A stretch of DNA of 33,424 nucleotides, from positions 64,380 through 97,803 of the forward strand of contig PWHN01000057.1 in assembly GCA_003554945.1 (NCBI GenBank). The letters run 5' to 3'. Positions 1 to 33,424 of the stretch are shown one piece after another (within the stretch, counting starts at the first letter, position 1; every line of letters begins with the position of its first letter). Under the pieces are notes generated by a model. It did no database searches. It was not told the DNA's origin and saw nothing but the letters and a program-made list of their open reading frames with translations. The translations under genes were made by a program, and so were the position numbers. Origin of the DNA: a bacterium. GTDB taxonomy: Bacteria; T1Sed10-126.

Positions 1-365
1 TCCACCCCGGCTTCAAAAAGAAGTGGAGCATCAACAACGTAGAAACTTTCCCGTGGTCTGGAAACGATTTGTTTGATTTTTTCAAAAACAAGCGGATGAA
101 TTATATCTTCCAGACGCTTGAGTTTTTTTGAATCGGAAAAAACTTCATCAGCCAGTAGGCTGGGGTTAATGTAGCCCTCTTCATCAGTGATATAGGTGCC
201 AAACTCATCCAAAACTGCCTCATACGCATCATGCCCGGGCAACATTAATTCATGGGCCATCTTATCTGCATCAAGATGCCGCCCCCCCTGCTCGGCCAGG
301 AATTTACTGAAAGTCGTTTTACCGCTCCCAATAGAGCCGGTTACGCCTATCACTGGTGTTGACAT
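1..365 (-). CDS. coaE: Dephospho-CoA kinase, N-terminal part (cut by window edge)
   Basis: Seen: an ATG at 363-365 on the minus strand opens a frame that runs off the left edge after 121 codons. It begins MSTPVIGVTGSIGSGKTTF, with the P-loop GxxGSGKTT at about residues 9-17. LDADKMAHEL follows at about residues 29-38, and a C-terminal part reads YVVDAPLLFEAG. These are the nucleotide-binding and dephospho-CoA-contacting motifs of CoaE. The family phosphorylates dephospho-CoA at the 3'-hydroxyl, the last step of CoA synthesis, in the cytoplasm. The normal length is about 200 residues, so roughly 40% is missing beyond the window. It lies downstream of polA on the same strand, separated by about 240 bases of repeat-rich DNA, so shared transcription is possible but unproven. 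Identification is firm. Confidence 0.95.
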   Translation of the reverse strand, partial: MSTPVIGVTGSIGSGKTTFSKFLAEQGGRHLDADKMAHELMLPGHDAYEAVLDEFGTYITDEEGYINPSLLADEVFSDSKKLKRLEDIIHPLVFEKIKQIVSRPRESFYVVDAPLLFEAGV

Positions 366-445
366 CTTGTGACTCCCTCTCAACAGCTTTCCGATCCTAT
401 AATCATTTCTTGAGTGTAAGTGTTTAGCGCCCCCAGTGTTATTGC

Positions 446-483
446 GGGAACGTATGACGTCCCAGGGAACGAATAACGTCCCA
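446..483. repeat. Two tandem 19-bp imperfect repeats
   Basis: Two adjacent 19-bp copies (446-464 and 465-483) differ at two positions. Each begins GGGAACG and ends ACGTCCCA, so each unit is itself nearly palindromic. They lie between polA and coaE. No gene is seen in this spacer; such elements are dispersed non-coding repeats in many genomes. Confidence 0.75.
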
Positions 484-513
484 GGGCTTGACCCGCTCCC
501 GATTTATCTCCTC

Positions 514-550
514 TCCCCCCTTTGTCTTTCCCCCCATCAAGGGGGGAAAA
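514..550. repeat. G/C-tract palindromic repeat (family B), copy 1
   Basis: A run of C, the motif TTTGTCTTT, then CCCCCC-ATCAA-GGGGGG, which folds as a perfect 6-bp hairpin. The same arrangement recurs at 6567-6605 with TTTGTGTTT and a TTCAA loop. Recurrence makes this a dispersed repeat. It lies just downstream of polA and could also act as a terminator for that gene; this is only inferred. Confidence 0.7.
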
Positions 551-602
551 GGAAAGAGTTTAAATAATTATACCTGATTTGATCTACTAATATAAGGGGC
601 GC

Positions 603-3236
603 TTATTTGCTCACCTCGGCCCAGTTTCCTCCCACTTTCACTTCAACCTCAAGCGGAACTTCAAGTTCTACGGCCGCACACATTTGCTTTTCTACCTCAG
701 CACTAACACGTTGAACATCTGACAGCTCGGTCTCCAGGAGTAACTCGTCATGAATTTGAAGTAGCAGATTGTGGTCATACTCGGCCAGAGGAGCTGCAAG
801 ATCAATCATTGCCTTTTTTATCAGATCAGCCGCAGTTCCCTGGATCGGAGCATTTATGGCGCTGCGCCGCGCAAACTGCTGGCGGAAATAATCACCGCTG
901 TTAATTTCAGGCACATAACGGCGGCGTCCGTAAAGTGTTTCTACATATCCTTTTTCGCGGGCCTGGTTGATGACATCCTCAATGTACTTCTTAACTCCCG
1001 AATAGCGACGGAAATACTTCTCGATATACTTTTTAGCCTCATCCCGGGAAACACCTAAATCTCGTGCCAGACCATATTCGCTCAGCCCGTACGCAATGCC
1101 AAAATTAACCACTTTGGCCGTCCGACGATCACTTTCCTCTACCTTTTCTATCGGCTTCCCGGTCAATTCTGCTGCAGTCAAACGATGAACGTCACGTCCC
1201 TCTTTAAAAGCATTTATTAGAGTTTTATCCCCTGAGAAGTGGGCCAGCAGGCGCAGTTCAACCTGGGAGTAGTCGGCCGCGATTAGAAGATAATTGGACT
1301 GCGAAGGTACAAAAGCCTCACGCACCCGGCGGCCAAATTCCTCACGCACAGGAATATTCTGCAGGTTTGGGTTACTGCTGGAAAGCCGCCCCGTGGCTGT
1401 AACCGTCTGATTAAACTCCGTGTGCAAACGACCTGTATTTTGATTCACCGCTTCAACCAGCGGGGTCAGATAAGTGGAATTAATCTTTTTGTAACGGCGG
1501 TATTCAAGAATAATCGCCGGTAGATCATGTACATCAGAGAGCGTCTGCAGACTGTCAGCATCAGTACTCGGCTTACCACTGTCCGTTTTGCCGCAGGGCT
1601 CCAGATCAAGCTTTTCAAATAAGATTTCTCGTAATTGTTTTGGGCTGTTTAAGTTGAATTCTTCCCCGGCGCTATCATGTGCCTGCCGTGTCAATTTGGC
1701 CAGTTTAGCTTCCAGTTCATCCGAAAACTCATTGAGCTTTTGGCTGTCAATTTTGATTCCATTGTGTTCCATCCGGGCCAGTTCGCGCGCCAGCGGCTGT
1801 TCAAGCTCATCTAATATTTGTTTCTGTTTGTTTTCTTTAACACGCTCTGTTATCTCGTCTGCGACCTCTAACAAACTACCAAACAACGTCGCTCGCCACT
1901 TCAGCCATTTTCCCTCTTCATTTTCTTGCGGTTCGATTGGCTCTCCGCCCACCTGGCGGCGGACTACCTCCGGTAACGAATGGCCGGCCTCGGGCGAAAG
2001 CAAATAGGAAGCTAACTTAAGATCAATCGGCTTATTCACCAGTTTTGGCTCTACTTCAAGCTTAAAACCAAGAGCATAAAATTCCTTTATCCCGAAAAAA
2101 TAACAGGAATGGTTTACCAGTATTTCCTGGACCTTTTCATACAGCTTCCGTCCCTCTTCACCCCTGACAACCGCTGCCTCCACCACCCCGTCCGCGGCCA
2201 GCATCAGATATACTGTCTCTGCGCTTACTATTTTTGTTTCTCCACCGTCTGTTTCAACAAATATCCCCCTGAACTCTCCTGCGCTTAGACGCCGCTTGAG
2301 CTCCTCTGCTGATACGACTGCAAAATCAACTGTTCTTTCAGTTGTCAACTCTTCTCGAGAGCGAAACATATCCTCAATATCTCGTAATACAGAGTTCAGA
2401 TCCAGATTCGCACAAAACTCTTTTAAATTTAAAAATTTCTCTTGCTCAAAAATACAATCTTCCAACTCAAAGTCAATCTCGCAATCCGAACGCAATTGCA
2501 CAAGTTCAAAACTTTCTTCAAGTTGCTGTTTATTGGCTCGGATCTTTTCTCCCAGATGTCCCTCGATCGACTCGGTATTAGCAAGAATTGTCTCGACATC
2601 ACCGTATTTATCAAGGAGCTTAGCAGCATAAGCGTCACCAATGCCGGCAACTCCGGGCACATTGTCCGCCGAATCTCCGGTCAGAGCGAGAAAATCAGAA
2701 ACACGTTCCGGTGAAACGCCCAGCTCGTCCTCGACTCCACTTTCGTTTAGCAACTTAACGTCTGTTAGCCCTCGGCTCTGCTTAAGAACTGAAACTTTAT
2801 CCGAAACCAGTTGAAAAAGATCTTTGTCATTACTGACGATAATTATTTCCCGGTCCTTTAGGTGTTTCCACTTCTCGACAAGCCCGGCAACCAAATCGTC
2901 ACTTTCCAACCCCGGTTCAAGTAAAACGGGCACGTCAAGCAACTCAAAGATTTCCTTGATTAGACTAATTTGTGAACGAAGATCGTCAGGCATGTCAGGA
3001 CGATTTGCCTTGTAGTCCTCAAAAAACTCGTGACGGAAAGTTGGCTCCTTGGAATCAAGAGCACAGACGAGATAGTCAGGTTCATAGCCCTTCTGGAGAC
3101 TTATCAGGAAGCGGAGTAATCCAAATACAGCGCCAGTGGGCCGACCACTCGAATCTTTTAACCCCGCCCTTTTCATAGCGTGATAACTGCGATAAATTAA
3201 ATAATGTCCGTCAAGGATGAAAATACGTTCGCCCAT
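603..3236 (-). CDS. polA: DNA polymerase I
   Basis: Seen: an N-terminal 5' nuclease domain (about residues 1-290) contains LDGHYLIYRSYHAM, SNDKDLFQLV and the helix-hairpin-helix stretch GDSADNVPGVAGIG. A middle domain (about 300-480) lacks a recognisable Asp-x-Glu exonuclease motif. A C-terminal polymerase domain has motif A (DYSQVELRLL, near 655), motif B (RRTAKVVNFGIAYG, near 705) and motif C (QIHDE, near 827). The length of about 877 residues is usual for PolA. Known role: gap filling in repair and Okazaki fragment maturation. The frame could open at a GTG one codon earlier (3239), but AAGGAG lies about 6 nt before the ATG at 3236 and only 3 nt before the GTG, so ATG is preferred. The apparent absence of proofreading residues is common in PolA of several phyla. 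Confidence 0.97.
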   Translation of the reverse strand: MGERIFILDGHYLIYRSYHAMKRAGLKDSSGRPTGAVFGLLRFLISLQKGYEPDYLVCALDSKEPTFRHEFFEDYKANRPDMPDDLRSQISLIKEIFELLDVPVLLEPGLESDDLVAGLVEKWKHLKDREIIIVSNDKDLFQLVSDKVSVLKQSRGLTDVKLLNESGVEDELGVSPERVSDFLALTGDSADNVPGVAGIGDAYAAKLLDKYGDVETILANTESIEGHLGEKIRANKQQLEESFELVQLRSDCEIDFELEDCIFEQEKFLNLKEFCANLDLNSVLRDIEDMFRSREELTTERTVDFAVVSAEELKRRLSAGEFRGIFVETDGGETKIVSAETVYLMLAADGVVEAAVVRGEEGRKLYEKVQEILVNHSCYFFGIKEFYALGFKLEVEPKLVNKPIDLKLASYLLSPEAGHSLPEVVRRQVGGEPIEPQENEEGKWLKWRATLFGSLLEVADEITERVKENKQKQILDELEQPLARELARMEHNGIKIDSQKLNEFSDELEAKLAKLTRQAHDSAGEEFNLNSPKQLREILFEKLDLEPCGKTDSGKPSTDADSLQTLSDVHDLPAIILEYRRYKKINSTYLTPLVEAVNQNTGRLHTEFNQTVTATGRLSSSNPNLQNIPVREEFGRRVREAFVPSQSNYLLIAADYSQVELRLLAHFSGDKTLINAFKEGRDVHRLTAAELTGKPIEKVEESDRRTAKVVNFGIAYGLSEYGLARDLGVSRDEAKKYIEKYFRRYSGVKKYIEDVINQAREKGYVETLYGRRRYVPEINSGDYFRQQFARRSAINAPIQGTAADLIKKAMIDLAAPLAEYDHNLLLQIHDELLLETELSDVQRVSAEVEKQMCAAVELEVPLEVEVKVGGNWAEVSK

Positions 3237-3259
3237 CACTGTCTCCTTTCAAAAAACAG

Positions 3260-3344
3260 TTGTAACTACTCACCTTATCTTTCCCCCTCCCCCTCACCCT
3301 AACCCTCTCCCCCCAGGGGAGAGGGGATAGATGAGTAGTTACAA
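3260..3344. repeat. MITE-like palindromic repeat with 13-bp terminal arms (family A), copy 1
   Basis: Perfect 13-bp inverted arms TTGTAACTACTCA (3260-3272) and TGAGTAGTTACAA (3332-3344) frame a pyrimidine-rich core containing CACCCTAACCCTCTCC and a second palindrome CCCC-AGGGG. A close copy in the same orientation lies at 20569-20641, with a full left arm but only 7 bp of the right arm. Related cores occur at 6481, 15851, 23831 and 24270. The element fills the space between polA and pncC. No transposase is encoded. Confidence 0.85.
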
Positions 3345-3349
3345 AAAGT

Positions 3350-3856
3350 TTAAATCAGTTCTTCAATTGCTCTCACTATACTTTTTTCTACACTCTTATT
3401 TCGTATTTGCGAGCGTGACCCAGAAAATATATGTTCAGTTACTCTACCTTTTGTTTGAACCCTGATGCCTATATAAACAAGACCGACAGGTTTTTCGGAA
3501 CTGCCTCCACCGGGCCCGGCGATACCGGTGACAGCAATACTTATATCCGAATCAATATTTTTTAATACCCCCGCTGCCATTTGAGCGCAGACCTCGCTAC
3601 TCACCGCCCCATGTTCGTCCAGGATAGCTTCATCTACATCGAGGAGATTTATTTTAACCCGGTTGGCGTAAGCAATTATTCCTCCCTGGAAATAAGCGGA
3701 GCTCCCCGGTATTGAAGTTAGAGCACCGGCCAAAAGGCCTCCAGTGCAGGACTCAGCAACGCTAATGGTCAAATCATTATTACACAAAATAGCAGACAAC
3801 CGTTCAGCCGCTTTTTTTATTTTTAAACCAAAAAATTCAGGTACCTGGGTCGACAT
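3350..3856 (-). CDS. pncC: Nicotinamide-nucleotide amidase, CinA C-terminal domain family
   Basis: Seen: a 168-residue protein consisting only of the CinA C-terminal domain. Family motifs are VAESCTGGLLAGALTSIPG (near residue 33), FQGGIIAYANRVK, the segment LDEHGAVSSEVCAQMAAG, and the glycine-rich AVTGIAGPGGGSSEKPVG. Known role: PncC deamidates nicotinamide mononucleotide to nicotinate mononucleotide in NAD recycling; the Ser of AESCTGG is the family's catalytic serine. The fused competence/damage-inducible N-terminal domain of full CinA is absent, as in E. coli PncC. The ATG start overlaps the rsmD stop by one base (TGATG), which indicates translational coupling. The family is firm; enzymatic activity is inferred from the conserved motifs. 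Confidence 0.92.
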   Translation of the reverse strand: MSTQVPEFFGLKIKKAAERLSAILCNNDLTISVAESCTGGLLAGALTSIPGSSAYFQGGIIAYANRVKINLLDVDEAILDEHGAVSSEVCAQMAAGVLKNIDSDISIAVTGIAGPGGGSSEKPVGLVYIGIRVQTKGRVTEHIFSGSRSQIRNKSVEKSIVRAIEELI

Positions 3857-4398
3857 CAGCCATCACTTTCCGGTTCGACCGCTGCCTTTTCTCGATCTGA
3901 CTGATAAATTGTCAACCGGCTTCCTCCATATTCACGGTCTCGCATGAGGTAGAGCTTTTTATTCCCTTCTTTGCCATAACTGCGGTCAAGCTCAATTTTG
4001 TAGTTGGTAAGCGCGGAGGTTTCCACAGCTACTATTGCCCTGTCATTCAACCACTTTGCTTCCGCTATCAGGGGAAGCAAACGTTTGACATAATCCGTCC
4101 GGTATGGAGGGTCCATAAAGATAAGATCAACTATTTCTGGCGGTCCACTTTCCGTAATAAAATCAATCACGTCGCTTTGGAACCAGTGTATATTTGCACC
4201 CTCGTCCTGTTGCGGTGGACTTCGAAGATCGACAGCGTAAGCGCAGCGAGCACCTTCGTCCACTAACGCCCGGCTGACAGAACCAAGGCCGGCGAAAAGA
4301 TCAAGCACAACCAGGTCGCTGATAACAGGCCTTAAAATGTCACAGAGAGCTTTAATAACTACAGCTTTGGTTTTTCTCACCTCAATGCATTCAGACAC
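3856..4398 (-). CDS. rsmD: RsmD-type 16S rRNA (guanine966-N2)-methyltransferase
   Basis: Seen: a Rossmann methyltransferase core with SAM-binding VLDLFAGLGSVSRALVDEGA (about residues 30-49) and the amino-methyltransferase catalytic motif DPPY (LIFMDPPYR, near 98). It has the order and size of the RsmD family, 180 residues. The N-terminus is shorter than usual: the typical opening with a basic RxIAGxxRGR strand is missing, and the protein starts close to the helix before motif I. The frame opens with GTG at 4398, supported by GGAGG about 7 nt upstream, and overlaps the end of the M48 peptidase gene by 22 bp. Known role: N2-methylation of G966 of 16S rRNA. A related small N6/N2 methylase cannot be excluded, but RsmD is the best fit. 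Confidence 0.85.
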   Translation of the reverse strand: MSECIEVRKTKAVVIKALCDILRPVISDLVVLDLFAGLGSVSRALVDEGARCAYAVDLRSPPQQDEGANIHWFQSDVIDFITESGPPEIVDLIFMDPPYRTDYVKRLLPLIAEAKWLNDRAIVAVETSALTNYKIELDRSYGKEGNKKLYLMRDREYGGSRLTIYQSDREKAAVEPESDG

Positions 4399-5543
4399 CA
4401 GTCATCCTCCTCCATGCGCCAGATGACTTCTTGATAACCGTCACGAATTTCAGGGACCTCTTCTCCCGGTTGATACTGTTCCTCGAAATAACTATAAATA
4501 ATTCGAACCTCGGGTTTTGACGTTTTTAAATCTAACAACTGATACTGATAGTTTATTTTTTCAAGACGCGAAAAACGCTTCTTGAGGTCCTCCAGTAATT
4601 TCTCCGTGGATTCTTCGCCTTCAGTTCCCAATCTGAAGCCAGAACACAATTTTTCTCTTATCGTTTCTAAATCCAGAGTTTGATAAGCATCTATAAATTT
4701 TTCCAGCCTGGATAACGCCTGCTTTTCCGGTGGAGTAAATAGATGCTGGCGCTTGTAACGACTGTAGCGCCCCCTGTTAACCATATATTCTTCGCCCGGT
4801 TGCCAGCCGGCAAGAATTGAATTTAGGCGGCGAACCCGATCATCAAGGTACGGGTGGGTCCTCATTATCTCAAACTCGCGCACCGGGAAAGCTTCGCTTT
4901 CCTCCCGCAGCATCGTAAGAAATTCAATCATAGCCCGAGGATCATATCCGGCGCGACGCAGGTAGGTCATTCCAAGCTCGTCCGCTTCATACTCAGCCCC
5001 CCTGGTGTAACCACGCGCTAACATGTCTGTTCCAATTATGCCACCAACCAGACTACGTCCGTCGGTGGCACTTACCGCAGCAACAGAAGTAAAGATGGAT
5101 GCAAGCTGAAGTTGCGTTCGCTTCTCACTGTGATAAGCGCTAATATGGCCAAGCTCGTGAGCAAGGACAGCAGCAAGTTGAGCCTCTGTTTCCACCTTTT
5201 CTAACAATCCCCGGGTGACATAGACATACCCCCCCGGCAATGCCATTGCATTGACCATAAAGGTGTCCAGGATTTCAAATTGATAGTCCAGACCCGGTCG
5301 ATCAGAGAAAGAAGCCACCCGGCGAGCAACATTTCTTACATAAGCCTGGTAAGCTTCCGATTCGTAAAGACCTACTTCGCTTTCAAGCCTCCGCGCTGCT
5401 CTTTCGCCCATCCTCCGAGCTGTTTCTTCGGGAATAAAAACTCCACCGCCGTGAGGATCACCGGGACGCCCCGGGGCGCATCCTCCTGCCAAAAATAATA
5501 TCAGAGTTGAAATGACTATAAAACAGGCCGTTTTCGGCCTCAT
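4377..5543 (-). CDS. M48-family zinc metalloprotease, probable lipoprotein (BepA/LoiP-like)
   Basis: Seen: an N-terminal signal segment with a lipobox-like LFLAGGC, Cys at about 22. The zinc-binding HELGH lies at about 129-133 and the third-ligand motif EYEAD at about 184-188. MALPGGYVYVTRGLL before the active site is characteristic of M48C proteins. Residues from about 255 onward form an extra domain that resembles small NTF2/DUF4440-like folds by size and pattern. Known role: periplasmic M48 peptidases of this type degrade misassembled outer-membrane proteins. The ATG at 5543 has GAGGAG about 9 nt upstream, and that site lies across the end of the DUF3108 gene, so the two are co-transcribed. 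The family is firm; the substrate and the C-terminal domain's role are unknown. Confidence 0.9.
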   Translation of the reverse strand: MRPKTACFIVISTLILFLAGGCAPGRPGDPHGGGVFIPEETARRMGERAARRLESEVGLYESEAYQAYVRNVARRVASFSDRPGLDYQFEILDTFMVNAMALPGGYVYVTRGLLEKVETEAQLAAVLAHELGHISAYHSEKRTQLQLASIFTSVAAVSATDGRSLVGGIIGTDMLARGYTRGAEYEADELGMTYLRRAGYDPRAMIEFLTMLREESEAFPVREFEIMRTHPYLDDRVRRLNSILAGWQPGEEYMVNRGRYSRYKRQHLFTPPEKQALSRLEKFIDAYQTLDLETIREKLCSGFRLGTEGEESTEKLLEDLKKRFSRLEKINYQYQLLDLKTSKPEVRIIYSYFEEQYQPGEEVPEIRDGYQEVIWRMEEDDWCLNALR

Positions 5544-5546
5544 CGT

Positions 5547-6440
5547 CTACAACTCCTCGCCGGGCACGTAATCCTCCAGATAAGCGTAAATTGAACCAAA
5601 ATATGCCGAAACTGCTATTTGATAGGGTATCTGACGCTCGTCCTTACTCAACCAGAACCGGATATTCTCTACCCGGTCGGTGACCTCTTCCCCTTCCTCG
5701 TCTAAATCACCGGTTTTTCGCTCCAGTCCAACCCCGACGAGATAAGCTTTTTTCCAACCATCGTACGTTCTAACGTCAACAATATCGTTTACTTTTAAAT
5801 GGATCTGGGCTACTTCATCTCCGACCTGCACTGGAAAACTATACTCGTTGTTCACCTCAAGATCCTGTGAACGCAGAAAGAATACGGCCGAAAGAGCATC
5901 CTGTGTATATGGGGGGATTTCTCCGCGTTCGCCGTCATCGTGCTGAAAAAAACCTTTGTCTTGGTAATAGCGAACTCTTTCTTCGTCCTCCTCGTCCTCG
6001 TGATCCTGAAAATAATTATACCCCCAGGAAAACAACCCCCCAACGTCCATAAAACTGACCGCACGGTCACTCACGCTATAAAGCCAACTGGCCGCTCCTC
6101 TACTCTCCGCCTCAAGAGTCAATTTAAAAACATCTTGGCCGTTGAAATCATCCTCATCGACCTGCACCCGCAGCTCGCCGGCTGTCAGGCCAAGATAAGT
6201 CACTCGCCAGCGCAAACGTTCTCCCACACCAAAACGGGGCGTCATTTCACGTGGATCAAAATCAGGCGAAATATCAAAGTGTCCCGGCTGATCCTCCACA
6301 ACCGGAGTATCCTCCTCAATCGACGGCGTATCGCCGGCTAAAACCTCTGTATATGAAAAAAGTAGGCCAGCGATAAGGAAAAGACTAAAAACAACCAATC
6401 TAAAATTATTACGCCTACCTCTAAACAGCTCAAAAAACAT
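5547..6440 (-). CDS. DUF3108 domain-containing exported protein
   Basis: Seen: a signal peptide with hydrophobic stretch FSLFLIAGLLFSY ending near VLAG. An acidic linker follows, then a domain opening with FGVGERLRWRVTYLGLTAGE and containing DRAVSFMDVGGLFSWGYNYF, and ending with a stretch that includes RFWLSKDERQIPYQI. This is the pattern of DUF3108 (PF11306), a periplasmic domain of unknown function thought to form a beta-rich barrel like LolA/OmpL-type proteins. The length of about 297 residues is typical. The frame could start at GTG 6443, but GGAGG is about 8 nt from the ATG at 6440. It is the first gene of the run DUF3108, M48 peptidase, rsmD, pncC. High Asp/Glu content matches the other exported proteins here. 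Confidence 0.85.
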   Translation of the reverse strand: MFFELFRGRRNNFRLVVFSLFLIAGLLFSYTEVLAGDTPSIEEDTPVVEDQPGHFDISPDFDPREMTPRFGVGERLRWRVTYLGLTAGELRVQVDEDDFNGQDVFKLTLEAESRGAASWLYSVSDRAVSFMDVGGLFSWGYNYFQDHEDEEDEERVRYYQDKGFFQHDDGERGEIPPYTQDALSAVFFLRSQDLEVNNEYSFPVQVGDEVAQIHLKVNDIVDVRTYDGWKKAYLVGVGLERKTGDLDEEGEEVTDRVENIRFWLSKDERQIPYQIAVSAYFGSIYAYLEDYVPGEEL

Positions 6441-6480
6441 CACAAAAACCTCCGTTAGAACGAATTAATATAAAGTCTTC

Positions 6481-6532
6481 TCCCAAAAGCCCTCTCCCCT
6501 GGAGGGAGAGGGTTGAGTGAGGGGAGAGAAGG
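6481..6532. repeat. Family A palindromic repeat, copy 2 (inverse orientation)
   Basis: Contains CCCTCTCCCCTGGAGGGAGA as a near-perfect palindrome followed by GGGTTGAGTGAGGGGAGAGA. Read on the minus strand it matches the CTCACCCTAACCCTCTCC core of the copy at 3260-3344. The 13-bp terminal arms are absent. Confidence 0.75.
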
Positions 6533-6539
6533 TCTTACC

Positions 6540-6563
6540 GAGCACTCAGAGCGCTGAGTGCTC
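6540..6563. other. Perfect 10-bp inverted repeat
   Basis: GAGCACTCAG and CTGAGTGCTC flank the 4-base loop AGCG. The stem is perfect and has no T-run, so a simple intrinsic terminator is not supported. It could be a cruciform, an operator, or part of the surrounding repeat mosaic. Confidence 0.6.
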
Positions 6564-6566
6564 CGG

Positions 6567-6605
6567 TCACCCCCCTTTGTGTTTCCCCCCTTCAAGGGGC
6601 GAAAG
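6567..6605. repeat. Family B repeat, copy 2
   Basis: TCACCCCCCTTTGTGTTT, then CCCCCC-TTCAA-GGGG. It is the same architecture as 514-550, 6 kb away, in the same orientation. This supports a dispersed repeat rather than chance. Confidence 0.7.
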
Positions 6606-6734
6606 CTTTTGGGGTGGACTCAATATAGCAAAATTGCTCAAACGAACAGTGCCCCGCTGATTATCTATCTAAGATTTTTTCCGTCCTACGTTGTTAACAC
6701 CAAAAAGAGTGGATTAAATTCCTCTAGTAAAAAA

Positions 6735-6762
6735 GGTAATTTTTACCGGGTATTTTTTACCC
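6735..6762. other. Two adjacent AT-loop hairpins
   Basis: GGTAATTTTTACC (6735-6747) is followed directly by GGGTATTTTTTACCC (6748-6762). Each is a small inverted repeat (GGTAA/TTACC and GGGTA/TACCC) with a T-rich loop, and they abut. They lie about 130 bases before the small plus-strand gene and may be operator half-sites for a dimeric regulator or RNA hairpins. Function not known. Confidence 0.4.
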
Positions 6763-6894
6763 ATCAAAAAGCTTATTTTCCATATTAATTAGAGAATTTC
6801 CGTAGTATTAGCCGCTCAATCTAATTACTGGGTCAACTCATGCGGAATAAATCTTGCTCTATTATTAAGTAACAACCAGAGGAGGTGAACCAAG

Positions 6895-7116
6895 ATGGCG
6901 AAGAAAAAAAAAGTAGTTGCCGCGCAAAAACGAATTAACGAGCTTGAGCCGGGGATGGTACTCGCACGACCTGTATATGGACCCGGCGGCTGCCCGCTGC
7001 TGCACAAGGACAAACCACTTAGCAGAAAAGGAATCGAACGCCTTCGCCGCCATAAGAAGCGTTTTGTGTACGTTTACCTCCCCGAATACGAACCAGAAGT
7101 AGTGGAAACAGCCTGA
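6895..7116 (+). CDS. Small basic protein resembling the N-terminal domain of HD-GYP phosphodiesterases
   Basis: Seen: a 73-residue protein with a basic start (MAKKKKV) and then INELEPGMVLARPVYGPGG, a later SRKGIERLRRH and VYVYLPE. This order, an LxPGMVLAxxVY strand, a leucine-rich LLxKxxxLxxKxIERLRRH helix and a closing VYV strand, matches the small domain that precedes HD-GYP domains in cyclic-di-GMP phosphodiesterases (DUF3391-like). Here no HD-GYP domain follows; the stop is clean. The start is certain because AGGAGGTGA lies at 6880-6888, 6 nt before the ATG. It faces the FapA gene tail to tail with 18 bases between. The domain match is by eye, and a role in c-di-GMP signalling is inference only. 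Confidence 0.75.
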   Translation: MAKKKKVVAAQKRINELEPGMVLARPVYGPGGCPLLHKDKPLSRKGIERLRRHKKRFVYVYLPEYEPEVVETA

Positions 7117-7134
7117 GACTGACCGAGAAGTCTT

Positions 7135-10100
7135 CTATATCGGCCATTCAATGTCAAGCTCAAGCGCTTCAAAGTGTCTTTCGGCAAATTCTCCCTCATA
7201 CAGAATAAAGCGGCAGTTATCGTGATCTTCAGTCATATACATGGTGGTCGTCTGAATCGTAACTTTAACCCCTGAACGCAGGGTCTCAGCGACTCGTATC
7301 TCTCCGCCCTCCAGTTCATCTATCTCGGTTTTTAGTTCCAGCAGTTCCTCACTTAAACTTTCTATTCTTTGCTTGATCGCTTTGGCACGAGCGGCCAGTT
7401 TTGAACGCAATTCCTGTTTGTCATCGGGTAATTTGTCCATCCCGCCGACCTTCTCCGCTACGTCCATCAGACCCTTAATACCGCTTCTTACCTTATCCAT
7501 ATTGTCTTTTTGAAGATCAATTTCATCTTCCAATTTAGAAACTCTGTCACGGAGACGGGGAGAAATTCCCACCTCAACCTCCGTTTTAGAAGCTAACTTG
7601 GCCCCTACTTTTTGTGCCTGAATTATCTTGCCGGCACGGGTGACGCCGCCAATAATATCACCGCGGCGCTTGCCGTCGACAATTACGTTTTCCTCGGCGT
7701 CCACCTTGCTGTGCATAATCGCCTGTCGCACCATCACATTGCCGCCCGCCTTCACCCGGCAGTTTTCAACGTATTTGGCAAAGACATTGCCGCCCGCTTC
7801 GACCAGTCCCTCGTCCCGACCCACGAGCCCCTGTTCAACAACCACGTCGCCCTCCGTCTTCACGTGCGCTTTACCCACCGAAACAGCTTCCACCCCCTGC
7901 TTGGCCTCCACCTTAAACCCGTCCAGGATCATCCCCTTAACTATCACCACACCGTCAAATTTAATGTTCCCCACCTCGTAATCAAGATCACCGTCAATCT
8001 CGAGAACCGGTTCAACGATTAACTCCTGCGTATCTTTATCTCCAATCAAACGTGCCCGACCATCCCGGTCAGCAATAACTTCCGTTCCGTCGGCGGAAAA
8101 ACTGGTATTTTCTCCGGCCTTAATTTCCACGTCTTCACCGGGTTCGGGGGGAATTTCCTCCCCATACACGGACAGACCAGCTTCACCTTCTGTGGGCGTA
8201 TACACCTTAACCAGCACGTCGCCTTCTTTCACACTTACAACATTTTCCCCCTCTCTGAAGTCTACCTTTCCCTCTTCGACCTCTTCTTCTTCCTCCTCTT
8301 CCAGCTCTAGCTTAAATTCTATCTTTCCGTCCTTGCCATGTTCGGGGTCCTTCCCCTCGGCTATTAAAACTTCTTCTTCAAATAGTTCCTCGGAAAAAAC
8401 CCGCTCGACTATTTCTTTGTCATAATTGATTCCCTCCCCCTCAAGATAGTTAATCACTTCTTCTTTAGTTACAGCCACCCCCTCAGGTTTTGGAGGTATA
8501 ACGGTAAGATATGCTTTAGTCTCGTATTCATTCATATTAATGCTAAAGCTGCCATCAATTTCAGGGTCACGTTGGCGGGGCCCTATTTTACGGGGTTCCC
8601 CCGTCGGTTCTTCGACCATCTCTTCGACTGTAACCCAATCAATGTCCTGATCATAGTTATTGTCCTCCAGTTCTTCTTTCACCTGTTCAAGTGTGACAGG
8701 GAGTCCGTGGCCCTCCGGTGGATAAACCGTAAGCATTAACCCGTCAACTGTGTTTTCCAGGTTTATAAAGCCAGCAACATCCTCCTGCTGCTTGGCCTGT
8801 TGAAGCAGATCAAAGGTCTCTTCTTCTTCCTCTTCCCCCTTTTGCTTAGTCTTTATATTTTCTTTTTTTACCACCCGAATTAGGTAATCTTTTTTACCGA
8901 ACCCAAAGACACCGGGTCGCCCCTCTTCTAAAATTCTAACAGCTAAATTTTCGGGTCGCTCGGCCAGGTATTCAGCCGCTTTTTCAAGCCCTTCTTTAGG
9001 GGACTTACACCTGACCTTTACCGAATCCCGCTTCTTGGGATCAAAATAGTGTCGTACTTTATTACGATTTTCCCCCTCCCGGACCTCAATAGCCCACCAT
9101 TTCTTTGCTTCTTTGTCCGTTTTTTCTTCATCTCCTTCTTCCTTTTCGCCTTCGTCATCTTCTCCTTCCTCCGGCCGCGGTCCCTCTTCCTCTTCCGGAG
9201 TTATATCTATCAATACTAATTTCTCGTCCTCGTCGAGGCCCAAAAATAACCGAAACTGATCCTCACGGTTAAACAACGGCTTTTCTTCCTGGTAAGTGAC
9301 GTGCCGTCGTAATTCACTTATTTCCGGAGTCTCGTATTTTTCTTCGAAGTCGTCGAGGTTTTCACCCAGAGCCGGGCTAAAATCCAGCGCTTCCTCAGGT
9401 TCACTGAAACTATCGTATTTTATTTCTTTGTCCTCCACCTTGATAGTGCAGTGATTTCTTTCCTCCTCCACCGGTTCACGAACTGCGCCAATATGCAATC
9501 TAACCCCGGGATAAACAGTGCCCCTCACTATGATTTCACGACGTATGTCAGAGTCTAACTCTTCTTCAATATTTTCTATTCTCAGCTTAACCTGCTGAAA
9601 GTCTTCACGTTCATGGTTCAATTCAAATTGAAGTTCACGCAGCCGGTCCTCGTCCGCCGGTGTTAACCCCTCCTCTTCCTTTTTCTCTTTCAGCTTGCTG
9701 ACATTTTTTTCTTTTCTTCCTACATCTCCCTCCAGTTTGTTAAAACGCTGTTCAAGTTTTTCCAGTTCTTCCTGCAGAACACCTCGAGCACCCATCCTGA
9801 CCTTTGTTTCCGGATAACTTACCGAACCAAGATCATTGGTCACGATCAACTCACCGGCCGCCGTTTCTCCGCCAATTATATTCCCCCCCTTATCAACCAA
9901 AATAACAGCTTCTTCGGCGTCCAGTTGACTGTGCATCACCACCTCTTTGATAATAATTTTACTACCTGCTTTAATCCGAGCATTTTCGGCAAAACGACCG
10001 TAAACAAGACCGAGCGCCTGAATAAGTTGTTTTTCGCTACCCTTGATCCCCCCCCTGATTATTATATCCCCGCTGGCTTTCAACCGTGAGCGGCCCACAA

Positions 10101-10740
10101 GCCCCATGACCCAGATGTTACCGCGCGCCTCGACCAGACGATTGTCTGACACTTTTCCCTCAATAAAAATGTTCCCGTCATAACGAATATCGCCTGTGTC
10201 CGCATCCACATCTCCCTCCACGTGCATTATGGGGAGAACATGAACGGTATTCCCCGCCCAGACTACCTGGCCGGGACGACCGGCATAGAGGCGCTTGCCA
10301 CCGTCCGTTTCTCTCACATACCGCCCGGCTTTAAATTGGGGCTCCCCTTCTTCGGTCAGATCAGCGGCCAGAAGCTGACCGGGCTTGGCCTCCTCCAGGT
10401 TTTCCATTGACTCGCTAAACTCAGCCAGTTTTTCCTCAATGCTGGCATCCTCTTCTACTCCCTCGTCGTCCTCCTCTTCCTCTTCAGGTTTATTGAAGGT
10501 AAATGTTTTCTGAATCTGAAGCTCTTCTTCTTCCTCTTCCTCCTCGTGCGAACGGATAGTGGTTCCCTGCATTTCAATGAGACTGTCTTCAAGTTCAAAC
10601 AGCTCATCTTCTATTTGCATGAGCTCCTCTTCGGAGAGCTCTTCCACTACCTCCTCGTCAAAAGAGGTCTCCTCGGTCATATCCTCACTGGTAGTTTCCG
10701 AGTCGGCCATTTTTAACACCCGCTTTCCTGTCAACGCCAT
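7135..10740 (-). CDS. Large FapA/DUF342 protein with two FapA modules and a Jag-N-like domain
   Basis: Seen: a 1201-residue, strongly acidic protein without a signal peptide. After a Glu-rich N-terminus comes a beta-helix-like repeat region at about 165-320 (GDVDADTGDIRYDG, RLKASGDIIIRGGIKG). A coiled coil covers about 322-400. A Jag-N-like domain lies at about 575-625 (SPKEGLEKAAEYLAER, then GVFGFGKKDYLIRV). A second FapA module follows near 890-1050 (GDLDYEVGNIKFDG, VKAGGNVMVRQAIMHSKV), with its own coiled coil near 1065-1150. Known: FapA/DUF342 proteins form right-handed beta-helices and are often linked to envelope or polysaccharide functions, but the role is unclear. Most family members are 450-650 residues with a single module, so this is an internal duplication. 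The start is uncertain: ATG 10740 or ATG 10710; neither has a strong ribosome-binding site. Confidence 0.88.
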   Translation of the reverse strand: MALTGKRVLKMADSETTSEDMTEETSFDEEVVEELSEEELMQIEDELFELEDSLIEMQGTTIRSHEEEEEEEELQIQKTFTFNKPEEEEEDDEGVEEDASIEEKLAEFSESMENLEEAKPGQLLAADLTEEGEPQFKAGRYVRETDGGKRLYAGRPGQVVWAGNTVHVLPIMHVEGDVDADTGDIRYDGNIFIEGKVSDNRLVEARGNIWVMGLVGRSRLKASGDIIIRGGIKGSEKQLIQALGLVYGRFAENARIKAGSKIIIKEVVMHSQLDAEEAVILVDKGGNIIGGETAAGELIVTNDLGSVSYPETKVRMGARGVLQEELEKLEQRFNKLEGDVGRKEKNVSKLKEKKEEEGLTPADEDRLRELQFELNHEREDFQQVKLRIENIEEELDSDIRREIIVRGTVYPGVRLHIGAVREPVEEERNHCTIKVEDKEIKYDSFSEPEEALDFSPALGENLDDFEEKYETPEISELRRHVTYQEEKPLFNREDQFRLFLGLDEDEKLVLIDITPEEEEGPRPEEGEDDEGEKEEGDEEKTDKEAKKWWAIEVREGENRNKVRHYFDPKKRDSVKVRCKSPKEGLEKAAEYLAERPENLAVRILEEGRPGVFGFGKKDYLIRVVKKENIKTKQKGEEEEEETFDLLQQAKQQEDVAGFINLENTVDGLMLTVYPPEGHGLPVTLEQVKEELEDNNYDQDIDWVTVEEMVEEPTGEPRKIGPRQRDPEIDGSFSINMNEYETKAYLTVIPPKPEGVAVTKEEVINYLEGEGINYDKEIVERVFSEELFEEEVLIAEGKDPEHGKDGKIEFKLELEEEEEEEVEEGKVDFREGENVVSVKEGDVLVKVYTPTEGEAGLSVYGEEIPPEPGEDVEIKAGENTSFSADGTEVIADRDGRARLIGDKDTQELIVEPVLEIDGDLDYEVGNIKFDGVVIVKGMILDGFKVEAKQGVEAVSVGKAHVKTEGDVVVEQGLVGRDEGLVEAGGNVFAKYVENCRVKAGGNVMVRQAIMHSKVDAEENVIVDGKRRGDIIGGVTRAGKIIQAQKVGAKLASKTEVEVGISPRLRDRVSKLEDEIDLQKDNMDKVRSGIKGLMDVAEKVGGMDKLPDDKQELRSKLAARAKAIKQRIESLSEELLELKTEIDELEGGEIRVAETLRSGVKVTIQTTTMYMTEDHDNCRFILYEGEFAERHFEALELDIEWPI

Positions 10741-10827
10741 CTTTCAAAATTAGTCCGAACAATTCATACTTTCGTAAATAACCGGGGATAGCTGTATATA
10801 ATTTGCATTGACCCCACCGTAAAATTT

Positions 10828-11319
10828 CTACAATATCATTAACAGTAAAATAAACCAGAAAATAAATATAAGTCCGTTTCCAACCAGCAACAAAAAAATA
10901 AAAAATGTAACCAGCTCCGAGGTAGTATTTCGTTTGCCACCTTTAATGTAAAGATGAGCAGTCCAGCCCAGCAGCCAGCAAAGCCAACTAAAACCGGCAA
11001 ATAAAACAACCGGTAGAGATTCCAGCACAACTATTTCAAGCCATAAGACACCCAATCCTACTATTGATAAAAATAGAGCCAGGGAGCCGGATTTTAATCT
11101 ACCCTCCCACAAATGACCAAGTCCCGGCAAAAGTAAAGACAGCACCAGCGGAAGAAAAAACCAGCCTGAGCCACCGCTGCTACCCCGGCGCACGGGAGTC
11201 CCGCAGTAGCTGCACTCCTCCGGCCAGCCAATCACGCGGGCTCGACAGGTCGGACACTGACTGAGACTAATCGATACTACCTCCCCAGTCCGGGGTTTTA
11301 TAGAGAAGCCTGATTTCAT
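10828..11319 (-). CDS. Zinc-ribbon membrane protein of unknown function
   Basis: Seen: a CPTC...CSYC zinc ribbon (CPTCRARVIGWPEECSYCG), then a Gly/Ser linker and about four hydrophobic segments, including FFLPLVLSLLLPGLGHLWEG and a very hydrophobic C-terminus. The LLPGLGHLWEGR motif resembles small membrane proteins that pair a zinc ribbon with a TM2/DUF5683-like hydrophobic domain. The start is uncertain. ATG 11319 overlaps sppA by 53 bp and has AGGAG only 1-2 nt before it. An in-frame ATT at 11271-11269, just before the zinc ribbon, has GGGGAGG 8 nt upstream. The gene ends the sppA operon. No function is assigned; I give the longer form. Confidence 0.7.
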   Translation of the reverse strand: MKSGFSIKPRTGEVVSISLSQCPTCRARVIGWPEECSYCGTPVRRGSSGGSGWFFLPLVLSLLLPGLGHLWEGRLKSGSLALFLSIVGLGVLWLEIVVLESLPVVLFAGFSWLCWLLGWTAHLYIKGGKRNTTSELVTFFIFLLLVGNGLIFIFWFILLLMIL

Positions 11320-12208
11320 TCTCCTGGGGAGCGGAAAAACCCTCTATAAAAGAGACTACACGACCCATTAAACGGAGCGGCGATGGCCTCTTTTCTTTTG
11401 GCTCGTCCAGGACAGGATCGGCTTCTATATCCGCCGCTTTACGAGCCACTTCAATAGCTTCGCGGCGGCTGCCAGTTTTGTCAATGAGACCAACCTCCAG
11501 GGCCTGCTGGCCGGTAAAAATTCGACCATCAGCCACCTCTTCAATATCCATATCCTCCAGCCCTTCCCGCCGCTCCGCAACGTATCCAATAAATTGATCG
11601 TATACGTCCATTACTAATTCCTGCAGAAGCTCACGTTCATCGTCCGACATAGTACGAAACGGTGACCCAAGGTCCTTAAATTCCCCCGACTTTATTATTT
11701 CGTAATCAAGACCAATCTTATCGACTAACTCACTTGCCTGAATAAATTGAATCATCACCCCAATACTTCCGACCACGCTGCCGGGATTTGCCACAACGGT
11801 GTCACCGCTGACTGCGACATGGTAGGCTCCCGAAGCTCCGGTATTACGGACAAAAGATATAATTGGCTTGTCAGTCTCATCACGCACACGCTCAACCTCA
11901 CTACTCAGCTCCTGGGTGGGACCCACCGCACCGCCCGGACTGTTGATATCAAGCAAAATAGCTTTAACTTCCGAGCGTCTTTTTAATCTTTGTAGCCGAT
12001 CAATCAACGGCTGAACGTCCAACAAAACTCCATCCACGCTTACCACACCAATCTGGTTTTTACGGGGCACGGTAAAAATATCAGTGTATTCATGACCCAC
12101 TATCCCCAGGAAAATCACTGATTGCAGGGCCAGGTAAAAAACGAGTCCAACAATCAGAACAAACGAAAAAATCCAGATAATCCTCTTTTTAATACTACTT
12201 CGCATCAT
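11267..12208 (-). CDS. sppA: Signal peptide peptidase SppA, 36-kDa type (S49 family)
   Basis: Seen: one N-terminal membrane anchor (about residues 11-36), then an S49 peptidase domain with IGVVSVDGVL, ILLDINSPGGAVG, NTGASGAYHVAVSGD and IKSGEFKDLGSPFR. By family comparison the nucleophile is Ser at about 126 (GASGAY) and the general base Lys at about 178 (GEFKD). The length of 313 residues fits the short single-domain SppA found in Gram-positive bacteria and many other phyla. Known role: cleavage of remnant signal peptides in the membrane, with the active site facing outward. The start ATG 12208 has AAGGAGG about 9 nt upstream. It lies in an operon with the 82-residue zinc-ribbon protein upstream and another downstream. 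Confident. Confidence 0.94.
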   Translation of the reverse strand: MMRSSIKKRIIWIFSFVLIVGLVFYLALQSVIFLGIVGHEYTDIFTVPRKNQIGVVSVDGVLLDVQPLIDRLQRLKRRSEVKAILLDINSPGGAVGPTQELSSEVERVRDETDKPIISFVRNTGASGAYHVAVSGDTVVANPGSVVGSIGVMIQFIQASELVDKIGLDYEIIKSGEFKDLGSPFRTMSDDERELLQELVMDVYDQFIGYVAERREGLEDMDIEEVADGRIFTGQQALEVGLIDKTGSRREAIEVARKAADIEADPVLDEPKEKRPSPLRLMGRVVSFIEGFSAPQENEIRLLYKTPDWGGSID

Positions 12209-12269
12209 TCAACTCGGCCTCCTTAAACCCGAAAAATCGGACACGGTGTACGGTATTGAATTATTAACT

Positions 12270-12518
12270 TTATGTCTTTTGCCCGCCTTTTTTGTAACAG
12301 TGGGGGCAGCCCTTTATCCGGAGTTCGGATTCTTTTTCATTTTTTCTAATCTCATCTGCAAACAAAGTCTCCCCCTGGGCCAGGTCGCTACCACAAACGG
12401 GACAGGTTCTAGCCGGGGGGTGCTCACCCGGACCGGTTAACTTGCCCACTCGTATTAGAGCTATGATCACGGCAATTATCAACAGAAGATATACAAACCA
12501 GATGATTTCAGGGGTCAT
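12270..12518 (-). CDS. Small membrane-anchored zinc-ribbon protein
   Basis: Seen: an 82-residue protein with an N-terminal transmembrane helix (IIWFVYLLLIIAVIIALI), a short linker, then a zinc ribbon formed by CPVCGSDL and CPHCYKK separated by about 30 residues. The start ATG overlaps the stop of the upstream 1038-residue gene by 4 bp (ATGA), a classic sign of translational coupling. Not recognised as a named family. Position between a large exported protein and SppA suggests a role in envelope protein handling, but that is inference. It is the second zinc-ribbon membrane protein of this operon. Confidence 0.78.
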   Translation of the reverse strand: MTPEIIWFVYLLLIIAVIIALIRVGKLTGPGEHPPARTCPVCGSDLAQGETLFADEIRKNEKESELRIKGCPHCYKKGGQKT

Positions 12519-15500
12519 TTGTCATTAGCCCCCTCTAAACCGAGGACGGGCGGTTGCAAATACGGCTGACCGGCTTGACCCTGTTCATAGTATAAAACAC
12601 TTAACCGGTATTTTACAAACGGAGACAGTGAAACGATAAAATTATCCTTGACCGCCTCGAGAAGCTCCAGTTGAGCGCGGTCAGCAGCACCCGGGATTAA
12701 TTTCATGCGCTCTCCCGGTGTAAAAATCCCCGGTTCTTCCCGCATAAGCCCCCGTAGAACATCAAGTTCACCTTTCTCAAAAAGTATTTCTTTTAGCAAC
12801 TGCCGTGCCTGCCGCATGTATACATCTCCGGCTCCCATCCCCCGGAAAACGTCAAGCCGGGACTGAGCTTCAGCCAGCCTGCCCTTGGAAAAAAGTTCGA
12901 AGGCTCTATCCAGCAGCGGTACATCCTCGGGCGAATGCAGCGGTATTGAGTGTTCAGAACCATATTCTCCTTCATTTATTACCTCCCAGAATGTAAATTG
13001 GGGGACATAATCCCTGTAAAGAGCTTCTAAGCTTATATAGCCCGCTGGCAAATCACCTTTACGAAAGTAACCACGGGACTCTGTAGTTACAACATCTCCA
13101 CCTGGTTGTATCAAAAACGGCACTCCGGAGAGATCTACAGGATCAGCCACACTCAAGCGGCCCCTTAACCCTCCCCGCGGCCCCCCTTGGTTGTCGGGAT
13201 AAAGTTCAACAAGATGCCCCTCCGACCTCAAAGGAAGATTTAGCAGCTTGATTTTTTCATCGTCAAGAGTAAGTATTTCAAAGTTTCCGGCCTGGCGCCG
13301 AATAGTTTCTGGGCGGTATCTATCACGATAAGGACGTAAACGTACCAGCCGGCTGCTATCTCTCGTATCTTCAACCCTGAGATACAGATCTCCTTCATCA
13401 TAATGCAAACGGCTAATTCGACGGTCAACATCTAACAGTTCTTCCACTGGACGCCAGACGAATTCACTTTTGTCCAGTTCGCCACGAATTATCTTATAAT
13501 TATCATCAACCGTATAAATTCCATAATATTTATCTTCTGCCACACGTTCTAAATGCAGCAGTCCCTCGCTGTTTTCTACCTTGCCCGAAGTATCCGCTTC
13601 CAAATCAATATATCTGAAATTTAAGGTATCAGCTTCTTCGTTAACCGCGGGAAAAATATGCACTTTTCCCTGCGCTATCCCGGGACCTCGTGGTTTGGCC
13701 TCCACACCCATATTTTCAGATTGGAAACGGGCTCGATCTGTCCGGTAGAGGTTGTATTTATCAACGCCGGTCGGTCGGCTCCAAAAGTAAATATCATCGT
13801 CTGATCGCTCGTGGTAAGGAAAAAATATACCGGCGGGCTGTGGCGTTGACATGACCTGCTCATAGCTTCGCTCTTCAAAATTATATTCAAATAATTCAGC
13901 ACGTCCCCCCGGGCCTCCGCCAACCAGATACGCCTGCCGGTCGTCAATCGCCAGACCTTCGGATAAATTCAACCCGGAGCGCGGCGAACCCAGACGGACC
14001 GGCGGCGATTGGGGACGAGAAATTTCTTTAATACTTCGTGCCTCGTCGGCCAGGACAATCAATCCCTCCTGGTGGCCAACCAGATCAACAGCCCCCTCCA
14101 CTCCGCTTATAAAACCGCGCTCAAATCCATCAAGATCAAACTGCTGGATAAATTCCGGGAAGAGCAAATAAAGGTAGCCGTCACCTCCGTAGGCAAGCGA
14201 CACTTCAAAGGCTCCCTCGCCTCGGCTTGCATCAACTAATTTTGAAACCTGCAACAATCTTTTTAGTTCACCATCACTATCAAAAATTAAAACTATCCTC
14301 TGATTCCCCTGGCGTGGAAAGAAATATTGTCCCTCCAGAATAACGTACTCTTCATTAACACCAACAAGCTCTGGAGCTTTTACCCGGTCCATCTGCTCCC
14401 AGTTTAACTCAAGCCGTGAGATGATTTCATTTTCTCGGTTATATTTTTCTAATGAATTGTCGTCGGAAAAATAATAATATAGATATCCGTCCGGCGACCA
14501 GTAGCTTTCCGGCAGAAAAAAATACTGGCGAGCGCTTAGAGATAGGTCATCGGGCAGAGAGGCACGACGGTATTTTGGCGGGGTATCATGAATCCGACCA
14601 ACAGCCCGGGGTGCTTCCGCGGATGAACCGACCAATAAGATAGTGGTATCCCCCGCCTTATCCTCAGGTTGTTCTTCCAACCAGATGCGGCGCTGCTGTC
14701 TTTTTTGGGGACGTTCGGGATCTGTTCCAACAATTTTCCGCGCTTCGATAGTTCGAGTAAGAAAATAAAAAATTTCGTATTCAACTGTAAGATCAACGAA
14801 AAATATCCCCTCGGGACCGGCCAGCAGTGCCCCGCGCTCATAAATCGAAATATCATTTACCTCTACATTCTCCCGTAAATCAAATATATATTCGGAATCA
14901 AGTCGGTCCTGCAGCTTCAGGACCCGCCCCTCTTCCAGGAACACGAAAACTTCACCATCGTAAACTTCAACGTCAATCAACCCTGGAAATCTTCTCTCGG
15001 CCAGTGGCCCGTCAAATCCAAAAACGTAAATAGTGTCACCGTCGCGGCTAACTACCTCCTCCGGTCCCAGGGCTCCGACGAGCCCTCCTTCAACTACCAG
15101 TTCAGGAGTATCGCCTGCAACTGCCGGTGTGTCCGGTGTGATGAAATTAACGGTATCAGCGGTATTTTGAACAGCCCAGTATTCTTCAAAAGGTTGGATC
15201 TCTTTCACTCTGCCCTCCAGGGGCACTGAATCACCGCCGCCAATAAGGGGAAAAACAAAGGTAGTGTCTGCCTGAACTGTTAACTCTCGATCATAAAACC
15301 AGAGGGTGTCACCCGACCAGAAGCTGCGATAATCAGGAACTAAATCCATCCCACGTAAAGTTTCGGCAGCGCGGTCAGCTCCTCCCACAATCGAATGCTC
15401 GGAGAGCAACCGGATCCCCGGTCGACCCTCGGCGATAGTAAAAAATGTTGCCAGCCCCCGATCAAACACTGCCGCTTTGCCGGATTCATTCACCTGCACT

Positions 15501-15631
15501 GTCTCCGGGGTGTGAGCAACCGGACGCTGCTCGAGTGGTAGCGAGGCAGTTTGGCCAATACCCGTATGAATAATCAAAACTAAAGCCATCAGTAGAAAAA
15601 ATAGAACTAATCTGCTAAAATACTTATCCAT
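12515..15631 (-). CDS. Large exported propeller-like protein of unknown function
   Basis: Seen: a signal-anchor segment (LVLFFLLMALVLIIHTG) followed by roughly 850 residues of short beta-strand repeats rich in Asp, Gly, Tyr and Trp, for example DGYLYYYFSDDNSLEKY, GGDGYLYLLFPEFIQQFDLD and SPDGYLYYYF-like segments. The pattern suggests one or more beta-propellers (NHL/WD-like). The last ~170 residues look helical and TPR-like (RAFELFSKGRLAEAQSRL). The frame is open to 15679, but the ATG at 15631 precedes the signal segment (MDKYFSRLV) and has GAAGGGA about 8 nt before it, so 15631 is chosen (1038 residues). It is the first gene of the four-gene operon with the small zinc-ribbon protein and sppA. 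No specific function is recognised. Confidence 0.82.
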   Translation of the reverse strand: MDKYFSRLVLFFLLMALVLIIHTGIGQTASLPLEQRPVAHTPETVQVNESGKAAVFDRGLATFFTIAEGRPGIRLLSEHSIVGGADRAAETLRGMDLVPDYRSFWSGDTLWFYDRELTVQADTTFVFPLIGGGDSVPLEGRVKEIQPFEEYWAVQNTADTVNFITPDTPAVAGDTPELVVEGGLVGALGPEEVVSRDGDTIYVFGFDGPLAERRFPGLIDVEVYDGEVFVFLEEGRVLKLQDRLDSEYIFDLRENVEVNDISIYERGALLAGPEGIFFVDLTVEYEIFYFLTRTIEARKIVGTDPERPQKRQQRRIWLEEQPEDKAGDTTILLVGSSAEAPRAVGRIHDTPPKYRRASLPDDLSLSARQYFFLPESYWSPDGYLYYYFSDDNSLEKYNRENEIISRLELNWEQMDRVKAPELVGVNEEYVILEGQYFFPRQGNQRIVLIFDSDGELKRLLQVSKLVDASRGEGAFEVSLAYGGDGYLYLLFPEFIQQFDLDGFERGFISGVEGAVDLVGHQEGLIVLADEARSIKEISRPQSPPVRLGSPRSGLNLSEGLAIDDRQAYLVGGGPGGRAELFEYNFEERSYEQVMSTPQPAGIFFPYHERSDDDIYFWSRPTGVDKYNLYRTDRARFQSENMGVEAKPRGPGIAQGKVHIFPAVNEEADTLNFRYIDLEADTSGKVENSEGLLHLERVAEDKYYGIYTVDDNYKIIRGELDKSEFVWRPVEELLDVDRRISRLHYDEGDLYLRVEDTRDSSRLVRLRPYRDRYRPETIRRQAGNFEILTLDDEKIKLLNLPLRSEGHLVELYPDNQGGPRGGLRGRLSVADPVDLSGVPFLIQPGGDVVTTESRGYFRKGDLPAGYISLEALYRDYVPQFTFWEVINEGEYGSEHSIPLHSPEDVPLLDRAFELFSKGRLAEAQSRLDVFRGMGAGDVYMRQARQLLKEILFEKGELDVLRGLMREEPGIFTPGERMKLIPGAADRAQLELLEAVKDNFIVSLSPFVKYRLSVLYYEQGQAGQPYLQPPVLGLEGANDK

Positions 15632-15850
15632 GAATAAATCCCTTCTCGCCAGATCAAACTTAAGAGTCAACCCAATCATTCGGAAGGTTCTTGAATAATC
15701 ACATCTAAAACGAATGATTTCATTGCTTTTTTACGCACCTATAAGTATAATGATATCTTAAATCGGCTGGAATATATAGATGAGTTTGACCAAACTCACA
15801 ATCTACCAACGATCTAGCCAAGACGGCCACCAGCCCGCTCTTGATTTTAC

Positions 15851-15889
15851 TCCTCTCCCCCCGAGGGAGAGGACACAGGTGAGGGGGGA
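15851..15889. repeat. Family A palindromic repeat, copy 3 (degenerate)
   Basis: TCCTCTCCCCCCGAGGGAGA and a following GGTGAGGGGGGAA. On the minus strand this reads as the CCCCCTCACC...CCTCTCCC core of family A. The outer 13-bp arms are absent. Confidence 0.65.
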
Positions 15890-15910
15890 ATTTGAACTTG
15901 AACTAACGCT

Positions 15911-15938
15911 CGTCATTGCGGACTTGATCCGCAATCCA
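15911..15938. repeat. Short palindromic repeat with TTGCGGA/TCCGCAA arms
   Basis: CGTCATTGCGGACTTGATCC continues to GCAATCCA. Arms TTGCGGA and TCCGCAA pair over 7 bp. A degenerate second copy begins at 16657 (CGTCATTGCGGACACCGTTC). CGTCATTGCG-type elements are widespread dispersed repeats in bacteria. Confidence 0.65.
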
Positions 15939-16051
15939 TTTTAAATTCTCAGTTTCCAGTTTATAGTTTTCAGTTATAGTTTCAACCCGTAACTCGCAAC
16001 AGACAACCCGCAACAATTTTTTTAAATTAAACTTTTAAGGAGTGCATATCA

Positions 16052-16288
16052 ATGCCAAAATATTGTCAGGTAACAGGAAAAGGTAGTAAATCCGCCAACA
16101 ATGTTTCTCATGCGAACAACCGCACCAAACGCACGCAGAAACCCAATTTACAAAAGAAACGGTTTTACCTTCCCAGTGAGGACCGCTGGGTTAAGTTGAC
16201 TGTTTCCACTCAGGGTATCCGTACGATTGACAAAAAAGGCATTGAGAAAGTTGTTAAGGAGATGCGCCAACGCGGAGAGGACATTTGA
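16052..16288 (+). CDS. rpmB: 50S ribosomal protein L28
   Basis: Seen: 78 residues beginning MPKYCQVTGKGSKSANNVSH, continuing with ANNRTKRTQKPNLQKKRF and ending with a basic helix after GIRTIDKKGIEKV. These are the conserved L28 segments; CQVTGK with a single Cys marks the zinc-free form. It is a structural component of the large ribosomal subunit. The ATG at 16052 has AAGGAG at 16037-16042, about 9 nt upstream. rpmG follows after 92 bases, the common rpmB-rpmG order, so one transcript is likely. Confidence 0.97.
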   Translation: MPKYCQVTGKGSKSANNVSHANNRTKRTQKPNLQKKRFYLPSEDRWVKLTVSTQGIRTIDKKGIEKVVKEMRQRGEDI

Positions 16289-16380
16289 ACGACTATATAA
16301 CTCGCGAATGAGCCGGAGTACAAGTACGCAAACTAAACCTTGCACCCCGCATTCATAGACATAAATTGGAGGTTTTAGTA

Positions 16381-16542
16381 ATGGCAAGAGAAAAAATTAA
16401 GCTTGTTAGCACGGCTGGGACTGGCTACTTTTACACCACTCTTAAAAATCCCCTGAACAACAGGGATGACCTGGTGCTAAAAAAATACGACCCGGTCGCC
16501 AACAAGCACGTCGAATTTAAAGAAGAAGAACTGAAGTCTTAA
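16381..16542 (+). CDS. rpmG: 50S ribosomal protein L33
   Basis: Seen: 53 residues, starting [20 protein letters not shown] and containing [18 protein letters not shown], the conserved L33 pattern. No cysteines are present, so this is the zinc-independent form. It is a small protein of the large ribosomal subunit. The ATG at 16381 has GGAGG at 16368-16372, 8 nt upstream. It lies downstream of rpmB in the same direction, and a stable hairpin follows 36 bases after the stop. Confidence 0.96.
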
Positions 16543-16577
16543 CCCCGTCCATTTGATGAATGGGCGGCCCTTCGGGC

Positions 16578-16606
16578 GGCCTATGCATAGGGTTCATGCA
16601 TAGGCC
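16578..16606 (+). terminator. Hairpin after rpmG, possible terminator
   Basis: Perfect 11-bp arms GGCCTATGCAT and ATGCATAGGCC surround a 7-base loop. A second GC stem (GCCC-TTC-GGGC) lies immediately before. The position just after rpmB-rpmG suggests transcription termination, but there is no downstream T-run, so it could equally be a repeat. Confidence 0.45.
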
Positions 16607-16686
16607 GGGCTAAATGTTTAGCACCTGGATTATCCTTACGGATTTGACCTATTGATCGTCATTGCGGACACCGTTCCGCTTTTATC

Positions 16687-16786
16687 TGAACTTACGGTTT
16701 TGATCGGTCTTTCGCTTAAAGCTTTAAGCTTTAGGCTGAGCTTACGGTTTTGATTGGTCTTCAGCTTTCAGCTTTTAGCTTTAGGC
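16687..16786. repeat. Two tandem 50-bp repeats upstream of tRNA-Leu
   Basis: Unit 1 (16687-16736) and unit 2 (16737-16786) are both exactly 50 bp. The first 25 bases (TGA-A/G-CTTACGGTTTTGAT...) differ at only two positions. The second halves are variable runs of CTTTAAGC/CTTTTAGC-type heptamers to nonamers. The array ends 16 bases before the tRNA and may include or displace its promoter. Confidence 0.75.
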
Positions 16787-16802
16787 TTTTAGCTGAACTT
16801 TT

Positions 16803-16889
16803 GCCGGAGTGGCGGAACAGGCAGACGCGCGGGATTCAAAATCCCGTGGGCTTTATCGGCCCGTGCGGGTTCGACCCCCGCCTCCGGCA
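16803..16889 (+). tRNA. tRNA-Leu (anticodon CAA)
   Basis: The acceptor stem GCCGGAG (16803-16809) pairs with CTCCGGC (16882-16888), discriminator A at 16889. The anticodon stem CGGGA/TCCCG holds loop TTCAAAA, giving anticodon CAA for codon UUG. The long variable arm (GGGC...GCCC) and the T-loop GTTCGAC fit a class II tRNA-Leu. CCA is not encoded: the gene is followed by TTTTTAG. Length 87 nt. Confidence 0.96.
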
Positions 16890-16949
16890 TTTTTAGTTGG
16901 AAAGTGGGAAAGTTAGAAAGTGAGAAAGTTGGCTAGTTGAGAAGTAAAC

Positions 16950-17801
16950 TTACTCCGCCGGTTGGGGTTCAACATAAGGCATGAGGACGTAGCCGGCTTC
17001 CTCCATATAAACGGGTTCGTCGACGTCGCGAATAAACTCTATATGTACCTTCTCTCCAATTCCGCTTCCACGCAACCTTTCCAGCACCCGCCTGTAAACC
17101 CGGACCGGATAGAACCTGTCGGGAGCAAGATCAAGATCTATCGTCCCAATCTCGTAGCGATCCCCCTCAGGAGTAACACCCCGTCGGCTGGCAATTTCAT
17201 AGCGATAAGGTTTCTGCGTCCCGTAAATTTCTGAGTAAGCGACTGCATAGGGGGAGTCAAGCTCCAGCACCAGCACAATATCCATTGAACCACTCAGCCA
17301 ACCATCTCGCCGTCGGATCGGACCAATTCTGAAGTTACCGGTTGAATCGAGCAGATCAGAACCCAGGCGGTCGTCGGCCACTCCCTCAGCATAGGCGTCA
17401 AAAAAACCTCCGCGGCGCTCGTAGACATGCACAGTTGCCCAACCCAGGTTCCTTACCCGTCCAGTTATGAAAAAATACCCCTCAGGTGCGGTTGGTCGAC
17501 GCCCCAGCTCCCAGGGCAACCGCGGGAAAACATCGCCCAGACCAATTGTCCCCATAAGCTGAGGACGCGTCAGCTCCACCGTCTCACCCACCGGTGTGTC
17601 CGGCTGGTCCTCGGGATCCGGCGGTAGCACCACAACACGAGGCACAGTGTCCATTCCGGGCACTTCCGCAGCCACAGAAGGTAATCTCCGGCTTGGACGA
17701 GGTACAGTGACTACTTCAGCTTCAAGCGACACAACGCCACTGAAAGCTAAAAGAAACAGTAAACCCAGTAAAAATAGTCCCCACAACCAGTAATTTTTCA
17801 T
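16950..17801 (-). CDS. Exported protein of unknown function at the end of the exbBD-tonB-TPR operon
   Basis: Seen: a 283-residue protein with a hydrophobic signal segment (LWGLFLLGLLFLLAFSG), a Pro/Val-rich linker (about residues 30-75), and a beta-rich domain with ITGRVRNLGWATVHVYERRG, GNFRIGPIRRRDGWLSGSMD and a final VHIEFIRDVDEPVYMEE. The central part has the look of a carboxypeptidase-regulatory/Ig-like sandwich, but no family is recognised. Its ATG overlaps the TPR gene stop by one base (TGATG), so the two are translationally coupled and likely work together at the envelope. This is the last gene of the leftward operon. Confidence 0.75.
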   Translation of the reverse strand: MKNYWLWGLFLLGLLFLLAFSGVVSLEAEVVTVPRPSRRLPSVAAEVPGMDTVPRVVVLPPDPEDQPDTPVGETVELTRPQLMGTIGLGDVFPRLPWELGRRPTAPEGYFFITGRVRNLGWATVHVYERRGGFFDAYAEGVADDRLGSDLLDSTGNFRIGPIRRRDGWLSGSMDIVLVLELDSPYAVAYSEIYGTQKPYRYEIASRRGVTPEGDRYEIGTIDLDLAPDRFYPVRVYRRVLERLRGSGIGEKVHIEFIRDVDEPVYMEEAGYVLMPYVEPQPAE

Positions 17802-20500
17802 CAGCTACTCCCCAGAAGCGGTGATTCGGGATATTCTTCCTCTAAAAGTTGGCGCAGACGCTCAGCTTCAGACTCTTCGCCAAGCTCTTCGGCCAGACCT
17901 TTCAACTCATATATAACTTTCTCACGCTCTTGCCAGTCTTCATAAACGTAGTAGACGTGATACCAGTATTCCTCGGCATCTTCGTAGTCGTTCAGCTCCC
18001 GGGCCACTCGACCCTTCCAGAAGTAAAGTTGCGCCTGAAGATCCGCTGCCGCAGGTGTTTCCATCTCTTCTAACACCGAATTAGCTCTGGAATATTCCCC
18101 GCCATGATAAAACAGACGGGCACTCAGCAATTGATCCGCGGGTGCTGGAGATTCTATCTCCTCAATTAACTGGCGGGCAAGCGAAAAATCCTCCCGCCCA
18201 TAAGCCACTTCTGCCTGCAGTGATTTGATTTCATCTGCAGTTACAAAATCCGGCTGAGCCTCGGATACTTCGCCCAACAACGACTCCGCCTTCTCGTAAT
18301 TTTCGAGTTCCAGGCTAACCTGCGCCAGGCGAAATTGTGCTCTTAGCTTGATATTCGTTCGGACTGCCTTCTCGATTGATTTTTCATAACTTTCCGCTGC
18401 TTGCTGGAGCTGATCATAGAGCCGTTTTCCTTCCCCGAGCATAAAGTGAACCTCACCGTGATACCGTGAGGTTTCATAAAGTTCGATAAATTTTGGCCCC
18501 CATTCGAGCAATTCATCAATCTCTCTAAAATTGTAAAGACCGGAGAGCAGGCGATAAAATCCAGTAACAAGATGTTCATGCCCGGCAACCGGTTCCAGAT
18601 TTTCCTCCAGATAGACAAGTGCCTCCAGCGGTTGGTTAAACTGGAGCCGAATATCTACAACCTGATTAATTGCTTCAGCCACAATAATCGGGTCATCCGT
18701 CATTTCGGGCAGCTCACGGTAAATTTTCTCCGCTTCTTCTAACTCCCCCAGCTCGAATAAACTTTCCGCCCAACCCTGCGTCATATCAGCCTGTTCGGCG
18801 GCGGGACTGGCCTCTATTTTTTTCCGTATTCGCTGAACTTGTTCATCGCTTTCCGGGTCAAGATCTTCCAGCTCGGTTCTAAAACTCATCCGGCGCGCTG
18901 CTGAGGCAAAGGCTGATTCGGGAAAATCGGCAGCGACGCGGTCGTAATATCGACGCGCTCTCTCATACTGGCCGGCTCGATAAGCGGCTTCCCCGGTAAA
19001 GTAAGCAAACTCAACCGGAAATTGCTGCTCCAGAACAGTTTCGTAGTTTCTAAACACCGACCAGGCCAGTGTATAACGTCCCATCTCAAGAGCGGAACGG
19101 CCAAGGGCAAAATTTACCGCTGGTTCCAGTTCGGCCGTCAGCTCTCGACGGCTGAGCTCAAGCAACAGATCAAACGATTCCGCCACCTGGCCAGTTTCAT
19201 AGTAAAGCTGTGCCAGCTCATACTCCGTTTTATTGCGCGCTTCTCCGTCCGGTACCGTTTCAAGAGCCCGCTCATATGCTGATAACGCCGTGTCATAATC
19301 GCCTAATTCCATAGCTGTCCGGCCACGAATTCGGTAGAGTTCGTCCACCGGTATTTTCTCAGATGATTGAACCTGCATGAAGGTTTCATACGCGGCTTCA
19401 ACCTGGCCCTGTTGATAGTAGTTCCAGCCCAGCCAGTAACGGGTCTCGTTAATAAAACCTTCGTCGGTGGAAAAATCAACTGCATCCTGGTAAGCCGAAG
19501 TCGCCTCCTCAAATCGTCCGTCGGTCATGTATGCTTTCCCTTTCAGGCGGCTGGCTCCGGCAGCAAGTTCACCACCAACTTCCGGCCAGTCAACCTCTTC
19601 CAGCAGGGTATAAGCTTCAGAGAGTTGATCCCTGTCGTATTTTATCCAGGCTAATCCGTAGGTAGCCTGAGCGACATACTGACCGGCGTCCTGTAAAAAC
19701 CTGTAATTATCCTCCGCGACCTGATACTCACCGGTAGCAAGCGCTGACTCTGCACGAAAAAGTGCCATTTCGGCCGATTGCCAGCGACTTGGCACCCGTT
19801 CAGTCAGACGCAGTAAATCTTCAGGACGCTCCTGTTCCCACAACTCACGAGCAGCAAGGGTTAGCAAATTTTGCCGTAAACCGGGCGGCAGCTCTCCAAG
19901 GTTGTCTCGAATCTCCGGTGTCCAGCGACCGGCTGCCAGGTCATCCTTCAGCTCCTGCGTCTCACGATCAAGTTCGTGCTGAGCCAGCAGACGCTGGGCT
20001 GACTCCGTTAATTCTCCAGCGTCCAGCAAAAGGAAACGTGAAACCAGGGAGTCAACCTCTCCCCGGGCCCATTTCCACTTGATTAAAAAATTCTGCAAAA
20101 CTGGTCTATTTTCAAGATTCTCTGTGGTTAACAGGTCGATTACTGCTGATTCACGCCCAAGCTGATCGGCAAGGTAGGCCAGCCGGTGCAGCACCAGACC
20201 GGGTTCAAAACCTGGGTTTTCCTGGTGCAATCGCAGCAGCAGATCAAAAGAACGCTCGTAATCTTCAAGATGTAGAAGTGCCTCCGCCTTCCACATCTGC
20301 GCCTGTGGCAATCGCTCGTCGTCCGGATAACTGTTGATAAACCGTCGGAACCCGCGCACAGCAATTCTGTAATTACCGTCGTTGAAAGCACGAATCGGAA
20401 ATCTGAACGCTGATTCACGCTCCGCCAACCCCGGCCCTGCCGTCAGAACGATAAGAACAGCGGCGATCACCACAAAAATAATTGTTTTAACTTGTTTCAT
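17801..20500 (-). CDS. Exported tetratricopeptide-repeat protein
   Basis: Seen: the signal peptide MKQVKTIIFVVIAAVLIVLT ends near GLAERE. Almost 870 residues of helical TPR-like repeats follow, for example DGNYRIAVRGFRRFINSYPD, LGDYDTALSAYERALETVPD, RAGQYERARRYYDRVAADFP and LNDYEDAEEYWYHVYYVY. The frame is open to 20527, but the ATG at 20500 starts the signal peptide and has GGAGG 8 nt upstream. Known: TPR proteins with signal peptides beside TolQ/ExbB-TolR/ExbD-TonB genes act as periplasmic scaffolds, as CpoB does in the tol-pal system. That role is inferred here from context. It is separated from tonB by a family A repeat, so the operon may be interrupted there. Confidence 0.85.
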   Translation of the reverse strand: MKQVKTIIFVVIAAVLIVLTAGPGLAERESAFRFPIRAFNDGNYRIAVRGFRRFINSYPDDERLPQAQMWKAEALLHLEDYERSFDLLLRLHQENPGFEPGLVLHRLAYLADQLGRESAVIDLLTTENLENRPVLQNFLIKWKWARGEVDSLVSRFLLLDAGELTESAQRLLAQHELDRETQELKDDLAAGRWTPEIRDNLGELPPGLRQNLLTLAARELWEQERPEDLLRLTERVPSRWQSAEMALFRAESALATGEYQVAEDNYRFLQDAGQYVAQATYGLAWIKYDRDQLSEAYTLLEEVDWPEVGGELAAGASRLKGKAYMTDGRFEEATSAYQDAVDFSTDEGFINETRYWLGWNYYQQGQVEAAYETFMQVQSSEKIPVDELYRIRGRTAMELGDYDTALSAYERALETVPDGEARNKTEYELAQLYYETGQVAESFDLLLELSRRELTAELEPAVNFALGRSALEMGRYTLAWSVFRNYETVLEQQFPVEFAYFTGEAAYRAGQYERARRYYDRVAADFPESAFASAARRMSFRTELEDLDPESDEQVQRIRKKIEASPAAEQADMTQGWAESLFELGELEEAEKIYRELPEMTDDPIIVAEAINQVVDIRLQFNQPLEALVYLEENLEPVAGHEHLVTGFYRLLSGLYNFREIDELLEWGPKFIELYETSRYHGEVHFMLGEGKRLYDQLQQAAESYEKSIEKAVRTNIKLRAQFRLAQVSLELENYEKAESLLGEVSEAQPDFVTADEIKSLQAEVAYGREDFSLARQLIEEIESPAPADQLLSARLFYHGGEYSRANSVLEEMETPAAADLQAQLYFWKGRVARELNDYEDAEEYWYHVYYVYEDWQEREKVIYELKGLAEELGEESEAERLRQLLEEEYPESPLLGSS

Positions 20501-20568
20501 CGCAAAAACCTCCAAGTAAAGCGACATCTACTGGTTTGTTTTATCTCAGCCATAATATATTGGACTTA

Positions 20569-20641
20569 TTGTAACTACTCATCTTATCTTTCCCCCTCAC
20601 CCTAACCCTCTCCCTCCAGGGAAGAGGGGATAGATGAGTAG
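20569..20641. repeat. Family A palindromic repeat, copy 4 (same subtype as 3260-3344)
   Basis: The left arm TTGTAACTACTCA (20569-20581) is identical to that of the 3260-3344 copy. The core CCCTAACCCTCTCC is shared, and the end GATAGATGAGTAG retains 7 bp of the right arm. The orientation is the same. It lies between tonB and the TPR gene. Shared arms over 17 kb apart point to copying of a discrete element. Confidence 0.85.
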
Positions 20642-20654
20642 ATAGGACATATTT

Positions 20655-21419
20655 TTAATTGTCTGCTGCCGGAATTTCAACGGTTGCCTCAACCTCCACT
20701 TCAGCCCCCGGCTCTTCGTAACGCCAATCCATAACCCAGCTTTTTACAGCACTATCCAGCTCCTCGTCACCGGAGGATTCAATGACCGACGCGTCGCTAA
20801 CTTCGCCCCCCGCGTCGACTAACAATTTATAGCTTACCCGGACGGCTTCCTCGGGCAGAAGCCGTCCCAGGCGCGCGTATGGGAAAGAGGGGCGGTCAAC
20901 AACCGACGGTTCGCGTATTTCCGCCTCGGCCGGACCCAGGTCCATAAGATCATCCGCAGACTTATCTTCAACCTCTACCAGGTCCTCAATTTCTTCAGGC
21001 ACTACCGATTCAGGCGTTACTCCTTCCACCTCCGGATCCGGCTGAAACTCCGCCAGCGGACTCGCCTCTATATGGCGAGCATAGGCAGCGTCAAGCAGTC
21101 CTCGCCGCTCCGGTTCTTCCGGCCGGGACGGCCTTCGTAAGTCTTCGCTGACCCCGGTATAACTTCGCAGGCCTGCCAGGCGATCCACTTCCCTCACTGC
21201 AGCGTCAAAATGCATAGTTTCTGGATAAGCCCTGAAAGCACCCTCGCGCTGCACCGGTTCCCTCACTCTAACCCGAACAGGCTTTACCTCTACGGGCTCC
21301 CCAATAAAAACTTCCAGGTCAGCAACTGTTACCACACCCAGAAAGAAAAGGTGACAGACCAGAGATACCAGCAGATAAAAGTTAAATCCCTTACGAGACA
21401 GGAAGCTTCGTTTAGCCAT
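20655..21419 (-). CDS. tonB: TonB-like energy transducer
   Basis: Seen: one N-terminal membrane helix (FNFYLLVSLVCHLFFLGVVT), a periplasmic linker rich in Pro, Glu and Arg, and a C-terminal TonB-type domain (LLVDAGGEVSDASVIESSGD, then AVKSWVMDWRYEEPG). This is the TonB/TolA C-terminal pattern, in which the GxVxxxxVxxSSG strand and the following helix and W-containing strand contact outer-membrane receptors. The frame is open from 21449, but ATG 21419 has AAGGAG 6 nt upstream and leaves an 8-bp overlap with exbD. Known role: carrying proton-motive energy from ExbB/ExbD to the outer membrane. No TonB-dependent receptor is in the window, so a non-transport role (Tol- or gliding-like) is also possible. 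Confidence 0.85.
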   Translation of the reverse strand: MAKRSFLSRKGFNFYLLVSLVCHLFFLGVVTVADLEVFIGEPVEVKPVRVRVREPVQREGAFRAYPETMHFDAAVREVDRLAGLRSYTGVSEDLRRPSRPEEPERRGLLDAAYARHIEASPLAEFQPDPEVEGVTPESVVPEEIEDLVEVEDKSADDLMDLGPAEAEIREPSVVDRPSFPYARLGRLLPEEAVRVSYKLLVDAGGEVSDASVIESSGDEELDSAVKSWVMDWRYEEPGAEVEVEATVEIPAADN

Positions 21420-21834
21420 CGGGTCTCCTTCCTCGTAATGTAACTTCAAAACCGAAATCCTCTATCCCGGCGGCCCTCGCCCCGGACATTACGTCAACTA
21501 CCCACTGGTGCTGAGAACGAGCGTCCGCGGAGATAAGTATAACCGGATGCTCTATTTCGGCGTTCAGTCGTTGAAAAGCCTCTTCAAGCTGGCCTCGCTC
21601 CAGCCACTCCCCCGCCAAACGAACGCGCCCGTCAGCAGCCAGAAAAAGTCTTACCTCCGTCGCTGCCGGACCATCAGTAACCTCCGCTTCCGCCAGCGAT
21701 ACGTCCATCTGCTGCGGAATTGTCGTATAGGTTGCCGTAATTAGAAAAAATATCAGCACAAGCAAAACTATGTCCACCATTGGCACAATCTGCGGAAAAA
21801 AACTCTCGGTATCATCAAGGCGATATACTTTCAT
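21412..21834 (-). CDS. exbD: ExbD/TolR-family proton-channel subunit
   Basis: Seen: 140 residues, with one transmembrane helix (VPMVDIVLLVLIFFLITATY) carrying the conserved Asp at about 21 used for proton translocation. A periplasmic domain follows with VRLFLAADGRVRLAGEWLE and PVILISADARSQHQWVVDVM, the typical ExbD/TolR fold. Together with the ExbB homologue it forms the ion-driven motor that powers the TonB-like protein. It starts two bases after exbB ends; GAGG lies about 7 nt before the ATG. Strong family assignment; ExbD versus TolR cannot be decided by sequence alone. Confidence 0.92.
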   Translation of the reverse strand: MKVYRLDDTESFFPQIVPMVDIVLLVLIFFLITATYTTIPQQMDVSLAEAEVTDGPAATEVRLFLAADGRVRLAGEWLERGQLEEAFQRLNAEIEHPVILISADARSQHQWVVDVMSGARAAGIEDFGFEVTLRGRRPDG

Positions 21835-21836
21835 AT

Positions 21837-22691
21837 TTACACCTCGCCGGTTTCTTCCGTGTCAACTCGTTCTGAATCACTCTTTTCTTTATCCCTGGCT
21901 ATTTCAGCGTCATTTTTCTCCTCTTCAGCGACTTCAATCCCCTCTTCTGATTCCTCAGCTTCCAACTCGCTGGTTTCTTTCTCTTCCTTTGTCTCTGATG
22001 ATTTCTTCTCTTTCCGCTTTTTTGAACTGGATCGCCGCGGGCGTTCCAGAACCACGCTGTCCGGATAATGAAACGCTTTCATCACTTCATGCGAAAACTC
22101 CTCAAACTCAGCCGCGTAATGGTTTACCCGGTTGCGAAAATAGCTGTGGACGACGAGAAACGGTATCCCGATCGAAAGACCCACCGCTGTAGTTATGAGA
22201 GCCTGACTGATACCCTGGCCGACGGCCATCGGATCAGCCCCCGCACCTATAGAAACTTCTCCCATAGCCCTAATCATTCCAATCACGGTCCCCAGCAGAC
22301 CGATTAATGGTGAAACCTGGGCCAGTATACCCAGCATCCGCACGCGCCGGCTTATGTTGCGCACGTGCAGGCTAGCCACGGAAGCCATCTCCGAAAGCAT
22401 GTCTTCTTTGGGCAGTTCTGCTACTAACTGAGCCGAGCTGACTATCTCCGCCATTGGCAGTGGCGACTCCTTTTTTGCTTGATCAATTTGTTCTTTTTTA
22501 CCCCGCTTTATTGCCAGCAACAGGCTAACGGCGGCGCTTTCCTGGAAAAGACGCTCACGTCGTAAAACGATAAGTTTCTCCAGGATAATTGCCAGGCCGG
22601 CGATTGAGACGAAAAAGAGAACGTATATAAGCACACCGCCCTGACTGACAAGCTGCTGCCATCCTTCCCAGGAATATCTCAATAACCACAT
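21837..22691 (-). CDS. exbB: MotA/TolQ/ExbB proton-channel protein with charged C-terminal tail
   Basis: Seen: three hydrophobic segments. VLIYVLFFVSIAGLAIILEK lies at about 20-39; the family signature, at about 124-145, includes LAQVSPLIGLLGTVIGMIRA; ALITTAVGLSIGIPFLVVHS lies at about 164-183. The glycine-rich TM2-TM3 region is the ExbB/TolQ hallmark. Residues 218-284 form a tail of Lys, Glu and Ser (RSSSKKRKEKK, then acidic repeats) that is not part of the usual family and should lie in the cytoplasm. It is the first gene of exbB-exbD-tonB; AGGAGGAG is 8 nt before the ATG. Role: proton channel energising the TonB-like protein. Confidence 0.93.
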   Translation of the reverse strand: MWLLRYSWEGWQQLVSQGGVLIYVLFFVSIAGLAIILEKLIVLRRERLFQESAAVSLLLAIKRGKKEQIDQAKKESPLPMAEIVSSAQLVAELPKEDMLSEMASVASLHVRNISRRVRMLGILAQVSPLIGLLGTVIGMIRAMGEVSIGAGADPMAVGQGISQALITTAVGLSIGIPFLVVHSYFRNRVNHYAAEFEEFSHEVMKAFHYPDSVVLERPRRSSSKKRKEKKSSETKEEKETSELEAEESEEGIEVAEEEKNDAEIARDKEKSDSERVDTEETGEV

Positions 22692-22728
22692 AGCTCTAAC
22701 TCCTCCTATTATTGTGTTTAAAGGTTTT

Positions 22729-22769
22729 CATCCGTGCAAATCTGTGTTTATCCGTGCCCGCCCGTGTCC
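22729..22769. repeat. Short-period CCGTG repeat
   Basis: CATCCGTGCAAATCTGTGTT and continuing TATCCGTGCCCGCCCGTGTC: four imperfect units of about 9-12 bases built on CCGTG/CTGTG. It lies between exbB and the barrel gene. Comparable non-coding repeats are widespread in bacterial genomes. Confidence 0.6.
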
Positions 22770-22783
22770 TAACGTCCCGAATA

Positions 22784-23710
22784 CTAAAAATTCACCGTGC
22801 CTCCGGTGCGGATAATATTCCCATTTTCTTCCTGCATATAACCCAGCCGGAAGGAAAATCGCTCAAATTGAAAATCAAGGTTACCGGCCATTCCATCGTT
22901 ATCCTCGTATATGTTGTGATAACCAACAGCCAGACTGACGTGGGGAGAATATAAAAAACGTAGCCCCCCGGCCACTCCAATCTGTTGATCGTCATCAGTA
23001 TTACTGTTCTCATCTTCAAGATAAACGGCATCCGCCGTTATCCCCAACCTGGTCTGAAACAGATACCAAGCCACACCCGCCCTGTATTGAGGTGGAAGCT
23101 TGTTTTGTTTATCGTCAACCTTCAAGGAACCGTTTATGTTTTTTCCTACGGCACCGAGCCATAAGTCAGGCGTCATTCGAAAAATCGCCCCGACGTCCAT
23201 ACTTCCGGCAGTCTCTCTGTCGTAGTCAAAGTCAATTTTAGAAGTCATTACATTCCCGGTCACTCCAAGAGCCAGTCTATCTGTAAGAAGCTGGCTGTAA
23301 GTGAGACCTGCTTTAAATTCATTGCCCTGGGGCCGATAGAGGTCATCGGGCTCTTCCGGTTCAAGTTCGCCGTAATCAAGCCACGTGAATTGGGTTGAAA
23401 AAGCACCGCCACCACGCATCGGATGCGCCAGGGCAGCGCTTACAAGGTCCCATCCTTCACCCCAGCGCTGGTATTCAACGCTGAACTGGTTTGAAGCTAT
23501 ACGGCTAACGGCCGCCGGATTAGTAAAGCCTGCCTGTGCCGCTCGTGCATCAGCGGCGTAAGCCTGACCGACTCCCATGTTAAAAACCGGCAGATTCCAG
23601 CGCTCAAGATTGTCCCCCAGGGCCACCTCCTGCACCGTCTTACCAGCATACAGCGGACTCGCCCCCAGAAAGAACCCTATTATTAATATAGAAAAAATGA
23701 CTGCCTTCAT
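22784..23710 (-). CDS. PorV/PorQ-family outer-membrane beta-barrel protein
   Basis: Seen: signal peptide MKAVIFSILIIGFFLGASPL followed by YAG, then a 285-residue chain of alternating beta-strands with FNMGVGQAYAADARAAQAGF and TNPAAVSRI near the start. This is the PorV/UPF0164 opening, in which early Ala-rich and NPA motifs mark the family. It ends in GGTVNF, a terminal Phe as in barrel assembly signals. The frame stays open to 23917, but the extra 69 codons translate a palindromic repeat (SPPHPNPPPPGGRGLKGG), so ATG 23710 is chosen; its ribosome-binding site (AAAGGTGG) is 13 nt away and unremarkable. A related barrel gene lies upstream at 24338. Known: PorV-type proteins shuttle or anchor type IX secretion cargo; others have unknown roles. 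Confidence 0.82.
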   Translation of the reverse strand: MKAVIFSILIIGFFLGASPLYAGKTVQEVALGDNLERWNLPVFNMGVGQAYAADARAAQAGFTNPAAVSRIASNQFSVEYQRWGEGWDLVSAALAHPMRGGGAFSTQFTWLDYGELEPEEPDDLYRPQGNEFKAGLTYSQLLTDRLALGVTGNVMTSKIDFDYDRETAGSMDVGAIFRMTPDLWLGAVGKNINGSLKVDDKQNKLPPQYRAGVAWYLFQTRLGITADAVYLEDENSNTDDDQQIGVAGGLRFLYSPHVSLAVGYHNIYEDNDGMAGNLDFQFERFSFRLGYMQEENGNIIRTGGTVNF

Positions 23711-23830
23711 TACTTTATTAATACCACCTTTAAATGAAATCAGTCTCCTCAACAGTATCTTTCCATACGAAAAAAATAATCTTCCAGCTCTCAGTTCCCT
23801 CCCCTGAGAAGGAACAAAGTTTCCGCCTTT

Positions 23831-23875
23831 TAATCCCCTCCCCCCTGGAGGGGGAGGGTTAGGGTGGGGGGGAGA
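23831..23875 (-). repeat. Family A repeat, left inverted flank of DUF559 gene
   Basis: TAATCCCCTCCCCCCTGGAG followed by GGGGAGGGTTAGGGTGGGGG. On the minus strand it reads CACCCTAACCCTCCCCCTCC-AGGGGGGAGGGG, the mirror of the copy at 24270-24311 on the other side of the DUF559 gene. Distance from the gene end is 38 bases. Confidence 0.8.
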
Positions 23876-23913
23876 ATTAGAAAAAGAAACAGTAAAATGT
23901 CTCTCTAAATTTT

Positions 23914-24261
23914 TCATGATTCATCAAGCCCCTTTAAAATTTGCTCCAATACTTTATCTATCTCTTTTAAAACTTCGTTGTTCCAAAACCTTAATACAGT
24001 AAATCCTTCACTATTCAACCGATCAGTTCTCTCATCATCATACGTCTTATTTTTTTGGTGCTGACCACCGTCTAACTCCACAATAAACTTTTTTTCAAAA
24101 CATTCCACAATATATTTATCTATTGGCTGCTGACGTCGAAATTTATAGTCATCCAAATTTTTCTTCCTCAGGTGATACCAAAGTTTTTCTTCAGCATCTG
24201 TCATATTTTTCCGCAAGTGCTTCGCTTTTTCAACATTTTTCTTTTGATATTTACGTTTCAT
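23914..24261 (-). CDS. DUF559 nuclease-like protein (Vsr-related PD-(D/E)XK fold)
   Basis: Seen: a 115-residue basic protein with MTDAEEKLWYHLR (Glu at about 25), FRRQQPIDKYIVEC (Asp at about 48), the core VELDGGQH (Glu 62, Asp 64, His 68), and YDDERTDRLNSEGFTVLRFW. These are the motifs of DUF559, a family related to very-short-patch-repair endonucleases, with the likely metal-binding residues intact. The function of free-standing DUF559 proteins is not established. The gene lies between two PorV-like barrel genes that otherwise look adjacent, and is flanked on both sides by inverted copies of the family A palindrome, which looks like insertion of a discrete unit. Its stop overlaps an in-frame ATG of the downstream barrel frame. 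Confidence 0.88.
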   Translation of the reverse strand: MKRKYQKKNVEKAKHLRKNMTDAEEKLWYHLRKKNLDDYKFRRQQPIDKYIVECFEKKFIVELDGGQHQKNKTYDDERTDRLNSEGFTVLRFWNNEVLKEIDKVLEQILKGLDES

Positions 24262-24269
24262 AATTCAAC

Positions 24270-24311
24270 TTCCCCCTCCCCTTAATCCCCTCCCTCCAGG
24301 GGAGGGGAGAT
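24270..24311 (+). repeat. Family A repeat, right inverted flank of DUF559 gene
   Basis: TTCCCCCTCCCCTTAATCCC followed by CTCCCTCCAGGGGAGGGGAG. The orientation is opposite to the copy at 23831-23875. It lies only 8 bases upstream of the DUF559 start codon, so the gene's translation signals lie directly against or inside the repeat. Confidence 0.8.
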
Positions 24312-24337
24312 ATTTCGGGGGCTATGGCCTTTCCTAT

Positions 24338-25600
24338 TCATTGGTTATCCCTCGCATTCTGCAGGTATTCCCGCGCCTTTTCATAATTACCAATCTGGTA
24401 ATAAGCCTGTCCAAGCTGCCTGTATACACCGCTCTGTCCGGGAGCATCCCGCAGACTCTGCTCCCACAACTCGATTGCCTGCTCGTAGTTACCTGCCTCT
24501 AAGTGCTGCTCGGCGCGCGAGTTAAGCTCAGCGTTTTCCTCATCAATTTCTTCACTGCGTTCTGGAATTAGCTCCTTAAGATCTCGCTCCAGCCCCTCGC
24601 GGAAGCGACGCCGTTCTTCAGGGTCTACAATCTCCGGTCGTTCCCTGATCAACCTTTCCTCGGGCCGGTGACCAAACTCGAAAGACATCGAGAAGACGTG
24701 ACTGGCTTCCAGGTTTGTGCGATCAGAGTAACTGTAATCAAAAGCAAACTGACCATCATTAACTCCAAGACCGGTATAAAATTGCCCGTCGTCGCTATAA
24801 TCACGCGAAGTAGAATAACCGGCCCGCAGGTCGAGAAAATTAACGAGATTATACTCCGCACCCAGGGCAAAATAAGTGATATTTTCCGGCTGATAATATA
24901 TTAGATCGTTGGCCAACGTTAAACGCCTCTCAAAGGGCTGAAAGTCATAAGCCCAACCGGCGCGAACAGTACGCGGCAGTGGATCTCCTTCTTCAATAAA
25001 TTTGATATCCGGCCCCAGGTTCTGCACCACCGCTCCAAGACGCAGCGGTGTCCGCGGAGAACTGTAATGCAGGCCAAGATCGAGCGCATAACTGCTGGCA
25101 TCATAGTCAGCCAGTTGTTCACGAATGTATTTGGCGCCTGCTCCCAGAGACAGACCATAACGACTTCCGTAAGCGTAGTTTAACGAAAACGAACCGCTGT
25201 AATTTGTAAAATCAGAACCGTCCTCCCACTCTGAGCGGTAGTAATCAGTGGTGTGTAACAATCTCCCTCCCACGCCAACAGTATGACTGGCCCCAAACGG
25301 ATAAGCCAGGCTCAAATATTCGTTGTCAATATCTAAATCGGGAAATAGCTGCTCGTGGCTGACGCTGAATACGCCCCGTTCCAACCGGCTCATGCCGGCC
25401 GGATTCCAGTACATTCCGAAACCGTCATCAGAAACAGCCGTATAGGCGCCGGCCATAGCCGTAGCTCGCGGGCCCGCCTTGACACGCAGGAAATCCGCGC
25501 CGACTATACCGACGTCACCAGCCCACACCGGAGAAATCCCCAAACATAAAAACAGTATTACTGTCAATATTACCAAGGGCTCTATTTTTCGACTACTCAT
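24338..25600 (-). CDS. PorV/PorQ-family barrel protein with C-terminal TPR domain
   Basis: Seen: signal peptide (LVILTVILFLCLGISPVWAG), then GADFLRVKAGPRATAMAGAY and DDGFGMYWNPAGMSRLERG, the classic PorV/UPF0164 opening. Beta-strand pairs follow up to about residue 315 (VFSMSFEFGH). The C-terminus (about 345-420) has two TPR units: SRAEQHLEAGNYEQAIELWE and GQAYYQIGNYEKAREYLQ. Known: PorV is the outer-membrane shuttle of the type IX secretion system; PorV-like proteins with TPR tails occur in several candidate phyla. The neighbouring upstream gene encodes a protein with a T9SS/FlgD-like C-terminal domain, which fits a secretion role but does not prove it. The ribosome-binding site is weak. Confidence 0.85.
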   Translation of the reverse strand: MSSRKIEPLVILTVILFLCLGISPVWAGDVGIVGADFLRVKAGPRATAMAGAYTAVSDDGFGMYWNPAGMSRLERGVFSVSHEQLFPDLDIDNEYLSLAYPFGASHTVGVGGRLLHTTDYYRSEWEDGSDFTNYSGSFSLNYAYGSRYGLSLGAGAKYIREQLADYDASSYALDLGLHYSSPRTPLRLGAVVQNLGPDIKFIEEGDPLPRTVRAGWAYDFQPFERRLTLANDLIYYQPENITYFALGAEYNLVNFLDLRAGYSTSRDYSDDGQFYTGLGVNDGQFAFDYSYSDRTNLEASHVFSMSFEFGHRPEERLIRERPEIVDPEERRRFREGLERDLKELIPERSEEIDEENAELNSRAEQHLEAGNYEQAIELWEQSLRDAPGQSGVYRQLGQAYYQIGNYEKAREYLQNARDNQ

Positions 25601-25686
25601 AACACTTCACCCCACAATGGGTAAAAGTTTCTCTCGCCAACATACCACAAACCATCTTCTGGCACGCAGATCCCGCCGCTAACTTT

Positions 25687-25746
25687 CGCCCCCTCGCCCC
25701 ATCTCCCCATCGACACTCCACGTTCCCCGCCCTTGAACTTGACCTT
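25687..25746. repeat. Intergenic octamer repeat plus CTTGAACTTGACC motif, copy 1
   Basis: Units CGCCCCCT, CGCCCCAT, CTCCCCAT and CGACACTC run in an exact 8-base register. After a short spacer follows CCCTTGAACTTGACCTT (25730-25746). The same two blocks recur at 27350-27425 and 31518-31600. Just before, at about 25660, lies GGCACGCAGATCCCGC, also found at 27243. No gene is supported between 25601 and 25789. Confidence 0.7.
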
Positions 25747-25789
25747 CGCTCTTGTTGTTGACGCCAAGCGCGAAGCGCCCCGCGATCGT

Positions 25790-27169
25790 TTACTTAACAA
25801 GGGTAACCTTGCCCCTTTCGACGCCATATTGTGATTTAATCACGTAGACATAGGTACCACTGGCCACGTAACTGCCGCGGTCGTTCTTGCCCCACCAGCG
25901 GGCTTTGTTACCGCTTTCGCGAAAGTCTATGCCCCGTCCAACAGTCAACCGCCGCACCATCTGTCCCTGCACGTTGTAGAGGAAGATCTCCATACCGTCA
26001 TCTGCCGGCAGATCCTGGAATACGAACGGGTCGCCTTCAAGCGGTTTAAACGGCGACGGCCAGGTTCTGACCTCATCCAGCGTATCGATGTGGTCGGGAT
26101 CGGGATCGGGCGTCCAGACAGTGGTATCTTCCCCGGCCAGGGCAGCATCCATAACGTCCGTATTAACCGAGGCTCTAATGTAAGTAGTTTCGCCACGCAC
26201 CTCAAGGAAGGGCGTCTTGCCTTCCAACGCCGGGTGTTCATCAAAACGTGAATGTCCCTCCGTAAAGCCAAACTCAAGCTCATAGAGTGGAATATCTGCA
26301 TCTTCATCCTCTTCCAGAACTATGTCAAGTTCTGAACCGGTTAATTTATCACCATATTTATCCTCGGACCAAATGCTTACCGGCAGCGTATCGCCAATAG
26401 ACGGCTGCTCTGCCCTGATCATACCAAGAGGTTCTCCCGCTTCGTCCGTCCGCCCCACGTATTTTTCTTCCCTGAAATAGAGCGGCTCGGGTTCTTCGGC
26501 AGTTACTGGAATCACTACTGTATCTGCTCCGCGGCCTCGTTTAGAATCCACCCAGGCACTGTCGGGATGGCTGGTTTCTGCCACAATAGTTATCGTATCG
26601 GCTTCAAAATTACTATCCAGATCTATCTCTAGACCAATATATTTGGTATCCATAGAATCAACTATAGACTCTATTCTGCCGGTAGAATCAATAGTATCCC
26701 CATCTACATCTGTTAGTCTGATACTTTCTATGCCCGTTTCTCCAGCAACTGAAGTATCCGCGGAAAGACTGAACTCATCCGGCGCATTCCCCAGATTCCA
26801 GGCCTCAATGTCAATTATGTCAGATGCGCCCGGCAACATTCTATGCTCGTTATGTTCGGGTATCAGGTGTGGGAACGCAAGCGTATCCACACTTGCCGAA
26901 ACTTCTGCCGGAGTCATATACGTAGTATCTCCGCCGTCTCGGTTACGGGCGATCATAACCATTTCACCGGGACCGGCCGGCAGGCGATTATCAGGTGTTT
27001 TAGCATTCTCAATTACTGTTCCTACAGGGGTCGTATCCGTCTCCAAATCATACTCAAATCTTCCTTCTACCGGACTAACACACAGCAGCAGAACGAGCAG
27101 ACCAATCCCACAGAGCAGATAACGGGACCAATTGCGGAAAAGCCCGCTCATCCTGCTGGTTTCATTCAT
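25790..27169 (-). CDS. Secreted protein with FlgD-like/type IX secretion C-terminal domain
   Basis: Seen: signal segment (YLLCGIGLLVLLLCVSPVEG), an N-terminal part with PAGPGEMVMIARNRDGGDTT similar to the start of the three DUF11 proteins to the right, an Asp/Glu/Thr-rich middle, and from about residue 370 a C-terminal domain. That domain has TWPSPFKPLEGDPFVFQDLP, IFLYNVQGQMVRRL, WWGKNDRGSYVASGTYVYVI and final GKVTLVK. This is the FlgD-Ig-like/T9SS type A sorting pattern (NPFNP, YNxxGQxVR, WDGxNDxGxxVxSGxYxY). Known: such domains send cargo through the type IX system or anchor it at the surface. A PorV-like gene lies just downstream. No catalytic domain is seen. Start ATG 27169 has GAGGTG 8 nt upstream. 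Confidence 0.83.
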   Translation of the reverse strand: MNETSRMSGLFRNWSRYLLCGIGLLVLLLCVSPVEGRFEYDLETDTTPVGTVIENAKTPDNRLPAGPGEMVMIARNRDGGDTTYMTPAEVSASVDTLAFPHLIPEHNEHRMLPGASDIIDIEAWNLGNAPDEFSLSADTSVAGETGIESIRLTDVDGDTIDSTGRIESIVDSMDTKYIGLEIDLDSNFEADTITIVAETSHPDSAWVDSKRGRGADTVVIPVTAEEPEPLYFREEKYVGRTDEAGEPLGMIRAEQPSIGDTLPVSIWSEDKYGDKLTGSELDIVLEEDEDADIPLYELEFGFTEGHSRFDEHPALEGKTPFLEVRGETTYIRASVNTDVMDAALAGEDTTVWTPDPDPDHIDTLDEVRTWPSPFKPLEGDPFVFQDLPADDGMEIFLYNVQGQMVRRLTVGRGIDFRESGNKARWWGKNDRGSYVASGTYVYVIKSQYGVERGKVTLVK

Positions 27170-27425
27170 GCGTTACACCTCACTTTTGAACCACAGATTT
27201 CACAGATAAAATTCGGATTTAATTCAAAATAAACATCTTTTTGGCACGCAGATCCCGCAGATAACTTCGGATTTATGGTCAAGCCCTTGCTTTGGGCGGG
27301 CTGTGAACCGCTAAACCTAAATCCTGTCAATCCTGTCAATTGCCTCACGCCCTTGAACTTGACCTTGATTCCCACGCGCTTTCGCCCCCTCGCCCTATCG
27401 CCCCACCGCCCCATCGACACTCCAC

Positions 27426-27450
27426 GCGGTACCAAACACACAGGAGGTGC
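27426..27450. repeat. Inverted copy of the DUF11 ribosome-binding region, downstream of paralog 1
   Basis: On the plus strand this reads GCGGTACCAAACACACAGGA then GGTGC. It matches, in reverse orientation, the leader of paralog 1 (29180-29204) at 22 of 25 positions if one G-U pair is allowed. In the transcript of paralog 1 this places an anti-Shine-Dalgarno sequence downstream of the stop codon. A near-identical copy lies at 31654-31678 downstream of paralog 3. Confidence 0.75.
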
Positions 27451-27690
27451 ACTTAGACTCGAATTCGCCGCAGAGGTCCCTGGATGCGATACAGGCCACC
27501 CCTGCAAATTACACCGGTCCGCAGACCATCGCTTGCCCTGTCGCAAATCACGCACTAATTTGCTTCGGAGCCGGCCGCGGCTCCTATTGAACTGTTCCGG
27601 GCAACCACGCCTGCTCAGCACTGATTCCCGGGTCGAGTCTATACTGCTTCGGTCATTCAAAAGATCCATCCTTTCTTCTGCAAATTCAAA
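27451..27690. repeat. Conserved block downstream of DUF11 paralog 1
   Basis: Shares ordered short matches with 31679-31890: CATCGCTTG, CAAATCAC, CAACTG/GAACTG, TTCCCGGGTCG and AGATCCATCCTTTC. Spacing differs little. On the minus strand both open with GAAAGGATGGATCT and can be read as peptides sharing MDLL, a STRE/TTRE motif, DL-KRW and PPVCLV, but the AAAGG abuts the ATG, so translation is doubtful. Best described as duplicated 3'-flanking DNA of two paralogs, possibly structured RNA. Confidence 0.5.
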
Positions 27691-27899
27691 TCACCTGCAA
27701 GTTGAGCAAGCCCCTCTCAACAGATCATCAACCTCAATCTAAAGGCTCCGGCCCGCTCAGACATTCCCGATCACCGACCGGTTATCCGGAACTGTCCTGC
27801 CTGCACAAGCTGCACGCCTTACAACCAACCCACCGGCAGCCTGCCGCAAGTATACAGCCGAACTACCGCAGTCCTGAGACCACCCAATAAAAAACATCA

Positions 27900-29174
27900 T
27901 CAGTTGATCTGAACAGTGAATTCAACTAACCGGTTACCAGGCACATTTTCATTAAAATCCGGGTCTTCATCACCGTAAGGCCCTATCTCATGAAAATGCC
28001 AGCGGAGCATCTCTACGTCCGTATCGCCATCTGTAGGTTCTTCACCGGTGAAATCATCGTAGTCGTAACCATCCGCATACTCGAATTCATCCGCTTCACC
28101 TTGCTCCCCCGAATAATACGTCGTATGCTCCGGAATAGCATCGATGATCTCGATATCGGTCGCCGTGTCACCACCATGGTTGGAAACAGCTATCTCATAA
28201 CTAATCGTGTCACCAGGGCGCCGGCGCCAGTCTTCAACATCCAGTGCTTGCTTATCGATAGCCATATCCGGACCTAGGACCTGAGTTACAAACCAGCCGG
28301 TCTGGGTGTCAAAACGGTCCTCTTCAACCGGCATTCCACGCTCCCAGCCGTCACCGTAGGGATATTCCCCCTCGTGAGTAGGGGCGTTATTGGTCACCTG
28401 AAACCTGGACTTTATCCAGTCTTGATCACTTACATTTCCGTCGGAGGTAACGACAAGATAAATTGTCTTTACCTCGCCGTAGGACCAGCCAGATATTTCA
28501 CCGTCGACAAGATTTCCATCTTGCCCGGCTCCGACCGCGTCCTGGGAACCATCAAAATCTGCCGCAGTATTGGCACCGTCTTCGTAGTAAAGCTCGACTG
28601 TAAACTCTCCTTCCTCTTCATCCGGGTCCAATTCTTCGACATAATTCTCGTGCAGCGCGTCGTAGTCGATGTTTACGTAGTTGTTACTCATGTTCATCAC
28701 CTGCACGGCTCGCACCACCGAGTCGCTGGCTGTAATCGACACCGTGTCGGCCGGATCGTAATCCTCTAGATCAGAACCGTCACTCATCTCAACCTCACGG
28801 AAAATTTGCTCGAAATCCTGTCCTTCGACCGTGGAGGAGTCAGGCCGGGCAATATAGGACATGTCCCAGCCGGTATCGACGTTATCCTCAATTTGATCCG
28901 CTATAGCATAACTGGTGTCGGCTCCCTGCAAGTTTCTCCAACGCAGGGCCAGTTCACCAGGGTCGCCGGGCAGTTCCTGCGGGCCCGGATCAATAGCGTT
29001 AATTATCTCCTCCATCGCCTTGGTTATCGTGTCACCGTCATCAACCGCACTCTCCATCGAGATCTTGTCCGTGTCGGACTCTACTGCCTGTGAGGGCGAT
29101 GGGCTCACAGCCAGTCCAAAGGCAGCAACAAAAGTCACTGCAAGAAAAAGAATTAAAATCTGTTTAAATCGCAT
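27900..29174 (-). CDS. Secreted DUF11-domain protein, paralog 1
   Basis: Seen: signal peptide (ILILFLAVTFVAAFGLAVSP, then SQAVE), an N-terminal module with IINAIDPGPQELPGDPGELA and WRNLQGADTSY, a middle domain with VVRAVQVMNMSNNYVNIDYD, and from about residue 305 a DUF11 domain (RRPGDTISYEIAVSNHGGDT, then EIIDAIPEHTTYY). It ends in VEFTVQIN. DUF11 is an Ig-like repeat of bacterial surface and S-layer-type proteins. The 424-residue protein is about 15% Asp/Glu or more by eye. No membrane anchor or sorting motif is seen at the C-terminus. Start ATG 29174 has AGGAGG about 8 nt upstream in a conserved leader. Two paralogs lie upstream. Function unknown; surface structural role inferred. Confidence 0.85.
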   Translation of the reverse strand: MRFKQILILFLAVTFVAAFGLAVSPSPSQAVESDTDKISMESAVDDGDTITKAMEEIINAIDPGPQELPGDPGELALRWRNLQGADTSYAIADQIEDNVDTGWDMSYIARPDSSTVEGQDFEQIFREVEMSDGSDLEDYDPADTVSITASDSVVRAVQVMNMSNNYVNIDYDALHENYVEELDPDEEEGEFTVELYYEDGANTAADFDGSQDAVGAGQDGNLVDGEISGWSYGEVKTIYLVVTSDGNVSDQDWIKSRFQVTNNAPTHEGEYPYGDGWERGMPVEEDRFDTQTGWFVTQVLGPDMAIDKQALDVEDWRRRPGDTISYEIAVSNHGGDTATDIEIIDAIPEHTTYYSGEQGEADEFEYADGYDYDDFTGEEPTDGDTDVEMLRWHFHEIGPYGDEDPDFNENVPGNRLVEFTVQIN

Positions 29175-29179
29175 CGTTA

Positions 29180-29283
29180 GAACCTCCTGTGTGTGTGATA
29201 CTGCAAGATTAATTGTGCGTAATGTAACGTCGTACTGTGCTGCTAATGCTGTCCTTTGCTACAATACTTGTCGTATCACCTCC
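29180..29283 (-). promoter_or_regulatory. Conserved 5' leader of DUF11 paralog 1
   Basis: On the minus strand the leader starts with the perfect anti-16S match GGAGGTGAT (in 29274-29283), which has no start codon at normal spacing. It runs through a block conserved with paralog 3 (GACAGCATT, CACAGTACGACGTTACATTA, CGCACAA) and ends at GTATCACACACACAGGAGGT, whose AGGAGG serves the gene. GTGATAC near the 5' end can pair with GTATCAC near the 3' end. The counterpart is 33166-33270; paralog 2 lacks it. Confidence 0.7.
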
Positions 29284-29382
29284 CGTTGTTGGCGGGGAGC
29301 AGGGCGCAGGGGGCGGGGGGCTAAACCCGTAAACCCTTAAAATCCTCTGCTCGCAGACCGTAAAATAATCGATCATTTCCAT
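29209..29382 (-). CDS. Possible 57-residue ORF behind the four-helix-bundle gene
   Basis: An ATG at 29382 lies 19 bases after the four-helix-bundle gene and is preceded by AAAGGAGAGGG at good spacing. The frame begins MEMIDYFTVCEQRI, passes through the GC-rich repeat (YGFSPPPPAPCSPP) and ends within the leader of DUF11 paralog 1 (TVRRYITHN). The signal for translation is real, but the sequence is built from repeat and leader, so it may be a spurious frame. Its repeat part is read in the same frame as the ORFs at 29772 and 31334. Confidence 0.25.
   Translation of the reverse strand: MEMIDYFTVCEQRILRVYGFSPPPPAPCSPPTTGGDTTSIVAKDSISSTVRRYITHN
29289..29336. repeat. GC-rich repeat I, copy 1
   Basis: TTGGCGGGGAGCAGGGCGCA, continuing GGGGGCGGGGGGCTAAACCC. 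Of 48 bases, 47 equal the copy at 31351-31398. A diverged copy lies at 29794. Copies 1 and 2 flank the four-helix-bundle gene as direct repeats. Confidence 0.85.
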
Positions 29383-29401
29383 TTTATTTCCCTCTCCTTT
29401 T

Positions 29402-29770
29402 TTAAGACTTTCTCAAACTTTTTTGAAAATTCGTTATTTGTCGGGATAATTGCTCAAGTTCTGTCACAATATCCTTACAAGGGTCAGGATCAATTAACCC
29501 ACGTCTACGAAAAACTGTAAGCATATTTACGTTCTCGAAAATAGAACGCCGTGCAATTCCCAAAAATCGGCTAAACTCCTTATCACTATCACAACCGGCT
29601 CCTTCCGCGATATTATTAGATACAGACAAAGCAGCTCCGTTAAGCTGCTCAGCAAATTTATACTTTTTCTTTTGCGCGATTTCCTCCGCTATGTCATAAA
29701 GCTTGTCTCCCACGTTTATTGCCATTTTCCAAATTTCAAACTTCATAAAGCGAAACGGCTCGTCTTGCAT
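29402..29770 (-). CDS. Four-helix-bundle protein (S23/TIGR02436 family)
   Basis: Seen: a 122-residue protein with FEIWKMAINVGDKLYDIAEE, EQLNGAALSVSNNIAEGAG (NNIAEG at about 52-57), FSRFLGIARRSIFENVNML and LEQLSRQITNFQKSL. This is the order of the 23S rRNA intervening-sequence/four-helix-bundle family (PF05635). Known: originally found inside 23S rRNA intervening sequences; Avd of diversity-generating retroelements has the same fold; the role of free-standing copies is unknown. Here no reverse transcriptase or rRNA is nearby. The gene sits between DUF11 paralogs 1 and 2, flanked by direct copies of repeat I. AGGAGTG is 7 nt before the ATG. Likely a repeat-associated insertion into a duplicated surface-protein array. 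Confidence 0.9.
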   Translation of the reverse strand: MQDEPFRFMKFEIWKMAINVGDKLYDIAEEIAQKKKYKFAEQLNGAALSVSNNIAEGAGCDSDKEFSRFLGIARRSIFENVNMLTVFRRRGLIDPDPCKDIVTELEQLSRQITNFQKSLRKS

Positions 29771-29771
29771 C

Positions 29772-29888
29772 TCAAATCACTCCTAAAAATCTTTTGGCGG
29801 GGAGCAGGGGACCGAGGGCTGGGGACCCGTTAACTCCTGAAAACCCTTGCTTAACCTGCTCTGCCTTGAGATATCCATCATCACTCAT
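29772..29888 (-). CDS. Possible 38-residue ORF upstream of the four-helix-bundle gene
   Basis: ATG 29888 has AGAGG about 6 nt upstream. The peptide MSDDGYLKAEQVKQGFSGVN and 18 more residues ends with a TGA one base before the four-helix-bundle ATG. A second ORF of exactly 38 codons at 31334-31450 shares QV-Q-FSGVNG at identical positions and also ends at the start of the next gene. Both cross repeat I. Could be a leader peptide coupling translation, or a chance frame within a repeat. Confidence 0.3.
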   Translation of the reverse strand: MSDDGYLKAEQVKQGFSGVNGSPALGPLLPAKRFLGVI

Positions 29889-30060
29889 CAGTAACCTCTC
29901 CAGCTCAATTTCCTTTCTTGGTTTTGAACTGCTTTTTTTCTCGTTTTTGCTCTTAATTTTGCACTTGCCTTTGTCTTTTGCTCCACGCTCCCCGCCCCAC
30001 GCGCCCTTCCCTCGCACTTGAACTTGACGTTAGCCCCCTGCCCCCTGCCCCACGCCCCCC
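29794..30060. repeat. Composite repeat (diverged repeat I plus TTTTGAACTGCTTTT and CTTGAACTTGAC blocks)
   Basis: Begins TTGGCGGGGAGCAGGGG, then GTTAACTCCTGAAAACCC and AACCTGCT. It continues with GGTTTTGAACTGCTTTTTTT, TTTTGCTCTTAATTTTGC, GCTCCACGC-type text and CACTTGAACTTGACG, and finally a CCCCCTGC run. The same blocks in the same order occupy 31351-31600. It fills the space between paralog 2 and the four-helix-bundle gene. Confidence 0.7.
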
Positions 30061-30068
30061 GCTGCTCT

Positions 30069-31334
30069 TTAGTTAATCCAAACTTCAAAACGCACCACCC
30101 TTTCACCGGTATCAGGAGCTTCCCAGTCAATCTCCCAATCTTCCGGATCAATTCCCTCGTTATATTCAATCTCATCGTACGTCCAGCGTATCTTTTTCAC
30201 GTTTTCCGGTTCGTCCACATCCCAATCCTCACCGTCATACTCACTTTCAAATTCAACCGTCAGATTATCCTGCAGAATGGTATCCCCTTCGGCACTTTCC
30301 GGCACATAAGTAGTATGCTCTGGAATCGCATCCACAACCTCAATTTCCGTCGCCTTGTCACTACCGTAGTTAACTATCGCTATCTCATACCCGACCGTAT
30401 CTCCGGGTCGCATCCTCCACGCGCCCGTATCACGCGCCCGCTTATCAATCATCATACGCGGACCGGTTATCTCGGTCACAAAGTAACCCCACTGGGTGTC
30501 AAACCGGTCCTCAGCAGTCGGCAGGCCGCGCTCCCAGCTATCACCACTGGTGCTGGCATCGTCGTCATGCACCGGCGCGTTGTTGGTTATGAAGAACTCC
30601 GACTCCACGTAGTCGCCGTCACTGACCTGGTCATCAGCACTGATCACGAGGTAGATAGTCTTGACCTCGCCCATCGTCCAGCCGTCGATATCACCGTCAG
30701 CTCCATCAACACGAGTTATTCCCCCACCAACGTCACCGCTATCAAAATCAGTCGCTTCCCGGAAACCGTCCTCGTAAAACAGCTCCAGGCTGAAGGAACC
30801 TTCTTCGATCTGATCTATCTCTTCGGCTATCGTGTCGTGGTAGCCGCTGAAGTCGATATCGACGTAATTGTTGGAAAGATTAGCCACCTGGACGGCCCGA
30901 ACCACCGAGTCACCGGCGCTCATACTGACCGTATCGGCGCCGATATTACGTTCTTCTTCCGTGCCAAACCGGGCCCGGCTGAATACTGGTTCGTCGGCAC
31001 CATCGACGTCAATAGTGGAAGAATCAGCCGCCGCAATATCCGACATGTCCCAGCCGGTGTCGACACTGTCGGTCACTGTCTGCTCCGGCGCTTTCCAGCC
31101 GGTGTCACCGCCGGCAAGGTTGGTCCAGTTGACGACAAGCTCACCGTGGGTATCGGGATAACGCTGCTGCGTGGCGGCAGTGTCAAAGGCGTTGACTATC
31201 TCCGTCAGCGCCCGCGTCACACCAACATCAACCGTGGTCTCCTCGGCCACAGCCTGCCCCGCCGGCAGAGCAATCCCCACAGCTGCCAGAGACAGACCAA
31301 CAAGAACCGAAACCAACCACTGATTACGTTTCAT
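30069..31334 (-). CDS. Secreted DUF11-domain protein, paralog 2
   Basis: Seen: signal peptide (LVSVLVGLSLAAVGIALPAG, QAVAEE), N-terminal module with VDVGVTRALTEIVNAFDTAA and WTNLAGGDTGW, a middle part with VVRAVQVANLSNNYVDIDFS and EVKTIYLVISADDQVSDGDY, and a C-terminal DUF11 domain (MRPGDTVGYEIAIVNYGSDK, EVVDAIPEHTTYVP) ending in VRFEVWIN. 421 residues. It is closer to paralog 3 than to paralog 1 in the N-terminal module. Unlike the others it lacks the conserved leader: its start codon follows repeat I directly, with AAGGGG about 9 nt before the ATG, and the stop of a 38-codon ORF overlaps the ATG. Expression control is therefore probably different. Confidence 0.85.
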   Translation of the reverse strand: MKRNQWLVSVLVGLSLAAVGIALPAGQAVAEETTVDVGVTRALTEIVNAFDTAATQQRYPDTHGELVVNWTNLAGGDTGWKAPEQTVTDSVDTGWDMSDIAAADSSTIDVDGADEPVFSRARFGTEEERNIGADTVSMSAGDSVVRAVQVANLSNNYVDIDFSGYHDTIAEEIDQIEEGSFSLELFYEDGFREATDFDSGDVGGGITRVDGADGDIDGWTMGEVKTIYLVISADDQVSDGDYVESEFFITNNAPVHDDDASTSGDSWERGLPTAEDRFDTQWGYFVTEITGPRMMIDKRARDTGAWRMRPGDTVGYEIAIVNYGSDKATEIEVVDAIPEHTTYVPESAEGDTILQDNLTVEFESEYDGEDWDVDEPENVKKIRWTYDEIEYNEGIDPEDWEIDWEAPDTGERVVRFEVWIN

Positions 31335-31450
31335 TAGAATGAACCCCTTATTGGCGGGGAGCAGGGCGCAGGGGGCGGGGGGCTAAACCCGTTAACCCCT
31401 GAAAACCTCTGACCAACCTGCTTCGCCTCAAAGTGTTCTGCATCGTCCAT
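31334..31450 (-). CDS. Possible 38-residue ORF upstream of DUF11 paralog 2
   Basis: Begins MDDAEHFEAKQVGQRFSGVN and ends in IRGSF. Its TAA overlaps the ATG of paralog 2 by one base (TAATG). It matches the ORF at 29772-29888 in length and in QV-Q-FSGVNG. The ribosome-binding site is weak (AGGA about 10 nt upstream). Most of it is repeat I. Confidence 0.25.
   Translation of the reverse strand: MDDAEHFEAKQVGQRFSGVNGFSPPPPAPCSPPIRGSF
31351..31398. repeat. GC-rich repeat I, copy 3
   Basis: 47 of 48 bases equal 29289-29336, 2 kb away, in the same orientation. The following AACCCCTGAAAACC and AACCTGCT blocks match the copy at 29794-29870. The copy ends 17 bases before the start of paralog 2. Confidence 0.85.
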
Positions 31451-31517
31451 CTTTAATCAGTCCTATTCACTTGCGTTCCGCGGTTTTGAACTGCTTTTTG
31501 CTCTTGATTTTGCTCCA

Positions 31518-31600
31518 CGCGCCCCGCTCCATGCCCCATCACCCCACCGCCCCATCGACACTCCACGTCCCCCTCCGCCCTTGAACTTGACCTTGATTTC
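31518..31600. repeat. Octamer repeat plus CTTGAACTTGACC motif, copy 3
   Basis: CACCCCACCGCCCCATCGAC and CACTCCACG, then CCCTTGAACTTGACCTTG (from 31578). It has the same block order as 27383-27425 and 25687-25746, although at 27350 the CTTGAACTTG block precedes the octamers. Confidence 0.65.
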
Positions 31601-31610
31601 CACGAACTTT

Positions 31611-31650
31611 CGCCTGTTCGCATGCTCGCCTGTTCTCCTGCTCGACGCTT
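31611..31650. repeat. Five-unit 8-bp tandem array
   Basis: CGCCTGTT, CGCATGCT, CGCCTGTT, CTCCTGCT, CGACGCTT in exact register. The reverse complement is GAACAGGC/GAGCATGC-type, matching the array at 33281-33320 in opposite orientation on the far side of DUF11 paralog 3. Confidence 0.75.
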
Positions 31651-31653
31651 CAC

Positions 31654-31678
31654 GCAGTACCAAACACACAGGAGGTTC
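31654..31678. repeat. Inverted copy of the DUF11 ribosome-binding region, downstream of paralog 3
   Basis: GCAGTACCAAACACACAGGA then GGTTC on the plus strand. It pairs with the leader of paralog 3 (33166-33190): 23 of 25 positions, one of them G-U, including all of AGGAGG. It lies about 310 bases after the paralog 3 stop codon. Confidence 0.8.
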
Positions 31679-31890
31679 AAATCCTTGTTCGGGTACAATC
31701 TTCCCCAACACATACAACCAGGACGGCAGCCATCGCTTGTCCCGCCACAAATCACTCACAAATTCGTGTCGAGACACCGCACGCCCTTTATTCAACTGCA
31801 CCGGTGCACCGCCGAAAAACGATGCTTCCCGGGTCGTAAAGTTCAACTTCGCTGTAACCAATAGATCCATCCTTTCAAGGGTGTTCTCAT
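31679..31890. repeat. Conserved block downstream of DUF11 paralog 3
   Basis: Counterpart of 27451-27690, sharing CATCGCTTG, CAAATCAC, TTCCCGGGTCG and AGATCCATCCTTTC in order. Together with the flanking inverted sequence it shows that paralogs 1 and 3 were duplicated with their 3' flank. Confidence 0.5.
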
Positions 31891-31984
31891 TGCACTCCTC
31901 AAAAAATCGAAACACTGCACCCCTTCACTACTTACTCAGCCGGGAAAAATCTTTCCCCGGCCTCCATCAGACCGACTCCGCTCG

Positions 31985-33160
31985 TTAGTCAATGGTGACG
32001 GAGAAGCTAAGCTCCAGTGATCCGTATTCACCATCTTCCTGATCCGCCGGGATCGTGTCGTAATACCACCTGATCATCTCAGTAGCGTCATCATCCGCGT
32101 CATCAAAATTGTCAGCGTTGAGATTGTCAGAAAAATCTATATCAACAGATTCTCCATAATCAGGATCATCACCGGCGGCTGATCCGGCGATATAAGTGGT
32201 ATGCTGCGGTATAGCGTCAATAATCGTCACGCCCGACGCCGTATCGCTACCGATGTTATCCACTGTCAGGGTGTAATCTATAGTGTCTCCAGGTCGTGTG
32301 CGACCGCTTGGAGTATCGTGGGACTTGTCGATTTGGATAACCGGTCCCTCGACAACTGTCCAGAATAAACCGGTTTGTGTGTCATATTGATCCTCTCCGA
32401 CAGGCACGCCTCGCTCCCAGGCATCACCGCTTCCGGAAGGATCTCTAACCGGTGCGTTATTAGTCACCCAGAAATCAGATTTGATCTCATCGCCGTCAGC
32501 AGCATCAACGCCAGACTTTACAACTAGAAACAGGGTCTTAACTTCACCCATAGTCCAACCCGTCACGTCACCGTCGGAGCCTCCTACTCCTTCGAGATCT
32601 TCATCTGGCAAAGTGTAAAAGTCTTCCGCCGTGTAAGACCCATCAGCGTAATGCAACTCCAATGTGAAGGTGTCGTTGCCATCGGTAAATTCATTTTGAT
32701 AACCCTCACCAATTAAATGATACGCAGAGAAATCAATCTCGACGTAGTTATTGCCGAGATTGGCAATCTCCACGGCTCGCACCCTGGTGTCGTTAGCTGC
32801 TATCGACTCAGTTTCACCAAATACATCCGTTACTGCGAGGCCTTCAAAATGAGTTGTATCGTGGATATCCGACATGTCCCAGCCGGTGTCGACGGTGTCC
32901 GTAACCCGATCCTCGGGTGCAGACCAACCAGTGTCACCACCGGCAAGGTTGGTCCAGCGTGAGACAACTTCACCGCGGGCGTTTGGAAAACGTTCGTCAA
33001 CCGCCGCGGTGTCAAAAGCGTTGATAATCTGCTCCATCGCTCGGGTTACTCCAACATCAACTGTGTCATCGGCCTGCGCGGGCGATGGGTTCCACGCGAA
33101 ACCAATTGCAATAGCGATCGCTACTGCAACCAATAAAGTGAATAATCTTCTGACTTTCAT
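31985..33160 (-). CDS. Secreted DUF11-domain protein, paralog 3
   Basis: Seen: signal peptide (LFTLLVAVAIAIAIGFAWNP, SPAQADD), N-terminal module VDVGVTRAMEQIINAFDTAA with WTNLAGGDTGW, a middle domain (RVRAVEIANLGNNYVEIDFS, GEVKTLFLVVKSGVDAADGD), and a DUF11 domain from about residue 280 (TRPGDTIDYTLTVDNIGSDT, TIIDAIPQHTTYI) ending in LELSFSVTID. 391 residues, the shortest of the three. The ATG at 33160 has AGGAGG about 8 nt upstream in the leader shared with paralog 1. A surface-layer or appendage role is plausible from DUF11 and the signal peptide, but nothing specific can be claimed. Confidence 0.86.
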   Translation of the reverse strand: MKVRRLFTLLVAVAIAIAIGFAWNPSPAQADDTVDVGVTRAMEQIINAFDTAAVDERFPNARGEVVSRWTNLAGGDTGWSAPEDRVTDTVDTGWDMSDIHDTTHFEGLAVTDVFGETESIAANDTRVRAVEIANLGNNYVEIDFSAYHLIGEGYQNEFTDGNDTFTLELHYADGSYTAEDFYTLPDEDLEGVGGSDGDVTGWTMGEVKTLFLVVKSGVDAADGDEIKSDFWVTNNAPVRDPSGSGDAWERGVPVGEDQYDTQTGLFWTVVEGPVIQIDKSHDTPSGRTRPGDTIDYTLTVDNIGSDTASGVTIIDAIPQHTTYIAGSAAGDDPDYGESVDIDFSDNLNADNFDDADDDATEMIRWYYDTIPADQEDGEYGSLELSFSVTID

Positions 33161-33165
33161 CGTTA

Positions 33166-33270
33166 GAACCTCCTGTGAGTGTGATACTGCGAATTTAGGT
33201 TGTGCGTAATGTAACGTCGCGCTGTGCTACCAATGCTGTCACTTACTGCAAAAATTGTCTTATCACCTCC
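33166..33270 (-). promoter_or_regulatory. Conserved 5' leader of DUF11 paralog 3
   Basis: Aligns without gaps over most of its length to 29180-29283. It has GGAGGTGATA at its 5' end (33261-33270), a shared middle (CGACGTTACATTACGCACAA) and GTATCACACTCACAGGAGGT at its 3' end. The last 25 bases are complementary to 31654-31678 downstream of the same gene. GTGATA and TATCAC within the leader can also pair. Confidence 0.7.
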
Positions 33271-33280
33271 TGTACTGATC

Positions 33281-33320
33281 GAGCTTGCGAACTTGCGAGC
33301 ATGCGAGCTTGCGAAAATGC
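33281..33320. repeat. Five-unit 8-bp tandem array between 15-bp direct repeats
   Basis: GAGCTTGC, GAACTTGC, GAGCATGC, GAGCTTGC, GAAAATGC in exact register. The array is bracketed by TCCTGTACTGATCGA at 33268-33282 and again at 33334-33348. Such octamers resemble the array at 31611-31650, inverted. Confidence 0.8.
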
Positions 33321-33355
33321 AAAGTCAACAACATCCTGTACTGATCGAAGTTCAT

Positions 33356-33424
33356 TCAATTCTCCAGCACCCACTTTTGGTTGTCTTTGATCATTCGTGA
33401 TATTTGCCTGAGAATATGTTCATA
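33356..33424 (-). CDS. C-terminal fragment of a gene cut by the right edge, possibly four-helix-bundle type
   Basis: The last 22 codons plus TGA are open to the window edge on the minus strand, ending HILRQISRMIKDNQKWVLEN. The segment is amphipathic helical and resembles the closing helix of S23-type four-helix-bundle proteins (compare LEQLSRQITNFQKSLRKS of the gene at 29402). The octamer array follows it directly, as expected for this repeat-linked family. Too short for a firm call. Confidence 0.4.
   Translation of the reverse strand, partial: YEHILRQISRMIKDNQKWVLEN

Follow-up and report, generated by a model that had tools for sequence, protein, structure and literature searches.

Why does a small nuclease-like gene lie between two inverted palindromic repeats that recur without it elsewhere in the same genome? 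We addressed this question at a locus within a 33,424-nucleotide stretch of bacterial DNA (hereafter, the window), which belongs to contig C102 of a 2.2-Mb genome assembled in 121 contigs (G000). A preliminary description of this DNA proposed that the gene, a member of the DUF559 family, is a candidate mobiliser or user of the repeats. The features that bear on the question are listed below, with TM standing for triplex motif.

23833–24311, minus strand: the whole TM-DUF559-TM cassette, 479 bp between outer edges
23914–24261, minus strand: DUF559 gene, for a predicted Vsr/EDxHD-like nuclease with a 2-aa deletion at the conserved YIVDF (Pfam, alignments, structural model close to 3HRL and I-Bth0305I)
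24269–24311, minus strand: putative triplex-motif repeat on the upstream side of the gene, with an outward hairpin and the third arm toward the gene (repeat search, strict detector)
23833–23874, plus strand: putative triplex-motif repeat on the downstream side of the gene, with an outward hairpin and the third arm toward the gene (repeat search, strict detector)
3287–3325, minus strand: gene-free repeat copy (repeat search, strict detector)
6477–6528, plus strand: gene-free repeat copy (repeat search, strict detector)
15835–15888, plus strand: gene-free repeat copy (repeat search, strict detector)
20591–20644, minus strand: gene-free repeat copy with an imperfect stem, missed by the strict detector (repeat search, D3 and I2)
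513–549, minus strand: weaker hairpin with a third arm, of another sequence type, which may belong to the class (strict detector)

The gene encodes 115 amino acids on the minus strand (open-frame list and Pfam), and its product matches Pfam PF04480 with an E-value of 1.4e-41 and 141.2 bits, compared with a curated cut-off of 20.6; DUF559 and MTES_1575 are its sole Pfam matches. The flanking repeats are mutually inverted and 78% complementary over 41 nt. The downstream repeat is separated from the stop codon by 39 bases, and the upstream repeat from the start codon by 7. These values confirm the bracketing given in the preliminary description and agree with its spacings to within a base, and its count of at least four solitary copies in the window was also right. 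Using a strict TM detector (a 7-nt perfect stem and a third arm with at most two mismatches of seven), we obtained calls at 23835–23874 (plus) and 24269–24308 (minus) for the flanking pair, and nine partly overlapping matches in the window in total, compared with 0.05 in a first-order Markov control (mean of 20). The neighbouring genes had both been called PorV-like. The gene at 24338–25600 retains a weak Pfam match to PorV, under the cut-off (E = 6e-5), and also matches Toluene_X and TPR, but the gene at 22784–23917 had no Pfam match. In the part of the window from 25676 to 33316, separate G/C-rich direct and inverted repeats recur between genes (D4–D14, I5, I10, I11).

Read from the hairpin, each repeat consists of a pyrimidine arm, a short loop, a complementary purine arm, a spacer of approximately three bases and a final purine arm, the third, in mirror image of the second. 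Judged from their letters, the repeats of the window are built like the G/C-rich intrastrand triplex motif of Holder et al. (2015), with the three blocks that define it: a stem arm, its complementary arm and a mirror third arm, separated by short loops (class II). This motif, also termed TMECO or PIT, is intergenic and dispersed in many bacteria, with 23 copies in Escherichia coli K-12. According to the main text of that study, in which DUF559 does not appear, mobility functions were never found in the gene context of TMs, and a triplex was shown for TMECO in vitro, whereas in vivo footprinting gave no support for a stable triplex (PMC4666352).

In the 148 TMs of the 74 cassettes described below, the third arm places G over G at 922 of 965 positions and A or T over A at 311 of 330, counts that are partly built into a detector that favours matches. 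The informative part is confined to the mismatches at A, where T is preferred (134 T, 11 C and 8 G). Purine-motif triplexes pair in this way, with G over G and A or T over A. We did not adopt a reading of the third arm as a mere alternative pairing partner, since among 121 asymmetric stems the mirror reading scored 0.93 and the direct-repeat reading 0.80, a difference that is weak alone because the detector favours the mirror. Several variants were observed in addition. A second small hairpin of varying sequence (for example, GCGAAGCGC and CCCGAAGGG) between the second and third arms is, by eye, mainly an alphaproteobacterial variant (loci L206, L225, L177, L218 and L233, and viral-labelled contigs such as L262). 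At two Legionella loci (L195 and L198), DUF559 is adjoined by TM-like repeats with very long loops; passages of a Legionella study describe transposase/DUF559 segments as mutation and recombination hotspots (PMC12308824). In Neisseria gonorrhoeae, tandem TM pairs with a spacing of approximately 281 bp lie downstream of the DUF559 gene (L146, 3490–4190).

We examined DUF559 loci in two samples. The first was drawn from genomes picked as relatives of the window's genome, nearly all of them from other families. A search of 386 genomes found 74 positive genomes at E = 1e-15, and extra places came from a search of 59 genomes at E = 0.001; 114 loci were examined, which comprised 92 with an open frame shorter than 260 aa and 22 with longer frames and left aside approximately 15 places of the larger search and eight weaker or partial places of the smaller one. 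The strict detector found a TM within 250 bp at 74 of the 92 loci, and on both sides at 37, with a density of 3.94 per kb near the gene compared with 0.20 per kb further out (42 matches in 210.5 kb). For the longer frames, a TM was present at 10 of 22 loci, and the other 12 include clearly larger proteins. The second sample, the best 80 of 578 confirmed DUF559 loci from named organisms, covered Nitrospirae, Chloroflexi, Planctomycetota, Dadabacteria, Spirochaetes, Elusimicrobia, Gastranaerophilales and many Proteobacteria. Here, a strict TM lay within 250 bp at 67 of these best 80 loci and on both sides at 43, with 4.83 TMs per kb near the gene compared with 0.17 per kb further out in the same loci. 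On the Markov control and these near-versus-far densities, we rejected a chance origin of the pairing.

When the stem could be imperfect and the loops and spacer longer (relaxed detector), TMs were found within 250 bp at 79 of the best 80 of 578 loci, compared with 37 of 1644 control windows (2.3%), and at 86 of the 92 relatives' loci, compared with 28 of 666 (4.2%). The relaxed detector missed L226 in the former sample and L043, L044, L051, L127, L138 and L142 in the latter; L043, L044 and L051 are weak DUF559 matches, and L127 has a strict match. By the strict detector, no TM was present at 30 control loci of the structurally related Vsr or at 30 control loci of Y1 transposases (RAYT/IS200), two families searched in the same manner as DUF559. 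DUF559 is accordingly associated with TMs across bacteria. DUF559 genes elsewhere without the repeats had been put forward as what would speak against a link, and the opposite was found. Because TMs lie near nearly all DUF559 loci, in few control windows and at none of the loci of the two control families, the description of DUF559 as a candidate mobiliser or user of the repeats is well supported. A search of the open-access literature, a scope that excludes most subscription papers and preprints, yielded no prior report of a DUF559–TM link. On contigs classed as viral, a strict TM was present within 250 bp at 28 of 56 DUF559 loci, for most of which the gene end is approximate. Many of these loci (L252–L278) lie on G+C-rich contigs of approximately 4–9 kb, several near contig ends and several with look-alike neighbours, and carriage of DUF559 by a small prophage is possible there.

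Whichever way the gene reads, the TMs of a pair are mutually inverted, their hairpins pointing outward and their third arms toward the gene. Counting only loci with a TM on the side in question, this orientation was found upstream (plus) at 51 of 52 and downstream (minus) at 53 of 58 of the best 80 of 578 loci, and on the left (plus) at 54 of 57 and on the right (minus) at 50 of 54 of the relatives' loci. Because the strict detector demands a third arm, we also selected hairpins alone (at least 8 bp) and located the mirror arm afterwards. Such hairpins were present in 235 of 344 DUF559 flanks compared with 204 of 3028 far windows. Of these 235 flanks, 173 had the better mirror arm on the inner side and 53 on the outer side, and 9 were tied (P = 5e-16).

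Cassettes with inward-facing TMs on both sides (n = 74) measure 341–592 bp, with a median of 428 bp and an interquartile range of 413–452 bp. Their stems differ widely from one cassette to another (e.g. CCCTCTCCC, CCTTCCCCC, CCCCTCTT and CCCCCTTT), and TM similarity is 0.83 within cassettes compared with 0.70 between them. Protein similarity and TM similarity are correlated (Mantel r = 0.50 for the 74 cassettes and 0.42 for 43 proteins below 60% identity; P = 5e-4), and removing the difference in GC content hardly altered this correlation. We further compared 61 pairs of non-syntenic cassettes whose genes share DNA homology; these pairs are mutually non-independent. Homology either fades before the TM or ends at its outer edge. 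The upstream edge was reached in 27 of the 61 pairs, 21 of which end within 5 bp of it, and the downstream edge in 28, of which 22 do so. For example, a deltaproteobacterial cassette (L161) and one from Dadabacteria (L166) share 80% identity from TM to TM in unrelated flanks. In two pairs (L080/L100 and L065/L073), homology continues some 20–130 bp past the TMs. The association, the geometry, the matching of TMs within cassettes, the co-divergence of TM and protein and the ending of homology at TM edges together establish TM-DUF559-TM as a discrete one-gene cassette of approximately 430 bp.

A genome-wide count of repeats and DUF559 genes, which the preliminary description had called for, gave 46 canonical TM hairpins and a single DUF559 gene in the 2.2 Mb of the window's genome. 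Thirty repeat loci were fetched from this genome; 28 have a recognised central TM, which lies outside open frames of at least 120 aa in 27. The two TM types of the window's cassette also occur without a DUF559 gene, on contig C54 (L357) and on C97, C101 and C41. Similarly, the hairpin of two DUF559 cassettes in genome G267 occurs 21 times in that genome, once in G130 of the same family and twice in G347, where it also accompanies that genome's own DUF559 gene (L121); it was absent from 21 other genomes. Cognate gene-free TM copies thus occur in the same genome as the cassette. Among the 386 genomes, canonical TM hairpins were present in 41 of 74 DUF559-positive and 65 of 312 DUF559-negative genomes (odds ratio 4.7, P = 1e-8), a comparison based on one repeat type and the threshold of E = 1e-15, with no phylogenetic correction. 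The fixed pattern misses other TM types, and 33 of the 74 positive genomes have no canonical hairpin. The 65 TM-bearing genomes without DUF559 count against a simple picture, the extreme being G332, with 398 canonical hairpins and no DUF559 match at E = 1e-15.

We sought clean empty sites and partly found them, the best being the site of locus L119; L402 is a site with a lone TM. By eye, the content of the L119 site varies among relatives of the same family: G267 has TM-DUF559-TM, G391 and G390 each have one TM of that type, G389 and G130 have TMs of other types, and G394 has two degenerate TMs, whereas no TM was seen in G395, G392 and G393. In G267, the two units flanking this gene read in the same direction, each with third arms on both sides. 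The single-TM state could be a homing-like target or a scar of recombination between the two flanking units. Two other candidates for a clean empty site were rejected: G345, which is located in a repeated region, and L124, which is rearranged in relatives. At the latter site, G392 and G393, of another genus, have a TM of other sequence in a short gap. The E. coli sapF–fabI interval gives no clean junction, because ycjD, the DUF559 gene there, alternates with an efflux operon, an alternation also described in passages of a published study (PMC12817139). In the sapF–fabI interval (loci L145, L151 and L157), degenerate TMs follow ycjD where it is present; L157, the one strain with the efflux operon in its place that was read through to fabI, has by eye no TM upstream of fabI. 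From its distribution, we infer that the cassette moves. No target-site duplication was detectable next to the 74 cassettes (end matches of at least 5 in 1 of 74, permuted mean 1.4), which makes classical DDE transposition unlikely; a homing- or REP-like route is one possibility among others.

TMs also appear to travel inside other elements. By eye, seven of the 30 fetched repeat loci of the window's genome (L003, L011, L013, L014, L016, L017 and L021) are near-identical gene-free elements in which outer inverted repeats, CCTCTCCGAAAAG ... CTTTTCGGAGAGG, enclose an inverted pair of two different TMs, with possible short TTA-rich target duplications. In G116, the DUF559 copies L080 and L100 have 664 bp in common, past their TMs, with possible outer inverted ends (similar to GGTAGTGTCAAAA), as if these cassettes were nested in a MITE.

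The AlphaFold model of the window protein (mean pLDDT 81.8) most closely resembles, in a Foldseek search, PDB entry 3HRL (NGO0050 of N. gonorrhoeae; E = 2.6e-7), followed by 3R3P, the catalytic domain of the homing endonuclease I-Bth0305I (E = 3e-4, approximately 28% identity); nothing else scored below E = 0.001. A profile search also gave 3R3P as the next match, a weak one (E = 0.014). By these predicted-structure comparisons, the nearest characterised structure to the DUF559 fold is that of I-Bth0305I. The 3HRL protein is itself encoded at a DUF559 locus, L219 of N. gonorrhoeae (93 of 93 residues identical), where a repeat adjoins the gene. In 44 DUF559 sequences, the invariant residues include E24, E62, D64 and H68, with D53 near-invariant (numbering of alignment A3); we take these five residues to be catalytic. 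The window protein keeps E24, E62, D64 and H68, but in place of YIVDF, whose D53 is at least 90% conserved, it has YIVE-CFEK, with D53 and two residues lost. As a consequence, the window copy may be inactive, and the deletion could be real decay or an assembly error. The lost residue bears on activity and leaves the homology to DUF559 unaffected; the genome carries many TMs despite its D53-less DUF559.

Taken together, these results lead us to regard as probable that TM-DUF559-TM is a discrete, probably selfish one-gene cassette of approximately 430 bp, whose DUF559 protein recognises and cuts TMs and thereby spreads both. That DUF559 cuts and spreads TMs is our best inference, drawn from analogies with REP/RAYT (layout) and EDxHD homing endonucleases (chemistry). 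The protein would recognise its own TM as a duplex, an extruded hairpin or a triplex and would nick or cut it, and repair of the break would copy the cassette, or a lone TM, to new places. This spread would resemble that by homing endonucleases or REP-associated RAYTs but use different chemistry, and TMs without the gene would be non-autonomous copies, as REPs are to RAYTs. Several observations weigh against this explanation, among them the TM-bearing genomes with no DUF559 match, the long-lived ycjD with degenerate TMs, the window copy without D53 and the TM pairs inside longer elements. More tentatively, and at somewhat less than even odds in our judgement, DUF559 might represent a new minimal class of mobile element, a lone Vsr-fold nuclease of approximately 120 aa that recognises hairpin or triplex ends, moves its own cassette and has seeded the intrastrand-triplex repeats.

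We weighed three other explanations. DUF559 could be a host nuclease for repair or structure processing, Vsr-like or a resolver of hairpins or triplexes, with TMs as autoregulatory binding sites or tolerated neighbours and the repeats spread otherwise. The Vsr-like fold agrees with this explanation, as do the mismatch-repair role proposed, in passages of the relevant paper, for the Caulobacter DUF559 protein VsrA (PMC12907096) and the long life of ycjD in E. coli, which is present in 3365 of 5426 genomes at a median of one place, and whose downstream TMs are all degenerate, with no strict match. However, DUF559 is patchy (74 of 386 genomes at E = 1e-15), with up to five divergent copies per genome, and occupies unrelated neighbourhoods in which homology ends at TM edges; furthermore, TMs lie on both sides rather than at the promoter alone, and their divergence follows that of the protein. 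We therefore consider a host function unlikely.

It is less probable still that the cassette is a passenger, that is, that TM pairs, with or without DUF559, are carried along in a MITE-like manner by an unrelated DDE transposase whose substrates are outer terminal inverted repeats. The seven gene-free elements of the window's genome and the extended border of the two G116 copies speak for this explanation, but most comparable pairs lose homology at the TM edges, no target duplications lie beside the TMs of the 74 cassettes, and it does not account for a passenger that nearly always belongs to a single protein family. Finally, TM-rich genomes might place TMs as terminators beside many short, horizontally acquired genes, so that the association is a coincidence. 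TMs are indeed intergenic and common in some genomes, both in our hairpin counts and according to Holder et al., yet an earlier study cited there found no promoter or terminator activity of TMs (PMC4666352). Far stretches of the same loci are 20- to 28-fold poorer in TMs, the Vsr and Y1 controls gave 0 of 60, and the TMs are paired in inverted orientation on both sides; we regard coincidence as very improbable.

How does a cassette cut and spread by its own nuclease compare with known systems? The preliminary description drew a parallel with RAYT/REP and IS/MITE pairs. It holds for the layout and for the gene-free copies, and fails in that there is no Y1 domain, no DDE transposase and no target duplication. 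As in REP/RAYT systems (REPINs), a small nuclease gene lies between inverted palindromic repeats, gene-free copies exist and no target duplication was found at the cassettes; however, DUF559 has no Y1/HUH domain, its fold and repeat are different, and none of the 30 Y1 loci had a TM. A RAYT as the partner of the repeats in the window's genome was rejected on the basis of two of its five Y1 loci (L354 and L355), neither of which has a TM. An autonomous copy and gene-free copies with common ends also recall IS/MITE pairs, from which the 74 cassettes differ in having neither a DDE transposase nor a target duplication. The predicted Vsr-type catalytic fold is that of I-Bth0305I, an EDxHD homing endonuclease, but DUF559 is the catalytic domain alone (115 aa in the window), lies outside any intron or intein and has repeats at its borders, whereas I-Bth0305I is described with extra DNA-binding domains and a long target.

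YcjD of E. coli K-12 and NGO0050 of N. gonorrhoeae are DUF559 members like the window protein. By 2005, YcjD had been placed in the PD-(D/E)XK superfamily and connected with Vsr, according to passages of that work (PMC1189080); the published passages on the two proteins give neither a function nor a link to TMs. Compared with the motif of Holder et al., the repeats described here have the same hairpin and mirror third arm, with a wider sequence repertoire and, in one variant, an additional hairpin ahead of the third arm; the main text of that study names no associated gene, whereas here DUF559 is the cognate gene. TMs, a class of widespread orphan repeats linked to genome instability in E. coli, now have a candidate enzyme, and DUF559, a widespread orphan nuclease family, gains a candidate substrate. 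If this reading is right, the two would form a repeat–nuclease pair that parallels REP/RAYT with a different catalytic fold.

Follow-up and report, generated by a model that had tools for sequence, protein, structure and literature searches.

Complements of the ribosome-binding site downstream of two tandem DUF11 genes in an uncultured bacterium: a possible RNA element

Why should the sequence lying downstream of a gene be complementary to the ribosome-binding site of that same gene? Such an arrangement, found here at a DUF11 gene of an uncultured bacterium, might belong to an RNA control element, or might be left by the copying, inversion or movement of DNA. Few bacterial mRNAs are known to be regulated through pairing between their 5' and 3' ends. 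If this were the case here, circuits based on 5'-3' pairing would exist outside well-studied bacteria, could be duplicated along with genes, and could be predicted from DNA alone. If the sequences are inert, strong 5'-3' complementarity alone is no proof of regulation in repeat-rich genomes.

The window, i.e. the whole stretch of 33,424 nucleotides that was analysed, is the end of a contig in a 2.2 Mb draft genome from a poorly sampled candidate phylum. It holds three DUF11 surface-protein paralogs (Pfam PF01345), hereafter P1, P2 and P3, arranged in tandem on the minus strand (Table 1), and these are the only members of the family in the genome. Their pairwise aligned identity is 49-52%, and in the protein tree it is P2, not P3, that lies nearer to P1 (85/80 support). 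Comparison of the contig-end sequence with sequences elsewhere gave no useful match, so that the array upstream of P3 is unseen. Between P2 and P1, a minus-strand gene (29402-29770) encodes a four-helix-bundle 23S rRNA-intervening-sequence protein (PF05635). Downstream of P1, positions 24338-27169 encode a 459-aa protein and a PorV/FadL-like protein with TPRs; a protein of similar size follows the DUF11 gene L056 of a relative, which suggests a conserved surface or secretion cluster.

Table 1. Features of the DUF11 array, with positions in the window and the data on which each one rests.
Feature	Position	Strand	Basis or remark
DUF11 paralog 1 (P1)	27900-29174	-	424 aa; PF01345, E=9.6e-8
P1 conserved leader	29175-29286	-	84% to P3 leader (BLAST)
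P1 leader arm, including AGGAGG	29180-29205	-	pairing score, pair-by-pair comparison
P1 anti-Shine-Dalgarno block (putative), GCACCTCCTGTGTGTTTGGTACCGCG, reading 27450 to 27425	27425-27450	-	predicted duplex -35.5 kcal/mol
P1 downstream region in common with P3	27424-27680	-	alignment
DUF11 paralog 2 (P2)	30069-31334	-	PF01345
DUF11 paralog 3 (P3)	31985-33160	-	391 aa, signal peptide-like N-terminus; PF01345, E=5e-9
P3 conserved leader, GGAGGTGATA to start codon	33161-33273	-	99/119 identical to P1 leader
P3 leader arm, including AGGAGG	33166-33191	-	repeat search, pairing score, pair-by-pair comparison
P3 anti-Shine-Dalgarno block (putative), GAACCTCCTGTGTGTTTGGTACTGCG	31653-31678	-	predicted duplex -41.8 kcal/mol
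P3 downstream region in common with P1, conserved islands ending in block	31651-31882	-	alignment; not protein coding

A sequence-only reading of this DNA had claimed that the last 25 nt of the P3 leader are complementary to a stretch about 310 nt after the stop codon. Pair-by-pair comparison of 33166-33190 with 31654-31678 bears this out, with 22 Watson-Crick pairs, one G-U pair and two mismatches, and with a downstream block that starts 306 nt after the stop. One extra C-G pair (33191/31653) brings the pairing to 26 positions, and an independent repeat search returned the inverted pair 31653-31681 / 33163-33191 (86%). The pairing score was 51.5, whereas 300 dinucleotide shuffles gave 24.1 +/- 3.0 and never exceeded 39. 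We also scored 366 crude gene calls from a 414-kb sample of the same genome, among which higher values than that of P3 were due only to dispersed G/C-rich or REP-like repeats. Since the score is above those of the shuffles and of the non-repeat genes, the complementarity is not a chance match.

The same arrangement was then found at P1, a second case that was absent from the sequence-only reading. Positions 29180-29205 of the leader face 27425-27450 with 21 Watson-Crick pairs, two G-U pairs and three mismatches over 26 nt, and a score of 44.0 (dinucleotide shuffles, 23.5 +/- 2.9). The blocks of P1 and P3 are located 306 to 450 nt past the stop codon. A pattern search over the 2.2 Mb retrieved the 18-nt core of the leader at four sites only, namely the two leaders and the two blocks, which alternate strictly in orientation around P1 and P3, and the leader as a whole (about 113 nt) is found at no other gene of the genome. 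P2 has no leader/block element of the P1/P3 type. It is flanked by a different, G/C-rich inverted repeat (31354-31386 / 30030-30062; 33 nt, 85%), 6 nt past the stop and about 20 nt ahead of the start, which leaves the Shine-Dalgarno sequence outside; a panhandle reading of P2 was dropped, both flanks being members of dispersed repeats.

The duplexes predicted for P1 and P3 (Table 1) cover AGGAGG, and so do those of the crossed pairs, at -44.4 kcal/mol for the P1 leader with the P3 block and -32.9 kcal/mol for the P3 leader with the P1 block. When the complete putative mRNA is folded with a partition function, AGGAGG pairs with the block at a probability of about 1, and is partly open once the block is removed; these are equilibrium folds of a 1.7-1.9 kb RNA and do not show how it folds in vivo. 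The pairing is thereby predicted to be strong enough, provided that the two ends meet.

The explanation that we tentatively consider the most likely is masking of the ribosome-binding site by an RNA element, which would act in cis or, as an RNA released from the 3' end, on both paralogs. We infer that transcription would run past the block, which would then pair with the leader, either within one molecule, forming a panhandle, or in trans as an RNA derived from the 3' end. Pairing in the cell would cover the Shine-Dalgarno sequence and lower translation, and the duplex of about 23 bp might serve as a substrate for RNase III or another double-strand nuclease. Since each block is predicted to pair with either leader, one transcript could repress both genes. 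A cross-reacting post-transcriptional network in the tandem surface-protein array, in which the 3' end of either gene would silence both, is a bolder and rather unlikely extension of this proposal.

How does this compare with known systems? In Staphylococcus aureus icaR, a UCCCCUG motif of the 3'-UTR pairs with the Shine-Dalgarno region, and the 5'-3' UTR pairing blocks ribosome loading and makes an RNase III substrate (PMC3868564). At P3, the 3' region likewise complements the gene's own Shine-Dalgarno region; as in icaR, this 3' region is long, its motif is rich in pyrimidines, and a long-range fold is predicted. However, the key motif of icaR has 7 nt within about 40 predicted paired bases, whereas the match is here nearly continuous over 26 nt, and involves two paralogs whose putative pairs also match across the genes. 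OppZ and CarZ of Vibrio cholerae are 3'-UTR-derived sRNAs, each of which represses the transcript it comes from (PMC7398697), and a 3'-end RNA of P1 or P3 would similarly pair with its parent transcript and prevent translation; OppZ and CarZ are nevertheless RNase E-processed sRNAs of proven function, and the RNA proposed here is a putative one. In Bacillus subtilis hbs, the two ends of one mRNA pair as well, over 14 nt, and RNAIII is a further precedent of 5'-3' pairing (PMC7821165). The hbs pairing guards the mRNA from RNase Y, whereas here it would cover the Shine-Dalgarno sequence itself. A search for compensatory changes, which would support the icaR type without defining it, found none between the two cassettes. 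Membership of the P1 and P3 elements in the icaR or the OppZ/CarZ type is not established.

We next examined how the arms have diverged between the two cassettes. The leaders are 83-84% identical, and the high identity ends at the ATG. The blocks are identical at 25 of 27 positions, including a 20-base identical run of a length that arose in 75 of 20000 column shuffles, compared to 117 of 202 positions for the remaining shared downstream region. The genes themselves have 58% DNA identity, and where residues are identical, 43 of the 73 fourfold sites are different (59%), which is close to saturation. Both arms are more alike than would be expected of neutral sequence of equal age, unless they were copied between the cassettes later. 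Four of the 26 pairs vary between the cassettes, each being changed on one side only: one stays paired (C-G to U-G) and three are broken in one cassette. None of the four is compensated, with two sequences available, and one-sided changes are what drift would give, a weak indication with so few sequences. The sequence-only reading had taken one side changing alone as a sign against masking of the ribosome site, and that sign is partly present. For the masking proposal itself, recurrence at P1, conservation of both arms beyond that of synonymous sites and the folds count in favour, and the lack of covariation and the lack of a block in the relative described below count against.

Searches of genome contigs and of the phylum yielded a single relative of this genome in the same phylum, G001, from the same family. 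Only one named contig carrying a relative of the gene came out of the genome-contig search, PWOD01000133.1, from the metagenome-assembled 'bacterium isolate CSSed10_354m'. G001 has four DUF11 genes, three of them with usable flanks, and none of these three exhibits a leader-downstream match above shuffles. A search of G001 for the P3 downstream region found no relative. Viral contigs yielded no relatives.

According to the main rival explanation, the blocks are an inert inverted duplication: an inverted copy of 26-29 nt of the leader, with no regulatory role, would have been placed downstream by the time the cassette was duplicated or in the course of that duplication, and would later have spread or been homogenised along with the dispersed repeat next to it. 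A dispersed intergenic mosaic repeat (TTGAACTTGACCTTGATT ... CCCCATCGACACTCCACG) is indeed present at 31533-31645, 27348-27424 and 25688-25780 and at about 50 other places of the genome, and it abuts both anti-Shine-Dalgarno blocks. The stretch adjoining the two blocks, which contains this repeat, is 79% identical between the cassettes; block and repeat may thus be a recent copy rather than a conserved unit. The one-sided changes point the same way, as does the fact that the best complement of the P3 block is the P1 leader, which is expected of a near-perfect ancestral copy that has drifted. The flanks of P2 are also inverted repeats, of dispersed-repeat origin, so that inverted repeats are common at this locus. 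In addition, P1 is nearer to P2 in the protein tree and P2 lacks the elements, suggesting that the history of the flanks was separate or lossy. However, two differences between leader and block, T/C at pair 8 and C/A at pair 11, are identical in both cassettes, which argues against leader-block conversion within a cassette, and yet the arms have remained nearly unchanged between cassettes. Moreover, the inverted match stops sharply at 26-29 nt and sits on the ribosome-binding site, and the stretch shared downstream of P1 and P3 reaches beyond the dispersed repeat. We consider an inert duplication unlikely on balance, though it is the next most likely explanation after the RNA element.

Another rival takes the four alternating sites for recombination sites at which a whole gene is inverted, so that a surface protein would be switched on and off. 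Invertons typically act on surface-protein genes (PMC11892184, PMC2784873), and inverted repeats lie beside surface-protein genes in cwpV (PMC2784873) and gut invertons (PMC11892184) as they do here. The four copies are placed in strict alternation around two such genes, and a flipped gene would keep its Shine-Dalgarno sequence, which is inside the repeat. Against this, no match to the serine resolvase family was found in the genome, and the tyrosine recombinase hits on the contig are at 0.3-0.8 kb and 26 kb, at least about 65 kb from the sites (91.8-97.6 kb). The arms match imperfectly, unbroken identity extending over no more than 12-13 bp, half-site symmetry was not seen, and a flip would not put one gene behind the promoter of the other. 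Unlike the known switches, we are dealing with imperfect arms around whole genes and no recombinase nearby, and this makes invertible DNA an improbable explanation.

The sequence-only reading had proposed as its own alternative that the arms are terminal inverted repeats of a mobile cassette. A duplicated unit with inverted repeats at both ends has that look, but direct reading of the bases just outside the arms revealed no target-site duplication, no transposase lies inside, and no further copies exist in the genome, so we regard this idea as very improbable.

Still less credible is that the block is part of a small protein-coding gene, with an incidental complementarity to the leader: an ORF starting with MDLL spans the block and is kept open over about 100 codons in both cassettes, but the differences in the downstream region fall evenly on the three codon positions (38/36/32, compared to 134, 110 and 223 in the genes), the changed codons comprise 4 synonymous and 55 non-synonymous ones, no Pfam match was found for the region, and a 26-nt complement of the leader would have to be a coincidence twice.

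If the downstream region is not coding, does it have a structure? Its alignment supports a weak consensus structure (z -1.4 overall), and 8 of the 44 pairs in the fold have two-sided changes, compared to a mean of 6.7 in column shuffles, a difference that is not significant. The energy of one inner hairpin was reached by 5 of 300 shuffles, this hairpin having been picked after the fact. Rfam gave no match worth keeping over 24000-33424. A resemblance to tRNA of GGTTCAAATCC, on the plus strand of the block, was discarded, ARAGORN finding no tRNA there. The scan for promoters and terminators was uninformative, none being found that marks a transcript.

Regarding the leaders, their alignment folds worse than shuffles (z +1.9), and the leader thus looks open, by design or by composition; a hairpin GGTGATA/TATCAC that appears in folds was rejected in view of the same alignment. 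A second Shine-Dalgarno-like sequence, GGAGGTGA(T), is located upstream of the working one at 29274-29283 and 33261-33270 on the minus strand. It is present in the leaders of P1 and P3 and of three DUF11 genes of the relative (L055 and L056 leaders), and GGAGGTGAT has 7 occurrences only in the 414 kb sampled. A conserved two-site leader is possible in this DUF11 gene family.

Two further kinds of repeats were observed in the window. Intergenic REP-like palindromic repeats (CCCTCTCCCCCCAGGGGAGAGGG) are found at 3287-3341, 6490-6530, 15836-15891, 20591-20644, 23833-23876 and 24271-24324. At 16678-16777, just upstream of a tRNA-Leu gene (16802-16890), a 50-nt unit is present twice in tandem (80%).
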